Shown here one piece after another: positions 1 through 64,000 of a DNA stretch of 64,000 nt. A program made the translations under genes and the position numbers. Where the stretch lies: positions 1,364,001 to 1,428,000 of the forward strand of contig NZ_CADFDB010000001.1 in the NCBI RefSeq assembly GCF_902832845.1, written 5' to 3'. Source of the DNA: Burkholderia metallica. Its GTDB lineage: Bacteria; Pseudomonadota; Gammaproteobacteria; Burkholderiales; Burkholderiaceae. The notes under the pieces are model-generated. The model was not told the origin of the DNA. It saw only the letters and a program-made list of their open reading frames with translations, and searched no databases. The stretch's first letter is position 1; the number at the start of each line of letters is the position of its first letter.

Positions 1-269
1 CGCGGCTGCTCGGCGAGAAGATCCGCCTCGCGGTCGAGGCTCTGCGGCTGCAGCACGCGCATTCGTCGACCGGCGATTCCGTGACGATCAGCATCGGCGG
101 CGCGAGCATCGTGCCGATGTCCGGCCTGCCGACGACCGTGCTGATCGAAGCGGCCGACCGCGCGCTCTATCGCGCGAAGCACGACGGCAAGAACCGCGTC
201 GAGATCGATGCGCCGCCGCCGGCGCCCACGCCCACGCCCGGCGGTTTCGGCACGCCGCGCGCCGGCTGA
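1..269 (+). CDS. Diguanylate cyclase GGDEF domain, C-terminal fragment (cut by window edge)
   Basis: The first 88 codons belong to a protein whose start lies before the window; the reading frame is open from base 3. The segment SIGGAS followed by a block of the form ADRALYRAK..GKNR is the typical end of a GGDEF domain, which makes cyclic di-GMP from two GTP. The GGDEF signature itself would lie upstream, so activity cannot be judged. After the domain there is only a short proline-rich tail. It converges on another c-di-GMP gene, leaving about 20 bp between the two stops. The family assignment is fairly sure; upstream sensory domains are unknown. Confidence 0.8.
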   Translation, partial: RLLGEKIRLAVEALRLQHAHSSTGDSVTISIGGASIVPMSGLPTTVLIEAADRALYRAKHDGKNRVEIDAPPPAPTPTPGGFGTPRAG

Positions 270-289
270 ACGCCGCGCGCGCGCCGCGC

Positions 290-2539
290 TCACGCGGCGC
301 CGAGCCGGCGCGCGTAGTCGTTCGGGTCCAGCGGGCGGCTGAACAGGTAGCCCTGCTGCATGTCGCAGCCGATCTGCTGCAGGAACCACGATTGCGCCTG
401 CGTCTCGACGCCTTCGGCCGTGACCTTCATCCCGAGCGAATGCGCCATCGCGACCACGGCCTGCGTGATCGCCACCGAGTCGTGATGATCGGGCACGCCC
501 GACACGAACGAGCGGTCGACCTTCAGGTTGTGCAGTGGAAAGCGCTTCAGGTACGCGAGCGACGAATAGCCGGTGCCGAAATCGTCGACCGAGATCCGCA
601 CGTTCATGTCCGTGAGCGCCTCGAGCATCGGCAGCACGGTGTCCGTGTCGTTCATCAGCAGTCCTTCAGTAATTTCGAGCTCCAGCGCGGACGGATCGAG
701 CCGCGCTTGCGCGAGGCAGCGACCGACCGATTCGACGAGCCCTTCGTGGAACTGCCGCGGCGACAGGTTGACGGCCAGCATCAGGTCGGGCGCGATCGTG
801 CGGCGCCATTCGGCCGCCTGCCGGCACGCGGTTTCGAGCACCCACTGGCCGATCGCGACGATCTGCCCCGTATCTTCCGCGACCGGAATGAACTCCGCCG
901 GCGACATCGGCCCGAGCTCGGGGCTCGTCCAGCGCAGCAGCGCTTCGGCGCCGACCGTGCGGCCGCTGCGCGCATCGACGACGGGCTGATACGCGAGCCG
1001 CAGCATGTCCGACGACAGCGCGCGCCGCAGCGACTGTTCGATCGCGAAGCGGCGCTGCAGCCGCAGGTTAAGCTGCGCGGTGAAGAACGTGAAGTGGTTG
1101 CGGCCGCGCTGCTTCGCGTCGTACATCGCCGAATCGGCGTTGCGCATCAGCGTGACGGCATCGTCGCCGTCGCGCGGCGCGACGCTGATGCCGATCGACA
1201 CGCCGAGCCAGTATTCGTTGTTCGCGATCGCGAACGGCTTCGCGATCGCGTCGATCACCTCGCGCGCGAGCGCCGCGAGCCGGTCGGGATCGTCGCAGTC
1301 GTCGACCAGGATCACGAATTCGTCGCCGCCGACGCGCGTGAGCGCATAGCGGCCGCCCGCGCAGGCCGCGAGCCGCGCGGCGACGCTGCGCAGCAGCGCG
1401 TCGCCGGCGTCGTGGCCGGCCGTGTCGTTGACCTTCTTGAAGCCGACCAGATCGATGAACAGGATCGCGACGCGTGCGGGGCCGGCCGCCGCATCGCGCC
1501 CGCCGAACAGCTCGCGCATGCGGTCGGCGAGCCAGCGGCGGTTGTAGAGACCCGTGAGCGCATCGCGCGTGGCCATGTAGCGCAACTGCTGCTGCGCTTC
1601 GCGCACCGGGCCGATGTCGTTGAACGACACGAGCACCGAATCGGCCTGCGTCTCGCCCGGCTTCACGATCGGCACCGCGTTGCCGCGCACCCAGATGATG
1701 TCGCCGTCCGCGAGGCCGAAGCCGACCGTGTAGTCGAGCAGCGGCGTGGCCGTCATCAGTGCGCGCCGGCTCGGCCAGTCGTCGGGCGCGATCGGCGTGC
1801 CGTCCTCGTGCAGCTTGCGCAGGATCACCGTCGACAGCCGGCGGCCGACGAGGTCGCCCTTCACGCGCATCATCCGGTTCGCGCTCGGATTGCTCGCGAC
1901 CACGACGCCGTCGCGCGACACGACGAGGATTCCTTCGTTCAGGCTGTTGACGACGAGCCGGTGATGCTCCTCGCTGCGCGCGAGCTGCCGCACCATCCGG
2001 TCCTGGTGCACCGCCAGGCCGACGCTGTTGCCGATGTCGCGCAGCAGTTCGGTTTCCACGTCGCCCGGCAGGCGCGGCGTGCGGTGATAGACGGCGAACG
2101 CGCCGAGCACCGCGCCCGTGTCGTCGAGGAACGGCACCGACCAGCACGCGCGCAAGCCCAGCGGCAACGCGACGGCGCGGTAGTCGGCCCACAGGGGATC
2201 GGTTTCGATGTCTTCGACGGCGACCATCCGGCGCAGATACATGGCCGTGCCGCACGAGCCGGCCGCGGGGCCGATCGACGCGCCTTCGACCGCCGCGCTG
2301 TACTGCGCGGGCAGCGACGGCGCGGCGCCGACGTGCACGTGCACGCCGTCGGGATCGAGCAGCAGGATCGTGCACGACGCGCCGTCGCCGAGCAACGCTT
2401 CGGCACGCCGGCAGACTTCGGCCAGCAGCTCCGGCAGCGGCGTGTTGCGCGTGATCAGCCTCAGCACGCTTTGTTCGGACGCGAGCACTTCCGCCGCGAG
2501 CCCGAGACTGTAACGAGAACTTTGCGGTTCGGTATTCAA
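290..2539 (-). CDS. GAF-PAS-GGDEF-EAL cyclic di-GMP enzyme
   Basis: A multidomain signalling protein of about 749 residues. An N-terminal GAF domain (about 15-165) is followed by a PAS domain (about 185-305), a GGDEF domain with an intact GGDEF at 404-408, and an EAL domain with EAL at 532-534. The EAL domain also keeps DDFGTGYSS and AEGVE, so phosphodiesterase activity is likely. The GGDEF half may be a second active site or a GTP sensor; no RxxD product-inhibition site sits just before it. No membrane segment is seen, so it is probably cytoplasmic. The start is uncertain. I chose a TTG at 2539 with an AGGA site six bases upstream. The frame stays open to another TTG at 2662, but that lies only about ten bases from a TATATT-like element. 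Confidence 0.88.
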   Translation of the reverse strand: MNTEPQSSRYSLGLAAEVLASEQSVLRLITRNTPLPELLAEVCRRAEALLGDGASCTILLLDPDGVHVHVGAAPSLPAQYSAAVEGASIGPAAGSCGTAMYLRRMVAVEDIETDPLWADYRAVALPLGLRACWSVPFLDDTGAVLGAFAVYHRTPRLPGDVETELLRDIGNSVGLAVHQDRMVRQLARSEEHHRLVVNSLNEGILVVSRDGVVVASNPSANRMMRVKGDLVGRRLSTVILRKLHEDGTPIAPDDWPSRRALMTATPLLDYTVGFGLADGDIIWVRGNAVPIVKPGETQADSVLVSFNDIGPVREAQQQLRYMATRDALTGLYNRRWLADRMRELFGGRDAAAGPARVAILFIDLVGFKKVNDTAGHDAGDALLRSVAARLAACAGGRYALTRVGGDEFVILVDDCDDPDRLAALAREVIDAIAKPFAIANNEYWLGVSIGISVAPRDGDDAVTLMRNADSAMYDAKQRGRNHFTFFTAQLNLRLQRRFAIEQSLRRALSSDMLRLAYQPVVDARSGRTVGAEALLRWTSPELGPMSPAEFIPVAEDTGQIVAIGQWVLETACRQAAEWRRTIAPDLMLAVNLSPRQFHEGLVESVGRCLAQARLDPSALELEITEGLLMNDTDTVLPMLEALTDMNVRISVDDFGTGYSSLAYLKRFPLHNLKVDRSFVSGVPDHHDSVAITQAVVAMAHSLGMKVTAEGVETQAQSWFLQQIGCDMQQGYLFSRPLDPNDYARRLGAA

Positions 2540-3057
2540 GATGAATCCTGCCGTCTGTCCGATCGGGTCTGGTGCGCCCGTTTCGTCTTCGATCCTGCGT
2601 GCCGTATTTCGCCCCGGGCTTACGCCGATACCCGGTGCGCCCCGTATTGCGCGCCGTGCCAACGCGCGAAAATATATTTAACACCAATCCATGGCAATCG
2701 GCGCATCCGCGCGTATCAGGGGTTACGCGCGGTCGGCGCGGCCGGGCAGCCGACAGTCAGCTTATCGAAAGGTCGGCATCCGGCGCGACGGCCCGGCGCA
2801 ACGCCGCGCCGGGCGCGCACCGCGTTTGAAAACGATTCGTCAGATTGTGGCGGCGCCCTGCTTCACCGGTGCCGACGTCGCGCGGTATCGTCGTGCCGGC
2901 AGGCCCGCCCTCCGCGCGGCCGCCGCCGGGCGGTTCGACAGGGCGGCCGGCCCAGCCGCGTTGCCGTATCCGTGATTCAATGTCGATCGAACCGGCGTCG
3001 CGCCATCCGGCGACACGTCGATTCGACACTTCAGCGATCGACCCTCAAGGGATCACC
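2540..3057. promoter_or_regulatory. Intergenic control region between two divergent genes
   Basis: About 520 bp without a convincing gene. Read leftward, around 2665-2700, it contains TTGCCA and TATATT separated by 15 bp, in a locally AT-rich patch, which could be a sigma-70 promoter for the GGDEF-EAL gene. Overlapping open frames here have no ribosome site and no recognisable domain. The last 20 bp carry the leader of the dehalogenase gene. The promoter is inferred from sequence only. Confidence 0.35.
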
Positions 3058-3780
3058 ATGACGAACCCTGCCGAAATCAAGGCGCTCGTTTTCGATGTCT
3101 TCGGAACGATCGTCGACTGGAGAAGCGGCGTCGCACGCGGCGCCGCCGCGTTCCTCGATCGCCACGCGCCCGCGCTCGACCCGTTCGAGTTCGCCGATGC
3201 GTGGCGGGCCGAATATTCGCCGTCGATGGAGGAAGTCCGCAGCGGGCGCCGCCGCTACGTGCGGCTCGACGTGCTGCACCGCGAGAACCTCGTCCGCACG
3301 CTCGACCGCTACGGGATCGTCGACGTGCCCGACGCCGACATCGACGCGCTCAACCTCGCATGGCACAGCCTCGACCCGTGGCCCGACGCCGTCGCGGCAC
3401 TGCACCGGCTGAAGCGGCGCTTCATCATCGCGCCGCTGTCGAACGGCAACATCCGGCTGATGGTCGACGTCGCGAAACGCGCGGGGCTGCCTTGGGATGC
3501 GATTCTCGGCGCGGAAGTCGTTCACGCGTACAAGCCGTCGCCGCAGGTGTACAGCGGGACGGTCGAGATCCTCGGCATCGAACCGGCCGAGCTGTGCCTG
3601 GTCGCCGCGCACAACGGCGATCTCGCGGCCGCGCGCCGGCAGGGGCTGTCGACCGCGTTCGTGCTGCGGCCGACCGAGCACGGCCCCGGCCAGACGACCG
3701 ACCTGAAAGCCGACGACGCGTGGGACTTCGACGTCAGGGACCTGAACGAACTCGCCGATCGGCTCGGTTGCCCGGGTTGA
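3058..3780 (+). CDS. Haloacid dehalogenase, type II
   Basis: A 240-residue HAD-superfamily hydrolase of the L-2-haloacid dehalogenase type, probably cytoplasmic. Motif I is FDVFGT with the nucleophile Asp13. The SNGN block is motif II and Lys159 in AYKPS matches the conserved lysine. The later AAHNGD block stands where type II dehalogenases carry the acidic motif. Such enzymes remove halogen from 2-haloacids by forming an aspartyl ester, but many relatives are phosphatases, so the substrate is not established. I chose the ATG at 3058 because the HAD fold begins at once; the frame is open further upstream without family similarity. Its end overlaps the converging SRPBCC gene by 47 bp. Confidence 0.8.
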   Translation: MTNPAEIKALVFDVFGTIVDWRSGVARGAAAFLDRHAPALDPFEFADAWRAEYSPSMEEVRSGRRRYVRLDVLHRENLVRTLDRYGIVDVPDADIDALNLAWHSLDPWPDAVAALHRLKRRFIIAPLSNGNIRLMVDVAKRAGLPWDAILGAEVVHAYKPSPQVYSGTVEILGIEPAELCLVAAHNGDLAAARRQGLSTAFVLRPTEHGPGQTTDLKADDAWDFDVRDLNELADRLGCPG

Positions 3781-4267
3781 CCGCGGGCGGCGCGGCCTGC
3801 CCCTGCGCCCCCATCGCCAGACGCCGCCAGTTGCGCGCCGCATACCGGTGCGCCTGCTGCAGCGCGAGCCACAACCCGATCTGCCGCACCGGCCTGAAGA
3901 AACCGCGCGCGCTGAAGACGGTGCGCCGCTCGACGCGCGTCCCGCCGCCGTCGATGGGCGTCAGCGTGAATTCGTCCTCCAGCAGCCCGACCCACGCGCG
4001 ACACCATACCGTCGACGCCACCATCCGGTAACGCAGCCGGCGATTTTCGTCGAGCACGAGAATCCGCTGGTCGATCGTGCCGCGATCGGTCGTGCACTGC
4101 CGCGTGTTGCCGACCGCCGGCACGCCTTCGAGCACGCGGCAGCTGACCGGCTTCGGCACGCCGAGGCGGAACAGCAACGGCCGCGTGTCGTCCATCCGGG
4201 CATGGAGGAAATGCGGCCAGATGTGCTCGGGCCGGCAATCGAACGTCCACTGCGAATGAATTTCCAC
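3734..4267 (-). CDS. SRPBCC-family protein
   Basis: A protein of about 177 residues with the START/Bet v1-like pattern of polyketide-cyclase or lipid-binding relatives: an opening beta strand with FDCRPEHIWPHF, a middle beta-rich stretch with GNTRQCTTDRG, and a long C-terminal helix (about 135-165) rich in Trp, Ala and Arg. Such proteins bind hydrophobic ligands in a cavity; no substrate can be inferred. The start is a GTG at 4267 with GGAG six bases upstream, placing the initiator at the first strand. The same frame stays open far upstream with no family similarity. The C-terminal tail overlaps the end of the dehalogenase gene. Confidence 0.65.
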   Translation of the reverse strand: MEIHSQWTFDCRPEHIWPHFLHARMDDTRPLLFRLGVPKPVSCRVLEGVPAVGNTRQCTTDRGTIDQRILVLDENRRLRYRMVASTVWCRAWVGLLEDEFTLTPIDGGGTRVERRTVFSARGFFRPVRQIGLWLALQQAHRYAARNWRRLAMGAQGQAAPPAVNPGNRADRRVRSGP

Positions 4268-4326
4268 GAGCGTCTCCGGGCGGCTGTCGGTGCGGCCATG
4301 ATCGCACACGCGCGCCGCCGTCTGCG

Positions 4327-5118
4327 TTACTTCACGACCGCGCGCCACGCGGTTCGCGCGTAGATGAGCAGCAACGGCAGCAGCGCGAGTGCGAACAGCA
4401 GCGCAAGCGCGAGCACCCACACCGGCCAGTCGTCGGGATTGCCGCGCATCCAGTAGCGGTAAGGCACGCTCAGGAACGCGATTTCCATCAGCAGCGCGCC
4501 GAGCGGCACGAGCCCGTTGATGACCGCCGCCACGCCGAAGCGGGCCGCGCGGTCGAGGTTCCGGCCCGCGCCGTACGCCGCGATCAGGTAGAGGAAGTAC
4601 CCGATCATCGCGACCATCAGCCCGCCGCCGGCCAGCAGGCCGATACTGCGCACGCTGCGCTCGTGCAACTGATGCGCGCTCGGCGGCAAGACGACATCGA
4701 CGCGCTCGCCGATCTCCGGCACGTTGCCCGAGCGGATGTTGCCCGGCAGCACGACCCGCCGGCCATCCGGCATCACGGCTTCCAGTATCGACGTGTACTT
4801 GATGCACGGGTATCGATCGGTGCGCCCGCTGCTGTCGCGACTCTCGCAGGTGTCCCACTCGGACTGGTAGGACACTACGGTCGCCTCGTATTTCGGCGAC
4901 ACCGCCAGTTCGTAGAGTTCGTCGCCGATCCAGTACGCGAACGGGAAGAACAGCGACACGAGGCAAAAGCACACGAGCCACCAGAACGCGACCGCGCCGC
5001 CGGACCCGCGCTTGCCGCCGGTCTGGCGGCGCACCATGCGCGACGCGAGCCAGTACGCGGCGACGCCGAACACGGCCACACAGACCACGAAAACCTTGCC
5101 CGCATGCGTCAAAGCCAT
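4327..5118 (-). CDS. DUF3592-like membrane protein
   Basis: A 263-residue inner-membrane protein. Hydrophobic segments occur at about 8-26, 45-65, 160-185, 195-218 and 230-255. Between the second and third lies a soluble domain (about 75-150) with two cysteines and the pattern PDGRRVVLPGN..SGNVPEIGERV, which resembles the extracytoplasmic domain of DUF3592 proteins. The function of the family is unknown. The ATG at 5118 follows a GGGGGA ribosome site. It lies 59 bp upstream of the SRPBCC gene on the same strand, so the two may be co-transcribed. Confidence 0.65.
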   Translation of the reverse strand: MALTHAGKVFVVCVAVFGVAAYWLASRMVRRQTGGKRGSGGAVAFWWLVCFCLVSLFFPFAYWIGDELYELAVSPKYEATVVSYQSEWDTCESRDSSGRTDRYPCIKYTSILEAVMPDGRRVVLPGNIRSGNVPEIGERVDVVLPPSAHQLHERSVRSIGLLAGGGLMVAMIGYFLYLIAAYGAGRNLDRAARFGVAAVINGLVPLGALLMEIAFLSVPYRYWMRGNPDDWPVWVLALALLFALALLPLLLIYARTAWRAVVK

Positions 5119-5220
5119 CGACGTTTCCCCCGATAACCGGCCGGTTGCGCTTCGTCGGCCGTTCTTTTCCTATGGATCGATCGCGTCGTCGCCACGGCGA
5201 CCGTCGCGTCCGCCACGCCG

Positions 5221-6180
5221 TTATTCCGGCTCGCCGACGAATCGCAGCGTGCCCGATTCCCCCGACAGCAACGCGCGATTCGCATCCGCCGCCGCGCGCA
5301 GGTAGTCCCACAGCGCGGTCACGCGCCGCAGCTTGCGCAGATCCTCGCGGCACGTCAGCCAGAAACACCGCGTGACGACCACGTCGTGCGGCAGCACCGG
5401 CACCAGCGCCGGCTGCGCGGCCGCCATGAAGCACGGCAGGATCGCGAGCCCGCCGCCCTGCAGCGCCGCGAAATACTGCGCGATCACGCTCGTCGTACGC
5501 AAGCCGGCCGTCGCGCCCGGCACCGCGCGGTCGAGGTACAGCAGTTCGTTGCTGAACGCGAGATCGTCGACGTAGCTGATGAATGCGTGCTGCGCGAGAT
5601 CGTCCGTGCAGGTAATCGGCGCGTGATTCGCGAGATAGTCGCGCGTCGCATAGAGCCGCAACCGGTAGTCGCACAGCTTCGTGACCACGTACGGCCCGCG
5701 CTCGGGCCGTTCGAGCGTGATCGCGAGGTCGGCCTCGCGCTTCGGCAGGTTGACGAAATGCGGCACCGGCAGCAGGTCGACCGTCACGTGCGGATGCGCG
5801 GCGCGAAACCGCGCGAGCTGCGGCGCGAGGAAAAAGCAGCCGAACCCTTCGGTCGACCCGATCCGCACGTGGCCCGACAGCGCCTCGCCGGTATTCGCGA
5901 TCTGATCGCACGCGGATTGCACGGTCGTCTCCATCGCGTCCGCGTACGCGACGAGCCGCTGCCCTTCGGCCGTCAGCGTGAAGCCGCCGGAGCGCGACTT
6001 GTCGAACAGCAGCGTGCCCATCGCGGCTTCGAGTGCGCGAATGCGGCGCGCGACGGTCGTGTAGTCGACCCCGAGCCGCTTCGCGGCGCCGCTCGCGCGC
6101 TGCGTGCGCGCGACTTCGAGGAAAAAGCGCAGGTCGTCCCAGTTCAGGTTGCCGGAAACCGGCTCGGTGGCGTGTCGCAT
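5221..6180 (-). CDS. LysR-family transcriptional regulator
   Basis: A 319-residue LysR regulator. The helix-turn-helix lies at about 12-70 (WDDLRFFLEV..., GAAKRLGVDYTTVARRIRALE) and an effector-binding domain starts near 95. It is divergent from the MHS transporter-mmsAB genes, so it is the likely regulator of that unit. The shared 154-bp region holds the perfect palindrome TGCAT-AA-ATGCA, a candidate operator. I chose the ATG at 6180, which leaves about eleven residues before the HTH; a longer frame starting at 6237 would run through the palindrome. The ligand is unknown; 3-hydroxyisobutyrate or a related acid is only a guess from context. Confidence 0.85.
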   Translation of the reverse strand: MRHATEPVSGNLNWDDLRFFLEVARTQRASGAAKRLGVDYTTVARRIRALEAAMGTLLFDKSRSGGFTLTAEGQRLVAYADAMETTVQSACDQIANTGEALSGHVRIGSTEGFGCFFLAPQLARFRAAHPHVTVDLLPVPHFVNLPKREADLAITLERPERGPYVVTKLCDYRLRLYATRDYLANHAPITCTDDLAQHAFISYVDDLAFSNELLYLDRAVPGATAGLRTTSVIAQYFAALQGGGLAILPCFMAAAQPALVPVLPHDVVVTRCFWLTCREDLRKLRRVTALWDYLRAAADANRALLSGESGTLRFVGEPE

Positions 6181-6222
6181 CGGCGAGGAAAAAAGCGGGG
6201 GTCTCCGGGCCGGCCGTCGATA

Positions 6223-6234
6223 TGCATAAATGCA
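6223..6234. promoter_or_regulatory. Palindrome TGCATAAATGCA, candidate LysR operator
   Basis: A perfect 5+2+5 bp inverted repeat in the region between the leftward LysR gene and the rightward transporter gene. LysR proteins usually bind short interrupted dyads of the T-N11-A type in such divergent regions. The call rests on position and symmetry only. Confidence 0.45.
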
Positions 6235-6334
6235 CATCCAACCGGTTTCTTTATCGGTACATGATGAATCTGCGCATAACTATACTCGACCGTGACCTGC
6301 GGACTACGAGCCGCGGCACCACCACGGAGACACC

Positions 6335-7660
6335 ATGCAGACGCGATCCACCCTCGATGAGCATGCGACAGTCGCGGCGCCGGCACCCGCGCGCACCGCG
6401 AAGCACTACCTGCTGGCCGGCTGGGCCAGCATGGCCGGCACCACGATCGAGTGGTACGACTTCTTTCTCTACGGCACGGCCGCCGCGCTCGTGTTCAACC
6501 GCATCTTCTTCCCGTCGCTGGACCCCGTCGTCGGCACGCTGGCCGCGTTCGGCACGTTCGCGGTCGGCTTCATCGGGCGGCCGATGGGCGGCATCGTGTT
6601 CGGCCATTTCGGCGACCGGATCGGGCGCAAGTCGATGCTGATGATCACGCTGCTGCTGATGGGCGTGCCGAGCATGATCATCGGGCTGATCCCGTCGTAC
6701 GACCGCATCGGCTACTGGGCAGCCGCGCTGCTGATCGCGATGCGTTTCCTGCAGGGGATGGCCGTCGGCGGTGAATGGGGCGGCGCGGTGCTGATGGCCG
6801 TCGAGCATGCGCCGAAGGGCCGCAAGGGGCTGTTCGGCAGCCTGCCGCAAACGGGTGTCGGGCTCGGCCTGATCCTGTCGTCGGTCGCGATGGCCGCGGT
6901 GGCCGCGCTGCCCGACGCCGACATGCTGTCGTGGGGCTGGCGCGTGCCGTTCCTCGCGAGCATCGCGCTTGTCGGCCTCGGCTGGTTCATCCGCGCGAAG
7001 GTGCCCGAGTCGCCCGACTTCGAGAAGGTCAAGCATCAGGGCAAGGCCGAGAAGTCGCCGGTGACGGCCGCGCTGCGCCGCCATCCGCGCGAAGTGCTGA
7101 CGATCGTCGGCGCGCGTGCCGCCGAGAACACGTGGTTCTACATGGTCGTCACGTTCGCGCTCGCTTACGCGACGCAGGAGTTGCATCTGCCGAAGGCCGA
7201 GATGCTGCACGCGATCACGGCCGGCGCGGTGCTGTCGCTCGTCACGATGCCGCTGTGCGGCCACCTGAGCGACCGCATCGGCCAGCGCCGGATGTTCGCG
7301 ATCGGCCTCGTGCTGATGTGCGCGTTCGCCGCGCCGTTCTTCATGATGCTCGGCACGCAGCAGACGTCGTACGCATGGTGGGCGATCGTGCTCGGCTTGG
7401 GTGTCGTGTTCCCGATTCTCTATGCGCCGGAATCGCTGCTGTTCGCGCAGCAGTTCCCGGCGGAAATTCGCTACAGCGGCATCTCGCTGTCGGTGCAACT
7501 GGCCGGCGTGATCGGCGGCGGGTTCGCGCCGATGATCGCGACGTCGCTGCTCAAGGCCGGCGGCGGCCAGCCGCACTACGTGATCGCGTATCTCGTCGGC
7601 TTCGGCGTGTTCGCGCTCGTATGTACCGCGCTGATGCGTCCGGCGCGCGCAGACGTCTGA
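6335..7660 (+). CDS. MFS transporter, metabolite:H+ symporter (MHS) family
   Basis: A 441-residue inner-membrane carrier with about twelve hydrophobic segments. Early residues [18 protein letters not shown] and the loop [14 protein letters not shown] (about 90-105) are typical of the MHS family, whose members (ShiA, PcaT, KgtP and relatives) import carboxylates with protons. A second loop [11 protein letters not shown] marks the start of the C-terminal half. It lies 110 bp before mmsA on the same strand and is likely co-expressed, so uptake of a branched-chain acid such as 3-hydroxyisobutyrate is a reasonable inference. The ATG at 6335 follows a GGAG site. Confidence 0.88.
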
Positions 7661-7770
7661 GCGCGCGCATCTTCACCCGATTCGGGTTCGCCTCGTCGTC
7701 CGCCGTGCGTGCATGCGCGGCGAACGCGAACACCCTTTTTCTTCACCACACCGTTTCCCCGGAGATCGTC

Positions 7771-9297
7771 ATGAACGCCGCAGTTCCCCAGACCACCCTC
7801 GCGCTGCCCACCGCCAAACTGCTGATCGACGGCGCGTTCGTCGAATCGCAAAGCGCCGAATGGGGCGACATCGTCAACCCCGCGACGCAGGAAACGATCG
7901 GCCGCGTGCCGTTTGCGACGCTCGACGAGGTCGATGCCGCGATCGCGTCCGCGCAGCGCGCGTTCCAGACGTGGAAAACGACGCCGATCGGCGCACGGCT
8001 GCGCATCATGCTGAAGTTCCAGGATCTCGTGCGCCGCAATCTCGAACGGATCGCGCACACGCTGACCGCCGAGCAGGGCAAGACGCTGCCCGACGCGCAG
8101 GGCGACATCTTCCGCGGCCTCGAAGTGGTCGAGCACGCATGCTCGATCGGCACGCTGCAGCAAGGCGAATTCGCGGAGAACGTCGCGGGCGGTGTGGATA
8201 CCTACACGCTGCGCCAGCCGATCGGCGTGTGCGCGGGCATCACGCCGTTCAACTTCCCCGGAATGATTCCGCTGTGGATGTTCCCGATGGCGATCGTGTG
8301 CGGCAACACGTTCGTGTTGAAGCCGTCGGAACAGGACCCGCTGTCGACGATGCAGCTCGTCGAACTCGCGATCGAGGCCGGCGTGCCGAAAGGTGTCCTG
8401 AACGTCGTGCACGGCGGCAAGACGGTGGTCGACCGCCTCTGCACACATCCTGACATCAAGGCGATCTCGTTCGTCGGCTCGACGCGCGTCGGCACGCACG
8501 TGTACAACCTCGGCAGCCAGCACGGCAAGCGCGTGCAGTCGATGATGGGCGCGAAGAACCATGCGGTCGTGCTGCCCGATGCCCATCGCGAACAGTCGAT
8601 CAACGCGCTCGTCGGCGCCGGCTTCGGCGCGGCCGGCCAGCGCTGCATGGCGACGTCGGTCGTCGTGCTGGTGGGCACGGCGCGCGACTGGCTGCCCGAT
8701 CTCGTCGAGAAGGCGAAGGCGCTGAAGGTCAACGCGGGCCACGAGCCGGGGACCGACGTCGGGCCGGTCGTGTCGAAGGCCGCGCATGCGCGCATCACCG
8801 CGCTGATCGACGCGGGCGTGAAGGCCGGCGCGAAGCTCGAACTCGACGGCCGCGACGTGAAGGTGCCCGGCTACGAGCACGGCAACTTCGTCGGCCCGAC
8901 GATCTTCTCGGGCGTGACGACCGACATGTCGATCTATACGGAAGAAATCTTCGGGCCGGTGGTGGTCGTGATGGAAGCCGACACGCTCGACGACGCGATC
9001 GCGCTCGTCAACGCGAACCCGATGGGCAACGGCGTGGGCCTGTTCACGCAGAGCGGCGCGGCCGCGCGCAAGTTCCAGAGCGAGATCGACGTCGGCCAGG
9101 TCGGCATCAACATCCCGATTCCGGTGCCCGTGCCCTACTTCAGCTTCACGGGCTCGCGCGGCTCGAAGCTCGGCGATCTCGGCCCGTACGGCAAGCAGGT
9201 CGTGCAGTTCTACACGCAGACCAAGACGGTCACCGCGCGCTGGTTCGACGACGACGCGACGGCCGGCGGCGTGAACACCACGATCGCACTGCGCTGA
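7771..9297 (+). CDS. mmsA: Methylmalonate-semialdehyde dehydrogenase (CoA-acylating)
   Basis: A 508-residue aldehyde dehydrogenase of the MmsA/IolA group. The catalytic Cys292 sits in [11 protein letters not shown]. The motifs [10 protein letters not shown] and PMAIVCGN are characteristic of CoA-dependent methylmalonate-semialdehyde dehydrogenases. In valine catabolism it converts methylmalonate semialdehyde, NAD and CoA to propionyl-CoA, CO2 and NADH; malonate semialdehyde is also a substrate in the family. Cytoplasmic. It lies 16 bp before mmsB, the preceding step in the pathway. The ATG at 7771 has a GGAG ribosome site. Length and motifs match the family well. Confidence 0.93.
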
Positions 9298-9313
9298 GCC
9301 CGGGAGCCAGACC

Positions 9314-10204
9314 ATGGAAATCGCCTTCATCGGACTCGGCAACATGGGCGGCCCGATGGCCGCCAACCTGCTCAAAGCCGGCCACACGCTGACGGTGTTC
9401 GACCTCGACGCGCATGCGGTCGACGTCGCGGTGCGCGCAGGCGCGACGGCCGCCGGCTCGCCGCGTGAAGCGGCCGCGCGCGGCGCGGTCGTGATCACGA
9501 TGCTGCCGGCCGCGCAGCACGTGCGCACGGTCTACCTCGGCGACGACGGCGTGCTGGCCGGCGCCCGCGCGGGCGCGACGCTGGTCGACTGCAGCACGAT
9601 CGACCCCGGCACCGTGCGCGCGGTCGCCGACGCCGCCGCGCAGCACGACTTGCCGCTCGCCGACGCGCCGGTGTCGGGCGGCACCGGCGGCGCGCAGGCC
9701 GGCACGCTGACCTTCATGGTCGGCGCCCACGCCGCGCTGTTCGAGCGCATCCGCCCCGTGCTGCTCGACATGGGCAGCAACGTCGTGCATTGCGGCGGCA
9801 CGGGCACCGGACAGATCGCGAAGATCTGCAACAACCTGCTGCTCGGGATCTCGATGATGGGCGTGTCGGAAGCGATGGCGCTCGGCGCCGCGCTCGGGAT
9901 CGATCCGGCCGTGCTGGCCGGCATCATCAACACGTCGACCGGCCGCTGCTGGAGCTCGGACACGTACAACCCGTATCCGGGCGTGAGCGACACGGCGCCC
10001 GCCGCGCGCGGCTATGCGGGCGGCTTCGCGGCGAATCTGATGCTGAAGGATCTCGGGCTCGCGACCGAAGCGGCGCGAAGCGCACGCCAGCCGGTCTGGA
10101 TGGGCGCGCTCGCGCAGCAGCTCTATCAGTCGATGAGCCAGCAGGGGCTCGGCACGCTCGATTTCTCCGCGTGCGTGAAGCTGTACGAGGCACAGCCGGC
10201 ATAA
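9314..10204 (+). CDS. mmsB: 3-hydroxyisobutyrate dehydrogenase
   Basis: A 296-residue NAD-dependent beta-hydroxyacid dehydrogenase. The N-terminal Rossmann motif is IGLGNMGGPMA, the substrate-site motif is DAPVSGGTGGA, and the catalytic lysine is Lys170 in GQIAKICNN. The C-terminal helical domain ends with GLGTLDFSA, typical of MmsB. It oxidises 3-hydroxyisobutyrate to methylmalonate semialdehyde, the substrate of the preceding gene. The tight spacing and shared strand indicate one operon with mmsA. A hairpin terminator follows. Confidence 0.93.
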   Translation: MEIAFIGLGNMGGPMAANLLKAGHTLTVFDLDAHAVDVAVRAGATAAGSPREAAARGAVVITMLPAAQHVRTVYLGDDGVLAGARAGATLVDCSTIDPGTVRAVADAAAQHDLPLADAPVSGGTGGAQAGTLTFMVGAHAALFERIRPVLLDMGSNVVHCGGTGTGQIAKICNNLLLGISMMGVSEAMALGAALGIDPAVLAGIINTSTGRCWSSDTYNPYPGVSDTAPAARGYAGGFAANLMLKDLGLATEAARSARQPVWMGALAQQLYQSMSQQGLGTLDFSACVKLYEAQPA

Positions 10205-10232
10205 CCGCCGGCGCCGGCCACCGGACGTGCGC

Positions 10233-10267
10233 CGACCCGCGATGGGGCGCAAACGCATCGCGGGTCG
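10233..10267 (+). terminator. Hairpin terminator after mmsB
   Basis: Arms CGACCCGCGATG (10233-10244) and CATCGCGGGTCG (10256-10267) form a perfect 12-bp stem with an 11-base loop, followed by TCTTGCTT. It begins about 30 bp after the mmsB stop and also precedes the converging lipoprotein gene, so it may serve both directions. Confidence 0.6.
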
Positions 10268-10326
10268 TCTTGCTTGCGGGGGAAGCGCTGTGCCGGCGAC
10301 GGCGGCGCGTCAATGCCGCCGGTCGG

Positions 10327-10659
10327 TCAACCGCGCGGGTTCGACGCCGTCTCGAAGGTCGGATGGCACTCGAACGCGAGTTCGGAGCGCGCGGCGGCAC
10401 GGCTGCCGCCGCTCAGCGATTCCTGCTTCACGCTCGCGCGCATCCCGCGCTGCGTGCAGTAGTTGGTGGCTTCGTCGACGGCCTTCGTATGGGCGTCGGC
10501 CCAGGTCGTCGACACGCCGACCGTGCGCGTCGTCACGGTAAACACGTTCGGGTTCGACGTCGCGGTCACGTCGGAAGCGGTCGAACACGCGGCGAGCAAG
10601 CATACGGCAGCCGCGACGGTCAACCATCGCAGGGTTCGAAAGGAAACTGGAGTGGACAT
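10327..10659 (-). CDS. Small secreted lipoprotein, function unknown
   Basis: A 110-residue protein with a lipoprotein signal: a positively charged start, a hydrophobic run (about 12-22) and the lipobox LLAAC. The mature part contains two further cysteines and a short basic segment; no named domain is recognised. Length and pattern resemble small Burkholderia lipoproteins of unknown role. I chose the ATG at 10659, which puts the lipobox near residue 25; an in-frame ATG nine codons upstream is less fitting. It is expressed alone and converges with mmsB. Confidence 0.65.
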   Translation of the reverse strand: MSTPVSFRTLRWLTVAAAVCLLAACSTASDVTATSNPNVFTVTTRTVGVSTTWADAHTKAVDEATNYCTQRGMRASVKQESLSGGSRAAARSELAFECHPTFETASNPRG

Positions 10660-10879
10660 GTGGGGCAGGCGCGCGCCGTTCGGCACGCATTGAACAACAT
10701 AGGCGACAGTATGCCTGCCCGATCGCCGGAGATCATGCCCCTTTCGGTGAACACATTGTTTCGAATGGTTAAACGATGATGAAAATGCGCCATTATTTCC
10801 ACCCCGTTTCCGGGTCGGATGCCGTCAACGGGTCATTTTTCCCGGCCGGCGCGGCTGGCGCGTGTTTCGCGGCCGCCGA

Positions 10880-13306
10880 TCAGTGCGCGGCCTCCTGCCT
10901 GATCCGCGCCGACGCTTGCGTGAGATTCGGCCATGCCGGCTGCCCCGGCGCGTAGCGCGCGCGGATGTAAGCGGCGAGTTCGGCCATCTGCCGATCGTCG
11001 AATGCGTCGCCGAAGCCCGGCATGTAGCCGAGCGCGCCGGTGGCCGGCTGGTCGATCCCGTGATGCAGCACGCGCAGCAGGTTGTCCGGCGCGGCCTGGC
11101 TGACGCTCGTATTGAGCCCCATCAGCGGGCGGACGCCCAAATGCCCGACGCCGCCCGATTCCGCATGGCAGACCGCGCACGCGGCGTCGAAAGCGCGGCG
11201 ACCGTTCTCGAGGCCCAGCGTCGCGACGGCTTCCGCGCCCCGCGCGTGCCGCGCGGCCGCGTCGGCGGCGGCCGCCGCATCGACGGGCGGCGACAGCGAC
11301 GCGAGATAGTGCGCGATCGCCCGGACGTCGGCCTCGGGCAGCGACGCAAGCCCCGCGACGACGGGCGCCATCGGCCCTGCCGCGACGCCGTGTTGCGCGG
11401 AGAAGCCCGTGCGCAGGTAGTCGAACAGCGCGCCTTCCGTCCACGGCACCGGCGCCGCCGCCGACGCGACGAGCGGCGGCGCGACCCATCCCTCGGCTGC
11501 GCCGCCCGACAGGTAGGCGCGCCCGCCCCGCTCCGCGCCCAGCGCGTTGCGCGGCGTGTGGCACGCGCCGCAGTGCCCGGCGCCGTCGACCAGGTACTTG
11601 CCGCGATTCCACATCGCGGAGCGTGCCGGGTCCGGCGCGAACGGCCGCGCATCGTGATACAGCCAGTTCCAGCCGGCGACGAGGCGCCGCCGGTCGAGCG
11701 GGAACGGCAGCGTCGTCTTCGGCGGCGCGTGCTTCACGGCCGGCTGCGACATCAGGTACGCATAGAGCGCGAGCAGGTCCGGCTCGCTCAGCTTCGCGAA
11801 CGCCGTGTACGGGAACGCCGGGTACAGGTGCGTGCCGTCGCGCGAGATGCCTTCCCGCATCGCGCGCGCGAACGCCGGATACGACCACGCGCCGATGCCG
11901 GTTTCCGGATCGGGCGTGAGGTTGGTCGTGTAGATCGTGCCGAACGGCGTATCGAGCGCGAGCCCGCCCGCGTTGGTCGCGCCGCCCGGCGCGGTGTGAC
12001 ACACCGCGCAATCGCCGGCGAGCGCCACCTGACGGCCGCGCTCGAGCGTCGCCGCGCTCCACATCGCGCCGTCCGCGCCGCCGGTCGTCACGGGGGCGAT
12101 CGGCGCGGGGCCCGGCAGGATCGCGCATGCGAGACCGATCAGCCCGCCGACCACGCCGCCCACGCCGCCGCCGGCCAGCCAGCGGCGCCAGCGCGACGCA
12201 CGGCGCGGGGCGCCCTGTGGCCCTTCGCCGGCATCGACCGGCACCGGCCGCGCCAGCGCCGCGCGAATGCGCGCGGCATCGAACGGCGGTGCGCGAAACC
12301 GCACGCCCGTCGCGTCGTACAGCGCGTTCGCGATCGCCGCCGCGGCCGGCGCGGCCGCCTGCTCGATCCGGCGTGCATCGTGCGCGGACAGTTCGCCGTG
12401 TGCGCGATGCGCGGTGGCGTCGAGCGCCACCAGTTCGTGTGCGATCGCGTCCGGCGGCGTGCCCGCGCCGGGTTCGTCATGCGCGGGCCGCGCGGACAGG
12501 CGCGCACCCATCACGCGCGAAATCGCCGCCTCGATCTGCCACGCCGGCAAGCCGGCCATCGATGCGGCGCCCGGCTCGCCGGCGCCCTGCCCGGCCACGA
12601 CGCGCCGCACCGCGACGTCGCCCGTCGTGCGGTCGACGTCGAGATCGACGACCCATGCGGACCACTGCGCAGCGCCGTCGTGTCTCTCGGCGGCGGCAGC
12701 AGCAGCGGCCGGTGGCGTGTTGCCGGACGGTGCGACGGCGCCGTCGAAAGCGAAACCGCGCCCGCTCAGGCGCGCCTGCGCACCTGGGTCGATCGCGGCC
12801 GGCGCGCCCCATGCGGCGCGTTCGCTGACCATCCGGATGATTTCGCGCGGCCCCGTGTCCCGCGCCGCATCGAGATGCTGCAGGCGCAACGCGACCGGGT
12901 CGCGCCGCAACGCGCCCGCGAGTTCGTCGACGAAGGATTCGCGCGCGAACGCATGCGCGTGCCCGGGAATCGCGTGGCCGGCGTCGGCGAGTTCGATCGA
13001 CGTCTGCGCGTGCCGGTAGACGAACGGCGCGACGGGGGCGGGTTCCGCGCGCTCGGTCTTGGCGCCATGCGGTGCGTGAAGATCGTCCGTGGCCGCCCGC
13101 GCGCGATAGCGCCAGGTCGTCATCCGTCCGTCGGACGCGGTCCGCGTTTCGACGTCGAGCGATACCTGCGCGCCTGCATGCGCATCTCCGAGCGGCCATG
13201 TGTAGCGCGCATGGTGCGCGCACAATGCATCGACGCTAACGTCATCGCGCGGCTCGGGTAACGTGACGCGCGCCGGCGCGACGGGCAGGCCTGCGTCAGG
13301 CTTCAT
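10880..13306 (-). CDS. NicB-like protein: degenerate molybdopterin half-domain fused to three cytochrome c domains
   Basis: An 808-residue protein matching the C-terminal two thirds of NicB, the large subunit of nicotinate hydroxylase. Residues 1-360 resemble only the second half of the molybdopterin domain (ESFVDELAGALRRDPVALRL, later AAAIANALYDATG). The GxGE block with the catalytic glutamate, present in the full subunit at 19026, is not visible here. A membrane helix lies at about 377-397. Three heme sites follow: CAVCH at 433, CGACH at 579 and CAVCH at 710. The hemes should pass electrons to the respiratory chain. The start overlaps the end of nicA by 11 bp. It is probably the electron-transfer partner of the separate molybdopterin subunit rather than a catalyst; that role is inferred. 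Confidence 0.8.
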   Translation of the reverse strand: MKPDAGLPVAPARVTLPEPRDDVSVDALCAHHARYTWPLGDAHAGAQVSLDVETRTASDGRMTTWRYRARAATDDLHAPHGAKTERAEPAPVAPFVYRHAQTSIELADAGHAIPGHAHAFARESFVDELAGALRRDPVALRLQHLDAARDTGPREIIRMVSERAAWGAPAAIDPGAQARLSGRGFAFDGAVAPSGNTPPAAAAAAAERHDGAAQWSAWVVDLDVDRTTGDVAVRRVVAGQGAGEPGAASMAGLPAWQIEAAISRVMGARLSARPAHDEPGAGTPPDAIAHELVALDATAHRAHGELSAHDARRIEQAAAPAAAAIANALYDATGVRFRAPPFDAARIRAALARPVPVDAGEGPQGAPRRASRWRRWLAGGGVGGVVGGLIGLACAILPGPAPIAPVTTGGADGAMWSAATLERGRQVALAGDCAVCHTAPGGATNAGGLALDTPFGTIYTTNLTPDPETGIGAWSYPAFARAMREGISRDGTHLYPAFPYTAFAKLSEPDLLALYAYLMSQPAVKHAPPKTTLPFPLDRRRLVAGWNWLYHDARPFAPDPARSAMWNRGKYLVDGAGHCGACHTPRNALGAERGGRAYLSGGAAEGWVAPPLVASAAAPVPWTEGALFDYLRTGFSAQHGVAAGPMAPVVAGLASLPEADVRAIAHYLASLSPPVDAAAAADAAARHARGAEAVATLGLENGRRAFDAACAVCHAESGGVGHLGVRPLMGLNTSVSQAAPDNLLRVLHHGIDQPATGALGYMPGFGDAFDDRQMAELAAYIRARYAPGQPAWPNLTQASARIRQEAAH

Positions 13307-13799
13307 CGTCGCCTCGCAGATAGCGCGCCGCGCGCTGCACGGCCCGGATGATCTCCAGGTGCGTGCCGCAGCGGCACAGGTTGAAGCGCAACGCATCGCG
13401 GATCGCCGCATCGTCCGGGGCCGGATTGCGGTCGAGCAGCGCCTTCGTGCTCATGATCATCCCGTTCAGGCAGTAACCGCATTGCGCGGCCTGCTCGTCG
13501 ATGAACGCGCGCTGGATCGGATGCGGCGCGTCGCGCGAGCCGAGCCCTTCCAGCGTCGTGACGTCGCGCCCGTTCGCGGCGGCGGCCGGCACGACGCACG
13601 AACGCGTCGCCTGCCCGTCGACCAGCACCGTGCATGCGCCGCACTGCCCGAGCCCGCAGCCGTATTTCGGGCCGTTGAGCGCGCAGTCGTTGCGCAGGAC
13701 CAGCAGCAGCGGCGCATCGGGCGCCGCGTCGTCGAAGGTGTGCGGCGTGCCGTTCACGCGAAACGCCGGCGGCCGCGACAAAGAAGCGGAATGGGACAT
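13296..13799 (-). CDS. nicA: Nicotinate hydroxylase iron-sulfur subunit
   Basis: A 167-residue two-cluster [2Fe-2S] protein of the xanthine dehydrogenase family. The plant-type ferredoxin cysteines occur in KYGCGLGQCGAC plus a later Cys, and the second cluster is bound by CGYC and CRCG in the helical C-terminal domain. In nicotinate hydroxylase it carries electrons from the molybdenum site to the cytochromes of NicB. It overlaps the NicB-like gene by 11 bp, which indicates translational coupling, and follows nicC on the same strand after 176 bp. The ATG at 13799 gives the usual length. Confidence 0.88.
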   Translation of the reverse strand: MSHSASLSRPPAFRVNGTPHTFDDAAPDAPLLLVLRNDCALNGPKYGCGLGQCGACTVLVDGQATRSCVVPAAAANGRDVTTLEGLGSRDAPHPIQRAFIDEQAAQCGYCLNGMIMSTKALLDRNPAPDDAAIRDALRFNLCRCGTHLEIIRAVQRAARYLRGDDEA

Positions 13800-13975
13800 G
13801 AATGAATCCGGAATGCGGCGCGCGGGACGAAGGCGGCCGTTGGCAAGCGGCCGGCGGCGGGCACGGCCACCGGCGCGCCCGACATATAACACGCCGAAAA
13901 ACAGGCGTACCGGCGCACGGGCGCCCGCCGCGGCGACGCAGCGAAGCGCCGTCCGGCGCAAGCGCCGCGCACGTG

Positions 13976-15215
<1,240 letters not shown>

Positions 15216-15350
15216 CAATTTATTCAGGACAAGCGGATTGTTGGTCGTCGCAACAGCATTCGGGAAAACACCAATAATCCCTCTAATTTTCTTATCGACA
15301 AACGCTTACGGCGCGATCGACATCATTTTGATACATTGCCATTTTCAAAT

Positions 15351-15359
15351 GTACACACT
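15351..15359 (-). promoter_or_regulatory. Second candidate NicR site, nicE side
   Basis: GTACACACT, leftward AGTGTGTAC, shares the 9-bp core of the other sites and the same TCT flank as the nicT copy. It lies about 70 bp before the nicE start. The right half of the dyad is not conserved (ATTT in place of GCTA), so it may be a weaker site. Confidence 0.45.
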
Positions 15360-15431
15360 AGACTTTGCTCGACATCAGGCGATCCCGCGCCAGCGCATCG
15401 CCCCACTCTTACCGACACGGAGCCTCCCGTC

Positions 15432-16184
15432 ATGAGCAAGACCTACCGCATCGGCCAGATCGTGCCGAGTTCCAACACGACGATGGAAACCGAGATTCCC
15501 GCGATGCTGCGGCTGCGCGAAGCGATCCGTCCCGAGCGCTTCACGTATCACTCGAGCCGGATGCGGATGAAGAAGGTCGTCAAGGAAGAACTCGCGGCGA
15601 TGGACGCCGAATCCGACCGCTGCGCGGTGGAACTGAGCGACGCGCGCGTCGACGTGCTCGGCTATGCGTGCCTCGTCGCGATCATGGCGATGGGGCACGG
15701 CTACCACCGCGTGTCGCAGGCGCGCCTGACGAGGCACACGGCCGACAACGGCGCGCAGGCGCCGGTGCTGACGAGCGCCGGCGCGCTCGTCGACGCGCTG
15801 AAGGTGATCGGCGCGAAGCGGATCGTCGTCGTCGCGCCGTACATGCTGCCGCTCACCGAACTCGTGGTCGACTACATCCGCAACGAAGGCTTCGACGTGC
15901 TCGCGTACCGCGCGCTGGAAATCCCCGACAACCTCGACGTCGGCCGCCACGACCCGGCGCGCCTGCCCGACATCGTGAAGACGCTGCCGTACCGGGACGC
16001 CGATGCGATCGTGCTGTCCGCGTGCGTGCAGATGCCGTCGCTGCCGGCCGTCGCGAAGGTCGAGGCGATGACGGGCAAGCCCGTGATCACGGCCGCGATC
16101 GCGACGACCTACGCGATGCTGCGCGAACTCGACCTCGAACCGGTCGTGCCCGGCGCCGGCGCGCTGCTGTCCGGCGCGTACTGA
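15432..16184 (+). CDS. nicE: Maleate cis-trans isomerase
   Basis: A 250-residue protein of the Asp/Glu racemase superfamily matching maleate isomerase NicE. The two cysteines expected at the active site are Cys80 (GYACLVAIM) and Cys198 (SACVQMPS). The N-terminal IGQIVPSSNTTMETEI is characteristic of the group. It converts maleate to fumarate, the last step of aerobic nicotinate degradation. It opens the rightward nic unit; nicD follows after 27 bp. The ATG at 15432 follows a GGAG-like site. Confidence 0.92.
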   Translation: MSKTYRIGQIVPSSNTTMETEIPAMLRLREAIRPERFTYHSSRMRMKKVVKEELAAMDAESDRCAVELSDARVDVLGYACLVAIMAMGHGYHRVSQARLTRHTADNGAQAPVLTSAGALVDALKVIGAKRIVVVAPYMLPLTELVVDYIRNEGFDVLAYRALEIPDNLDVGRHDPARLPDIVKTLPYRDADAIVLSACVQMPSLPAVAKVEAMTGKPVITAAIATTYAMLRELDLEPVVPGAGALLSGAY

Positions 16185-16211
16185 GCGCGGCCCTTTCGAC
16201 GGAGTCCATCC

Positions 16212-17042
16212 ATGCCCTCGACTTTCCTGTACGGCGCGAACGTCCGCGCCAACGGCATCCGCCAGCACTATCTGCGCTACGGCGGCGCGACCGGCGCACG
16301 CGCGGCGCGCCCGGCGATCGTGCTGATTCCCGGCATCACGAGCCCCGCGATCACGTGGGGGTTCGTCGGCGAAGTATTCGGCGCGGCGTTCGATACCTAT
16401 GTGCTCGACGTGCGCGGGCGCGGGCTGTCCGACGCGTCGCCGTCACTCGACTACGGCCTCGACGCGCAGGCCGACGACGTCGCGGCGCTCGTCGCCGCGC
16501 TCGGCCTGCCGCGCACGAGCCTCGTCGGCCATTCGATGGGGGCGCGGATCGCCGCGCGCGCCGCGCGACGCGGCATCCGCGGCCTCGCGTCGGTCGTGCT
16601 CGTCGATCCGCCCGTGTCGGGCCCGAACCGGCGCGACTATCCGGGCAAGCTGCCGTGGTACATCGACTCGATGGCGCTCGCGCGCGCCGGCACCGACGCC
16701 GACGGCATGCGCGCGTTCTGCCCGACCTGGACCGACGCCGAACTGCAGTTGCGCGCCGAATGGCTGCACACCTGCGACGAGCGCGCGGTGCGCGCATCGT
16801 ACGAAGGGTTTCATACCGACGATTTCCACGCGGACGCCGCGCAACTCGCGGTGCCGTCGCTGCTGATCACGGCCGAGCGCGGCGACGTGGTGCGCGACGA
16901 CGACGTCGCCGAGCTGCAGCGCGCGACGCCGTCGATGCGGCACGTGCGCGTGCCCGACGCCGGCCACATGATTCCCTGGGACAACGCACCGGGCTTCTAC
17001 GCGGCGTTCGGCGACTTCCTCGGCGCGCCGCTCGCGGCCTGA
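16212..17042 (+). CDS. nicD: N-formylmaleamate deformylase
   Basis: A 276-residue alpha/beta hydrolase. The nucleophile elbow is GHSMG with Ser108, the oxyanion region is IPGITSPAITWG, and the late DAGHMIPWDN supplies the catalytic His. Length and motifs fit NicD, which splits N-formylmaleamate into maleamate and formate. It sits between nicE and nicX as expected for the pathway. An ATG with a GGAG-type ribosome site opens the frame. A generic hydrolase could look similar; the cluster position decides the call. Confidence 0.9.
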   Translation: MPSTFLYGANVRANGIRQHYLRYGGATGARAARPAIVLIPGITSPAITWGFVGEVFGAAFDTYVLDVRGRGLSDASPSLDYGLDAQADDVAALVAALGLPRTSLVGHSMGARIAARAARRGIRGLASVVLVDPPVSGPNRRDYPGKLPWYIDSMALARAGTDADGMRAFCPTWTDAELQLRAEWLHTCDERAVRASYEGFHTDDFHADAAQLAVPSLLITAERGDVVRDDDVAELQRATPSMRHVRVPDAGHMIPWDNAPGFYAAFGDFLGAPLAA

Positions 17043-17089
17043 TCGCGCGGCGCCCGCCCCTTTCCTTCACGCCTTTACCGGAGCCGACG

Positions 17090-18130
17090 ATGCCAGTCAG
17101 CGACATTCAACTGATCGACGCGTGGAAGCAGGTGCTCACGCTGTCGCGCCTCGAACCGGGCCAGACCGTCACGATCCTGACGAGCGCGGCCACCCACCCG
17201 CAGACGCTGTCGTGCGCGCTGATCGCGACGCAATCGATGGGCGCCATCGTCAACCGGCTCGACCTGCCGCCGGTAAACGGCGACAAGGCGTTCAGCCGCG
17301 ACCCGCTCGCGTATCTCGGCACGACGCCGCTGACCGGCAACCGCGCGGCGATCGCCGCGCTGCGCGAGAGCGACCTCGTGCTCGACCTGATGACGCTGCT
17401 GTTCTCGCCCGAACAGCACGAGATCCTGAAGGCCGGCACGAAGATCCTGCTCGCGGTCGAGCCGCCCGAAGTGCTGGTGCGGATGGTGCCGACGCTCGCC
17501 GACCGCACGCGCGTGCTGGCCGCGGCGAAACGGATCGCCGCCGCCCGCGAGATGCGCGTGACGTCGGCGGCCGGCACCGCGCTCGTGTGTCCGCTCGGCG
17601 AGTTCCCGCCGACGGCCGAATACGGCTTCGTCGACGCGCCGGGCCGCTGGGACCACTGGCCGAGCGGCTTCGCGCTGACCTACCCGAACGACCGCACCGC
17701 GCGCGGCACGATCGTGATCGATCGCGGCGACATCCTGCTGCCGCAGAAGCACTACGTGAGCGAGCCGATCGCGCTGACCGTCGAAGGCGGCTATGCAACG
17801 CGCATCGAAGGCGGCGTCGACGCAGACCTGCTGCGCGACTACATGGAGACCTTCGCCGACCCCGAAGGCTATGCGATCTCGCATGTCGGCTGGGGGCTGC
17901 AACCGCGGGCGCGCTGGTCGACGCTCGGGCTGTACGACCGGGAAGCGACGATCGGGATGGACGCACGCGCATTCGAGGGCAACTTCCTGTTCTCGCTCGG
18001 CCCGAACAACGAAGGCGGCGGCAACCGCACGACCACCTGCCACATCGACATCCCGCTGCGCCGCTGCACGGTCGAACTCGACGGCGCAACCGTCGTGCGC
18101 GACGGCCGCGTGACCGATCAACCCGCGTGA
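17090..18130 (+). CDS. nicX: 2,5-dihydroxypyridine 5,6-dioxygenase
   Basis: A 346-residue protein matching NicX, a ring-cleaving Fe(II) dioxygenase that opens 2,5-dihydroxypyridine to N-formylmaleamate. It belongs to a distinct metallopeptidase-like family and not to the common extradiol enzymes. Conserved blocks include PPTAEYGFVDAPGRWDHWP and, near the C-terminus, His- and Asp-rich segments (AISHVGWG, TTTCHIDIP) likely to bind iron. The start is an ATG at 17090 after GGAG, 47 bp after nicD. The family is known from few pathways, so this gene strongly marks nicotinate degradation. Confidence 0.92.
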   Translation: MPVSDIQLIDAWKQVLTLSRLEPGQTVTILTSAATHPQTLSCALIATQSMGAIVNRLDLPPVNGDKAFSRDPLAYLGTTPLTGNRAAIAALRESDLVLDLMTLLFSPEQHEILKAGTKILLAVEPPEVLVRMVPTLADRTRVLAAAKRIAAAREMRVTSAAGTALVCPLGEFPPTAEYGFVDAPGRWDHWPSGFALTYPNDRTARGTIVIDRGDILLPQKHYVSEPIALTVEGGYATRIEGGVDADLLRDYMETFADPEGYAISHVGWGLQPRARWSTLGLYDREATIGMDARAFEGNFLFSLGPNNEGGGNRTTTCHIDIPLRRCTVELDGATVVRDGRVTDQPA

Positions 18131-18149
18131 CCCACGAGCACCCGACACC

Positions 18150-18803
18150 ATGAACGATCTTTCCCGCCACGCCGAAGCGAACGTCTATCGCCAGCAGGGT
18201 TTCGGCACGCCGCTGCCGCCGCACGGCAACCTCGGCCTGCTGATCGTCGACTTCGTGGTCGGCTTCGCCGATCCCGCGACGTTCGGCGGCGGCAACATCG
18301 CGCCGGCGATCGCGCGCACGACGCATGCGCTCGCGCTCGCCCGCGCACGCGGCTGGCCCGTCGCGCACAGCCGCATCGTGTATGCGGACGACGGCAGCGA
18401 CGACAACGTGTTCTCGCTGAAGGTGCCCGGCATGGCGACGCTGACCGAGCACCATCCGAACAGCGCGATCGTGCCGGAGCTCACGCCGGCGCCAGGCGAA
18501 CTCGTCGTGCGCAAGACCGTGCCGTCGGCGTTCTTCGGCACCCAGCTCGCGCCGTGGCTCGCGCAGCGTGCAGTGCAGACGCTGCTCGTCGCGGGTGCCG
18601 TGACGAGCGGCTGCGTGCGCGCGAGCGTGGTCGACGCGATGTCGCACGGGTTCCGTCCGCTCGTGCTCGCCGACTGTGTAGGCGATCGCGCGATTGCGCC
18701 GCACGACGCGAACCTGTTCGACATGCAGCAGAAATACGCGGCGGTGATGCCGCTCGACGATGCGGTCGCCGCGATCGATGCGATGCACGCGCGCACGCGC
18801 TGA
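18150..18803 (+). CDS. nicF: Maleamate amidohydrolase
   Basis: A 217-residue isochorismatase-like cysteine hydrolase with the triad Asp34 (LLIVDF), Lys122 (VRKTVPSAF) and Cys155 (TSGCVRAS). In the nicotinate pathway it hydrolyses maleamate to maleate and ammonia. It lies 19 bp after nicX. Length and motif spacing are normal for NicF. It is the last catabolic step before nicE. Confidence 0.91.
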   Translation: MNDLSRHAEANVYRQQGFGTPLPPHGNLGLLIVDFVVGFADPATFGGGNIAPAIARTTHALALARARGWPVAHSRIVYADDGSDDNVFSLKVPGMATLTEHHPNSAIVPELTPAPGELVVRKTVPSAFFGTQLAPWLAQRAVQTLLVAGAVTSGCVRASVVDAMSHGFRPLVLADCVGDRAIAPHDANLFDMQQKYAAVMPLDDAVAAIDAMHARTR

Positions 18804-19025
18804 AGCGCCGCGGCGGGCCGGCGACGTGGCTGGCCGGCGCCCGTCCGCGCGATTGACGCTGCGCTTTTGGCGGCCTAGATTGGTGCCGCGCATGCTCGCG
18901 GCGACGGCCACCGTCACCGTGCTTGGCACACACCGCGAACCGGATGGCTGCGCCGCCGGCCGCCTCGCCCCGCACACGCCGCAGCCGGCCGCGCGCCGCC
19001 CCCTCCTCGACAGGACCCTCGATCC
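18804..19025 (+). other. 222-bp gap between nicF and the molybdopterin subunit gene
   Basis: This GC-rich gap contains an imperfect GCCGGC inverted repeat near 18816-18840 and no matching NicR core. No small gene is convincing. It may hold weak termination or an internal promoter; neither is demonstrated by the sequence. Confidence 0.3.
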
Positions 19026-21320
19026 GTGAACCGCTCCGAACTGCTCGCGCGCGACGGCTGCCTGACCGTGATCCGGCCGCCCCCGCCGCCCGTCAAGCCG
19101 GCGCCCGGCCAGCCGGGCAGCCTGTCGTCCTACGTGCCGGCGCTGCCCGAGGTGTTCGTCGCGATCCTCGACGACGGCCGCATCCTCGCATTCAACGGCC
19201 ACGTCGATCTCGGCACCGGCATCCGGACGTCGCTCGCGCAGATCGTCGCCGAGGAACTCGACGTGCCGGCCGCGCGCGTGACGATGGTGCTCGGCGACAC
19301 CGCCGCGACACCGAACCAGGGCCCGACCATCGCGAGCGCGACGATCCAGATTTCCGCGGCACCGCTGCGCTGCGCCGCCGCGCAGGCGCGTCACGCGCTG
19401 CTCGCGCTCGCCGCCGAACGGTTCGGAGCAGACGCGGCGCAACTGCACGTCGACGACGCGACGATCTCGGCGAACGGACACACGGCAACGTTCGCCGCGC
19501 TCGTCGCCGCGCGCCGGATCGCGCTGACGCTGGACCTGAGCACCCGCACGAAGGACCCCGCCCGATACCGGATCGTCGGCCGTTCGTCGCCGCGCGTCGA
19601 CCTGCCCGCGAAGGCGACCGGCCAGCTCACGTTCGTGCACGACGTGCGCGTGCCGGGCATGCTGCACGGCCGCGTCGTGCGGCCGCCGTATGCGGGCCAC
19701 GACAGCGGCGCATTCGTCGGCACGTCGCTCGTCGACGTCGACCGCGCGTCGGTGGCCGACGTGCCGGGGCTCGTGGCCGTCGTGACGATCGGCGATTTCG
19801 TCGGCGTGGTGGCCGAGCGCGAGGAACACGCGATCCGCGCGGCGCGGCAGTTGCGCGTGACGTGGCGGCCGCTCCCCGTGCTGCCGCCGCTCGACGAGCC
19901 GGCCGCCGCGATCGCCGCCGCGCCGGCCACGCGCCGCGTGCTGCTCGATGAAGGCGACGTCGACGCCGCGCGTGCGCAGGCCGACACGATCACGCTGTCG
20001 CGCACCTATGCGTGGCCGTACCAGATGCACGGCTCGATCGGCCCGTCCTGCGCGCTCGCCGACTACCGCGCGCCCGGCTGCGGCCGGATCACCGTGTGGT
20101 CCGGCACGCAGAATCCCGTGTCGCTGCGCTACGACCTCGCGACGCTCATCGCGCGCGACGAAGCCGATTTCGACGTCGTGCGGATGGAAGCGGCCGGCTG
20201 CTACGGCCGCAACGGCGCGGACGACGTATGCGGCGACGCGCTGCTGCTGTCGCGCGCGGTCGGCCGCCCGGTGCGCGTGCAGCTCTCGCGCGCGGACGAA
20301 CATCTGTGGGAACCGAAAGGCACGGGCCAGCTGATGCAGGTGACCGGCACCGTCACGCGCGACGGCCACCTGCTCGGCTACGACTTCACGACGCGCTATC
20401 CGTCCAACGACGCGCCGCTGCTCGCGGCGCTGCTGACCGGCGCGATCGCGCCCGGGCCGCGCGTGTTCGAGATGGGCGACCGCACGGCCGTGTCGCCGTA
20501 CGCGAGCCCGCATCGCCGCTTCGTCTGCGAGGATCTCGCGCCGCTCGTGCGCGCGTCGTGGCTGCGCGGCGTGTCGGCGCTGCCGAACTCGTTCGCGCAC
20601 GATGCGTTCGCCGACGAATGCGCGGCGCTGACCGGCGTCGATCCGCTCGCGTTCCGGCTGCGTCATCTGCAGGATGCGCGCGCGATCGAACTGCTGCAGG
20701 CGGTGGCCGAGCGCGCGGGTTGGACACCACGTGTGCCGCGCCAAGATCGCGAGCGCGACGGGTCGCGGCACGTGCACGGCCGCGGCATCGCGTACGCGCG
20801 CTACGTCCACAGCCGCTTCCCCGGTTTCGGCGCGGCGTGGTCGGCATGGATCGTCGACCTGAGCGTCGATCGCGTGTCGGGCGAGATCCGTATCGAACGC
20901 GTCACGGTCGGCCAGGACACGGGCACGATGATCAATCCCGACGGCGTGCGCCATCAGATCCACGGCAACGTGATCCAGGTATTGAGCCGCACGCTGAAGG
21001 AGCGCGTGCGCTTCGCCGACGGCAAGGTCGCGTCGCGCGAATGGGCGAGCTATCCGATCCTCACCTTCGCGGAAGTGCCGGACGTCGACGTCGTGCTGAT
21101 GCCGAGGCAGGGCGAGCCGCCGCTCGGCGCGGGCGAATCGGCGTCGGTGCCGGGCCCCGCCGCCGTCGCGAACGCGTTGTTCGATGCGACCGGCGTGCGG
21201 TTCTACGCGCCGCCGTTTACGCCGGAGACGGTCCGCGCCGCGTTGCGCGACGCAGGCCGGTTGATGACGGTCGGTGCGGTCGATGCGGTCGGTGCGCAAA
21301 CGGCAGCCGGCACGGTCTAG
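19026..21320 (+). CDS. nicB: Molybdopterin-binding catalytic subunit of a xanthine-dehydrogenase-family hydroxylase (NicB-type)
   Basis: A 764-residue molybdenum subunit with both halves of the domain: an N-terminal GHVDLGTGIRTSL segment, GCYGRNGADD (a cofactor-binding loop), ESA-type linkers, and near the C-terminus GAGESASVPGP containing the catalytic glutamate. This is the part missing from the cytochrome-bearing NicB-like protein in the opposite unit. Together with NicA and that protein it should hydroxylate nicotinate at C6 using water. No twin-arginine signal is seen. The start is GTG with AGGA upstream. It lies 222 bp after nicF. Because NicB of Pseudomonas is one fused chain, the symbol is applied here by domain only. 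Confidence 0.8.
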   Translation: MNRSELLARDGCLTVIRPPPPPVKPAPGQPGSLSSYVPALPEVFVAILDDGRILAFNGHVDLGTGIRTSLAQIVAEELDVPAARVTMVLGDTAATPNQGPTIASATIQISAAPLRCAAAQARHALLALAAERFGADAAQLHVDDATISANGHTATFAALVAARRIALTLDLSTRTKDPARYRIVGRSSPRVDLPAKATGQLTFVHDVRVPGMLHGRVVRPPYAGHDSGAFVGTSLVDVDRASVADVPGLVAVVTIGDFVGVVAEREEHAIRAARQLRVTWRPLPVLPPLDEPAAAIAAAPATRRVLLDEGDVDAARAQADTITLSRTYAWPYQMHGSIGPSCALADYRAPGCGRITVWSGTQNPVSLRYDLATLIARDEADFDVVRMEAAGCYGRNGADDVCGDALLLSRAVGRPVRVQLSRADEHLWEPKGTGQLMQVTGTVTRDGHLLGYDFTTRYPSNDAPLLAALLTGAIAPGPRVFEMGDRTAVSPYASPHRRFVCEDLAPLVRASWLRGVSALPNSFAHDAFADECAALTGVDPLAFRLRHLQDARAIELLQAVAERAGWTPRVPRQDRERDGSRHVHGRGIAYARYVHSRFPGFGAAWSAWIVDLSVDRVSGEIRIERVTVGQDTGTMINPDGVRHQIHGNVIQVLSRTLKERVRFADGKVASREWASYPILTFAEVPDVDVVLMPRQGEPPLGAGESASVPGPAAVANALFDATGVRFYAPPFTPETVRAALRDAGRLMTVGAVDAVGAQTAAGTV

Positions 21321-21366
21321 AGGCCACGGGTTTCATCGCGGGATCGCGCCCGACGGGCGGCGCACG

Positions 21367-21813
21367 TCACGCGTCGCCGTCTTCGTCCATCATCTTGCGC
21401 AGCAGGAACTGCAGCGCGACCCGTTCGCCCGGATTGAGCGTGCCATACGTGCGCTCCGTCACCTGCCGCGCGAACGGCACCGTGCGGTCGATCAGCGCGA
21501 GGCCCGTAGCGGTCGCGCGCACGATCAGCTTGCGGCCGTCGTTCGGATCGGGCAGCACCTCGACCAGTGCACGCGCCTTCAGTCGATCGACCACGCCGCG
21601 AATCGTCGCCTGGTCGATCGCGGTTGCCTTGACGATGTCGTTGAGCGAGCACGCCTGGCGCTCCTTGACCGCGCACAGCGTGACGAACTGCGCGGCCGTG
21701 AGATCCGAATCGGGGATCGCTTCCTGGAAGATCGACACGTGCCGCTGATACGCGCGGCGCAGCAAGTGCCCGATCTGATCGTGAAAGTCGTAGGAATCCT
21801 TCGAAGACGCCAT
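21367..21813 (-). CDS. nicR: MarR-family regulator of nicotinate degradation
   Basis: A 148-residue MarR protein with a winged helix at about 30-100 (LNDIVKATAIDQATIRGVVDRLKARALV followed by the wing NDGRKLIVRAT) between helices used for dimerisation. Its place between the nic catabolic genes and nicT fits NicR, which in Pseudomonas represses nic promoters until 6-hydroxynicotinate is present. It converges with the molybdopterin subunit gene, leaving 46 bp between stops. I chose the ATG at 21813; a longer frame to 21912 would cover a GTGTAC site. Autoregulation is plausible. Confidence 0.85.
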   Translation of the reverse strand: MASSKDSYDFHDQIGHLLRRAYQRHVSIFQEAIPDSDLTAAQFVTLCAVKERQACSLNDIVKATAIDQATIRGVVDRLKARALVEVLPDPNDGRKLIVRATATGLALIDRTVPFARQVTERTYGTLNPGERVALQFLLRKMMDEDGDA

Positions 21814-21853
21814 GAAAGTGCAGGCCCACGCCGCATGTAAGGGAAAGACAAGC

Positions 21854-21865
21854 AGTGTACACCCT
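21854..21865. promoter_or_regulatory. GTGTAC palindrome upstream of nicR
   Basis: AGTGTACACCCT contains the core GTGTAC common to the other nic sites and lies about 40 bp before the nicR start. The match outside the core is poor. It could serve autoregulation. Confidence 0.3.
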
Positions 21866-22236
21866 CCATTCGGCGCGACCGGCCGGCGGGGTGCCGCTTC
21901 ATTGCGGTGCATCAGGATGCGCGGTGGTCAGCGCGCGGTGCGCCCGACGATCGCCCGACACGGCTTGCCTCGTCCGCCGCGCGCGTCGCCGCGACTGGCG
22001 CCGCCGCAGGGGCAAGCCGGTTTCCGCGCAGATGCTCGAGCGCATTGGCAGACTTCCGTTCACACACTCTACTTTTAAGCGCATACGCACGAATTTTGCG
22101 CATGCCGCCCGCACCTGTCCTCTTCTTATAAATCGTACGACTTTCCGTAAAAAACCTCGTTCCAAACGCAGTTTTTCACACGTAAACACCCTCCTCACGG
22201 CGGCCGGATTCATGCCTGTGCGATTCGGTATTTTCT
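21866..22236. other. AT-enriched intergenic control region between nicR and nicT
   Basis: Together with the two flanking sites this is a 535-bp gap between divergent genes. It has no convincing gene. The part at about 22070-22200 is clearly AT-richer than its surroundings (runs such as TTCTTATAAATCGT and GTAAAAAACC), suggesting promoters and a long leader for nicT. Confidence 0.4.
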
Positions 22237-22249
22237 AGTGTGTACGCTA
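22237..22249 (+). promoter_or_regulatory. Candidate NicR operator upstream of nicT
   Basis: AGTGTGTACGCTA, identical in 13 of 13 positions to the site before nicC. With the preceding T it gives the interrupted dyad TAG-N-GT-NN-AC-N-CTA. It lies 100 bp upstream of the nicT start. Shared use of one regulator across the two nic units is the simplest reading. Confidence 0.6.
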
Positions 22250-22348
22250 TTTAATTGCCGTGATATACAGACTCCAGTGCGCAGCGGAACGTCCGCTCGC
22301 GTCGATCGGCCACCCATTCATCCGTCACATTCGAACAGGGGCAATCCC

Positions 22349-23656
22349 ATGTCTACCGCACACCCGAGCGCCGCCGTTTCCCCCGACGGCGCGCTGCACG
22401 GCAATCTGTATCGCAAGGTCACGCTGCGCCTGATCACCCTCTTCTGCCTGTGCTACTTCGCGGCCTATCTCGACCGCATCAACATCGGGCTCGCGAAACT
22501 CCAGATGCTCGACGCGCTGAAGTTCAGCGATACCGTGTACGGGCTCGGCGCCGGCCTGTTCTTCGCCGGCTACATCCTGTTCGAAGTCCCGAGCAACCTG
22601 GTGCTGCAACGCGTCGGCGCGAAGCTGTGGATCGCGCGGATCATGATCACGTGGGGGCTGCTGTCGGGGGCGACGATGTTCGTGCACACGCCGATGCAGT
22701 TCTACGTCGTGCGCTTCCTGCTCGGCGCGGCCGAGGCCGGCTTCCTGCCCGGCGTGCTGCTGTACCTGACGCAGTGGTATCCCGATGCGCGCCGCGCGCG
22801 GATCGTCGCGCTGTTCATGGTCGGGCTGCCGCTGTCGAGCATGATCGGCAGCCCGATTTCCGGCTGGATCATGCGTGCGTTCGACGGCGCGCACGGGCTC
22901 GGCGGCTGGCAGTGGTTGTTTCTGCTCGAAGCGCTGCCGTCGGTGCTGCTCGGCTTCGCGGTGCTGCGCTGGCTGCCCAACGGCATCGAATCCGCGCACT
23001 GGCTGAACGCCGACGAGAAGCGCACGTTGCGCGCGAATCTCGACGCCGATCCGGCCGGCAACAAGAGTCATGCACTCGCCAACGCGTTCTCCGATCCGAA
23101 GGTATGGGCGCTCGGCCTGATCGACCTGTGCGTGCTGCTCGGCCTCTATGCGGTGAGCTTCTGGCTACCGACGATCCTGCGCGACACCGGCGTGAAGGAC
23201 GCGTATCACATCGGCTGGCTGATGGTGATTCCGAATGCCGCGGCCGTGCTCGCGACGCTGTACTGCGGCGCCAGCTCCGACCGCGCGCGCGAGCGCCGCT
23301 GGCATATCGTCGTGCCCTTCATGGTGTCGGCCGTCGCGCTGGCGATCGCGGCATCGTCGTCGCACGGCACGTTCGGCACGGTGCTGCTGTTCTCGCTGAT
23401 CAACGCGGGCGCGGCCGCCGCGATGCCGGTCGTCTGGGCATTGCCGTCGACGTTCCTGAAAGGGCCGGCCGCAGCCGGCGGGATCGCGTTCGCGTGCTCG
23501 ATCGCGAACCTCGGCGGATTCGGCAGCACCTATTTCATCGGCTGGCTGCGCGACACGTTTCATACGCAAAGCGCGGGGTTGTACGGTTTCGCCGCATGCA
23601 TGGTGGTCGGCTGCGCACTCGCGCTCGCCTATCCGGCCCGGCTCGTGAACCGCTGA
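22349..23656 (+). CDS. nicT: MFS transporter, likely nicotinate uptake
   Basis: A 435-residue carrier of the anion:cation symporter branch of the MFS, with about twelve membrane segments. Early residues YFAAYLDRINIGLAK and FEVPSNLVLQRVG are typical of this group (phthalate, hexuronate and NicT-like transporters). It closes the nic cluster and has its own candidate NicR site. In Pseudomonas NicT is proposed to import the intermediate 6-hydroxynicotinate or related pyridines; the exact substrate here is inferred. The ATG at 22349 follows a GGGG-containing leader. Confidence 0.82.
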   Translation: MSTAHPSAAVSPDGALHGNLYRKVTLRLITLFCLCYFAAYLDRINIGLAKLQMLDALKFSDTVYGLGAGLFFAGYILFEVPSNLVLQRVGAKLWIARIMITWGLLSGATMFVHTPMQFYVVRFLLGAAEAGFLPGVLLYLTQWYPDARRARIVALFMVGLPLSSMIGSPISGWIMRAFDGAHGLGGWQWLFLLEALPSVLLGFAVLRWLPNGIESAHWLNADEKRTLRANLDADPAGNKSHALANAFSDPKVWALGLIDLCVLLGLYAVSFWLPTILRDTGVKDAYHIGWLMVIPNAAAVLATLYCGASSDRARERRWHIVVPFMVSAVALAIAASSSHGTFGTVLLFSLINAGAAAAMPVVWALPSTFLKGPAAAGGIAFACSIANLGGFGSTYFIGWLRDTFHTQSAGLYGFAACMVVGCALALAYPARLVNR

Positions 23657-23951
23657 CGCCACACGCTGCCCGCGCGGTACGGTCGTTTTTACAACCGCGC
23701 CGATCGCCGGGCCACCTCGCCCCCCCACGCGCCGCGCTCCGACGGCGCGTGCGCGCGTCCCGCCGCCGCTTCCCGTCGCCCGCCTCGTCACTTTCTCGCC
23801 GCCCCGCGCCGTGCAGGCACACCGCTTGCGCCATCCACGCGCCCGCCGATCCGGCGGACAGCCATCCTTCCCTCAACCGGCGTTGCGCCCCGCGCGACTT
23901 TTCGCGCGGCGACCCCGCATCGCAAGCAGGCTCCCTGAACGAGAGGACAAC
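23657..23951. other. Intergenic region after nicT
   Basis: About 295 bp with a GTCGTTTTT run at 23684-23692 that may end nicT transcription without a clear hairpin, then C-rich sequence and the leader of the DUF4397 lipoprotein, which carries a GAGAGGA ribosome site. No gene is seen. Confidence 0.3.
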
Positions 23952-24716
23952 ATGAAATCAATACGAACGCTGGTAGCCCTGTGCTCGGTCGTTTCCGTAC
24001 TCGCGGCATGTGGCGGCGACGGTAACGACGCCGGCACGGTACTCGGTATCTCGAAGCCGCAGGCGCGCTTCATCAACGCGGTCCCGGCCGGGCCGAACCT
24101 CGATTACTACCTGAATGCGAAGCTCGACCAGTCGGGCATCGCGTACAAGGGCGTGACGCGCTATCACGACGTCGATTCGGGCACGCAGAACGCCAGCTAC
24201 GATGTGTCCGGCACGACGTCGACGGTCGCCTCGCAATCGTTCAGCGCGGCGAACGGCCACCACTACACGACGATCGCGCTGCCGAGCACGACGTCGCTGA
24301 TCTCGGTGATCGACGATCCGTACGACAAGGGCCTGCTGTCCGACAAGGCGCGCGTGCGCAGCTTCAACGCATCGCCGAATGCGCAGAACGTCGACGTGTA
24401 CGTCGTGCCGCCGGGCACCGACATCACGACGCAGAGCCCGACGATGGCGGGCACCGCGTACCAGAACGCCGTGCCGGCGTCGACGCAGGATTCGGTCTAC
24501 CTGAACGGCGGCAGCTACCAGGTGATCGTCACGACGGCCGGCAGCAAGACGCCGATCCTCAAGACCGCGCCGGTCAACATCAACAACAATGCCGACTGGC
24601 TGCTCCTGACGATTCCGTCCGGCGGGGTCGGCGACGTGACGCCGAACGACATTCACGTGCTCGTCGCGCAGGGCAACGACGCCGATACGTCCGCGCAGGA
24701 ACTGGGTCCGCAGTAA
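23952..24716 (+). CDS. DUF4397-domain lipoprotein
   Basis: A 254-residue lipoprotein. The signal ends in the lipobox VLAAC near residue 20. Two DUF4397 repeats follow (about 35-120 and 130-225), recognised by RFINAVPAGPNLDYYLN and, in the second, RVRSFNASPNAQNVDVYV. The domain is beta-rich and found in surface or periplasmic proteins of unknown role. It stands alone and ends in a strong hairpin. The ATG at 23952 has a good ribosome site. Confidence 0.8.
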   Translation: MKSIRTLVALCSVVSVLAACGGDGNDAGTVLGISKPQARFINAVPAGPNLDYYLNAKLDQSGIAYKGVTRYHDVDSGTQNASYDVSGTTSTVASQSFSAANGHHYTTIALPSTTSLISVIDDPYDKGLLSDKARVRSFNASPNAQNVDVYVVPPGTDITTQSPTMAGTAYQNAVPASTQDSVYLNGGSYQVIVTTAGSKTPILKTAPVNINNNADWLLLTIPSGGVGDVTPNDIHVLVAQGNDADTSAQELGPQ

Positions 24717-24730
24717 GGGCCTGAAACGGT

Positions 24731-24765
24731 CGAGGCGGCCGGTGCGCTCGGCACCGGCCGCCTCG
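24731..24765. terminator. Strong hairpin between two converging genes
   Basis: A perfect 15-bp stem (CGAGGCGGCCGGTGC and its complement) with a five-base loop lies 14 bp after the DUF4397 stop and 17 bp beyond the stop of the converging gene. There is no T tract, but the position suits a bidirectional terminator. Confidence 0.6.
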
Positions 24766-24782
24766 ATGGTTCGACCTCCGTA

Positions 24783-25334
24783 TCAATCGGTCCGCTCGAA
24801 GCGGATCACGTGCTCGGCGCGCGTACTGCTGCCGTGCTCGACATCGACGTCGCCGACGTGGCGCACGCGCCAGCCCGGCCGGGTCGCGATCTGCGGCAGG
24901 TTGCCCGATGACCGGCTCTCGATTCCGCCGAGCCCCTGGTCCGGCGTGTCGACCGCGTCGTCGAGCGACGCATTCGAATAGATCACGTTGTCCTGCCGTT
25001 CCGACGCGCCGCTGCGCGCCTGGAGGCCCTTGCCGTCGACGTCGACCGTGCTGTCGGTCATCGCCATGTTCGCGTTGTCGAGCGTGACGATCCGGCCGGC
25101 GGCCCGGCGCACCGGGTCACCGCTGTCGACCGCATGCGCGTCGACGTCGATCGGCGGCAGGCCCGTCGGCATCTTCCCGGCGATCGCCTCGGGCGTCAGC
25201 GGGCGCTGCGCGACCTCCGCCGCCTGGGTCGCCGCATCCGGCATGTCGCCGCCGGCCGCCGGCGTCTTTACCGGGCTCTTCTCGATCTGTTCGCGCTGCT
25301 TTTCCGGGGTTGAGTTCGATTCCGCGTTCTGCAT
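24783..25334 (-). CDS. Hypothetical protein, 183 residues
   Basis: I do not recognise this protein. It is hydrophilic, with no signal peptide or membrane segment. The first 50 residues are rich in Gln, Glu, Ala and Pro and are probably disordered; the middle carries DVDAHAVDSGDPVRRAAG, and the C-terminus is acidic and basic in alternation. The ATG at 25334 has a strong AAGGAGGT ribosome site, which supports translation. A similar leader (GGAGGT) precedes the next gene on the strand. It may be a stress- or envelope-related protein, but nothing shows this. Confidence 0.6.
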   Translation of the reverse strand: MQNAESNSTPEKQREQIEKSPVKTPAAGGDMPDAATQAAEVAQRPLTPEAIAGKMPTGLPPIDVDAHAVDSGDPVRRAAGRIVTLDNANMAMTDSTVDVDGKGLQARSGASERQDNVIYSNASLDDAVDTPDQGLGGIESRSSGNLPQIATRPGWRVRHVGDVDVEHGSSTRAEHVIRFERTD

Positions 25335-25544
25335 CGCACCTCCTTGCCCGGCCGGCGAACGCCGGCTTCATGCGGGCGTCGCCGGTCCGGAAATCGCTAC
25401 AACGATTCTTGCAAATCCTTCATGCGCACGGCCGCGCGCACGCACGCCGGCCGGCGCGCGTGCCCGGCCGGCACTGCACGGCCCTCGAACGGGCGGCGAA
25501 TCTACCGGCGCGCAGCCGGCGCCGCCCGTGCCGCGAACCGCGCG

Positions 25545-25802
25545 TCAGCCGCCGCTCGCACCGGCCGGCGCGGAGGCCGCGCCCGGCATGCTCGCGCCGC
25601 TGTCGCTGCTGCCCATCGCGCCGCTGCTCGGCATAGCCGACGGTGCGGTGGACGGCGCGGCCGACATGCCGCTCGCACCCGAGTCGGAACTCGCGGCACC
25701 GTTGTCGTTCTTCTTCTGGCAACCCGCGCCTGCCGCCAGGCCCGCAATCAGGATGCCGGCGAAGACGGCTCGCGATACGTGACGAATGGAATATCGCTGC
25801 AT
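25545..25802 (-). CDS. Small lipoprotein, Ser/Ala/Gly-rich
   Basis: An 85-residue protein with a signal peptide ending in LAAGAGC (a lipobox variant with Cys near 28), followed by a low-complexity Ser-Gly-Ala-Met tail. The GGAGGT ribosome site six bases before the ATG at 25802 supports it. Probably a surface-anchored, disordered peptide; function unknown. It is read away from the NCS1 permease gene. Confidence 0.6.
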   Translation of the reverse strand: MQRYSIRHVSRAVFAGILIAGLAAGAGCQKKNDNGAASSDSGASGMSAAPSTAPSAMPSSGAMGSSDSGASMPGAASAPAGASGG

Positions 25803-26052
25803 GACACCTCCGCTGATGTCGATGTGGATGGAACTTGTCGGCGAGCAAGCCGCATGCCGCCCGTCGTCCACCCGGCCGTACGCGCCCCATTCATTTTTCA
25901 AATACCCCCCAACGGAATATTTAATTTCCCATCATGATGGCGCCCACCCATACTCGGGAACAAATCCGAGACATAACGTCCACGGCGGCCGGGCCGGCGC
26001 AGCGCTCCCACGCTGCCGGTTTCGCGCCCCGCACATGGAAGGAGACAACGGC

Positions 26053-27585
26053 GTGCAACTGGAAGCCACCCACCGCGCGGGCATCGTGCCCCGCGCGGAC
26101 GACGCATCGCATCGAACCGATTCGGCCGCGCGCGACCCCGCGCTGAGCCCGCGGCTGCACAATCCCGACCTCGCGCCGACGAAGGCCGAGGGCCGCACGT
26201 GGGGCCGCTACAGCATCTTCGCGCTGTGGACCAACGACGTGCACAACATCGCGAACTATTCGTTCGCGATCGGGCTGTTCGCGCTCGGCCTGTCGGGCTG
26301 GCAGATGCTCGCGTCGCTCGCGATCGGCGCGATGCTCGTGTACTGCTTCATGAACCTCACCGGCTACATGGGCCAGAAGACCGGCGTGCCGTTCCCGGTG
26401 ATCAGCCGCATGAGCTTCGGCATCTACGGCGCGCTGCTGCCCGCGCTGATCCGCGCGGTGATCGCGATCGCATGGTTCGGTATCCAGACCTATCTCGCGT
26501 CGGTCGTGCTGCGCGTGCTGCTCACCGCGATCTGGCCGGGCCTCGCCGCATTCGACCAGAACGCGATCTTCGGGCTGTCGACGCTCGGCTGGGTCACGTT
26601 CGTCGCGATCTGGCTCGTGCAGATCGGCATCCTCACGTACGGGATGGAGATGGTCCGCAAGTACGAGGGGCTGGCCGGCCCGGTGATCCTCGTCACGACG
26701 CTGTCGCTCGCCGCGTGGATGTATAGCCGCACGGGCGGCCATCTCGCGATGTCGATCGGCAAGCCGATGACGGGCTTCCGGATGTGGACCGAAGTGTTCG
26801 CGGGCGGCTCGCTGTGGCTCGCGATCTACGGCACGCTGGTGCTCAACTTCTGCGATTTCGCCCGTTCGTCGCCGAGCGCGAAGACGGTGCGCGTCGGCAA
26901 CTTCTGGGGCCTGCCCGTCAACATCCTGGTGTTCGCGACGATCAGCTTCGTGCTCGCCGGCGCGCAGTTCAAGCTGAACGGCCACATCATCCACAGCCCC
27001 ACCGAAATCATCGCGACGGTGCCGAACAAGCTGTTCCTCGTGCTCGGCTGTCTCGCGTTCCTGATCGTGACGGTCGCGGTGAACATCATGGCGAACTTCG
27101 TCGCGCCGGCCTTCGTGCTGACGAGCCTCGCGCCGCACCGCCTGTCGTTTCGCCGCGCGGGCCTGATCAGCGCGACGATCGCCGTGCTGATCCTGCCGTG
27201 GAACCTGTACAACAGCCCGATCGTGATCGTCTACTTCCTGTCCGGCCTCGGTGCGCTGCTCGGCCCGCTGTACGGGATCATCACGGTCGACTACTGGCTC
27301 GTGCGCAAGCAGCGCGTGAACGTGCCCGATCTCTATACGGAAGCGCCGACCGGCGCCTACTTCTACACGCGCGGCGTGAACCGCAAGGCGCTCGCGGCGC
27401 TCGTGCCGTCCGCGCTGATCTCGATCACGCTCGCCGTCGTGCCCGCGTTCAGCGCGATGACGCCGTTCTCGTGGCTGCTCGGCGCGGCCATCGCGGGCAG
27501 CGTGTACTGGCTGACGGCCGATCGCAACCGGCAATACGACGAGCGTTCGGGCGAATCCATCGCGGTCGCCTGCGCGCGACACTGA
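26053..27585 (+). CDS. NCS1-family permease (hydantoin/allantoin/pyrimidine type)
   Basis: A 510-residue inner-membrane carrier with about twelve hydrophobic segments. The segment WTNDVHNIANYSFAIGL near residue 60 and GPLYGIITVDYW near 415 are NCS1 hallmarks. The family moves hydantoins, allantoin, cytosine or uracil with Na+ or H+. The racemase gene 22 bp downstream points to a hydantoin or allantoin substrate. I chose the GTG at 26053 with AAGGAG eight bases upstream; an in-frame ATG at 26035 lies before that ribosome site. Confidence 0.85.
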   Translation: MQLEATHRAGIVPRADDASHRTDSAARDPALSPRLHNPDLAPTKAEGRTWGRYSIFALWTNDVHNIANYSFAIGLFALGLSGWQMLASLAIGAMLVYCFMNLTGYMGQKTGVPFPVISRMSFGIYGALLPALIRAVIAIAWFGIQTYLASVVLRVLLTAIWPGLAAFDQNAIFGLSTLGWVTFVAIWLVQIGILTYGMEMVRKYEGLAGPVILVTTLSLAAWMYSRTGGHLAMSIGKPMTGFRMWTEVFAGGSLWLAIYGTLVLNFCDFARSSPSAKTVRVGNFWGLPVNILVFATISFVLAGAQFKLNGHIIHSPTEIIATVPNKLFLVLGCLAFLIVTVAVNIMANFVAPAFVLTSLAPHRLSFRRAGLISATIAVLILPWNLYNSPIVIVYFLSGLGALLGPLYGIITVDYWLVRKQRVNVPDLYTEAPTGAYFYTRGVNRKALAALVPSALISITLAVVPAFSAMTPFSWLLGAAIAGSVYWLTADRNRQYDERSGESIAVACARH

Positions 27586-27607
27586 AACACCCGCATACGG
27601 AGTCGCA

Positions 27608-28336
27608 ATGAGGATCCTGGTAGTCAACGTCAACACCACCGAGTCGATCACCGATGCGATCGCCGCGCAGGCGCAGGCCGCCGCATCGCCGGGCACGGAG
27701 ATCGTCGGGCTGACGCCGCGCTTCGGCGCGGAGTCGGTCGAAGGCAACTTCGAGAGCTACCTCGCGGCGATCGCCGTGATGGATCGCGTGCTGAGCTACG
27801 ACGAGCCATACGACGCGGTGATCCAGGCCGGCTACGGCGAACACGGCCGCGAAGGGCTGCAGGAGCTGCTGACGGTGCCCGTCGTCGACATCACCGAAGC
27901 GGCCGCGAGCGTCGCGATGCTGCTCGGCCACCGCTACTCGGTCGTGACGACGCTCGACCGCACGGTGCCGCTGATCGAGGACCGCCTGAAGCTCGCCGGG
28001 CTCGACGCGCGCTGCGCGTCGGTGCGCGCGAGCGGCCTCGCGGTGCTCGAACTCGAAGAGAACCCGGCCCGCGCGATCGAATCGATCGTCGGCCAGGCCG
28101 AGCGCGCGGTGAAGGACGATCACGCCGAAGTGATCTGCCTCGGCTGCGGCGGGATGGCCGGCCTCGACCGGCAGATCGAGGAATGCACGGGCGTGCCGGT
28201 CGTCGACGGCGTGTCGGCCGCGGTCGCGCTCGCCGAGTCGCTGGTGCGCCTGAAACTGAAGACGTCGAAGGTCCGCACGTACGCGCCGCCGCGCGCGAAG
28301 CGGATCGTCGGCTGGCCGGGCACCTTCGCAAAATGA
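27608..28336 (+). CDS. Hydantoin/allantoin racemase-like protein (Asp/Glu racemase family)
   Basis: A 242-residue protein of the HyuE/HpxA-type racemase family: N-terminal ILVVNVNT, then a second domain with CLGCGGMAG. Hydantoin racemases use two cysteines. The second corresponds to Cys180, with Cys177 nearby. The first position, normally Cys in a CF-D-PG block, is Tyr76 here (AGYGEHG). A one-base racemase or another reaction, such as an amide or decarboxylase role, is therefore possible. It is the second gene of a probable operon with the NCS1 permease, which suggests a ring-nitrogen substrate. Confidence 0.75.
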   Translation: MRILVVNVNTTESITDAIAAQAQAAASPGTEIVGLTPRFGAESVEGNFESYLAAIAVMDRVLSYDEPYDAVIQAGYGEHGREGLQELLTVPVVDITEAAASVAMLLGHRYSVVTTLDRTVPLIEDRLKLAGLDARCASVRASGLAVLELEENPARAIESIVGQAERAVKDDHAEVICLGCGGMAGLDRQIEECTGVPVVDGVSAAVALAESLVRLKLKTSKVRTYAPPRAKRIVGWPGTFAK

Positions 28337-28397
28337 TGCGCGGCCGGCCCGCCCCCGCATCGCACTCGGGCATCGCGTCGCCGGGACGCGTATCGGC

Positions 28398-29573
28398 ATG
28401 CGGGACCCGCTAGACCCGGCCGCGCTGCCCCGCGCCGCGGCCGATGCCGCGGGCGCGCTCGACGTGCTCGATGCACGGCTGATGCGCATCCTGCTCGTGC
28501 TGCTGACCGAGCGCACCGTATCGCGCGCGGCCGTGCGCCTGAACATGTCGCAACCGGCGACGAGCGCCGCGCTCAAGCGGCTGCGGACGCTGCTCGGCGA
28601 TCCGCTGCTGGTGCGCAGCCGCTACGGGATGGTGCCGACCGAGTTCGGCGCGCGGCTGATCGAGCCGCTGCGCAACGCGCTGCGCGTGATCGACTTCATC
28701 CGCATCCAGCAGCCGACGTTCGACGCGCGCACGTCGGTGCGTACCTACCGGATCGGCTGCCCCGACTACCTGAACGTGCTGTTCGTGCCGAAGCTCGTCG
28801 CGCTGTTCCGCGAACGCGCGCCAAACGCGCAACTCGTGTTCCATCCGCTCGGCGACGGCTTCGACGACGAGCGTGCGCTGGCCGACGGCGAACTCGACGT
28901 CGTGATCGACAATCACCCGGCGCGCGCGTCGCGCTTCCGGCAGGACGACCTGTTCGACGATCGTATCGTGTGCCTGATGCGCGCGACGCATCCGCTCGCG
29001 CGGCGCGGCGCGTTGACGGCGGCCGATTTTGCCGAAGCGCCGCAGCTGTGCCCGACGCCGTCGTGGCTCGAAGCGTCCGGCGCGATCGACCGGCAGCTCG
29101 AACGCGTGGGCCTGCAAAGGCGGATCGTCGTCACGCTGCCGCACTTCGAACTCGCCGCGCATGCGCTCGTGCGCACCGACATGCTCCTGACCACCACGTA
29201 CCGGCTCGCGCGGCACTATGCGAAGCTGCTGCCGCTCGCCGCCGTCGCGCTGCCGGCCGAACCGCCGGACATCGTGTACCGGATGACCTGGAACGAAGCG
29301 GGAGAATGCACCGAAGGCGTGCGCTGGCTGCGCGGGCTGATCGCCGAAGCGACGCGCGCGTGGCTCGACGCCGACGCGATGCGGCCGGCCGTCGCCGCGG
29401 TGGCCGCCGCCGCTGCCGATGCGGATAGCCGACCAACCGCGCCGCCCGCCGCCGATACACCGGAGCCCGTGCGGCGCACGCGCCGCAGGCGGGCGACACA
29501 TTGCCGTGCGTCACACCCGGCGCGCGTCGCCCATGCGGCACGCATCCATCGCGGCGCGACGAAGCCGCACTGA
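28398..29573 (+). CDS. LysR-family regulator with long basic tail
   Basis: A 391-residue LysR regulator. The helix-turn-helix lies at about 30-85 (TVSRAAVRLNMSQPATSAALKRLR), and the effector domain at about 110-310 resembles the NodD/PnbR-like branch (FPHFELAAHALVRT-type segment). About 80 C-terminal residues form an Ala-, Arg- and Pro-rich extension not usual in the family. It follows the racemase gene by 61 bp on the same strand and likely regulates the permease-racemase pair. The extension may be an unstructured read-through. Confidence 0.8.
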   Translation: MRDPLDPAALPRAAADAAGALDVLDARLMRILLVLLTERTVSRAAVRLNMSQPATSAALKRLRTLLGDPLLVRSRYGMVPTEFGARLIEPLRNALRVIDFIRIQQPTFDARTSVRTYRIGCPDYLNVLFVPKLVALFRERAPNAQLVFHPLGDGFDDERALADGELDVVIDNHPARASRFRQDDLFDDRIVCLMRATHPLARRGALTAADFAEAPQLCPTPSWLEASGAIDRQLERVGLQRRIVVTLPHFELAAHALVRTDMLLTTTYRLARHYAKLLPLAAVALPAEPPDIVYRMTWNEAGECTEGVRWLRGLIAEATRAWLDADAMRPAVAAVAAAAADADSRPTAPPAADTPEPVRRTRRRRATHCRASHPARVAHAARIHRGATKPH

Positions 29574-29735
29574 CCGTCGACGCCCGCACGCCGCGACGAT
29601 TCGCGCGACAGCAACGCGCTGTCAGACCGGTCCTATTTACCCGGCCCGCACCGTATCGTCAGAATGACGCCTCGCACACTGGCGAATGGACATCGGCATC
29701 GACGATGCCCGTCGCGCCCTATCGAGGAAAACCGC

Positions 29736-30167
29736 ATGAAGAAGGCACTCATCGCGCTGGCCGTGCCGGTCGCGCTGCTCGCGAGCACCGGCGCGTTCGC
29801 CGAAACGCAGGACTGCGCGACGCGCATCCGCGCGTTGCAAACGCAGATCGACACCGCGAAGCGGTTCGGCAATGCCAATCAGGCGATGCGCCAGCAGGCC
29901 GCGCTCGACCAGATCAAGACCCATTGCACGGACGCCGGCCAGCTCGCGCGCGCCGAACGCAAGGTGGTCGACAAACAGCGGGATCTGCAGCGTGCGCAGG
30001 ATGACGTGGAGGACGCGAAGGCACGCATCCACAACGCCGAAGCACGCGGCGATGCGAAGAAGTTGAGCAACGCGCAGCGCAAGCTCGCCGACAAGCAGCA
30101 GAAGCTGCGCGACGCCACGCGCGACCTGCACGCCGCGCAGGCCGACCGCGACGCGCTGACACGCTGA
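29736..30167 (+). CDS. DUF1090 periplasmic protein
   Basis: A 143-residue protein with a cleavable signal peptide (about 1-22, ending AFA) and a charged, helical mature part. DUF1090 proteins (YqjC type) have this pattern: a conserved Cys early and late in the first half (DCATRIRALQTQI, HCTDAG), then heptad-rich Lys/Asp/Gln helices, here about 70-140, likely a coiled coil. Function is unknown; the family is periplasmic. The ATG follows GAGGA. Confidence 0.8.
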   Translation: MKKALIALAVPVALLASTGAFAETQDCATRIRALQTQIDTAKRFGNANQAMRQQAALDQIKTHCTDAGQLARAERKVVDKQRDLQRAQDDVEDAKARIHNAEARGDAKKLSNAQRKLADKQQKLRDATRDLHAAQADRDALTR

Positions 30168-30194
30168 CGTGACGCGCTCGGGCGGTGGGTCGCG

Positions 30195-31136
30195 TCAGAC
30201 GTGCCGCGCGAGCGCCAGCAGCACCGACAGCGACACGATCGACCCGAGCGTCGACAACAGGATCGTGCGCGACGTCACGTGCGCTTCCCGCCCGTAGAAC
30301 TCGGCCAGCATGTACGGCCCCGTGCCGGTCGGCAACGCGGCGAGCACGACCGCGATCTGCGCGAGGACCGGCGGCAGCGCGAACACGCGCACGCCGAGCC
30401 ACCACGCGAGCGCCGGCTGCACGAACAGCTTCACCGCCGTCAGCGCGATGCTGCCGCGCGGCACGGCGCCGGACGCGTCGCGCTTCTCCGCGAGAAACAG
30501 CCCGAGGCTGACGAGCGCACACGGGCTCGCGGCCGCGCCGAGCAGCTTCAGGAACGTGTCGACGGGCGCGCCGAGCGGCACCTGCGCGGCCGACACGCAA
30601 ACGCCGGCCAGCGGCGCGACGATCAGCGGGTTGCGCAGCAGCGCGCCGACCACCTTCCCCATCAGCCGCAGCGGCGCACGGTCGCGCTGCAGCCCGATCT
30701 CGATCAGCACGATCGCGCCGGCGAACAGCACGCACGCGACGAGAATGGTCGCGATCGTGGTCGGCGTGAGGCTGTCGGTGCCGAAGGCGAGCAGGCACAG
30801 CGGGAAGCCGAGATAGCCGGTGTTCGGATACGACGCGGCGATCGCATCGATGCTCGCATCGGCGAGCCCGCGCCCCGCGAACAGGCGCCACGCGAGCACG
30901 CCGGCGAACACGAGCGCGCAGGTCAGCGCGAACGTGGCGACGAAGGCCGGCTGATACAGCTGAGGCCACGATGCGTGCGCCATGATCTGGAACAGCAGCG
31001 CGGGCAGCGCGAGCCACACGACGAACCGGTTGAGTTCCGAGGCCGCCGCCGGCCCGAGTACGCCGCGCCGGCGGCACAGGAACCCTGCCGCGATCAGCCC
31101 GAACACGGGCAACAGAATCTCGATCGTCGATGACAT
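30195..31136 (-). CDS. AEC-family auxin efflux-type permease
   Basis: A 313-residue inner-membrane protein with ten hydrophobic segments in two halves. Typical blocks are LNRFVVWLALPALLFQIMA in helix 2 and SYPNTGYLGFPL in the middle. Bacterial AEC proteins export or import small carboxylates such as malonate or malate; the substrate is unknown. It converges with the DUF1090 gene, leaving 27 bp. The ATG at 31136 fits the first helix. Confidence 0.85.
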   Translation of the reverse strand: MSSTIEILLPVFGLIAAGFLCRRRGVLGPAAASELNRFVVWLALPALLFQIMAHASWPQLYQPAFVATFALTCALVFAGVLAWRLFAGRGLADASIDAIAASYPNTGYLGFPLCLLAFGTDSLTPTTIATILVACVLFAGAIVLIEIGLQRDRAPLRLMGKVVGALLRNPLIVAPLAGVCVSAAQVPLGAPVDTFLKLLGAAASPCALVSLGLFLAEKRDASGAVPRGSIALTAVKLFVQPALAWWLGVRVFALPPVLAQIAVVLAALPTGTGPYMLAEFYGREAHVTSRTILLSTLGSIVSLSVLLALARHV

Positions 31137-31560
31137 CTTGAATACGCTACGTGAAACCGGAACGCGCCAGCTTAATGGTTCCGGGCAAGCGCGTCCAATG
31201 CACGGCGTGCGTGCGCCGGTTCGTCACGCGCCGTCGCGCATCGGTTGCGTAAGCAACTTGTATGCAACGCGCGCGGTGACGAGCGCGAGTACGCCGCTCA
31301 CCGTCGGCGCATCGGCGAACCCGCTCGCGAACGCGACGGGCGCTGCCTGCGCGAACGTGCCGGCGGCCGGGCAAGACGCCGCGTGAATCGCCCACGTGCG
31401 GCGACAGCGGCCGTATCGACCGTATCGGCGGTGACAGCCGTCGCCGCGCGAATACGGAATATGCATTGCACGATTCGATGTTTGTCGGCCGGAAACCGAT
31501 TTCGTAACCTGCCCGGCAGCCGCGCCGCCTTGCGCGCGGATCACCGAGGACCCACCGCCG
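31137..31560. other. Intergenic region before the binding-protein genes
   Basis: About 420 bp between divergent genes. Several open frames overlap here in both directions, but none has a ribosome site or domain. The last 60 bp hold the leader of the binding protein, with GAGGACC before the ATG. A promoter for either gene could lie here, but none is clear. Confidence 0.3.
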
Positions 31561-32547
31561 ATGAACCCCTCTTCCGCTGCGGCGCGCCGCCGCGCGCTGC
31601 AGCGTCTTGCCGCCCTCGCCGCCGCGCCGCTCGCCGGCGGCATCGCCCGCCCCGCCCATGCGGCCGCCGCCGACCCGTCGGGCGTGACGCTCGTGCTCGG
31701 CGACCAGGCCGGCGGCCTGCGCGCGCTCGCCGAAGCCGCGCGCGTGCTCGACGGCACGCGCTACCGGTTCCGCTGGGCCAATTTCCAGGGTGCCGCGCCG
31801 CTGTTCGAGGCGCAGCGCGCGGGGGCGATCGATCTCGCGCCGGCCGGCGACCTGCCCGTGCTGACGGCCGCGCTCGGCGATCCGTCGTTGCGGATCGTCG
31901 CGACGCGGGTCGGCTCGCCGGCATCGCTCGGCATCGTCGTGCAGCCCGATTCGCCGGTGCGCACCGTCGCCGACCTGAAAGGGCAAACCGTCGTCGTGTC
32001 GTCCGCGCGCGGCAGCATCTCGCAGTACCAGTTGTACGGCGCGCTGCACGAACACGGCCTCGCGCCGCGCGACGTCGACGTGCGCTTCGTGCTGCCCGTC
32101 GACGCGTTCGCCGCGTTCGAGGCGAAGCGGATCGCGATCTGGGCAACGTTCGATCCGTACTACGGGCATGCAGTACGACGCGGCGCGCGCATCGTCCGCG
32201 ACGGCAGCGGCATCAATTCCGGGCTGGCGTTCCTCACGTCGCCGGTCGACACGCTCGACGATCCCGCGAAGCGCGCGGCGCTCGCGGACGTGCTGGCGCG
32301 GCTCGCCCGCGCGGGCCAATGGGCGCTCGCGCACCCGGCCGACTATGCGGGCGTCTATGCATCGCTCACGCGCCTGCCGCCCGACGCGGCCTCCGACATC
32401 ACGCACCGGGCCGCGCTCGCGCAGCGCAGCGTCAGCAGCGCGGACATCGACGTGCTGCAGCGTGTCGCCGACCGCGCGGCGGCCGACGCGATCCTGCCGC
32501 GGCGCGTCGATGTCGGATCGATCGCGATCCGGAACGTATCCGCGTGA
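31561..32547 (+). CDS. ABC transporter periplasmic binding protein, sulfonate/nitrate type
   Basis: A 328-residue secreted binding protein. The N-terminus has consecutive arginines followed by a hydrophobic run and AHA, a possible Sec or Tat export signal. The two-lobe fold of SsuA/TauA proteins is visible: an early beta-alpha block and the hinge segment SPVRTVADLKGQTVVVSSARGS with the ligand-binding SARGS. It is followed on the same strand by a second binding protein and the rest of an ABC system, so it probably supplies that system. The substrate may be an alkanesulfonate or taurine. Confidence 0.8.
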   Translation: MNPSSAAARRRALQRLAALAAAPLAGGIARPAHAAAADPSGVTLVLGDQAGGLRALAEAARVLDGTRYRFRWANFQGAAPLFEAQRAGAIDLAPAGDLPVLTAALGDPSLRIVATRVGSPASLGIVVQPDSPVRTVADLKGQTVVVSSARGSISQYQLYGALHEHGLAPRDVDVRFVLPVDAFAAFEAKRIAIWATFDPYYGHAVRRGARIVRDGSGINSGLAFLTSPVDTLDDPAKRAALADVLARLARAGQWALAHPADYAGVYASLTRLPPDAASDITHRAALAQRSVSSADIDVLQRVADRAAADAILPRRVDVGSIAIRNVSA

Positions 32548-32783
32548 ACGGGAAGGCGTGCGGCCGACGACGACTGCCGCCCCGGTGTGCGTCGAGATGA
32601 AACGCATCCGGGCCGTCATGCGCCGCCGCACGGGCGACGTTCCGGCGCCGCATGTATCGTCACCCGGCCCACCGCGATAAGCATAGTTCAAATCGTTTCT
32701 TGTCCGGCCTTGGCACGTGATCGAGAATGCGCCGACGGGCTCACGCCCGGCCTCGTTTTCCAACGTTCCGGACCCATCGATTC

Positions 32784-33851
32784 ATGCTTCCACTGCGCCT
32801 GCTTCGATCGCTGCTGATCGCGTCCCTCTTCGCGCTGCCGGCCGCCGCCGCGCATGCCGACCCCGTCACCACCATCCGCATCGGCGTCGCCCAGCAAGGC
32901 ACCGGCGATCCGCCGACGTTCGGCGGATCGAGCGCCGCCACCGCGCAGTTGCAGCAGCTGGTCGAAAAGGAGTTCGCGGCCGACGGCATCAAGGTGCAGT
33001 GGCTGTTCTTCAAGGGCGCGGGGCCGGCCGTCAACGAGGCGATCGCGAACAACGCGCTCGACTTCGCGTACCAGGGCGACCTGCCCGCCGTGCTCGCGCG
33101 CGCGAACGGGATCAAGACGCGCCTGCTGCTCGCCGCGAGCGTGCGCTCGGGCGTCAAGATCGCGGTACCGCCCGACTCCGCGATCCGCTCGATCAAGGAC
33201 CTGAAGGAGCGCCGCGTGTCGATCTTCCGCGGCACGAACCTGCAGCTCGTCGCCGACAACGCGCTCGCGAGGAACGGCCTGAGCGAACGCGACCTGCGCG
33301 TGATCAACCTCGACTCCGCGAGCGCGCTCGCCGCGCTTGCGTCGAAAGGCATCGACGCATCGGTGGGCGACTACCAGCTCTACAAGCTGCGCGACGCGGG
33401 GCTCGCGAAGATCATCTACGAATCGCAGAACGACGGCCCGCAGCTCACGCGCCAGACTCACCTGCTCGTGCTCGACGACTTCGAGCGCGCGCATCCGGAC
33501 ATCGTGCAGCGTGTCGTCAACGCACTCGTGAAGGGCGCGCAATGGTCGTCCGACGAAGCGAACCGCGATGCGCTGTTCCGGCTGTGGGCGAAGAGCGGCG
33601 TGCCGGTTTCATCGTGGCAGGCCGACTATGCGAACCAGCGCCTGAAGGATCGCCTGTCGCCGCTGATCGATCCGTTCCTCGTCGCGCGCTACAAGTCCGT
33701 CGCGCAGGATGCGCTCGCGCTGAAGCTGATCCGCCAGCCGGTGAACGTCGATGGCTGGTTCGAGCCGAAGTATCTCGACCACGCGCTGCGCACGCTGAAG
33801 CTCGAAAACTACTGGCAGCGCTACGACGCGGCCGGCAAACCGCTTTCCTGA
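32784..33851 (+). CDS. ABC transporter periplasmic binding protein, sulfonate type
   Basis: A 355-residue binding protein with a Sec signal peptide (about 1-25, ending AHA). The mature part follows the SsuA fold: IGVAQQGTGDPPTFGG, WLFFKGAGPAVNEAI and KDLKERRVSIFRGTN. It lies 13 bp before the first permease gene, which makes it the likely cognate component. The ATG at 32784 places the signal correctly; the frame is open upstream without any such feature. Confidence 0.82.
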   Translation: MLPLRLLRSLLIASLFALPAAAAHADPVTTIRIGVAQQGTGDPPTFGGSSAATAQLQQLVEKEFAADGIKVQWLFFKGAGPAVNEAIANNALDFAYQGDLPAVLARANGIKTRLLLAASVRSGVKIAVPPDSAIRSIKDLKERRVSIFRGTNLQLVADNALARNGLSERDLRVINLDSASALAALASKGIDASVGDYQLYKLRDAGLAKIIYESQNDGPQLTRQTHLLVLDDFERAHPDIVQRVVNALVKGAQWSSDEANRDALFRLWAKSGVPVSSWQADYANQRLKDRLSPLIDPFLVARYKSVAQDALALKLIRQPVNVDGWFEPKYLDHALRTLKLENYWQRYDAAGKPLS

Positions 33852-33864
33852 CCCGGACCGCCCG

Positions 33865-34707
33865 ATGAGCGACACCGCGATTTCCGTTGCGTCGTCCGGC
33901 CGCCCCGCGCTCGCCGCGCCGCCGCATCGTGCGGCGGCCGTGAAACGGTGGGCGTGGCGGCTCGCGCCGTGGCTGCTGCCCGCGCTGCTGTTCGTGCTGT
34001 GGAGCGTCGGCAGCGCGCGCGGCTGGATCGCGCCGCAGATCCTGCCGCCGCCGCAACGCGTGTACGACGCGCTCGCGGATCTCGCGACGAGCGGCGACCT
34101 CGTGCGCCACACGCTGATCAGCCTGCAGCGCGTGCTGGTCGGGTTCGCGGCCGGCACGCTGCTCGGCTTCGCAATCGGCGACGCGCTCGGCCTGTCGCGC
34201 ACGCTGGAAGCCTACGTGCTGCCCGGTTTCAACGCGCTCGTGCAGATTCCGGTGCTCGGCTGGCTGCCGTTCCTGCTGCTGCTCGTCGGCGTCGGCGAGC
34301 CGCTCAAGTACCTGCTGATCGCGCATGCGGCGCTGGTCCCCGTCACGCTGAGCACGTTGCAAGGGTTTCGGCAGACACCGCCCGCGCTCGACGAGGTAGC
34401 ACGCATATTCGGCTACACGCGCCGGCAACGCATCGTGTACGTCGTGCTGCCCGCCGCGATCCCGACGCTCGCGACCGGCGTGCGGCTCGCGTTCACGAAA
34501 TCGTGGCTCGCGCTCGTCGTCGTCGAGCTCGTCGCATCGTCCGAAGGCCTCGGCTACCTGATCGTGTACGGGCGGCAACTGTTCCAGCTCGACCTCGTGA
34601 TGGCGGCCGTGATCGTCGTCGGCGCGGTCGGCCTGCTGATCAACCGGCTGCTCGACGCGCTCGAAGCGCGCCTGCGCCGAGGCGTGCCGTCCGCGTTCCG
34701 CGGCTGA
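33865..34707 (+). CDS. ABC transporter permease, sulfonate type (first of two)
   Basis: A 280-residue membrane protein of the BPD_transp_1 family with about six segments. The cytoplasmic EAA loop (EVARIFGYTRRQRIVYVVLPAAIPT, about 175-200) that contacts the ATPase is intact. It pairs with the next permease. SsuC-type systems usually have one permease gene whose product forms a homodimer; here two different ones occur side by side. Confidence 0.87.
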   Translation: MSDTAISVASSGRPALAAPPHRAAAVKRWAWRLAPWLLPALLFVLWSVGSARGWIAPQILPPPQRVYDALADLATSGDLVRHTLISLQRVLVGFAAGTLLGFAIGDALGLSRTLEAYVLPGFNALVQIPVLGWLPFLLLLVGVGEPLKYLLIAHAALVPVTLSTLQGFRQTPPALDEVARIFGYTRRQRIVYVVLPAAIPTLATGVRLAFTKSWLALVVVELVASSEGLGYLIVYGRQLFQLDLVMAAVIVVGAVGLLINRLLDALEARLRRGVPSAFRG

Positions 34708-34742
34708 ACGCCGTTGCCCGCGCAATCGAAGGAGACCCATCC

Positions 34743-35552
34743 GTGACGCATTCCGCCTCGCAAGACGCTGCGCCGCCGGCCGCCCGCCGCCTGCACACCC
34801 CCGACTGGCGCGGTTTCGTGCTGCCGCTCGTCGCGTTCGCGCTGTGGTGGGCGATCGCGTCCGCGCATCTCGTGAACAGCGGGCTGCTGGTCGGGCCGGC
34901 CGACGTCCTGCGCACCGCGTGGGCGCAGGCCGCGAGCGGCGCACTCGGTCGCGCGCTGTCCGCGTCGCTCGCGCGCGAAGCGTGCGGTTTCGCGCTCGGC
35001 GCGACCGGCGGCCTGCTGCTCGGCGCCGCGCTCGGGCTGTCGCGCGTCGCGGCGCGGATGGTCGGCCCGAGCTTCGACACGTTCAAGCAGATCTCGCTGT
35101 TCGCATGGATTCCGCTGATTTCGGTGTGGTTCGGCCTCGGCGACGTCGCGAAGGTCGTGTTCCTGTCGCTCGCCGCGCTGCTGCCCGTCGCCGCGCACAC
35201 CTGCGACGGCATTCATGCGGTGCCGCGCGCGTATGTCGACGTCGCCCGCGCGCTGCGCTACTCGCGGCTGCAACTCGTGCGCTACGTGATCCTGCCGGCC
35301 GCGCTGCCGTCGATCTTCACCGGGCTGTATCTCGGGCTGATCTATTCGTGGCTCGCGACGCTCGGCGCCGAATACCTGCTGGTCGCCGGCAGCGGCATCG
35401 GCAACACGCTGATCGACGGCAGCGAGCAGTTCCGGATGGATCTCGTGCTGTTCGGGATCATCGTCGTCGGCGTGACCGGCTGGGCCCTGAACGCGATCGC
35501 GCGTGCGATCGAGCGCACGGTGCTGGCCCGCCGCGGCGACCTGCCGCGCTGA
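34743..35552 (+). CDS. ABC transporter permease, sulfonate type (second of two)
   Basis: A 269-residue permease of the same family with about six membrane segments and the EAA loop (DVARALRYSRLQLVRYVILPAALPS). The start is GTG with AAGGAG ten bases upstream, 35 bp after the first permease. Sequence identity to the first is moderate, so the complex is probably a heterodimer rather than a recent duplicate. Confidence 0.87.
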   Translation: MTHSASQDAAPPAARRLHTPDWRGFVLPLVAFALWWAIASAHLVNSGLLVGPADVLRTAWAQAASGALGRALSASLAREACGFALGATGGLLLGAALGLSRVAARMVGPSFDTFKQISLFAWIPLISVWFGLGDVAKVVFLSLAALLPVAAHTCDGIHAVPRAYVDVARALRYSRLQLVRYVILPAALPSIFTGLYLGLIYSWLATLGAEYLLVAGSGIGNTLIDGSEQFRMDLVLFGIIVVGVTGWALNAIARAIERTVLARRGDLPR

Positions 35553-35592
35553 TCGCCCTTCCCTTTCCCGCCACCACGTTCCTCGCGCCGCC

Positions 35593-36438
35593 ATGACGAC
35601 CCTCGCCTCCGATTCGCTCGACATCCTCCACGTGAGCAAGCACTACGCACAACGCGGCGCCGCGCTCGCCGTTCTCGACGACGTGTCGCTGCACGTGCGC
35701 GCCGGCGAATTCGTGACGATCGTCGGCGCGAGCGGTTGCGGCAAGTCGACGCTGCTGCGGCTGATCGCCGGGCTCGACACCGACTACGCGGGCGAGATCC
35801 GGGCCGGCGCCGAGCGCGTGCGCGACACGTCGCTGCAGCGCGGCATCGTGTTCCAGGATCACCGGCTGTTCCCGTGGCTGACCGTCGCGCAAAACATCGA
35901 GGCCGCGCTGCGCAATGCGCCGCTCGACGCGGCCGCGAAGCGGCGCGCGGTGGCCGATCACGTCGCGCTCGTCGGGCTGAACGGCTTCGAGCACGCGTAT
36001 CCGAACCAGCTGTCGGGCGGGATGGCGCAGCGCGTCGCGATCGCGCGCGGCCTCGTGAACCGCCCGCGCGTGCTGCTGCTCGACGAACCGTTCGGCGCGC
36101 TCGATGCGCAGACGCGTGCGCGGATGCAGAACGAACTGCTGCGCATCTGGGAACAGGAGCGCATCACGATGATTCTCGTCACGCACGACGTCGACGAAGC
36201 CGTGTATCTCGGCGACCGCGTCGTGACGATGGCGCCGCGCCCGGGCCGCATCGAGCGCATCGTCGACGTCGCGTTGCCGCGCCCGCGCCGGCGCGATTCG
36301 CCGGAGTTCGCGCGGTTGCGCGACACCGTGCTCGCCGATTTCGACGACCGCGACCCGCCGGGCGACGATCGCCCGGGCGGCACGCCCGTCGAGACTCCGC
36401 GCCCGCACCGGATCGGCGAATGGCGGCTCGCGTGGTAG
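35593..36438 (+). CDS. ABC transporter ATP-binding protein, sulfonate type
   Basis: A 281-residue ATPase with Walker A GASGCGKST (about 48-56), signature LSGGMAQR, Walker B VLLLDEPFG and the H-loop LVTHDVDEAV. It belongs to the SsuB/TauB group and energises the two permeases. A 40-residue Pro/Arg/Asp-rich tail after residue 240 is unusual but harmless to the fold. It lies 40 bp after the second permease. Confidence 0.9.
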   Translation: MTTLASDSLDILHVSKHYAQRGAALAVLDDVSLHVRAGEFVTIVGASGCGKSTLLRLIAGLDTDYAGEIRAGAERVRDTSLQRGIVFQDHRLFPWLTVAQNIEAALRNAPLDAAAKRRAVADHVALVGLNGFEHAYPNQLSGGMAQRVAIARGLVNRPRVLLLDEPFGALDAQTRARMQNELLRIWEQERITMILVTHDVDEAVYLGDRVVTMAPRPGRIERIVDVALPRPRRRDSPEFARLRDTVLADFDDRDPPGDDRPGGTPVETPRPHRIGEWRLAW

Positions 36439-36586
36439 CACGCGCGACGCCCCGATTCGTTCAGCATGACGACACATATCGATCATCGCAGCGCACACGC
36501 TAAGGTTGTGACGAATCATCGGTTCCGCTTGCGCGCGGTCCCTGCTTGAATGGAGATTCGACCGACCCGACTCCAGGAGACTCCCG

Positions 36587-37540
36587 ATGTCAGAAGTCCA
36601 GCACGCCGCTCACTCGTCCTCGCCTGTTTCGCACGCCGCGCCGCGCACGGCCGCCGCCCCGCTCCAGCTTCGCCAGGTCGCCGGCCGGATCGGCGCCGAG
36701 ATCGCCGGCGTGCGGCTGTCGGGCACGCTCGACGACGCGACGTTCGATGCGATCCACACCGCGCTGCTGCGCCACAAGGTGCTGTTCTTCCGCGGCCAGC
36801 AGCATCTCGACGACACCGCGCAGGAGGCGTTCGCGCGCCGCTTCGGCGATACCGTCGCCCACCCGACCGTACCGTCCGTCGATGGCAGCGCGAAACTGCT
36901 CGAACTCGATTCCGCCCATGGCGCGCGCGCGAATTCGTGGCACACCGACGTGACCTTCGTCGATGCGTACCCGAAGATCTCGATCCTGCGCGCGGTCGTG
37001 ATTCCGCCGTTCGGCGGCGACACCGTGTGGGCCAACACGGCCGCCGCATACACGCATCTTCCCGACCCGCTGCGCGCGCTCGCCGACACGCTGTGGGCGC
37101 TGCATACGAACGCGTACGACTACGCGTCGACGCACGTGCATGCCGACGACGCGCAACTAAAGCGCTACCGCGAGGTGTTCACCTCGACCGTCTACGAAAC
37201 CGAGCATCCGGTCGTGCGCGTCCATCCGGAAACCGGCGAACGCACGCTCGTGCTCGGGCATTTCGTGCAGCGGCTCAAGGGGCTGTCGGCACAGGATTCC
37301 GCGCATCTGCTGCAGGTGTTCCACGAGCACGTGACGCGCCTCGAGAACACCGTGCGCTGGAACTGGCAGGAAGGCGACGTCGCGATCTGGGACAACCGCG
37401 CGACGCAGCACTACGCGATCAACGACTACGGCGATGCACGCCGTGTGGTGCGCCGTGCGACGGTGCACGGCGACGTGCCGGTCGGCATCGACGGCCGCCG
37501 GAGCGTGTTGCTGAAGGGGCCGGGCGCGACGCTGCAATAA
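36587..37540 (+). CDS. TauD/TfdA-family alpha-ketoglutarate-dependent dioxygenase (first)
   Basis: A 317-residue Fe(II)/2-oxoglutarate dioxygenase. The metal triad is His119 and Asp121 in WHTDVT and His275 near the C-terminus (RATQHYAIND), followed by the conserved arginines of the 2-oxoglutarate site. TauD-type enzymes release sulfite from taurine or alkanesulfonates, and some act on sulfate esters. The location directly after the ABC system supports a sulfur-scavenging role. A CAGGAGA ribosome site precedes the ATG. Confidence 0.9.
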   Translation: MSEVQHAAHSSSPVSHAAPRTAAAPLQLRQVAGRIGAEIAGVRLSGTLDDATFDAIHTALLRHKVLFFRGQQHLDDTAQEAFARRFGDTVAHPTVPSVDGSAKLLELDSAHGARANSWHTDVTFVDAYPKISILRAVVIPPFGGDTVWANTAAAYTHLPDPLRALADTLWALHTNAYDYASTHVHADDAQLKRYREVFTSTVYETEHPVVRVHPETGERTLVLGHFVQRLKGLSAQDSAHLLQVFHEHVTRLENTVRWNWQEGDVAIWDNRATQHYAINDYGDARRVVRRATVHGDVPVGIDGRRSVLLKGPGATLQ

Positions 37541-37699
37541 CGCGCGCGTCCCGCGGCGGCGGTGCGCGATGCGCGCCGCCGCGCCCGCCCCGCTTTCCTC
37601 AACCGGACACCCGACCATGCCCTTCCCGCCACCGGCCCGACGCCTGCCCGCGCAACGATGTCGGCCCTGCGCCCCGTTCACTTCCGCCAGGAGCGTCGC

Positions 37700-38647
37700 A
37701 TGAGCGCCCTACTCGAACCCGCTGCCCACCCCGTCGACGTGATTCCGCTGTCCGCCCACATCGGCGCGGAAATCCGCGGCGTCGATCTCACGCAACCGCT
37801 GACCACGCCGCAGATCGCCGCGATTCGTGCCGCGCTGCTGAAGTGGCGCGTGATCTTCTTCCGCGAGCAGTTCCTCACGCACGACCAGCACGTCGCGTTC
37901 TCCGCGCAGTTCGGCGAGCCGACCGTCGGGCACCCGGTGTTCGGGCACGTCGACGGGCATCCGGCCGTCTATTCGATCGCGAAGCATCGCAAGGCCACCC
38001 GCTTCGAAGGCGAGCCGGTGCGCCGGCCGTGGACCGGCTGGCACACCGACGTGACGGCCGCCGTGAACCCGCCGTGGGCATCGATCCTGCGCGGCGTGAC
38101 GATTCCGCCGTACGGCGGCGACACCCACTGGACGAACCTCGTGCGCGCCTACGACACGCTGTCCGCGCCGCTGCGCGGCTTCGTCGACGGCCTGCGCGGC
38201 ATTCATCGCTTCACGCCGCCGGCCGGTGCGCGCGCGACCGGCGCGTTCGACGACGCGGTCGAACGCCGCCCGCTCGTGACCGAGCATCCGCTCGTGCGCG
38301 TGCATCCGGAGACCGGCGAACGCGCGCTGTACGTGAGCCCGAGCTTCCTGAAATCGATCGTCGGGCTCGCCCCGCGCGAGAGTCAGGCACTGCTCGAACT
38401 GCTGTGGGAACACGTGACGCGGCCGGAATTCACGATCCGCTTCAAGTGGGAGCCGCGCAGCATCGCGTTCTGGGACAACCGCGCGACCGCCCACCTCGCG
38501 CCCGTCGACATCTTCGATCTCGACTTCGACCGCCAGCTCTATCGCACGACGCTCACCGGCGACGTGCCGGTCGGCCCGGACGGCCGGCCGTCGGTCGCGC
38601 TCGAAGGCTCGCCGGTCGAAACGGCAGCGGCCGTCGCGCTCAACTGA
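37700..38647 (+). CDS. TauD/TfdA-family alpha-ketoglutarate-dependent dioxygenase (second)
   Basis: A 315-residue paralogue of the preceding enzyme with the same triad: His115 and Asp117 in WHTDVT and His265 in RATAHLAP. The substrate-binding half differs from the first, so the two probably accept different organosulfur compounds. I chose the ATG at 37700, which follows AGGAG by six bases; the frame is open farther upstream without support. It closes the sulfonate cluster. Confidence 0.9.
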   Translation: MSALLEPAAHPVDVIPLSAHIGAEIRGVDLTQPLTTPQIAAIRAALLKWRVIFFREQFLTHDQHVAFSAQFGEPTVGHPVFGHVDGHPAVYSIAKHRKATRFEGEPVRRPWTGWHTDVTAAVNPPWASILRGVTIPPYGGDTHWTNLVRAYDTLSAPLRGFVDGLRGIHRFTPPAGARATGAFDDAVERRPLVTEHPLVRVHPETGERALYVSPSFLKSIVGLAPRESQALLELLWEHVTRPEFTIRFKWEPRSIAFWDNRATAHLAPVDIFDLDFDRQLYRTTLTGDVPVGPDGRPSVALEGSPVETAAAVALN

Positions 38648-38708
38648 ACGCCGCACCGGCGGCACCCGGTCGCCCCCGGCGCGCATCGCGCCGGTCTTTC
38701 CCGTCACG

Positions 38709-38747
38709 CCGTGCGGACGAAAGCGCAAACCGCGCGCGTCCGCACGG
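38709..38747 (-). terminator. Hairpin between the TauD and DppA-like genes
   Basis: Arms CCGTGCGGACG (38709-38719) and CGTCCGCACGG (38737-38747) form a perfect 11-bp stem. It lies eight bases beyond the stop of the leftward binding protein gene, the usual place for its terminator, and about 60 bp after the TauD gene. No T tract is evident. Confidence 0.5.
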
Positions 38748-38755
38748 CCCGTCCG

Positions 38756-40417
38756 TCAGTCCAGCCACACACCATCGAAGCGGTGCCCGCCGAGCGGCGA
38801 GAACGTCAGCCCGTGCACGCGTTTCGACACGGGCAGCGACACGATCGACGTCGCGATCGGCGTGAACGGCACCTGGTCCTTGAACACGACCTGCGCCTGC
38901 TCGTACAGCGCCGTGCGCTTCGCGACGTCCGCGTTGGAACGCGCCGTGTCCACCAGCTTCTCGAAGTCGCGATTGCACCATTTCGCGAGGTTGCTGCCGT
39001 GCACCGCGTCGCACCCGAGCAGCGTGCCGAGCCAGTTGTCGGGATCGCCGTTGTCGCCCGACCAGCCGTACAGGATCGCGTCGTGCTGCCCGTCGTGCTT
39101 CGCGCGGCGGTTGTATTCGCCCCATTCGTAGCTGACGATCTTCGCGCGCACGCCGATCTTCGCCCAGTCCTGCTGGATCAGTTGCGCCATCAACTGCGCA
39201 TTCGGGTTGTACGGACGCTGCACGGGCATCGCCCACAGCGTCAGGTCGAAGCCGTTCGGGAAGCCGGCCTGCGCGAGCAGCGCCTTCGCGGCCCCCGGAT
39301 CGCGCGGCGCATCCTTCAGGCGCGGGTTGTACGACCATTGCGCGGGCGGCATCGGGTTCGTCGCGATCTTCGCGTCGCCGTTGAACACGGTCTTCACGAT
39401 CGCCGACTTGTCGATCGCGATGTCGAGCGCACGGCGCACGTCGACGCGATCGAGCGGCGCATGCTGCGTGTTGTACGCGACGAATCCGACGTTGAAGCCC
39501 ATCCCGGAGAACAACGTGAGCTTCGGGTCGCGCCGCACCGTGTCGAGATCGGCCGGCCGCGGAAACGCCGACACCTGGCACTCGTCGGCCACCAGTTTCT
39601 GCAGGCGCGCGGCCGGGTCGGGCGTGATCGCGAACACGAGGCGCGCGAGCTTCACGTCGTCCGGTTTCCAGTAGTCGGGATTCGCGTCGTAGCGGATCAG
39701 CGCGTCCTTCTGGTACGTGCGCAGCAGGAACGGCCCCGTGCCGACCGGGAACTGGTTGATGTCGGCCTCGCGATGGCGCGCCGCGAGCTGCGACGCATAC
39801 TCGGCCGACAGGATCGACGCGAACGCCATCGCGAGATTGCGCACGAACACGACGTCGGGCGTCTTCAGCACGAAACGCACCGTATAGTCGTCGACCTTGT
39901 CGATGCGTTCGACGTTGCGGTCGAAACCGAGATCGCTGAAATACGGAAAGCTGACCGGATAGGCCTTGCGGAACGGATCGTCCGCATCGAGCATCCGGTG
40001 GAACGTGAAGACGACGTCGTCGGCCTGAAACGGCCGAGTCGGCGTGAACCATGCGGTGGTCTGGAACTTCACGCCGCGCCGCAGATGGAACGTGATCGTG
40101 CGCTGGTCGGGCGACACGTCCCAGCTCGTCGCGAGCGACGGTTCGAGATCGAGCGTGCCGCGCCTGAACTGCACGAGCCCGTTGTAGACCGTGTACGTGC
40201 TCGCGTCGAAATCGGTGCTCGTCGTATGCTGGCCCGGATCGAAGCCCGCCGGGCTGCCTTCGGTGCAGTACACGAGCGTCTTGCCGGCCGGCGCGGCGAG
40301 TGCCGGCGTGAGCGCGCCGGCGAGCAGCAGCGCCGCCGCGATGCCGCGCAGCGCGGCAGCGGCATGGGGGATGCCGCGCGCACGGCGCGCGGCTGACGAA
40401 ACGAAAGCATTCTTCAT
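38756..40417 (-). CDS. ABC transporter periplasmic binding protein, dipeptide type
   Basis: A 553-residue extracellular solute-binding protein of family 5 (DppA-like). The signal peptide spans about 1-42, ending ALA. Typical blocks are YCTEGSPAGFDPGQ, TASWDVSPDQRTITFHLR-type and GWSGDNGDPDNWL in the peptide-binding lobe. It resembles the dipeptide-binding protein that also senses heme or peptides; no permease is adjacent, so it may serve a distant DppBCDF. The ATG at 40417 opens the signal. The upstream 312-bp region is shared with the DUF427 gene. Confidence 0.85.
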   Translation of the reverse strand: MKNAFVSSAARRARGIPHAAAALRGIAAALLLAGALTPALAAPAGKTLVYCTEGSPAGFDPGQHTTSTDFDASTYTVYNGLVQFRRGTLDLEPSLATSWDVSPDQRTITFHLRRGVKFQTTAWFTPTRPFQADDVVFTFHRMLDADDPFRKAYPVSFPYFSDLGFDRNVERIDKVDDYTVRFVLKTPDVVFVRNLAMAFASILSAEYASQLAARHREADINQFPVGTGPFLLRTYQKDALIRYDANPDYWKPDDVKLARLVFAITPDPAARLQKLVADECQVSAFPRPADLDTVRRDPKLTLFSGMGFNVGFVAYNTQHAPLDRVDVRRALDIAIDKSAIVKTVFNGDAKIATNPMPPAQWSYNPRLKDAPRDPGAAKALLAQAGFPNGFDLTLWAMPVQRPYNPNAQLMAQLIQQDWAKIGVRAKIVSYEWGEYNRRAKHDGQHDAILYGWSGDNGDPDNWLGTLLGCDAVHGSNLAKWCNRDFEKLVDTARSNADVAKRTALYEQAQVVFKDQVPFTPIATSIVSLPVSKRVHGLTFSPLGGHRFDGVWLD

Positions 40418-40729
40418 GGTGGCGGAGATGACGGATGGCTGTCATGCGAATGACGACCGCCGATCTTCGCGCGCCTCCCGCCGATCGCTTACCAATTAAT
40501 TTCGCGTTGCTTATCGTCGCGGATGCATCCCGCTGCCCGTGCGCGGAAACGTCCGCGCGAGCGCCGGGCGGCCTTCCCGGGCGGTCTGCTTGCGCGCCGT
40601 CTTCCGGCCATCTTCCGGCCCCCTGCAGACTCGCCCGAAATGGCGCATCGTATCGGCTGGCCAACGTCGGCAAGGGTGCCCCGGGATCGTCCCGGCACCG
40701 CCGCGCCGCCAATTCCAGGAGGACCCACG
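40418..40729. promoter_or_regulatory. Divergent control region between the DppA-like and DUF427 genes
   Basis: About 310 bp. The AT-rich patch at 40488-40518 (TTACCAATTAATTTCGCG) is a plausible promoter for the leftward gene. Just before the rightward gene is the ribosome site CAGGAGGA. Overlapping frames in between are not convincing genes. Confidence 0.35.
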
Positions 40730-41137
40730 ATGCCCGTCAGCTCCGATACGTCCACCCGCCCCGTGAAGACGCCGGGCCCCGATCATCCGATCACGGTCGA
40801 ACCGCACCCGCGGCGCGTCGTGGTCAAGGCGGCCGGCAAGATCGTCGCGGATACGCGCCGCGCGCTGGCGCTGCGCGAAGCCGCTTACCCGGCCGTGCTC
40901 TACATTCCGCGCGAGGACGCCGACATGACGCTGCTGCAACGCACCGATCACGCGACGTACTGCCCGTACAAGGGCGACGCCGCCTACTACTCGATTCCGG
41001 CCGGCGGCGCGCGAGCGGTCAATGCCGTCTGGACCTACGAGGCGCCCTATCCGGCCGTCGATGCGATCCGCGGCCACCTCGCGTTCTATCCGGATCGCGT
41101 CGATTCGATCGAGGAAGGGCCGGCCGGCTCCGATTGA
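40730..41137 (+). CDS. DUF427 protein
   Basis: A 135-residue small soluble protein with the DUF427 pattern: an N-terminal GHPITVEPHPRRVVV strand, VLYIPREDADMTLLQ, and the Cys- and Tyr-containing loop YCPYKGDAAYYS. The family is widespread, mostly cytoplasmic, and without a known reaction. An AGGAGGA site precedes the ATG at 40730. It stands alone. Confidence 0.82.
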   Translation: MPVSSDTSTRPVKTPGPDHPITVEPHPRRVVVKAAGKIVADTRRALALREAAYPAVLYIPREDADMTLLQRTDHATYCPYKGDAAYYSIPAGGARAVNAVWTYEAPYPAVDAIRGHLAFYPDRVDSIEEGPAGSD

Positions 41138-41512
41138 GTGTCGCGGCGGTCGTTTGGCGTTTGGCGTTTGCCGGTTTCGGTTCGCGCTTCGCCTGGCACC
41201 GCGAGTCGGGGGCCGGGCGTCAGGCGCCGAGCAGCCGCGCATGCAACGCATGCGATACCGCCCGCACTGCGCGCCGAGCCACCCCGCCCCGGCGTGCTCC
41301 CGCGTGCATAACCGCCCCAAACGAAGCCATTGCGCTTGCCGCTGATTTGCATATGCGCATTCGTTGGTTGGCTGCCGGCACGCGTGGCCGTATCGTCCTG
41401 AATCCGGCGCGCGGGCCGGCCCGTGGCGCGCATTGTCCGCATCGGGCCCCGCCCCGCGCCGACCGCGCCGCCTGTCGCGCGCGGCCCGTGAACCCGCAAG
41501 CAGGACGCTTCG
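41138..41512 (+). other. Intergenic region before the orphan SsuA-like gene
   Basis: About 375 bp. At 41152-41172 the unit GTTTGGC occurs in three tandem copies (the last GTTTGCC). Further on lie CATATGCGCATTCG and a G+C-rich leader. No gene or clear promoter is seen. The tandem copies probably have no role. Confidence 0.3.
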
Positions 41513-42505
41513 ATGAACGACACACCGCACGCAGACGTTGAACCCACCCCGGCGAATCCGCATCGCCGCCAGTGGCTGCAAGGCGCGGCCGCCGGCCTGG
41601 CCGGGCTCGCGCTCGGCCCGCTCGCCGGCCTGCCCGCGCACGCGCAAGACAGCGGCTCGCGGCTGCGCATCGGCTTCCAGAAATACGGCAACTTCGTCGT
41701 GCTCAAGGCGCGCGGCACACTGGAGAAGCGGCTCGCGAGCCAGGGCGTCACCGTGCAATGGCTCGAATTTCCGGCCGGCCCGCAATTGCTCGAGGGCCTG
41801 AACGCAGGCGCGATCGACGTCGGCACGGTCGGCGAGACGCCGCCGATCTTCGCGCAGGCGGGCGGCGTCGATTTCGTCTACATCGGCAACGAGCCGCCCG
41901 CGCCGCAGGGCGAGGCGATCGTCGTGCTGCCCGATTCGCCGATCCGCAACGTCGCGCAGCTGCGCGGCAAGAAGGTCGCGTTCAACAAGGGCTCGAACGT
42001 CCACTACCTGCTCGTGAAGGCGCTCGAGCACGCGGGCCTGACGTATGCCGACATCCAGCCGATCTACCTGACGCCCGCCGACGCGCGCGCCGCGTTCGTG
42101 CAGCGCAACGTCGATGCATGGGTGATCTGGGACCCGTACCTGGCCGCCGCCGAGCGGCAGATCGGCGCGCGCGTGATCGCAAACGGCGAAGGGCTCGTGC
42201 GCAATACGCAGTACTACCTCGCCGCGCGCAAGTATGCGGCCGCTCACCCGCAGGTGGTGCGCGCGCTGCTCGACGAAGTCGACGCGGTCGACCGCTGGGC
42301 GCGCGACCATGCGCCGGAAGTCGCCGCGCAACTGTCGCCGCTCGTCGGCCTCGACGCGCCGACGCTCGAAGTCGCGCTCAAGCGCGCCGGCTACGGCGTG
42401 CAGCCGATCACCGACGCGACGCTCGCGTATCAGCAGAACATCGCGGACGCGTTCAGCACGCTGAAGCTGATTCCGGGCAAGCTGTCGGTCGCCAGCGCAC
42501 GCTGA
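41513..42505 (+). CDS. Sulfonate-binding protein, SsuA type (orphan)
   Basis: A 330-residue secreted protein with a possible Tat export signal (RRQWLQGAA, then a hydrophobic run ending AHA). The fold is SsuA: RIGFQKYGNFVVLKARG, GNEPPAPQGEAIVVLPDSPI and KGSNVHYLLVKALE. It has no adjacent permease or ATPase; the nearest are the sulfonate system at 33.9-36.4 kb, which it may also feed. Sulfonates are the usual ligands of the family. Confidence 0.85.
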   Translation: MNDTPHADVEPTPANPHRRQWLQGAAAGLAGLALGPLAGLPAHAQDSGSRLRIGFQKYGNFVVLKARGTLEKRLASQGVTVQWLEFPAGPQLLEGLNAGAIDVGTVGETPPIFAQAGGVDFVYIGNEPPAPQGEAIVVLPDSPIRNVAQLRGKKVAFNKGSNVHYLLVKALEHAGLTYADIQPIYLTPADARAAFVQRNVDAWVIWDPYLAAAERQIGARVIANGEGLVRNTQYYLAARKYAAAHPQVVRALLDEVDAVDRWARDHAPEVAAQLSPLVGLDAPTLEVALKRAGYGVQPITDATLAYQQNIADAFSTLKLIPGKLSVASAR

Positions 42506-42562
42506 CGCACGTCACCGTCACCGACCACCGTCACCGCCGACGCGCGGCGCGGCACGCGTAAA

Positions 42563-43147
42563 TCAACGCGCGGGCGCCGCGCCGATGCGCCGCCATTCGT
42601 CGTAATCGGTCACGAGCCCCGCTTCGTCGACCGCGATATCGGCCGCATAAGTACCGCTTTCATAGCGGTACACGTGCGGCGCGGTGCGCGTATAGCGCTG
42701 CTCGCCGCGCACGAATTCGAAATCCGGAAAGCGCAGCCACGCGGTATGGATCACGGCCGTGTCGCCGACGGCCAGCGCGAGCCGCCGGATCGGCAACGTA
42801 TTCGTCGACGGGCTGAAACCGAGATCGACATCGGTCGCACCCGCGAGCGCCGGTACGTCGACGCCATCGATCGTCCACCGCCCCGCATCGCACGCGATCT
42901 CCCGTTGACGCGGCGGCAGCGCACCGCTCCACTGCGTGATGCGCGCCGAGCGCGTGAGCCAGTCGGCGCCGCAGGCGATCGCATAATCGATGCGAAACGG
43001 CGAACCGCCGATCGCCCCCGATACCGAACCCGACAGGTCGATTCCCGTTCGCGACTCGACGAGCCGGCACCATTCGGCCGCCTGCCACGTCTGCACGATC
43101 TGCCACGCCACGCAGCGTGTGCGACCCGCTTCATCCTGTTGCGTCAT
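42563..43147 (-). CDS. Putative glycolipid-binding protein
   Basis: A 194-residue protein matching the glycolipid-binding domain family (DUF1089 group). Beta-rich segments with alternating aromatic residues are seen, such as WSGALPPRQREIACDAGRW, GFSPSTNTLPIRRL and YRYESGTYAADIAVDEAGLV. No signal peptide is present. I chose the ATG at 43147; a longer frame begins at 43222. It is divergent from the LysR gene, which may regulate it. The biological role is not known. Confidence 0.7.
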   Translation of the reverse strand: MTQQDEAGRTRCVAWQIVQTWQAAEWCRLVESRTGIDLSGSVSGAIGGSPFRIDYAIACGADWLTRSARITQWSGALPPRQREIACDAGRWTIDGVDVPALAGATDVDLGFSPSTNTLPIRRLALAVGDTAVIHTAWLRFPDFEFVRGEQRYTRTAPHVYRYESGTYAADIAVDEAGLVTDYDEWRRIGAAPAR

Positions 43148-43321
43148 GTCGTCGTCCCCAGTCGCTCGCACCGATGCCGATTGTCGCCGATCGAACGGGC
43201 GAACACACGCGGCTTCGGCCACCGATGGTCAGTATCGGTTCGCCGCGCACCTTCGGGCGGCCCCGCTTTGGTACCATCCGTCGATCGGCATCAACCGGAA
43301 CCGGACAAGGGGCGCGACTTC

Positions 43322-44230
43322 ATGGATTTGCTGGCGACGATGCGCATCTACGTCCGGGTCGTCGAGCGCGGCACGATGTCCGGCGCGGCGCGCGATCTCG
43401 ACATGGGCCAGCCGGCCGTCAGCGAGCGCATCGAACGGCTCGAGAAGCATCTCGGCACGCGGCTCCTGATGCGCAGTGCGCGCACCCTCGTCTGCACGGA
43501 GGAAGGCCGGATCTTCTATGAACGCAGCAAGGCGCTGCTCGAAGCGGCCGACGATGCGGTCGCATCGGTCTCGAAGTCGGAGAATGCGCTCGACGGCACG
43601 ATCCGGCTCGCTGCGCCGCAATGCTTCGGCGAAGTCGTGCTGCCGCGCGTGCTGATGCATGTCCGCACCGCGTATCCGAACCTGCATATCGATCTGGTCC
43701 TGAACGACGACATCGTCGATCCGGTCACCGAAGGCGTCGACATTTCGATCCGCGTCGGCCAGCTCGGCGACGGCGGATTCATCGCATACCCGGTCGGCGC
43801 GGTCGGCCGCCGGCTCGTCGCCGCGCCGTCGTATCTCGAGCGGCACGGCCCGCTCGACACGGCGGCCGAGCTTGCGCACCATCCGTTCATCCGCGTGAAA
43901 GGCGTGTTCGCCAGCGAACGGCTGCCGCTGCAGCACGAAGGCGGCCCGCTCGAATACGCGCGCATCCGCACGATCATGACGACGAGCCATTGGCGTCCGA
44001 TGTTCGACACGATCGCGGCCGGCGGCGGAATCGGCGTGGTCCAGCAGCCGGCCTGCGCCGACGCGCTCGCGTCCGGCACGCTCGTCGAGCTGCTGCCGCG
44101 GTACGCGCTGCCCGACTTCGCGCTCAACGTGCTCGTCCATGCACAGCGCCCGCTGCCGCCGCGCGTACAGGCCGTCGTCGACCTGCTGAAGCAGGACATC
44201 CCCACGCTGTTGGGCCGCGCTGCTCGATGA
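43322..44230 (+). CDS. LysR-family regulator
   Basis: A 302-residue LysR protein with helix-turn-helix at about 8-65 (GAARDLDMGQPAVSERIERLEKHLG) and a standard effector domain. It is divergent from the glycolipid-binding gene at 175 bp, so it is its probable regulator. The MFS gene follows after 384 bp on the same strand. The CrgA/DsdC-like pattern of motifs gives no ligand. Confidence 0.85.
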   Translation: MDLLATMRIYVRVVERGTMSGAARDLDMGQPAVSERIERLEKHLGTRLLMRSARTLVCTEEGRIFYERSKALLEAADDAVASVSKSENALDGTIRLAAPQCFGEVVLPRVLMHVRTAYPNLHIDLVLNDDIVDPVTEGVDISIRVGQLGDGGFIAYPVGAVGRRLVAAPSYLERHGPLDTAAELAHHPFIRVKGVFASERLPLQHEGGPLEYARIRTIMTTSHWRPMFDTIAAGGGIGVVQQPACADALASGTLVELLPRYALPDFALNVLVHAQRPLPPRVQAVVDLLKQDIPTLLGRAAR

Positions 44231-44614
44231 CACCGTGACCAGGTGACGGCGGCGACCGCCGCCGAAGTCACGCGTGCAGCGACTTCCCCGGCATCGTCAC
44301 GTGCGCATCGCGATCGCATCCGACATCGTCATCGCCTGCGCGACCTATTCATGGCGATTGCGGTCGCACATCGCGATCTGGTCGCGACTCACGCTCGCCA
44401 TCAGGACGATGCGGTTCGACGTCGACCGCTTCGAGATCACCGCACGACACATGGCGCGCGCAAGCATGCTCACTTGCGCGCCGCCCGACCGTGCGGTACC
44501 GTCCACCTCTCCGGGATAACCGAAGCCTCGCGTCGAAACCCATCCGTCGATTCGATCCGATGCGGCCCCGCCCCTACCCGGCGCGGTCGCGTCGTCCGTA
44601 CAGGAGGGGTTTCA
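44231..44614 (+). other. Intergenic region before the MFS gene
   Basis: About 380 bp. A rightward open frame of 81 codons crosses it, but has no ribosome site and no recognised domain. At the end AGGAGGGG precedes the MFS start. Nothing else is clear. Confidence 0.3.
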
Positions 44615-45793
44615 ATGGACGTTCGCGTGTACCTGCTGGCCGCCGCCGTGTTCCTGGCCGGCGTCGCCGAAAACATCTGCGTCGGCATCCTGCCGGCGAT
44701 CTCGGCCGGCCTTCATGTGTCGATCGCCGCCGCCGGCCAGCTCACCACGATCTTCTCCGCCGTGTTCGCGCTTGCCGCGCTCGTCGCGGCCGCCTGCGTC
44801 GCGCGGGTCGAGCGGCGCACCGCGCTGCTCGCGGCGCTCGGCGTGTTCGCGGCCGCGAATCTGTGCGCCGCGGCCAGCCCCGGCTATGCGAGCCTGTTCG
44901 CCGCGCGCGTGCTGATGGCCGCGAGCTGCGCGACGCTGATCCTCGTCGCGACGCGATTCGCGGCCGAACTCGCGCCGGCGTCGCAACGCGGCCGCGCGAT
45001 CGGCATCGTGTTCATGGGAATCAGCGCGTCGCTCGTGCTCGGCGTGCCGATCGGGATGCGGATCGCCGACTGGGCCGGCTGGCGTGCGGTGTTCGTCTCG
45101 ATCGCCGTGCCCGCGCTGCCGCTCGGAATCTGGCTCGGCCGACGATTGCCGCGCATGGCGCCGGCCGCCGCCAACGAAGCGACAGCCGCGGCCACCCCGC
45201 CGTCCTATCGCGCCGTGCTCGCACGCCCGCGGCTGCTTGCCGCCCAACTCGTCTCCATCGCGATGATCGGCGGGCATTTCACGCTGTTCGCGTATCTCAC
45301 GCCGTATCTGCAGGCGCTGCTGTCGCCCGGCGCGGCCGCGCTCGAAGGGTTGTACGTCGCGTTCGGGATCGCCGGCGTGACCGGCGCGTGGCTCGGCGGC
45401 TTCTTCTCGGACCGGCTCGGCGCGGCGCGCGCGCTGTGCGCGTGCCCGGCCGTGTTCCTCGTCGCGATGGCCGTGCTGCCGGCGGCCGCGGGCGTGTCGC
45501 CGCTCGCATTCGTGCCCGCGATGATGCTGTGGGGCGGCATCAGCTGGTCGATCTCGCCGATCGTGCAGAGCTACCTGATCCACACCGCGCCGTCGCTGGC
45601 CGATGCGAGCGTCGGCATCAACGTATCGGCCATGCATGCGGGCGTCGCGCTCGGCGCGGCGTTCGGCGGCGTACTCGTCGAACGCGGCGCGCTGCTCGTC
45701 ACGCCGTGGGCCGGCTGCGCGCTCGTCGCGCTTGCGCTCGCATGCGCGTGCGGCGCGGCATGGCCCGGGCGGCCGGCCGCGAGCGCATCGTGA
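44615..45793 (+). CDS. MFS drug/sugar efflux-type transporter (DHA1 family)
   Basis: A 392-residue carrier with about twelve hydrophobic segments, typical of the short DHA1 branch (chloramphenicol- or arabinose-efflux-like proteins). Motif A in the first loop is degenerate (ARVERRTALLAA); the RVLMAASCATLILVATR segment marks helix 4. Substrate unknown; efflux of a toxic compound or sugar is possible. The AGGAGGGGT site is strong. It converges with the alcohol dehydrogenase gene. Confidence 0.85.
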   Translation: MDVRVYLLAAAVFLAGVAENICVGILPAISAGLHVSIAAAGQLTTIFSAVFALAALVAAACVARVERRTALLAALGVFAAANLCAAASPGYASLFAARVLMAASCATLILVATRFAAELAPASQRGRAIGIVFMGISASLVLGVPIGMRIADWAGWRAVFVSIAVPALPLGIWLGRRLPRMAPAAANEATAAATPPSYRAVLARPRLLAAQLVSIAMIGGHFTLFAYLTPYLQALLSPGAAALEGLYVAFGIAGVTGAWLGGFFSDRLGAARALCACPAVFLVAMAVLPAAAGVSPLAFVPAMMLWGGISWSISPIVQSYLIHTAPSLADASVGINVSAMHAGVALGAAFGGVLVERGALLVTPWAGCALVALALACACGAAWPGRPAASAS

Positions 45794-45833
45794 ATGCCTG
45801 GCGACGGCCAGCGCGGCGCGCCCGCCCGCCGCG

Positions 45834-46991
45834 TCACCACGCCTGCCGGTAAATTTCCAGCGCGTCGGCCTCCGTCACCTCGCGCGGATTGTTCACGAGC
45901 AGGCGCGTCTGCAGCATCGCGTCCGACGCCATCCTCGGCAGATCGCCTTCGCCGATGCCGACTTCGCGCAGCGTGCGCGGAATGCCCGTCGCGGCGATCA
46001 GCCGGTCGATCTCGGCGATCAGCGCATGCGTCCGCGCTTCGTCGCTGCCCGTGGCCGACGGCGCGACGATCGCCGCGAGTTCCGCATACAGCGGCGCGGC
46101 GGCCGGCGCGTTGAAACGCAGCACGTGCGGCAGCACGAGCGCATTCGACAGCCCGTGCGGCACATGGAAGATCCCGCCGACCGGATAGGCGAGCGCATGC
46201 ACGGCCGCGACCGGCGCATTCGCGAACGCCTGCCCCGCGAACATCGCGCCGACCAGCATCGCTTCGCGCGCCTGGCGATCGTGGCCGTCGTCGCACGCCG
46301 CGAGCAGGTTGCGCGACAGCAGCGTCAGCGCGTGCACGGCCAGCATGTCGGACACCGGGTTCTTCAGCCGCGCGGACGTATAGGCTTCGATCGCATGCAC
46401 CATCGCGTCGATGCCGGTGGCGGCCGTCGCCGCGCGCGGCAGGCCGAGTGTCAGTTCGGCGTCGAGGATCGCGACGTCCGCGAACAGGTGCGGCGACACG
46501 ACGCCCATCTTGCGCGCCTCGCCGACCGTGACGATCGACACGGCCGTGACTTCGGAGCCGGTGCCGGCCGTCGTCGGCATCTGCACGAGCGGCAGCCGCG
46601 CGCTCGCGACCTTGTCGACGCCGTACATGTCCGCCAGCGCCTGCTGCCCCGGTGCGAGCACCGCGATCAGCTTCGCGACGTCCATCGACGATCCGCCGCC
46701 CAGGCCGAGCACGATCTCGGCATCGGCCGCCACCGCCCGTTCGGTCGCTTCCAGCACCACGTGTTCGGGCGGATCGGCGATCACGTCGTCGATCACGGTG
46801 ACCTGCCAGCCGTGCGCGGCGAGGCTCGCCAGCGCGGGCGCGAGCACGCCGCTGCGATGCAGGAACGCGTCCGTGACCACGCACACGCGCACGAGCGCCG
46901 GAAAGCGTTCGCGCAACAACGCGCCGAGCCGGCGCGCGGCGCCGAATTCGACGACCTGCGTCGGAACGGTACGGAATTGAAACGGGTTCAT
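45834..46991 (-). CDS. Iron-containing alcohol dehydrogenase (group III)
   Basis: A 385-residue Fe-ADH: the NAD-binding motif GGGSSMD (about 94-100), a second nucleotide-contact block PTTAGTGSEVT, and the metal ligands in DAMVHAIEAY and HALAYPVGGIFHVPHG. Members reduce or oxidise simple alcohols, aldehydes or maleylacetate. It overlaps the preceding ABM gene by an ATGA, so the two are translationally coupled. The coupling suggests a small catabolic pathway. Substrate unknown. Confidence 0.85.
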   Translation of the reverse strand: MNPFQFRTVPTQVVEFGAARRLGALLRERFPALVRVCVVTDAFLHRSGVLAPALASLAAHGWQVTVIDDVIADPPEHVVLEATERAVAADAEIVLGLGGGSSMDVAKLIAVLAPGQQALADMYGVDKVASARLPLVQMPTTAGTGSEVTAVSIVTVGEARKMGVVSPHLFADVAILDAELTLGLPRAATAATGIDAMVHAIEAYTSARLKNPVSDMLAVHALTLLSRNLLAACDDGHDRQAREAMLVGAMFAGQAFANAPVAAVHALAYPVGGIFHVPHGLSNALVLPHVLRFNAPAAAPLYAELAAIVAPSATGSDEARTHALIAEIDRLIAATGIPRTLREVGIGEGDLPRMASDAMLQTRLLVNNPREVTEADALEIYRQAW

Positions 46992-47323
46992 CGGGTGCCC
47001 CCTGGTGGCGTCGCCGTGCCGGTGTCCGGCTGCACCATGTAGCGCGTCACGTCGCGGCGATCGAGCAACGGCATGATCGCGCCGATTCCGATCCGCTGGA
47101 AATGCGGCGTTTCCCGATGCACGTCGAGGCCGTCCTCGGTGGAATAGCGCTCGAGGATCACGATGTGGTCGGGATTCTCCGCCGACCGGAAATACGCGTA
47201 GTCGAGATTCTTCGGCTCGTCGCGGGTGGCCGGTGCGAGCTCCGCGAGCAATTCGAGCACGCGGTCGCCGTTGCCGGGTTTCGCGTAGAAATGCGCGATG
47301 ACCTGCAGGTAGGGTTCGTTCAT
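46988..47323 (-). CDS. Antibiotic biosynthesis monooxygenase (ABM) domain protein
   Basis: A 111-residue ABM-fold protein: VIAHFYAKPGNGDRVLELL at the start, then NLDYAYFRSAENPDHIVILERY and a short C-terminal helix. Such small dimers act as quinone-forming monooxygenases or as stress and hydroperoxide proteins. The TGA overlaps the ATG of the alcohol dehydrogenase. A GGAG-type ribosome site precedes the ATG at 47323. Role in an unknown catabolic route. Confidence 0.82.
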   Translation of the reverse strand: MNEPYLQVIAHFYAKPGNGDRVLELLAELAPATRDEPKNLDYAYFRSAENPDHIVILERYSTEDGLDVHRETPHFQRIGIGAIMPLLDRRDVTRYMVQPDTGTATPPGGTR

Positions 47324-47336
47324 GTTGCACTCCGTA

Positions 47337-47369
47337 TTCGACGAAGGTTCGACGACGGTTCGACGAAGG
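47337..47369 (-). repeat. Three tandem 11-bp units upstream of the ABM gene
   Basis: The unit TTCGACGAAGG occurs three times head to tail with one mismatch in the middle copy. It lies 14 bp upstream of the ABM start, inside the leader. It may be a binding site array or a slippage product. No function is shown. Confidence 0.6.
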
Positions 47370-47373
47370 CCCG

Positions 47374-47829
47374 TCACGCCGACGGGTCGAACTCCACCAC
47401 GCGCGGTCGCTCGTCGATATCGCAACCGCCTCGTGCCGTGCCGCCGCGCGCCGCGTACGCCGTCCGCAGCACCGGGAACGCCGTGCCCAGCGAATCGCGC
47501 ATGTGCGGCGAACGCAGCAGCGCCGCCGTGGTGACGACTCAACGCTGCATTGTATGGGATCGGCACCGCGTTCACCGCGTCGCGGGCCGCGCGCTACCAT
47601 GCGGCCCGTGCGGCCACCGCGACGTCGCCGCGCAGCGACAAAACAGGCACGCGCCTTCCGCGTATGCATGCGACCGATGCGCGGAACCGGCGAGCGTGCC
47701 GGGCACCGCCTGCGGCACGGCCACCCCGTCGCAAAAAATCGCCGCAAGGTCGCGCCAGCGGCCGCACAGCTCCAGCATGTGGGCGCCGAAGCCCGCGCTG
47801 CGCGTGAAGCCTTCCACGCGCTTGCCGTC
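47374..47829 (-). pseudogene. Possible decayed gene between the ABM and SDR genes
   Basis: In one leftward frame, 47829 to 47572 reads a coherent 85-codon segment (DALDGKRVEGFTRSAGFG, LELCGRWRDLAAIFCDG), then a stop. After another stop at 47540-47542 the same frame reads 53 more codons (AALLRSPHMRDSLGTAFPVLRTAYA, RPRVVEFDPSA). Both halves look protein-like and have no start or ribosome site. I cannot name the family. A vestigial gene with several stops is the likely reading; confidence is low. Confidence 0.3.
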
Positions 47830-47945
47830 AAGCGCATCCGGTTATGCGACGCACCGCGACTCGTTGCGCACGCAACCCTATCGGCAGTTTCCCGAGCATC
47901 GTGAATCCGCTCGAAGCTGCCGCGTCGTCCGGTGTCGGTTCGCGC

Positions 47946-48662
47946 TCACCACGGCACCGTCCGCCCCAGATAGTCGAGGAATTCGAGCCCGGGCCGCGCG
48001 CGCTTCGCGAGCAGCACGTCGACGAGGCTCGGCACGCTCTCGGCGATCGTCAGCCGCGCATCGGGCCCGCCCAGGTCGGTGCGGACCCAGCCGGGCGCCA
48101 TCAGCGCCATCGCGCGACGCGTATCGGCCTGACGCGCCGCGAAGCTGCGCATGAACTGGTTCAGCGCGGCCTTGCTGCCGCGATATACCTCGCGCATGCC
48201 GTTCACGTTGTTCGCGACGCTGCCCTGCCCCGACGACATCGCGCCGATCAGGCCGTCGTCGGTGACGAGATCCTGCAGCGTCTCGATCACGCGCATCGGC
48301 GCCAGCGCATTCGTGATCATCACGCGCACGAATTCGTCGGTCGTCACTTCGCCGATCGTCTCGGTCGGTTCGTTCGTCGTTCCCGCATTCACGAACAGCA
48401 TGTCGAAGCGCCGGCCCGCCAGCCGCGCGCGCAATGCGGCCAGTTGCGCCGGCTCGCAGATGTCGAGCGTCTCGATGTCGAGCCGGCCGTCGAACCGGTC
48501 GACGAGCTCGTGCAATTGCGTGCGCCCCGATCCTGCGCGCACGGTGCCCGTGACACGCCAGCCCCGCTTCAGAAATGCCTCCGCCATCGCGAGCCCGAGG
48601 CCGCGAGATGCCGCGACGAGCAGGATCGCGGGTACGTGCTGGTTCGATACGGTCGATTGCAT
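47946..48662 (-). CDS. Short-chain dehydrogenase/reductase
   Basis: A 238-residue SDR. The nucleotide motif is VAASRGLGLA in place of the standard TGxxxGxG; the NAG block FVNAGTTNEP and the catalytic YRGSK are intact. A conserved tail GLEFLDYLGRTVPW suggests a small substrate pocket. It is divergent from a LysR gene, so it is probably its target. The ATG at 48662 is used because upstream sequence has no SDR features. Substrate unknown. Confidence 0.83.
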   Translation of the reverse strand: MQSTVSNQHVPAILLVAASRGLGLAMAEAFLKRGWRVTGTVRAGSGRTQLHELVDRFDGRLDIETLDICEPAQLAALRARLAGRRFDMLFVNAGTTNEPTETIGEVTTDEFVRVMITNALAPMRVIETLQDLVTDDGLIGAMSSGQGSVANNVNGMREVYRGSKAALNQFMRSFAARQADTRRAMALMAPGWVRTDLGGPDARLTIAESVPSLVDVLLAKRARPGLEFLDYLGRTVPW

Positions 48663-48795
48663 GGTGTGCGCCTTTGCCGGGTTTCGTGATGCAGCCACTA
48701 TAGGTGCGCAACACGACAGGCGCCAGACGCATCGCATTCAATTCATAGTTGTACCAGACGCCATGTGATGTCGCGCGGTGGCGTATCCTGTCGTC
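48663..48795. promoter_or_regulatory. Divergent promoter region of SDR and LysR genes
   Basis: 133 bp between divergent starts, AT-richer than the flanks. AATTCATAGTTGTACC and CACTATAGGTG are possible promoter or operator elements for LysR control. No stringent motif match is claimed. Confidence 0.4.
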
Positions 48796-49773
48796 ATGGA
48801 CGACATCGACCTGAACCTCGTCACCGCGCTCGACGTGCTGCTGTCGGAAGGCAGCGTGACCGGCGCCGCGCGCCGGCTCGGCCTGAGCACGTCCGCGATG
48901 AGCCGCACGCTCACGCGGCTGCGGCTCGCCACCGGCGATCAGCTGCTCGTGCGCGCCGGACGCAAGCTCGTGCCGACACCGCACGCAGCCGCGCTGCGCG
49001 ACCGTGTGCACGCAATCGCAACGGAGGCGCGCGCGGTGCTGCGGCCGGCGACGGCCGACGTCGACATGGCGACGCACGCCGCCACGTTCACGATCCGCGC
49101 GGCCGCGTCGTTCATGGAAATGTTGTCCGGCCCGGTGGTCGCCGCACTCGGCGAAGTCGCGCCACAGGTGCGCGTGCGCTTCGTCCCGAAGTCCGACCGC
49201 GATCCGCAGGCGCTGCGCGACGGCGCCGTCGATCTGGAAATCGGCAAACGCGGCGACGATGCGCCCGAACTGCACACGCGCATGCTGTTCCACGACTGGC
49301 ACGTCGCGGTCGCGCGCGCCGGGCATCCGCTGTTCGCGTCGGGCAGGATCACGCCCGCCCGCTATGCGGCCTGCCGTCACGTGATCGCCTCGCAGCTGGG
49401 CGACTTCGGCGGGCCGGCCGACGACCCGGCCGCTCCGGCCCACCCGGGCCACACCGTGTGCGTCGTCGTACCGGGCTATCCCGACGCGATGCGTGTCGCG
49501 GCCAGCACCGACCTGATCGCGCTCGTACCGCGCTCGAGCCTCGCCAACGCGTTCTCGCCGGGGCTGACGGAGGCCCTCGGGCTGCGCAGCTTCGAGATTC
49601 CGGTGCGCCTGCCCGAGATCCTCGTTTCCGCGCTGTGGCATCCGCGCATGCACGGCGACCCGGTACATCGCCGCCTGCGCGATGCGGTCATCGCCGTCTG
49701 CCAGCAAGCGTATCCGGATGCCCGCGCGCCGCGCCCGCCGGCGAGCCGCGCGCGCACGCGCGCTGCGGGCTGA
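48796..49773 (+). CDS. LysR-family regulator
   Basis: A 325-residue LysR protein with the HTH at about 7-64 (VTGAARRLGLSTSAMSRTLTRLR) and a full effector domain. It is the divergent partner of the SDR at 47946-48662. The segment HPRMHGDPVHRRLRD near the end is typical of regulators acting on NAD(P)H-linked reductases. The last 20 residues are Arg/Pro-rich. The ATG at 48796 is preferred over the upstream GTG-type frame. Confidence 0.85.
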   Translation: MDDIDLNLVTALDVLLSEGSVTGAARRLGLSTSAMSRTLTRLRLATGDQLLVRAGRKLVPTPHAAALRDRVHAIATEARAVLRPATADVDMATHAATFTIRAAASFMEMLSGPVVAALGEVAPQVRVRFVPKSDRDPQALRDGAVDLEIGKRGDDAPELHTRMLFHDWHVAVARAGHPLFASGRITPARYAACRHVIASQLGDFGGPADDPAAPAHPGHTVCVVVPGYPDAMRVAASTDLIALVPRSSLANAFSPGLTEALGLRSFEIPVRLPEILVSALWHPRMHGDPVHRRLRDAVIAVCQQAYPDARAPRPPASRARTRAAG

Positions 49774-49781
49774 CGCGCGGC

Positions 49782-50519
49782 TCAGACCAGCCGGCCGCCG
49801 CCGTCGATGTGCAGGATCTCGCCGTTCATGAAGCCGTTGCCCAGCAGGAACGCGATCGCATCCCCCACTTCGTCGGCGCGCCCGACACGGCCGCCGGGCA
49901 ACGCCGCCGCGGCGCCCGCGAGGATCGTGCCGCGCGCGTCCGGGCCGAACACGTCGTACAGCGGCGTCTCGACGAAGCCGGGCGCAACGACGTTCACGCG
50001 AATCGGCTTCAGCTCCAGCGCGAGCGACTGCGCCAGCGCCTCGACGCCGCGCACGGCCGCGGCGATCACTGACGTGCCCTGCGCGGCCGGACGATCCGAC
50101 AGTTGGCCGCCGGTCAGCACGATCGAGCCGGTCGCGGGCATCCGCGGCAATGCGGCCCGGATCGCGTAGACCGGCCCGGCGATACGCTCCTGGAGCGCGA
50201 CGAGCACGTGATCGGGGTCGGTCTCGCCCAGCTTGCCGGCGATGAAGCGGCCGGCCGTGACGACCAGGTGATCGACGCGTGCGATCGTGTCGAATGCGGC
50301 CTGCACCGCATGCCGGTCCGCGATGTCGGCCACCGCGATGCGCGCGCCGCCGATCGCTTGCGCGGCGGCTTCGAGCGTCGCGCGGGTCCGGCCGATCAGC
50401 GTCACGCTGGCGCCTTTCGCCTTCGCGGCGGCCGCGGCCGCGAGGCCGATTCCGGAACTCCCGCCGAATACCACCACGTGCGCACCGTCCAGTGCCGAAG
50501 ATGGCGTTGCCTCGTTCAT
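49782..50519 (-). CDS. SDR-family protein lacking the catalytic Tyr-Lys
   Basis: A 245-residue SDR with an intact nucleotide site GGSSGIG and a C-terminal IDGGGRLV. The usual YxxxK is replaced: the aligned stretch reads SVIAAAVRGVE, so neither Tyr nor Lys is present. This subgroup of Burkholderia SDRs may bind NADP without the standard catalysis. It is divergent from a LysR gene, its presumed regulator. Substrate and activity are unknown. Confidence 0.75.
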   Translation of the reverse strand: MNEATPSSALDGAHVVVFGGSSGIGLAAAAAAKAKGASVTLIGRTRATLEAAAQAIGGARIAVADIADRHAVQAAFDTIARVDHLVVTAGRFIAGKLGETDPDHVLVALQERIAGPVYAIRAALPRMPATGSIVLTGGQLSDRPAAQGTSVIAAAVRGVEALAQSLALELKPIRVNVVAPGFVETPLYDVFGPDARGTILAGAAAALPGGRVGRADEVGDAIAFLLGNGFMNGEILHIDGGGRLV

Positions 50520-50622
50520 GTCGACTCCTCATCGGGGATTGAAGGTGCGTGAACGTTAGGTCATTCTCGATTGCGCTGGAACGTGCGAAACTTAAATAAG
50601 ACTCATGCCATAAGGGAATAAG

Positions 50623-51579
50623 ATGGATTCGCTGCGATCCATGCGCGTGTTCGTCCGCGCGATCGAGCTCGGCAATTTCTCGGCGGTCGCGCGCGAGGAA
50701 GGCACCGGCCAGCCGACGATCAGCAAGATCGTCGCCGCATTCGAACGGGAACTGGGCGTGCGCCTTCTCGAACGCTCGACCACGAGCCTCGCGCCCACCG
50801 ACGAAGGCCGGCGGTTCTACGACCGCTGCAAGCGCGTGATCGACGAATACGCAAGCGCGGTGGCCGACGTGCGCGGGCAAACGGTGCGGCCGGTCGGCAA
50901 GCTGGTCGTCAATGCGCCGCTCGGGCTGGGGGAACTCAGGCTGAACGCGCTCGTGCTCGACTTCCTCTCCGCGTGGCCCGAGATCGAAGTCGAGCTGCAA
51001 TTGACCGACCGCGCGATCGACCTCGTCGAAGAAGGCGTCGACGTCGCGATTCGCCTCGGCCACCTGCTGCCGCCGGATGCCGTGGCGCGCCACGTCGCGT
51101 CGTCGCCGCGCCTGCTGGTCGCCACGCCGGGATACGTCGCGCAGGCCCCGAAGCTTCGCCGCCCGGAAGACCTGACGAAGCATGCGTATGTCGGCTACGC
51201 GCGCGCTGACATCGGCAACGAACTGACATTCGCCCGCGGCGACGAGCAGGTCGTCGTTCCGGTGCACGGCAGGTATCGCGTGAACAGCTCGATCGCGCTG
51301 CGGGAATGCTTCCTGGCCGGAAACGCGGTGGGCAGCGCGCCCGCGTGGCTCGTTCAGGACCTGATCGACAGCGGGCAGCTCGTGCGCTTGCTGTCGAGGT
51401 GGGCCATGCCGCCGCCGCATGCGCTGCACGTCGTCTGCGCATCGCGCCGGTATCTGCCGCTTCGCACCCGCACGTTCCTGCAGTTCATGGAACAGCGGAT
51501 TCCCGCGCTACCCGGATTCCATGCGATCCCCGCACCGACCGCCATCCCGACCGTGCCCGCCGCGCGGCAAGCCCGCTGA
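50623..51579 (+). CDS. LysR-family regulator
   Basis: A 318-residue LysR protein with the HTH at about 5-62 (SAVAREEGTGQPTISKIVAAFEREL) and the common CrgA-like effector domain (GKLVVNAPLGLGELRL, EEGVDVAIRLGHL). It is divergent from the SDR at 49782-50519. A TTAAATAAGACTCATG region 30 bp before the start supplies a plausible promoter. A 15-residue Pro/Ala-rich tail has no role in the fold. Confidence 0.85.
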   Translation: MDSLRSMRVFVRAIELGNFSAVAREEGTGQPTISKIVAAFERELGVRLLERSTTSLAPTDEGRRFYDRCKRVIDEYASAVADVRGQTVRPVGKLVVNAPLGLGELRLNALVLDFLSAWPEIEVELQLTDRAIDLVEEGVDVAIRLGHLLPPDAVARHVASSPRLLVATPGYVAQAPKLRRPEDLTKHAYVGYARADIGNELTFARGDEQVVVPVHGRYRVNSSIALRECFLAGNAVGSAPAWLVQDLIDSGQLVRLLSRWAMPPPHALHVVCASRRYLPLRTRTFLQFMEQRIPALPGFHAIPAPTAIPTVPAARQAR

Positions 51580-51732
51580 CCGACGGGCGCCGCGGTCGTC
51601 ACCCGCTGGGCGCCGATCCTCCGCCATTTTTACCCGATCCCGTCGAATCCCCGCTATTGCGCTGCCCCCGGCGGCGCCGGCGGGCCGTTCGGCTAAAATG
51701 CCGCACTTTCCACCTCGTCCGGCCCGCTCGCC

Positions 51733-53121
51733 ATGCAACCCGCCTCCTCCGCCCAACCCGCCGCCCACGGCGCCGATGCCGCACATTCGGCCCGCGACCT
51801 CGTCTACGGCCCGAACGACCGGCCGGCGCCGATGGTCGCCTTCGTCGCCGCACTACAGCACCTGCTGGCGATCATCGTGCCGATCGTCACGCCCGGCCTG
51901 CTGATCTGCCAGGCGCTCGGCGTATCCAGCCGCGATACGACCCTGATCGTGTCGATGTCGCTGGTGATTTCCGGCATCGCCACCTTCGTCCAGTGCAAGC
52001 GCTTCGGCCCGCTGGGCGCCGGCCTGCTGATCGTCCAGGGCACGAGCTTCAACTTCGTCGGCCCGCTGATCGCCGGCGGCAGCCTGATGGTCAAGCAAGG
52101 CACGCCGGTCGAGACCGTGATGGCCGCGATCTTCGGCGTCGTGATTGCCGGGTCGTTCGTCGAGATGGGCGTGTCGCGCATCCTGCCATTCGTGAAGCGC
52201 CTGATCACACCGCTCGTCACCGGCATCGTCGTGCTGCTGATCGGCCTCACGCTGATCAAGGTCGGCCTCATCAGCATGGGCGGCGGCTTCGGCGCGATGG
52301 CCAAGGGCACGTTCGCGAGCGCGGAGAACCTGACGCTGTCCGGCCTCGTGCTCGGCACGATCATCCTGCTCAACCGCGTGCCGGTCGTGTGGGTGCGCAG
52401 CACCGCGCTCGTCATCGCGCTCGCGATCGGCTATCTCGCGGCCGCGTTCCTCGGCCGCCTCGACTTCACCGGCATGCATCAGGCCGCGCTGTTCCAGGTG
52501 CCGACGCCGCTGCACTTCGGCATCGGCTTCTCGTGGTCGCTGTTCGTGCCGATGCTGATCATCTACCTCGTCACGTCGCTCGAAGCGATCGGCGACGTCA
52601 CGGCCACCAGCAAGATTTCGAACGAGCCCGTCGAAGGCCCGGTGTGGATGCAGCGAATCAAGGGCGGCGTGCTCGTAAACGGCGCGAACTCGCTGCTGGC
52701 CGGCGTGTTCAACACGTTCCCGAGCTCGGTATTCGCACAGAACAACGGCGTGATCCAGATCACCGGCGTCGCCAGCCGCCACGTCGGCATCTGGATCGCG
52801 GGGATGCTGGTCGTGCTCGGGCTGTTCCCGGTCGTCGCCGGCGTGCTGCAGGCCGTGCCCGAGCCCGTACTCGGCGGCGCGGCGATGGTGATGTTCGGCG
52901 CGGTGGCCGCATCGGGCATCAACATCCTCGCGGGTGTCCAGCTCGACCGTCGCGCGCTGCTGATCATCGCGGTGTCGCTCGCGCTCGGCCTCGGCGTGTC
53001 GCAGGTGCCGGACATCCTCAACAGCCTGCCGCACGCGCTGAAGAACGTGCTCGAATCGGGTGTGGCCACGGGCGGCATCTGTGCGCTCGTGATGAACTGG
53101 TTCCTGCCGGAAAAGAAGTAA
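51733..53121 (+). CDS. NCS2 xanthine/uric acid-type permease
   Basis: A 462-residue inner-membrane carrier with about twelve segments. The family signatures are ALQHLLAIIVPIVTPGL in helix 1, EAIGDVTATSKISNEP in the middle and FAQNNGVIQITGVASR (the NAT motif with QNNG). These fit XanQ/UacT proteins that import xanthine or urate with protons. It stands 152 bp after the LysR gene. The ATG at 51733 has no clear Shine-Dalgarno but is the only start near helix 1. Confidence 0.88.
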   Translation: MQPASSAQPAAHGADAAHSARDLVYGPNDRPAPMVAFVAALQHLLAIIVPIVTPGLLICQALGVSSRDTTLIVSMSLVISGIATFVQCKRFGPLGAGLLIVQGTSFNFVGPLIAGGSLMVKQGTPVETVMAAIFGVVIAGSFVEMGVSRILPFVKRLITPLVTGIVVLLIGLTLIKVGLISMGGGFGAMAKGTFASAENLTLSGLVLGTIILLNRVPVVWVRSTALVIALAIGYLAAAFLGRLDFTGMHQAALFQVPTPLHFGIGFSWSLFVPMLIIYLVTSLEAIGDVTATSKISNEPVEGPVWMQRIKGGVLVNGANSLLAGVFNTFPSSVFAQNNGVIQITGVASRHVGIWIAGMLVVLGLFPVVAGVLQAVPEPVLGGAAMVMFGAVAASGINILAGVQLDRRALLIIAVSLALGLGVSQVPDILNSLPHALKNVLESGVATGGICALVMNWFLPEKK

Positions 53122-53337
53122 GCGGACGAGCAACTCGTCCGGGAACGCAGGGGCGTCCGTGAAGGCAGCCGCCTCACGGATACCCGCGTTGCAGACCGGC
53201 ACGTCGAACGCGGCAGGCGCGGCCTGCGCAATGTGCATAGCCGCTTCGACAGGCGACGCGATGTCGGCCTCGATCCGCTGAAGCTCGGCACCTGGCGGCA
53301 ACGTCAGCGTGTCCGGACACGTGCTGGCGGCGGCCAA
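53112..53337 (-). pseudogene. SDR gene fragment
   Basis: The leftward frame reads PGAELQRIEADIASPVEAAM and VPVCNAGIREAAAFTDAPAF: the beta-alpha-beta region and the NAG motif of a short-chain dehydrogenase. The fragment lacks the N-terminal GxxxGxG half and continues without the catalytic YxxxK, running into the opposite strand of the NCS2 gene. It is probably the relic of a gene deleted before the present arrangement. It occupies most of the gap between the NCS2 and NUDIX genes. Confidence 0.6.
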
Positions 53338-53395
53338 AAGTCAAACCCGGTCAGGTCGGCTTGGCCGATCGATTCGCGCTGGTTAGAATCACCGC

Positions 53396-53821
53396 ATGCC
53401 CCAGCGCCCCGCACCCAATATCGCCTCCGAAGCGAGCGCCGTTCCGGTCAAGGAACGCGCGACCGTCGTCTGCTATCGCGGCGAACGAGTCTTGCTCGTC
53501 GCGCGCGCCGCGTCGCGCTGGGCCCTTCCGGGCGGCACGATCAAGCGCGGGGAAGCGCCGCTCGAAGCCGCGCATCGCGAGCTGTTCGAAGAAACCGGCA
53601 TCACCGGCCAGTCTCTTGTCTACTCGATGCAGTTCACCGGGCTCGCCAAGATCCATCACGTGTTCTTCGCGGAAGTCGGCCCGGACCAGACGCCGCAAGC
53701 GAACAACGAGATCGATAAATGCAAGTGGTTTCCGGTCGACAGCGTCGACGGGCTGCGCGCCAGCATTCCGACGAAGCGCATCGTCGAACTCGTCTACCAG
53801 CACGAAATCAGCAAGACGTAA
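53396..53821 (+). CDS. NUDIX hydrolase
   Basis: A 141-residue hydrolase with a complete NUDIX box: GGTIKRGEAPLEAAHRELFEETGIT (about 47-71). It hydrolyses a nucleoside diphosphate linked to another moiety; the substrate cannot be read from sequence. Short N-terminal extension is disordered. It is monocistronic. A GGTTAGAATC element lies 10 bp before the ATG at 53396. Confidence 0.88.
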   Translation: MPQRPAPNIASEASAVPVKERATVVCYRGERVLLVARAASRWALPGGTIKRGEAPLEAAHRELFEETGITGQSLVYSMQFTGLAKIHHVFFAEVGPDQTPQANNEIDKCKWFPVDSVDGLRASIPTKRIVELVYQHEISKT

Positions 53822-53899
53822 CGCGCGTTACGGGCGCGCGCGCTCACGGGCCGGCAGCCGACCCGGATCAACGTGCGTGAATCGGCGGCGCGTGAGCGC

Positions 53900-54112
53900 T
53901 CAGTGCGGACGCCTTCTTCGCAACTCGTGCGTGGAATAGACGACCAGGAAGATGCCCAGCATCGCCACGCCGGACGCCATGAAGTCGTTCGCGCTTCCCG
54001 AGCTGTTCAGGGATTGCGGGAAAATGCCGAGACTCAATCCTGCGAGAGCGAGAAGCAACCCTGCGGCCACACCCCAGATCGGCCCGACCGTCTTTTCGAT
54101 TTTATTTTTCAT
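53900..54112 (-). CDS. Small membrane protein, two helices
   Basis: A 70-residue protein with two hydrophobic segments (about 10-30 and 44-60) and a basic C-terminal tail ELRRRRPH. Such small membrane proteins in Burkholderia are mostly uncharacterised. I chose the ATG at 54112; another ATG seven codons upstream is possible, and neither has a strong ribosome site. It converges with the NUDIX gene. Confidence 0.5.
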   Translation of the reverse strand: MKNKIEKTVGPIWGVAAGLLLALAGLSLGIFPQSLNSSGSANDFMASGVAMLGIFLVVYSTHELRRRRPH

Positions 54113-54323
54113 ACAGCACCCGTCTACAGTCATTACCTGAACGGTATCGGCAAAAGGTGCCGCGTCTACCTTCAGTGATTTCACTATAGCCGGAAAATAA
54201 TTCGCAGACTTGTAGTAATTTTCCCGATCAAGTTTCGTCGGGCGCGGACGCCGGCACTGGCGCCGGCGTGCACTTGCACGTCGATTGGCGCGGGCCGGGG
54301 AGACAGGAAAGAACGAGGGGGTA

Positions 54324-54363
54324 TCGCACACGCCCGGTGTCGAACCGACCCGGGCGTGTGCGA
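54324..54363. repeat. 14-bp perfect inverted repeat overlapping a tRNA-Sec-like segment
   Basis: Arms TCGCACACGCCCGG and its complement with a 12-base loop. The right arm and loop fall within a 33-bp stretch (54334-54366) that matches 29 of 33 bases of tRNA-Sec (56978-57010, T arm through variable arm), in the same orientation. It could be a transcription terminator or the end of an integration scar. Confidence 0.6.
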
Positions 54364-54366
54364 CAC

Positions 54367-55141
54367 TCACAATCGACCTCGAAGGCAGATTCCACCGCAA
54401 GCGCGATCCGTGGACAGGTCGAGGCCAGCAACACCCTGCGTGCTCGAGCCATCGTCGATGCGGTCGATACGGACGGTGACGTGGCACGGCAAAAGAACCC
54501 ATGCCGTCGGCTCACACCACGCGGTGCTCTCGCCGTTCCTTGACCAGCACTTCGCCGCCTCTACATTCAGAAGACACAACTGTTCCGCACCTCACCGACT
54601 TCTCTCGAAGTCATGCCCGCGCTTTATTCTGCGCGGCGCGGCTCGATTCACAAGCCAAACCACAAGTCTTATCCGATCAATTCCGATATTTGTCACTCGC
54701 CGCGAAATACCACCTCAAGGCTACCGTTCACGGATTGCCACTACCGCTTCCAGCAGACACAAAATCGTCCGGATATTTTTAAAATTATAAATTTCATAAC
54801 CGATAATTTAATTTCACAATCAAGCTATATTACACAAAACATCTTGACCATCGCCCAAACGATACCCATACTGGCGCCGCTCAAGTGCATTTCCTCGAGC
54901 ATGAGTCACCGCAATATTGATTTAATCGATAACACGCAGCATTCAAACGATGCTTTATTTGAAACAATCATAAAAACGAAACAACAAACGATCAAGACAA
55001 GCAAATTTTCACGCTGAATTTTCACTGAAATGAAACACCGGGGCAGATAGTTTCCATACCATCCTATAGACATCCGCTTTTATTTTTCAAGTAACGTTTC
55101 TAATCAGAATTCATAGCAATCCAAAGACCAAGGATCATGAA
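54367..55141. other. AT-rich gene-free stretch of the islet
   Basis: About 780 bp. From about 54600 on the DNA is far richer in A+T than the flanking genes. A rightward frame at 54613-55017 (134 codons) has unnatural composition and no ribosome site and is not called a gene. The last 40 bp hold the leader of the secreted-protein gene (AAGGATC before its ATG). Confidence 0.45.
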
Positions 55142-55993
55142 ATGATTGGCAAATCGAAACTCGACCGCTTCCACGCTGGCCGCTCCGTCAGAAAAAATCC
55201 GCACGGCGCGCTCCTGCTTTGCAGCCTGATGCTCGCCTCCACGCCAGGATTCGCCGGCATCAATCAAGGAACGTACTTCCCGCCGACAAACCCTACGGGG
55301 AATGTGATAAATATCGACTACGACTTTCCAGCCAGCCGCCCCGCAAGATATTTCGACAAGCTGGAGACGAGCTTCACCTTCAACAAACTGAATTCCAACC
55401 CGATCGGCACACGATTTGTCGCGACTCAATTCTGGCTGGATCCGACAAACGGAGCCGGTGGCGGAGATACGATATACATCGGCATCAACCCGACCGTGCA
55501 ATCTTACGGCTACGGCGGCCAGGCGCATTTCTCGTATTTCGGTAAAAATGCGGGCCAACTCTACAACAGCAATTGTGCCAAAGGCGCCGATGGCGGAAGC
55601 GGCATTACCTGCGCGCTCAATCTGCCGACGACACAAGGATATACCTATCACCTCACGGCAACCCTGATCGAAAGCACTGCTCAGCATGCAGTCCTGTCCG
55701 GCACCGTCGACGTACTCGATGGCGCCGGCGATCCGGTCCAGACTGTCGAGATCGGGAAATTCGAGATTCTGCGCGGCAACATGGCATTGAGTTATCCGGG
55801 GAGCTGGGTAGAAGGAAGTTCCGATCCTTGTACCTCCCTGGTAAAAACCGGCATTACCTTCAGCCCTCTGCTCGTCACCTATTTCAACACGGGCGGAAAA
55901 GATAAATATACGGCGCCGATCAACACCGTATCGTCGAATAAATGCGGCGTGAATGCGACGCCTGTCGGCGTGAGAATGGACTACGGGCGTTGA
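55142..55993 (+). CDS. Secreted protein of unknown function in the islet
   Basis: A 283-residue protein. Residues 1-45 are a charged start followed by a hydrophobic run ending GFAG, a signal peptide. The mature part is beta-rich with a repeating aromatic pattern (YDFPASRPARYFDKLETSF; GGDTIYIGINPTVQSYGYGG; TYHLTATLIES), and it resembles the DUF3472 type of surface domain, though not clearly. Four cysteines may form disulfides. The codon usage is AT-richer than that of its neighbours. A AAGGATCATGA leader precedes the ATG. Confidence 0.6.
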   Translation: MIGKSKLDRFHAGRSVRKNPHGALLLCSLMLASTPGFAGINQGTYFPPTNPTGNVINIDYDFPASRPARYFDKLETSFTFNKLNSNPIGTRFVATQFWLDPTNGAGGGDTIYIGINPTVQSYGYGGQAHFSYFGKNAGQLYNSNCAKGADGGSGITCALNLPTTQGYTYHLTATLIESTAQHAVLSGTVDVLDGAGDPVQTVEIGKFEILRGNMALSYPGSWVEGSSDPCTSLVKTGITFSPLLVTYFNTGGKDKYTAPINTVSSNKCGVNATPVGVRMDYGR

Positions 55994-56222
55994 CATCGCT
56001 CACGCGCGCCAAGCCGGATGAGCCACGCCGGCTTGGTGAAGACGTGCAAGCTTGACAGAAGCAGGCTCGAATACGACCTGGCTGCCCGGGTGGTCATTCG
56101 AACGCAGGCGAAGGCACGTTACATCGACCGGAGCGGCGTGAAATGGTGCAGATCGGCCGGGCGTGCGCACCGGCCAAGCCGCGCGGCACGCCGCGGTGCG
56201 TTTCATCCCTGGATGCGAATGA

Positions 56223-56456
56223 GCGAAATTCGGAGGGCTGTCCCGACGGGATTGGATCTTCGCCGGGAAGCATCACGAACGGGCGCGCGAAACTCCGTCA
56301 GCATACCCGAACGACTTGAAGCCCGTGGGGTGGAAGGCAGTCGACTACAACTACCACTCGCACGGCAGCTTGCGAATCCAATACGGCATCGCCAAAGCCT
56401 CTTCGTCCGGGATTGAAAACGTAGACGCCGCTCGACCGGAATCGCTCACAGGATGA
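56223..56456 (+). pseudogene. Start-less open frame in the islet
   Basis: A rightward frame of 77 codons directly after a TGA reads protein-like text (GLSRRDWIFAGKHHERARE, PNDLKPVGWKAVDYNYHSHG, LRIQYGIAKASSSG) but has no start codon. It looks like the C-terminal end of a decayed gene. No family is recognised. It converges on the fragment at 56446-56544. Confidence 0.35.
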
Positions 56457-56544
56457 AAAATACGGCGACAGCGACGCATATCGAGATGATCAGCAGACCC
56501 ATGCATTGATTTCCGTAAAGTCTGACAGCATCGCCTACATTCAT
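56446..56544 (-). other. Possible tiny membrane peptide or gene fragment
   Basis: A leftward frame, MNVGDAVRLYGNQCMGLLI and on, ends in a single hydrophobic segment of about 18 residues. Upstream, the same frame continues without a stop for 27 codons (GRGAFCACGAAARTGPIVG) and has a small CxC motif. Without a ribosome site it may be a fragment of a zinc-ribbon membrane protein. Confidence 0.3.
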
Positions 56545-56920
56545 CGAACCGACAATCGGCCCAGTCCGAGCTGCAGCGCCACACGCACAAAATGCGCCCC
56601 GCCCGAATCCGATCAGCCGGATTTCTTACCCCGCCGAATACCGCAACCGACGTCGTGCCGCCTAGATGACGTCTGTGGGCGCGCGCCGTGGGCATTCATG
56701 CAATCCGCTGCTTCGGTCTTGACTATCGAGCAATCGCCAACGAGGCGCGTCGCGATGTCGGCGTCCGCGTCGATTGAATTTTGAGTCGATGGCTCAAATT
56801 TCGGTCGACGTCCATTCCTCCGGGAAGATCAGACTCGCCTCTACATGCGCAACCGCCGCGGCGACAAGGTGAAGCCGACAAAACGATAGCTTTGCGGAAA
56901 AGGGAGAAATTTGCGGAAAT

Positions 56921-56951
56921 GAATCGCGCACATTTAGGCGAAGTGCGATTC
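56921..56951 (-). terminator. Candidate terminator after tRNA-Sec
   Basis: Read leftward: GTGC-linked arms GAATCGCAC and GTGCGCGATTC form a 9-bp stem with a two-base bulge, followed by ATTTCCGCAAATTTCTCCC. It starts 14 bp beyond the encoded CCA end of the tRNA. The unit TTTGCGGAAA occurs twice just after it. Confidence 0.4.
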
Positions 56952-56964
56952 TCCGAAACCATTG

Positions 56965-57060
56965 TGGCGGAAGGCAGCCGGAGTCGAACCGACCCGGGAG
57001 TGTCTGACACCCCCAACCGGGTTTGAAGCCCGGCCGTACCACCGGATACGAATGCCTTCC
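56965..57060 (-). tRNA. selC: Selenocysteine tRNA (UCA anticodon)
   Basis: Read leftward, this is a 96-base tRNA including the encoded CCA. It begins GGAAGGCATTCG and ends with the matching acceptor arm CCTTCCG. The anticodon stem-loop CGGGCTTCAAACCCGG shows the UCA anticodon. A long variable arm (GGGGGTGTCAGACACTCCC) and the T arm GGGTCGGTTCGACTCC follow. Length and the long variable arm are typical of tRNA-Sec. The gene is 32 bp downstream of selB on the same strand, which fits its role in decoding UGA in the formate dehydrogenase. Confidence 0.93.
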
Positions 57061-57092
57061 GTGGGGAAAAGAATCAAAAGACCAACGAGTGC

Positions 57093-59018
57093 CTACGCCT
57101 GAATACCCGCCCAACCGCTGTCAGGCCGCAGGAAGTGAAGATCGCGGTGGAAGCGAGTATACCCAACCCGGTCGAAGAACTCGAGAATCTGGATCGCGCG
57201 CTTGCGGCCGAGCCCCGTCGCGTCGCGGAACGTCGCCGCGTCGAGCCCGCCGCCGAGCGACGGCGCGAGATGCGCGACCAGTGCAGCAAGCTCACGCACG
57301 ACGTCCGCGTGATAGAACAGGTCGCGCACGACCTGGTGCACGTCGCCGCGCCGCGCGAGCTTGCGCAGCAAGGTCCGCACCGCGTCCTCGGCCGCCCCCG
57401 TATCGCGCGCCAGGTCGCGCACCCACGGCGGATCGAAGCGCCCCGCATGCAGCCACGGCAGCAGCTGCTGCGCCAGCGCTTCCTCGCGCGGCTCGAGGCT
57501 CACCGCATGCGACGGCAAATGCAGCCACGGCCCGCTGCGCGCCGCTTCGCCGCTCGCCACCAGCGCGTCGACGAGCGCACGCCACAGCGCATCGCCGGCG
57601 AGCGGCGCAGCCATCCGCCGCAAGCGCGCGGCGTCGAGCCCCTGCTCGTCCGGCATGCGTTCGTGATACGCACGCAACGTATCGATCGCGCGCGTCTGCA
57701 TTGCACGCCAGTGCGCATGCGCAATCACCGCGCCGTCGTTCGACGCGGCATCGCGCTGGCCGATCGCCAGCGCATCGTCCGGCAACGCGAGCGCGTTCGG
57801 CGCGAAACCCGTCAGATGCGTGAGCGTCGCGCGCGGGATACCGAGCGGCGCCTGCGCGAGCAATGCATCGACGCGTCCTTCGTCGAGCCATTCGGCCAGC
57901 GCGTCGAGCCACGCGCGACGCTGCGGCGTGCGACGCTTGCGTGCGGGCCCGAACGGATCGAGCACGCGACCGCCGCCGACCGTGCGCGTCGCCTGCGGAT
58001 TGCGGACGATGAAGCGGTCGCCCGGCAGCGCGAACACCGGCTCGTCGAAGACCAGTTGCACGCGCATCCGCTGGCCGGCCGCGAGCGTATCGCCGTCGAG
58101 CAGCGCGACGTGCGCGACCCGATGCAGCGTGCCGAGATGCACGTGCAGCGGCGCCCAGTGCGTGAGCGTGAGCCCCGCGTCCGCGAGCAGCGTCAGTTCG
58201 ACGTCGAGACGCGGCGACGTCGCGACGAGCCGCGCATCGGCGACCGTATCGCCGCGCTCCACCTCGGCCTTGTCGACGCCCGCCAGATTCAGTGCGCAAC
58301 GCTCGCCCGCACGGCCGGCCTCGACCGGCCGGTTCTGCGCATGGATGCTGCGCACGCGCGCCGCGCCGCCCGTGCGCACGATCGCGAGCGTGTCGCCGGT
58401 CGCGACGCGGCCCGCGAACGCGGTACCCGTCACGACGGTGCCCTGCCCCGCGAGCGTGAACACGCGATCGACCGCGAGCCGGAAAAGGCCGTCGTCGCGC
58501 CGCGCGCGCCATGCGATTGCAGCGTCCGTCAGGTAGCGCTTCAACTCGGCGACGCCGGCATCGCCCGAAGCCGTCGCACGCGTTTCGAAGATCGGCACGC
58601 CGGCCAGCGTCGAGTCGCGCAGCCACGCGGCAATCTCGTCGCGCACGTCGGCCACGCGCGCGGCATCGACGCGATCGCACTTCGTCAGCGCGACCGCGCC
58701 ATGCGTGACGCCGAGCAGTTGCAGGATCGCAAGATGCTCGCGCGTCTGCGGCATCACGCCGTCGTCGGCCGCGATCACGAGCAGCGCGAAGTCGATCCCG
58801 CATGCGCCGGCCGCCATCGTATGAATCAGCTTCTCGTGGCCCGGCACGTCGATCAGGCCGAGCACGTCGCCGTTGTCGAGCGGCGTATACGCATAGCCGA
58901 GCTCGATCGAGATGCCGCGCGCCTTCTCTTCCTTCAGGCGATCGGTATCGACGCCCGTCAGCGCACGCACGAGCGTCGTCTTGCCGTGGTCGATGTGTCC
59001 GGCGGTACCGACGATCAT
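57093..59018 (-). CDS. selB: Selenocysteine-specific elongation factor
   Basis: A 641-residue translational GTPase. The N-terminal G domain has GHIDHGKTT (7-15), DVPGHE and TKCD. Beta-barrel domains follow (about 175-370), and the C-terminal third is a chain of winged helices that binds the SECIS hairpin. The reaction is delivery of selenocysteinyl-tRNA to UGA codons with GTP hydrolysis. The start overlaps the selA stop (ATGA), so the two are translationally coupled. Confidence 0.93.
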
Positions 59019-60454
59019 GCAGCGGGCCCCGCGAACGCCCCGCACTGCGCGACGAACGCCGCCTCGTCGGCGGCTTCGAGACAGCGCAGGTCGAGCCGCA
59101 GCGCATTGTCGGCCACGCGGCCGATCACCGGGCGCGGCCATTCGCGCAGCCGTTTCTCGAGTTGCGCCAGCGCGCGGCCGGCGCGCTTACCGTCCGCCGT
59201 GCGCACGACGAGCCCGGCGCTCGGCAACTGGTCGACCGGCAGCGCGCCGCTGCCGATCTGGCTGAACATCGGCTCTACCGTCACGTCGAAACCGCTGCCG
59301 AGCGCGGCCTCCAGCGCCGGACGCACGCGTTCGGCGGCCTCGGCGATCTCGTGCTGCGCGCGCGTGAGCAGGCGCAGCGTCGTGAGCCGGTCACGCAGGA
59401 ATTCGGGGGACTGGTAGAGACGCAGCACGGGTTCGAGCGCCGCGAGCGTCAGCTTGCCGACGCGCAGCGCACGCTTGAGCGGATGTTTCCTGATCTTCGC
59501 GACGAGCGCGCGATCGCCGACGATCAGGCCGGCCTGCGGGCCGCCGAGCAGCTTGTCGCCGCTGAACGTGACAACGTTTGCACCGGCGGCCACGGTTTCC
59601 TGCACGGTGGTTTCGTGCGGCAGCCCCCATTGCGTCAGGTCGGCGAGCGTGCCGCTGCCGAGATCGACGGCAACCGGCAGCCCGTGCTCGCGCGCGAGCG
59701 GCGCGAGCTCGGCGAGCGTCGCCTCCTTCGTGAAGCCGCTGATCGCGTAGTTGCTGCAGTGCACCTTCATCAGCAGCGCGGTGCGCGGGCCGATGGCATC
59801 CGCGTAGTCGCGCAGATGCGTGCGGTTGGTCGTGCCGACTTCACGCAGCCGGGCGCCCGCGCGGCTCATGATGTCGGGAATGCGGAATGCGCCGCCGATT
59901 TCGACCAGCTCGCCGCGCGACACGACGACTTCCCGCTTCGTCGCGAGCGCCGACAGCGTCAGCAGCACGGCCGCCGCATTGTTGTTCACGACGGTCGCGG
60001 CTTCCGCGCCGGTCAGTTCGCACAGCAGATCGTCGATCAGGTCGTCGCGATCGCCGCGGCGGCCCGTGGCGAGGTCGAATTCGAGGTTGACGGGGCGTGT
60101 GAGCGCGTCGACCACGGCCCGCACCGCGTCGTCGGGCAACAGCGCACGCCCGAGGTTCGTGTGCAGCACGGTGCCGGTCAGGTTGAACACGGCGCGCACG
60201 GCGCCCGTGCTCTGCGCGGCCAGCGTACGCGCGACGGCCGCGGCGATGCGCGGCTCGTCGAGCGGTTCCGCCGCTGCCGGATCGTGCTGCGCGGCGGTAC
60301 GCCAGCGTTCGAGCTCGGCGCGCACGGCGTTCAGCACGCGTGTGCGGCCGTAGTCGGCAAGCAGCGGCTGCAGCGGCGCCGACGACAGCACGCGCTCGAC
60401 CGACGGCACGCGCGCCAGCACGGCATTCAATTCATTCAAACCGGGTTCGGTCAC
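59015..60454 (-). CDS. selA: Selenocysteine synthase
   Basis: A 479-residue PLP enzyme. The PLP lysine is Lys301 in [12 protein letters not shown]. Other family blocks are [31 protein letters not shown] and [11 protein letters not shown]. It converts Ser-tRNA-Sec to Sec-tRNA-Sec using selenophosphate, and works as a decamer. The start is GTG. It lies 73 bp after fdhE, so it is probably part of the same transcription unit. Confidence 0.94.
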
Positions 60455-60527
60455 GTCGAGGTGGCTCCAGTCTCATGCTTCACAGTGGGCCGGCACCCGC
60501 GCTCGCGCGCCGCCCCGGCCCCTGCCG

Positions 60528-61463
60528 TCAATCCGCTTCCCGCGCAACGTCCGGCCACAACAGCGGGTTCGGCGAACTGCGCTGATAGCCGGCCTCGTTC
60601 ATCAGCAGGTCGAGCGTGAGACTCGCGAGATCGTCCGCCAGCGGCTCGAACTCGTAGTCCTTGTCCTGATAGCCGATCTTGCGATAGGTCTTGCACTCGT
60701 CGCACGATTCGGCCTTGACGGCTTCGCTGCCGCCCTCGATCCCGTGATATGCGATGCCCTTCGTCGAATCGCAGTGCGAGCACTTCGTGCGCACCATGTG
60801 CCATTCGGTCGTGCACAGCCCGCATTGCAGGAAACGGTAGCCCTGGTACTGGCCGCCGACGCGCACGACGCTCGCGACCGGATGCGACCCGCATACGGGG
60901 CACAGCCCCGGCTGGTCGAGATACGGGACGTCGGCCGGCGCAACGCGGCTCGCGAGATCCGTCCAGACGACCTGCAGCGCGGCCATCAGGAACGGCGCGG
61001 TGGCCGGATCGACTTCGGCGAAGCGCAGCGCGAGGATCGCGTCGGCCTGCGCGTCGAGTTCGGCAGGCGCCATCAGGCGCAGCCGGTCGAGCAGCTTCGC
61101 GAGCTGCGGGTTCACGAGCCCGGCGCCTTCGACGCGGTCGAGCAACTCGTACAGCACGGCGCGCCAGCGCGCATCGCGCTCGCCGTCGAGCGCCGGCACG
61201 AGCGGCATCGAATGCTGCTGCGCCCGCGCGATCGCGTCCTTCGACGGCAGCGGCAGTTCGAGCGTCTGCAGCGTCGCGTGCTGCGCATCGGCGACGGTGG
61301 CCATCAGCCGCAGGTAGCCGCTGATCGGGTTCAGGTCGGCCAGCTTGCGCAGCCGCGCGGCGCGCGCCGCGAACGCGGTGGCGCGCTCCGGCAGGCGAAA
61401 GCGCGGAATGGCCGAATGATCGAGTGCCGAGATCTCGGTCGGTTCGAGAATACGTTGTGTCAC
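60528..61463 (-). CDS. fdhE: Formate dehydrogenase accessory protein
   Basis: A 311-residue maturation protein of the FdhE family. The C-terminal half binds metal through CPVC, CGLC, CSHC and CDEC pairs (about 190-270), typical of a double rubredoxin fold. FdhE interacts with the catalytic subunit of formate dehydrogenase and is needed for its assembly. The GTG at 61463 is chosen: it follows GGAAG by eight bases. The hairpin 61485-61506 lies between this gene and fdoI. Confidence 0.88.
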   Translation of the reverse strand: MTQRILEPTEISALDHSAIPRFRLPERATAFAARAARLRKLADLNPISGYLRLMATVADAQHATLQTLELPLPSKDAIARAQQHSMPLVPALDGERDARWRAVLYELLDRVEGAGLVNPQLAKLLDRLRLMAPAELDAQADAILALRFAEVDPATAPFLMAALQVVWTDLASRVAPADVPYLDQPGLCPVCGSHPVASVVRVGGQYQGYRFLQCGLCTTEWHMVRTKCSHCDSTKGIAYHGIEGGSEAVKAESCDECKTYRKIGYQDKDYEFEPLADDLASLTLDLLMNEAGYQRSSPNPLLWPDVAREAD

Positions 61464-61484
61464 GAGAATGTCTTCCAAATAAAC

Positions 61485-61506
61485 AAGCGCCGACGAGTCG
61501 GCGCTT
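61485..61506 (-). terminator. Hairpin with T-rich tail between fdoI and fdhE
   Basis: Arms AAGCGCCGA and TCGGCGCTT with a four-base loop, followed leftward by GTTTATTTGG. A second hairpin (GGGCCGGC and GCCGGCCC, about 61530-61560) lies immediately after the fdoI stop. Together they may attenuate the transcript before fdhE-selA-selB. Confidence 0.55.
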
Positions 61507-61571
61507 TCAGGCGGTTCCGACGGCTGACGGGCCGGCCCGCCGCGATCGGCGAGCCGGCCCGCTCCGGTGCG

Positions 61572-62198
61572 TCATTTCACGCTTTCACGGAACCACTTCG
61601 GGTGATGCTTGCGAGCCCAGCCCAGCGTGACGGTGCCGCGCACCATCGCGCCGATCGAGCCCTTCACCCACAACGCCGCATAAATGTGCACGATGATGCT
61701 CGCGATCAGCACGAAGGCCGCCACGGCATGCACGACAGCGGCCGCGCGGATCACCCCGATCGGGAAGTAGAACGAGAAGTAGCGCCGCCAGATCACGACT
61801 CCCGACAGCAGGAGCAGCAGCAGGCACGCCACCAACGTAAAGAATAGCAGCTTCTGTCCGGCGTTATAGCGCCCGACCGGCGGCAGCTTGTCTTCCTGAT
61901 TGGTCAGCACGTCGTCGATCTGCCTGAGCCACTGGCGATCGTCCGCGTCGAGCATGTTGTGGTGCCAGAAGCGCACCACCAGGATCGCGAACGACACAAA
62001 CATCACGAGGCCGACGAACGGGTGCAGGATCCGCGTCCACTGGCCGCCGCCGAACAGCGCGGTCAGCCAGAACATCGACGGATGGAACAGCGCGAGCCCG
62101 GACAGCGCGAGCAGCACGAACGTGATCGCGGTGATCCAGTGATTCGTGCGCTCGTTCGGCGTGTAGCGGACGATCAGGTTGGGGTCGTCGTGCTTCAT
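61572..62198 (-). CDS. fdoI: Formate dehydrogenase gamma subunit, cytochrome b556
   Basis: A 208-residue inner-membrane cytochrome b of the FDH-N type with four hydrophobic segments. Heme-ligand histidines are seen in [23 protein letters not shown], in LHPFVGLVM and in [21 protein letters not shown]. It receives electrons from the beta subunit and reduces quinone. It overlaps fdoH by ATGA, which argues for coupling. Confidence 0.9.
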
Positions 62199-63109
62199 TT
62201 CGCGTCCTCCTTGATGCGTCGCGCCTCGGCGCGCGCGGCGGCTTCCTCTTCGTCACTCACCTCGTTCGGACCGACGCGGACGTAGTGGAAGAACCCGGCG
62301 AGCGCCGTGAGCGCGAGGCCGGCGACCGCGAGCGGCTTCGCGATGCCCTTCCACAGCTTCACCATCGGGCTGATCGACGGGTTGTCGGGCAGCCCGTGGT
62401 ACAGCGACGGCTTGTCCGCGTGGTGCAGCACGTACATCACGTGCGTGCCGCCCACCCCTTGCGGGTCGTACAGCCCCGCATGCTCGAAGCCGCGCTCCTT
62501 CAGGTCCTCGATCCGCTCGGCCGCGTGCTGCTTCATGTCCTCCTTGGTGCCGAACACGATCGCGCCCGTCGGGCAGGTCTTCACGCAGGCCGGTTCCTGG
62601 CCGACCGCGACGCGGTCGGAACAGAGCGTGCACTTGTACGCGCGATGATCCTTCTTCGAGATCCGCGGCACGTTGAACGGGCAGCCGGTCACGCAATAGC
62701 CGCAGCCGATGCAGTTCTCCTCGTGGAAATCGACGATCCCGTTGTTGTACTGCACGATCGCGCCCGGCGACGGACACGCCTTCAGGCAGCCCGGATCCTC
62801 GCAGTGCATGCAGCCGTCCTTGCGGATCAGCCACTCGAGGTCGCCCGCGGGGTTCTCGTATTCGGAGAACCGCATGACCGTCCACGAATGCTCGGTCAGG
62901 TCGGCCGGGTTGTCGTACACGCCGACGTTGGTACCGACTTCGTCGCGCAGGTCGTTCCACTCCATGCATGCCGTCTGGCATGCCTTGCAGCCGATGCACT
63001 TCGATACGTCGATCAGCTTCGCGACGCTCCCGGTCACCGGTTCGCGCACCGTGGGCGGTGGCGTCGTGGTGGCCGAGACGCGCTTGATATCCAGCGATTG
63101 CAATGCCAT
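62195..63109 (-). CDS. fdoH: Formate dehydrogenase beta subunit, iron-sulfur protein
   Basis: A 304-residue subunit with four ferredoxin-like [4Fe-4S] sites: [35 protein letters not shown] and CTLCSD..CVKTC. A single membrane helix near the C-terminus ([15 protein letters not shown]) anchors it. It carries electrons from the catalytic subunit to the cytochrome b. It overlaps fdoI and lies 10 bp after the catalytic gene. Confidence 0.93.
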
Positions 63110-63119
63110 CTCTTTCCCC

Positions 63120-64000
63120 TTACGCCTTTTCGACCTTCACCAGAAACGACTTGAATTCCGGTGTATAGGAGTTGCCGTCGCCCACGGACGGAGTCAGGGT
63201 ATTGGCGAGATAGCCGGGCTTCGTCAGACCCTTGAAGCCCCAGTGCAACGGGACGCCGACCGTCTGGACCTTCTTGCCGTCGACCGTCAGCGGCTTGATC
63301 CGCTTCGTGACGAGGGCGACCGCGACGATGTAGCCGCGCTTGGACGACACCTTCACGCGCTCGCCGTGCGCGACGCCGACTTCCTTCGCGAGATCTTCGC
63401 CGATCTCGACGAATTGCTCGGGCTGGATGATCGAGTTCAGCCGCGCATGCTTGGTCCAGTAGTGGAAGTGCTCGGTCAGCCGGTACGTCGTCGCCACGTG
63501 CGGGAAGTCTGCCACCTTGCCGAACGACGCGCGGTCGTCCGGGAACACGCGGGCAGCCGGGTTGTTCAGCGCCTGCGGGTTGTTCGGGTGCAGCGGGTTC
63601 GCGTCGAGCGGCGTCTCGAACGGCTCGTAGTGCTCGGGGAACGGACCTTCGTTCATCCCCGCGCGCGCGAAGAAGCGTGCGACACCTTCGGGATTCATGA
63701 TGAACGGCCCCATCCCGTTTTCGGGCGATTCGTCCACCTTGAAGTCCGGCACGTCGGCGCCCTTCCACGCGCTGCCGTTCCAGCCGATCAGCTTGCGGGT
63801 CGGGTCGAACGGCTTGCCGGCGACGTCGCACGACGCGCGGTTGTACAGGATCCGCCGGTTCGCCGGCCACGCCCACGCCCAGTTCAGCGTCTGGCCGATG
63901 CCGGTCGGGTCGGAGTTGTCGCGCCGCCCCATCTGGTTGCCGGCCTGCGTCCATGCGCCGCAGAAGATCCAGCAGCCGCTCGCGGTCGTGCCGTCGTCCT
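63120..64000 (-). CDS. fdoG: Formate dehydrogenase catalytic subunit, C-terminal part (cut by window edge)
   Basis: The last 293 residues of a molybdopterin oxidoreductase of the FDH-N alpha type. The opening [16 protein letters not shown] and [13 protein letters not shown] are typical of the middle of the subunit, and the C-terminal cofactor-binding domain shows [17 protein letters not shown]. The selenocysteine codon (UGA) expected near the N-terminus lies outside the window. The subunit oxidises formate to CO2 in the periplasm. The presence of selABC and FdhE in one run strongly supports the call. Confidence 0.9.

Follow-up and report, generated by a model that had tools for sequence, protein, structure and literature searches.

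A retained pseudo-molybdopterin domain in the haem subunit of a putative three-subunit nicotinate 6-hydroxylase from Burkholderia metallica: a candidate docking module

The haem subunit of a putative three-subunit nicotinate 6-hydroxylase (NicA, NicB1 and NicB2) from Burkholderia metallica begins with the remnant of a molybdopterin (MoCo) domain, and parts of this apparently dead half are preserved by evolution. We propose that the remnant is probably a cytosolic docking module for the NicA-NicB1 pair. The gene for this subunit, NicB2, lies in a window of 64,000 nucleotides (the whole stretch of DNA that was analysed; contig NZ_CADFDB010000001.1, positions 1,364,001 to 1,428,000), where it is surrounded by a nicotinate-degradation cluster. 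The minus strand carries NicB2, NicA and a NicC-like gene; the plus strand carries NicE-, NicD-, NicX- and NicF-like genes and the separate MoCo subunit NicB1, after which comes a MarR regulator. The pathway names, which were assigned partly by context, apply to the following genes:

13296..13799, minus strand: NicA, [2Fe-2S] subunit, without a Tat-like signal; 11 bases at its end are shared with the NicB2 start (Pfam, sequence)
13976..15133, minus strand: NicC-like FAD monooxygenase (Pfam, NCBIfam; name by context)
15423..16184, plus strand: NicE-like maleate isomerase / Asp-Glu racemase-type protein (NCBIfam; name by context)
16212..17042, plus strand: NicD-like alpha/beta hydrolase (NCBIfam; name by context)
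17075..18130, plus strand: NicX-like 2,5-dihydroxypyridine dioxygenase (no NCBIfam match; name by position only)
18150..18803, plus strand: NicF-like isochorismatase-family amidohydrolase (NCBIfam; name by context)
19026..21320, plus strand: NicB1, complete molybdopterin subunit, 764 aa, GAGES at 701-705, without a Tat-like signal (Pfam, motif search)
21367..21912, minus strand: MarR-family regulator, true start probably within the frame (NCBIfam; BpsR name by position from Paraburkholderia largidicola)

By its sequence, this set of nicA, nicB2 and a separate nicB1 among nicC, E, D, X and F and a MarR gene matches a tripartite nicotinate hydroxylase. The gene order is identical in P. largidicola, in which the annotation at the regulator is BpsR. 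The features of NicB2 itself are as follows:

10880..13306, minus strand: NicB2-type three-haem cytochrome subunit with an N-terminal pseudo-molybdopterin domain, 808 aa (reading frame, motifs, predicted fold)
12251..13225, minus strand: pseudo-molybdopterin remnant, residues 28-352, which has lost the GxG of GxGE and most other active-site motifs (alignment, predicted fold, dN/dS)
12116..12172, minus strand: membrane helix, residues ~379-397, with an Arg-rich stretch before it and the N-terminus predicted inside (hydrophobicity and charge)
10883..12046, minus strand: cytochrome c region with three haems, residues 421-808, a homologue of 8gy3_A, the cytochrome subunit of Gluconobacter aldehyde dehydrogenase (sequence and predicted fold)
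11996..12010, minus strand: CxxCH haem motif 1, residue 433
11558..11572, minus strand: CxxCH haem motif 2, residue 579
11165..11179, minus strand: CxxCH haem motif 3, residue 710

The C-terminal part of NicB2 has the features of a three-haem membrane cytochrome c: three CxxCH motifs, a preceding membrane helix formed by one hydrophobic stretch from residue 379 (KD 1.89) and a fold like that of 8gy3_A. The three haem motifs were found where the initial annotation had placed them, the single helix that it described is present, and its observation that the gene starts inside nicA was also correct, the NicB2 ATG (13306-13304) and the nicA stop (13298-13296) making an 11-base overlap of a kind ordinary in operons. 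NicB2, NicB1 and NicA are homologous to the cytochrome, large and small subunits, respectively, of the Gluconobacter aldehyde dehydrogenase 8gy3. The N-terminal part of NicB2 was harder to place, as a Pfam search returned neither MoCoBD_1 nor MoCoBD_2 at E ≤ 1, and the NCBIfam profile that did match, PaoC, scored 9.5e-5, far below the family cut-off. Its relationship to MoCo domains rests on BLAST to NicB1 (33% identity across NicB1 521-731, E 4.7e-14), on the family alignment and on the predicted fold. In a single-chain structure prediction the remnant folds with good confidence, matching in part the MoCo-domain fold of the xanthine-oxidase-family molybdopterin subunits. Having no complete MoCo domain, NicB2 is not of the single-chain NicB type.

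The initial annotation held that the second half of the MoCo domain had been kept. A partial domain is indeed present, but it consists of two pieces, a short YxWP piece (NicB1 ~322-336) and roughly NicB1 441-745; the ~100 residues that separate them are missing here and retained in Caballeronia and Halomonadaceae. The alignment of the remnant starts near NicB1 200-215 in Halomonadaceae, Caballeronia and five other genomes, while in Burkholderia, Paraburkholderia and Pandoraea most of NicB1 205-440 is also gone, the YxWP piece excepted. The first ~200 residues of the MoCo domain are missing in all remnants profiled, and ~440 in the latter group. The stretch before the first haem measures ~600-650 residues in most Halomonadaceae and ~420-460 in Burkholderia and its allies.

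What is kept within the remnant is unevenly distributed. Agreement with the catalytic consensus, taken per 20-residue bin in NicB1 numbering, is 0.24-0.89 at 521-640 and 701-740, and only 0.06-0.16 at 641-700, the old active-site stretch. The catalytic set of 82 sequences has 238 positions conserved to 97% or more; of these, 33 are retained in at least 80% of 63 remnants spanning Burkholderiaceae and Halomonadaceae, whereas Q362, N363, C392, Y393, N396, Q644 and N648 are each kept in 0-2% of the remnants. (One further NicB2, that of Cobetia crustatorum, L078, was left out of the profile and residue counts; it is broken into several frames beside an intact NicB1, through either sequencing error or real loss.) As initially noted, the GxGE segment is not seen: GxGES, which the 764-residue NicB1 has as GAGES, is absent from the 808 residues of NicB2, and GxG is deleted in 63/63 remnants. 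A GGGES match in one remnant (L070) was rejected as a retained GxGE, as it lies off the catalytic site. The catalytic-glutamate column nevertheless holds Glu in 25 remnants and Asp in 14. NicB2 of the window is among the former, with unchanged spacing to the following NALYDATG, so not every active-site residue has been lost. His525, conserved throughout the catalytic set, is Arg in all 63 remnants, and positions 664 and 665 are invariably D and E; these fixed states hold within the 63 rows only, since position 525 reads R, R, Q, Q and S in five more distant remnant genomes.

We compared 90 loci, comprising (i) the window, (ii) ten loci from a plasmid collection, chosen among 40 listed of 706 records, and (iii) 79 species-genome loci from the best 80 of 537 relatives in the scan. 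A haem subunit with a MoCo remnant was encoded in 64 and a fused NicB in 25, the last locus being cut at a contig end; as the loci were picked by similarity, 64 against 25 is not a census. Each of the 64 remnant-type loci also contains a separate MoCo gene, nicB1 (cut by the locus end in seven). It is a frame scoring above 500 bits in 59; in five, the locus stops after 249-331 residues of its N-terminal part. Of the 59 longer NicB1 proteins, 57 contain GxGES and the other two (L045 and L051) are cut by the locus end; GxGES is likewise present, with a complete MoCo domain, in 25/25 fused NicB. The locus cut at a contig end (L094) was left out of the NicB1 set. In the loci examined NicB2 stands directly behind nicA, as fused nicB does. 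When 399 genomes were sampled evenly across the order, 16 gave a close match, at 17 places: seven remnant-type, six fused and four bare cytochrome. NicB1 lay on the same contig within ~12 kb in 7/7 further remnant-type genomes checked, of which one came from the class sample and some may repeat genomes among the 90 loci. Split relatives without a remnant do exist, so the remnant is not needed in general.

These comparisons dispose of the outcome that the initial annotation had itself foreseen as fatal to its reading, namely an assembly error or frameshift. The same form recurs in 64/90 loci and several genera, with the three haem motifs in frame in 63 of the 64; that NicB2 is an artefact or a broken copy of fused nicB is scarcely credible. 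In one Halomonas plasmid (sp. PA16-9, L011), the NicB2 C-terminus differs from that of its relatives beyond haem 3, in a manner suggesting a frame change close to the end.

The remnant types appear to share one origin. In a tree of 47 rows built from concatenated MoCo (NicB1 or fused) and haem columns, the 23 remnant-type rows formed one clade (100/98) among fused NicB, under LG+G4 without a mixture model and with joint inheritance of NicB1 and NicB2 assumed. Cytochrome-only trees did not recover this single origin, placing Pantoea-type fused NicB beside Burkholderiaceae remnant types and so hinting at several independent splits; however, one remnant clade was not rejected on the cytochrome data (AU p 0.42), and given the concatenated tree we set several splits aside. 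The breakpoint shared by the aligned remnants likewise favours a single origin. Among fused sequences, the Paraburkholderia paralogues lie nearest to the split clade in the concatenated tree (93/99). The genomes of Paraburkholderia fungorum (L029, L075) and P. aspalathi (L028, L091) each encode a NicB-like paralogue in fused form in addition to the split nicotinate type.

With a complete MoCo domain in NicB1 and a portion of a second one in NicB2, the simplest route to the split would be a duplication with complementary losses in the two copies. The gene for a one-chain NicB ancestor would have been duplicated; NicB1, the distant copy, would have shed the haems and retained the molybdenum domain, and NicB2, the copy beside nicA, would have retained the membrane helix and haems while its molybdenum domain was stripped of ~200 N-terminal residues and of most of its active site. 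In a tree of the shared C-terminal half, the remnant did not group with NicB1, and a branch of 1.66 parted all catalytic sequences from the remnants; we thus infer the duplication from gene content, not from that tree. Fused, long-remnant, short-remnant and remnant-less forms together offer a ready evolutionary series.

In 88 of 89 proteins, remnant-type or fused, the stretch preceding the membrane segment has a higher net charge than the one following it, a bias that should put the remnant on the cytosolic side and the haems in the periplasm; KD 1.6 is reached by only 46 of these 89 segments. A search for the Tat pattern found none in 59/59 NicB1, 24/25 fused NicB and 86/86 NicA, and a further six NicB1 and seven fused proteins lacked it as well; the one exception, a fused NicB (L093), gave a weak Tat-like match. 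Conversely, in relatives whose three-haem cytochrome has no remnant, the MoCo subunit carries a Tat-type signal in 9/9 loci from eight genomes, two of the loci lying within one genome (G269). Five of these calls were made by script (L213, L214, L193, L194 and L205) and four by eye (L167, L186, L191 and L192), and the reading by eye was not extended to the script's other negatives. The association between remnant and absence of Tat signal gives a Fisher p of 1.2e-12, a value that ignores relatedness, the nine Tat cases being mutually related. The survey behind these counts covered 60 of 91 places listed, 12 with a matching cytochrome in the stretch and 48 without; the script found the Tat pattern in 16 of the 48 and none in 32. 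Three places (L171, L196 and L198) have two-haem cytochromes on the opposite strand and a MoCo protein without the Tat pattern, and not counting them as partners was a judgement. Identity to NicB1 is 51-53% for the MoCo subunits of L213 and L214.

Is the remnant merely decaying? The initial annotation had offered decay as one of two readings, and on this account the remnant would be in-frame baggage upstream of a needed cytochrome, slowly being deleted. The open frame of the remnant alone is no evidence on this point, since frame loss would kill the cytochrome. Decay would fit the shrinkage of the pre-haem stretch, the further shortening in Burkholderia, Paraburkholderia and Pandoraea, and the dN/dS of 0.35-0.96 in the leader, loops and linker. 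It does not fit the structured segments, whose dN/dS of 0.11-0.24 is close to that of the cytochrome and of their NicB1 counterparts (0.15-0.25 against 0.12 for the cytochrome when whole-gene dS is used), nor the 33 positions retained across two families, nor the confidently predicted fold. We consider wholesale decay improbable, although the remnant core as a whole does evolve faster than NicB1 in 5/5 clades (0.15-0.37 vs 0.09-0.20).

If the remnant is functional, its role could lie elsewhere than in docking NicB1: in binding NicA, in assembly or cofactor insertion, or in stabilising the cytochrome. The position of NicB2 directly behind nicA is compatible with such a role, and the selection and fold data are silent on the identity of the partner; on the other hand, NicB1 is present at every remnant locus examined, and the cytochrome 8gy3_A, of the same family, lacks such a domain. 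We regard a partner or task of this kind as unlikely, though it deserves consideration. Far less plausible is a remnant that still binds cofactor or holds a second active site. The Glu found in the catalytic column of some remnants, the invariant D and E at 664 and 665 and the continued constraint on the former cofactor-loop region 244-276 (dN/dS 0.24) speak for it, but it would have to work with the GxG deleted, most other active-site motifs gone and at least the N-terminal ~200 residues of the domain absent.

The other reading in the initial annotation, that of structural scaffolding for docking the separate molybdopterin subunit, has the better support of the two, with docking itself a step that we infer. 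Where the MoCo subunit carries a Tat signal, the redox subunits would all come together in the periplasm, and no cytosolic part would be needed. In the nicotinate group NicA and NicB1 should instead stay cytosolic, and on that side the haem subunit is predicted to have no other sizeable part than the remnant; we therefore take it as the docking module. Folded and lying on the cytosolic side of the helix, this pseudo-molybdopterin domain would hold NicA-NicB1, a soluble pair without a Tat-type signal, at the membrane and so stand in for the covalent connection present in fused NicB. Many relatives are dimers, so NicB1 and NicB2 may form a pseudo-dimer of which the remnant is the dead half; dead enzyme domains are retained as scaffolds elsewhere. 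Against docking we count the Glu in the catalytic column, the cytochrome trees, the faster remnant core, the split relatives without a remnant, the membrane segments below KD 1.6 (nearly half of the 89) and a Tat pattern search read partly by eye, whose nine positive cases are related, as well as the path of electrons from cytosolic Mo and Fe-S centres to periplasmic haems, which the predicted topology leaves unexplained. Under that topology, fused NicB included, either a quinone or another carrier takes part in the electron path or the topology is wrong, and the standard NicAB enzyme is thereby also questioned as to the membrane side of its molybdenum centre and its electron route to the haems. 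Only tentatively do we extend the docking proposal to a fuller one, in which the remnant might be a pseudo-subunit selected as the cytosolic receptor for NicA-NicB1 and forming a pseudo-dimer with NicB1, a cytosolic MoCo-like domain and Tat export might be alternative routes, across this enzyme family, for joining Mo and haem, and electrons of the nicotinate type would have to pass from cytosolic Mo to periplasmic haems.

The NicB1/NicB2 split is already published: the hydroxylase is described as tripartite (NicA, NicB1, NicB2) in Burkholderia gladioli and Bordetella (PMC10269826), and nicB1 and nicB2 are listed in Delftia (PMC4572682). These systems have the same gene set as the window, with a similar gene order in Delftia; the comparison is by description, and the relevant passages of the two papers do not mention the remnant domain. 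An open-access literature search for a dead domain in a molybdenum hydroxylase returned nothing on the subject by title or start of abstract, and neither a maintained pseudo-domain, nor the graded series, nor a link to missing Tat export was found in print. NicB of the Pseudomonas putida KT2440 type is a single-chain nicotinate dehydrogenase subunit B. In single-chain NicB (the fused relatives L016-L018 and others), the haem region is homologous to NicB2, the membrane segment is in the same place and the gene is directly behind nicA, but the MoCo domain is complete with GxGES, whereas that of NicB2 is cut and without the motif. The cytochrome chain of the Gluconobacter oxydans membrane aldehyde dehydrogenase 8gy3 (444 residues) matches NicB2 383-803 only, and so has no MoCo remnant. 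PaoC of the Escherichia coli periplasmic aldehyde oxidase (5g5h), which the entry title calls periplasmic, is a MoCo subunit that has no haems and works with partner subunits of its own.
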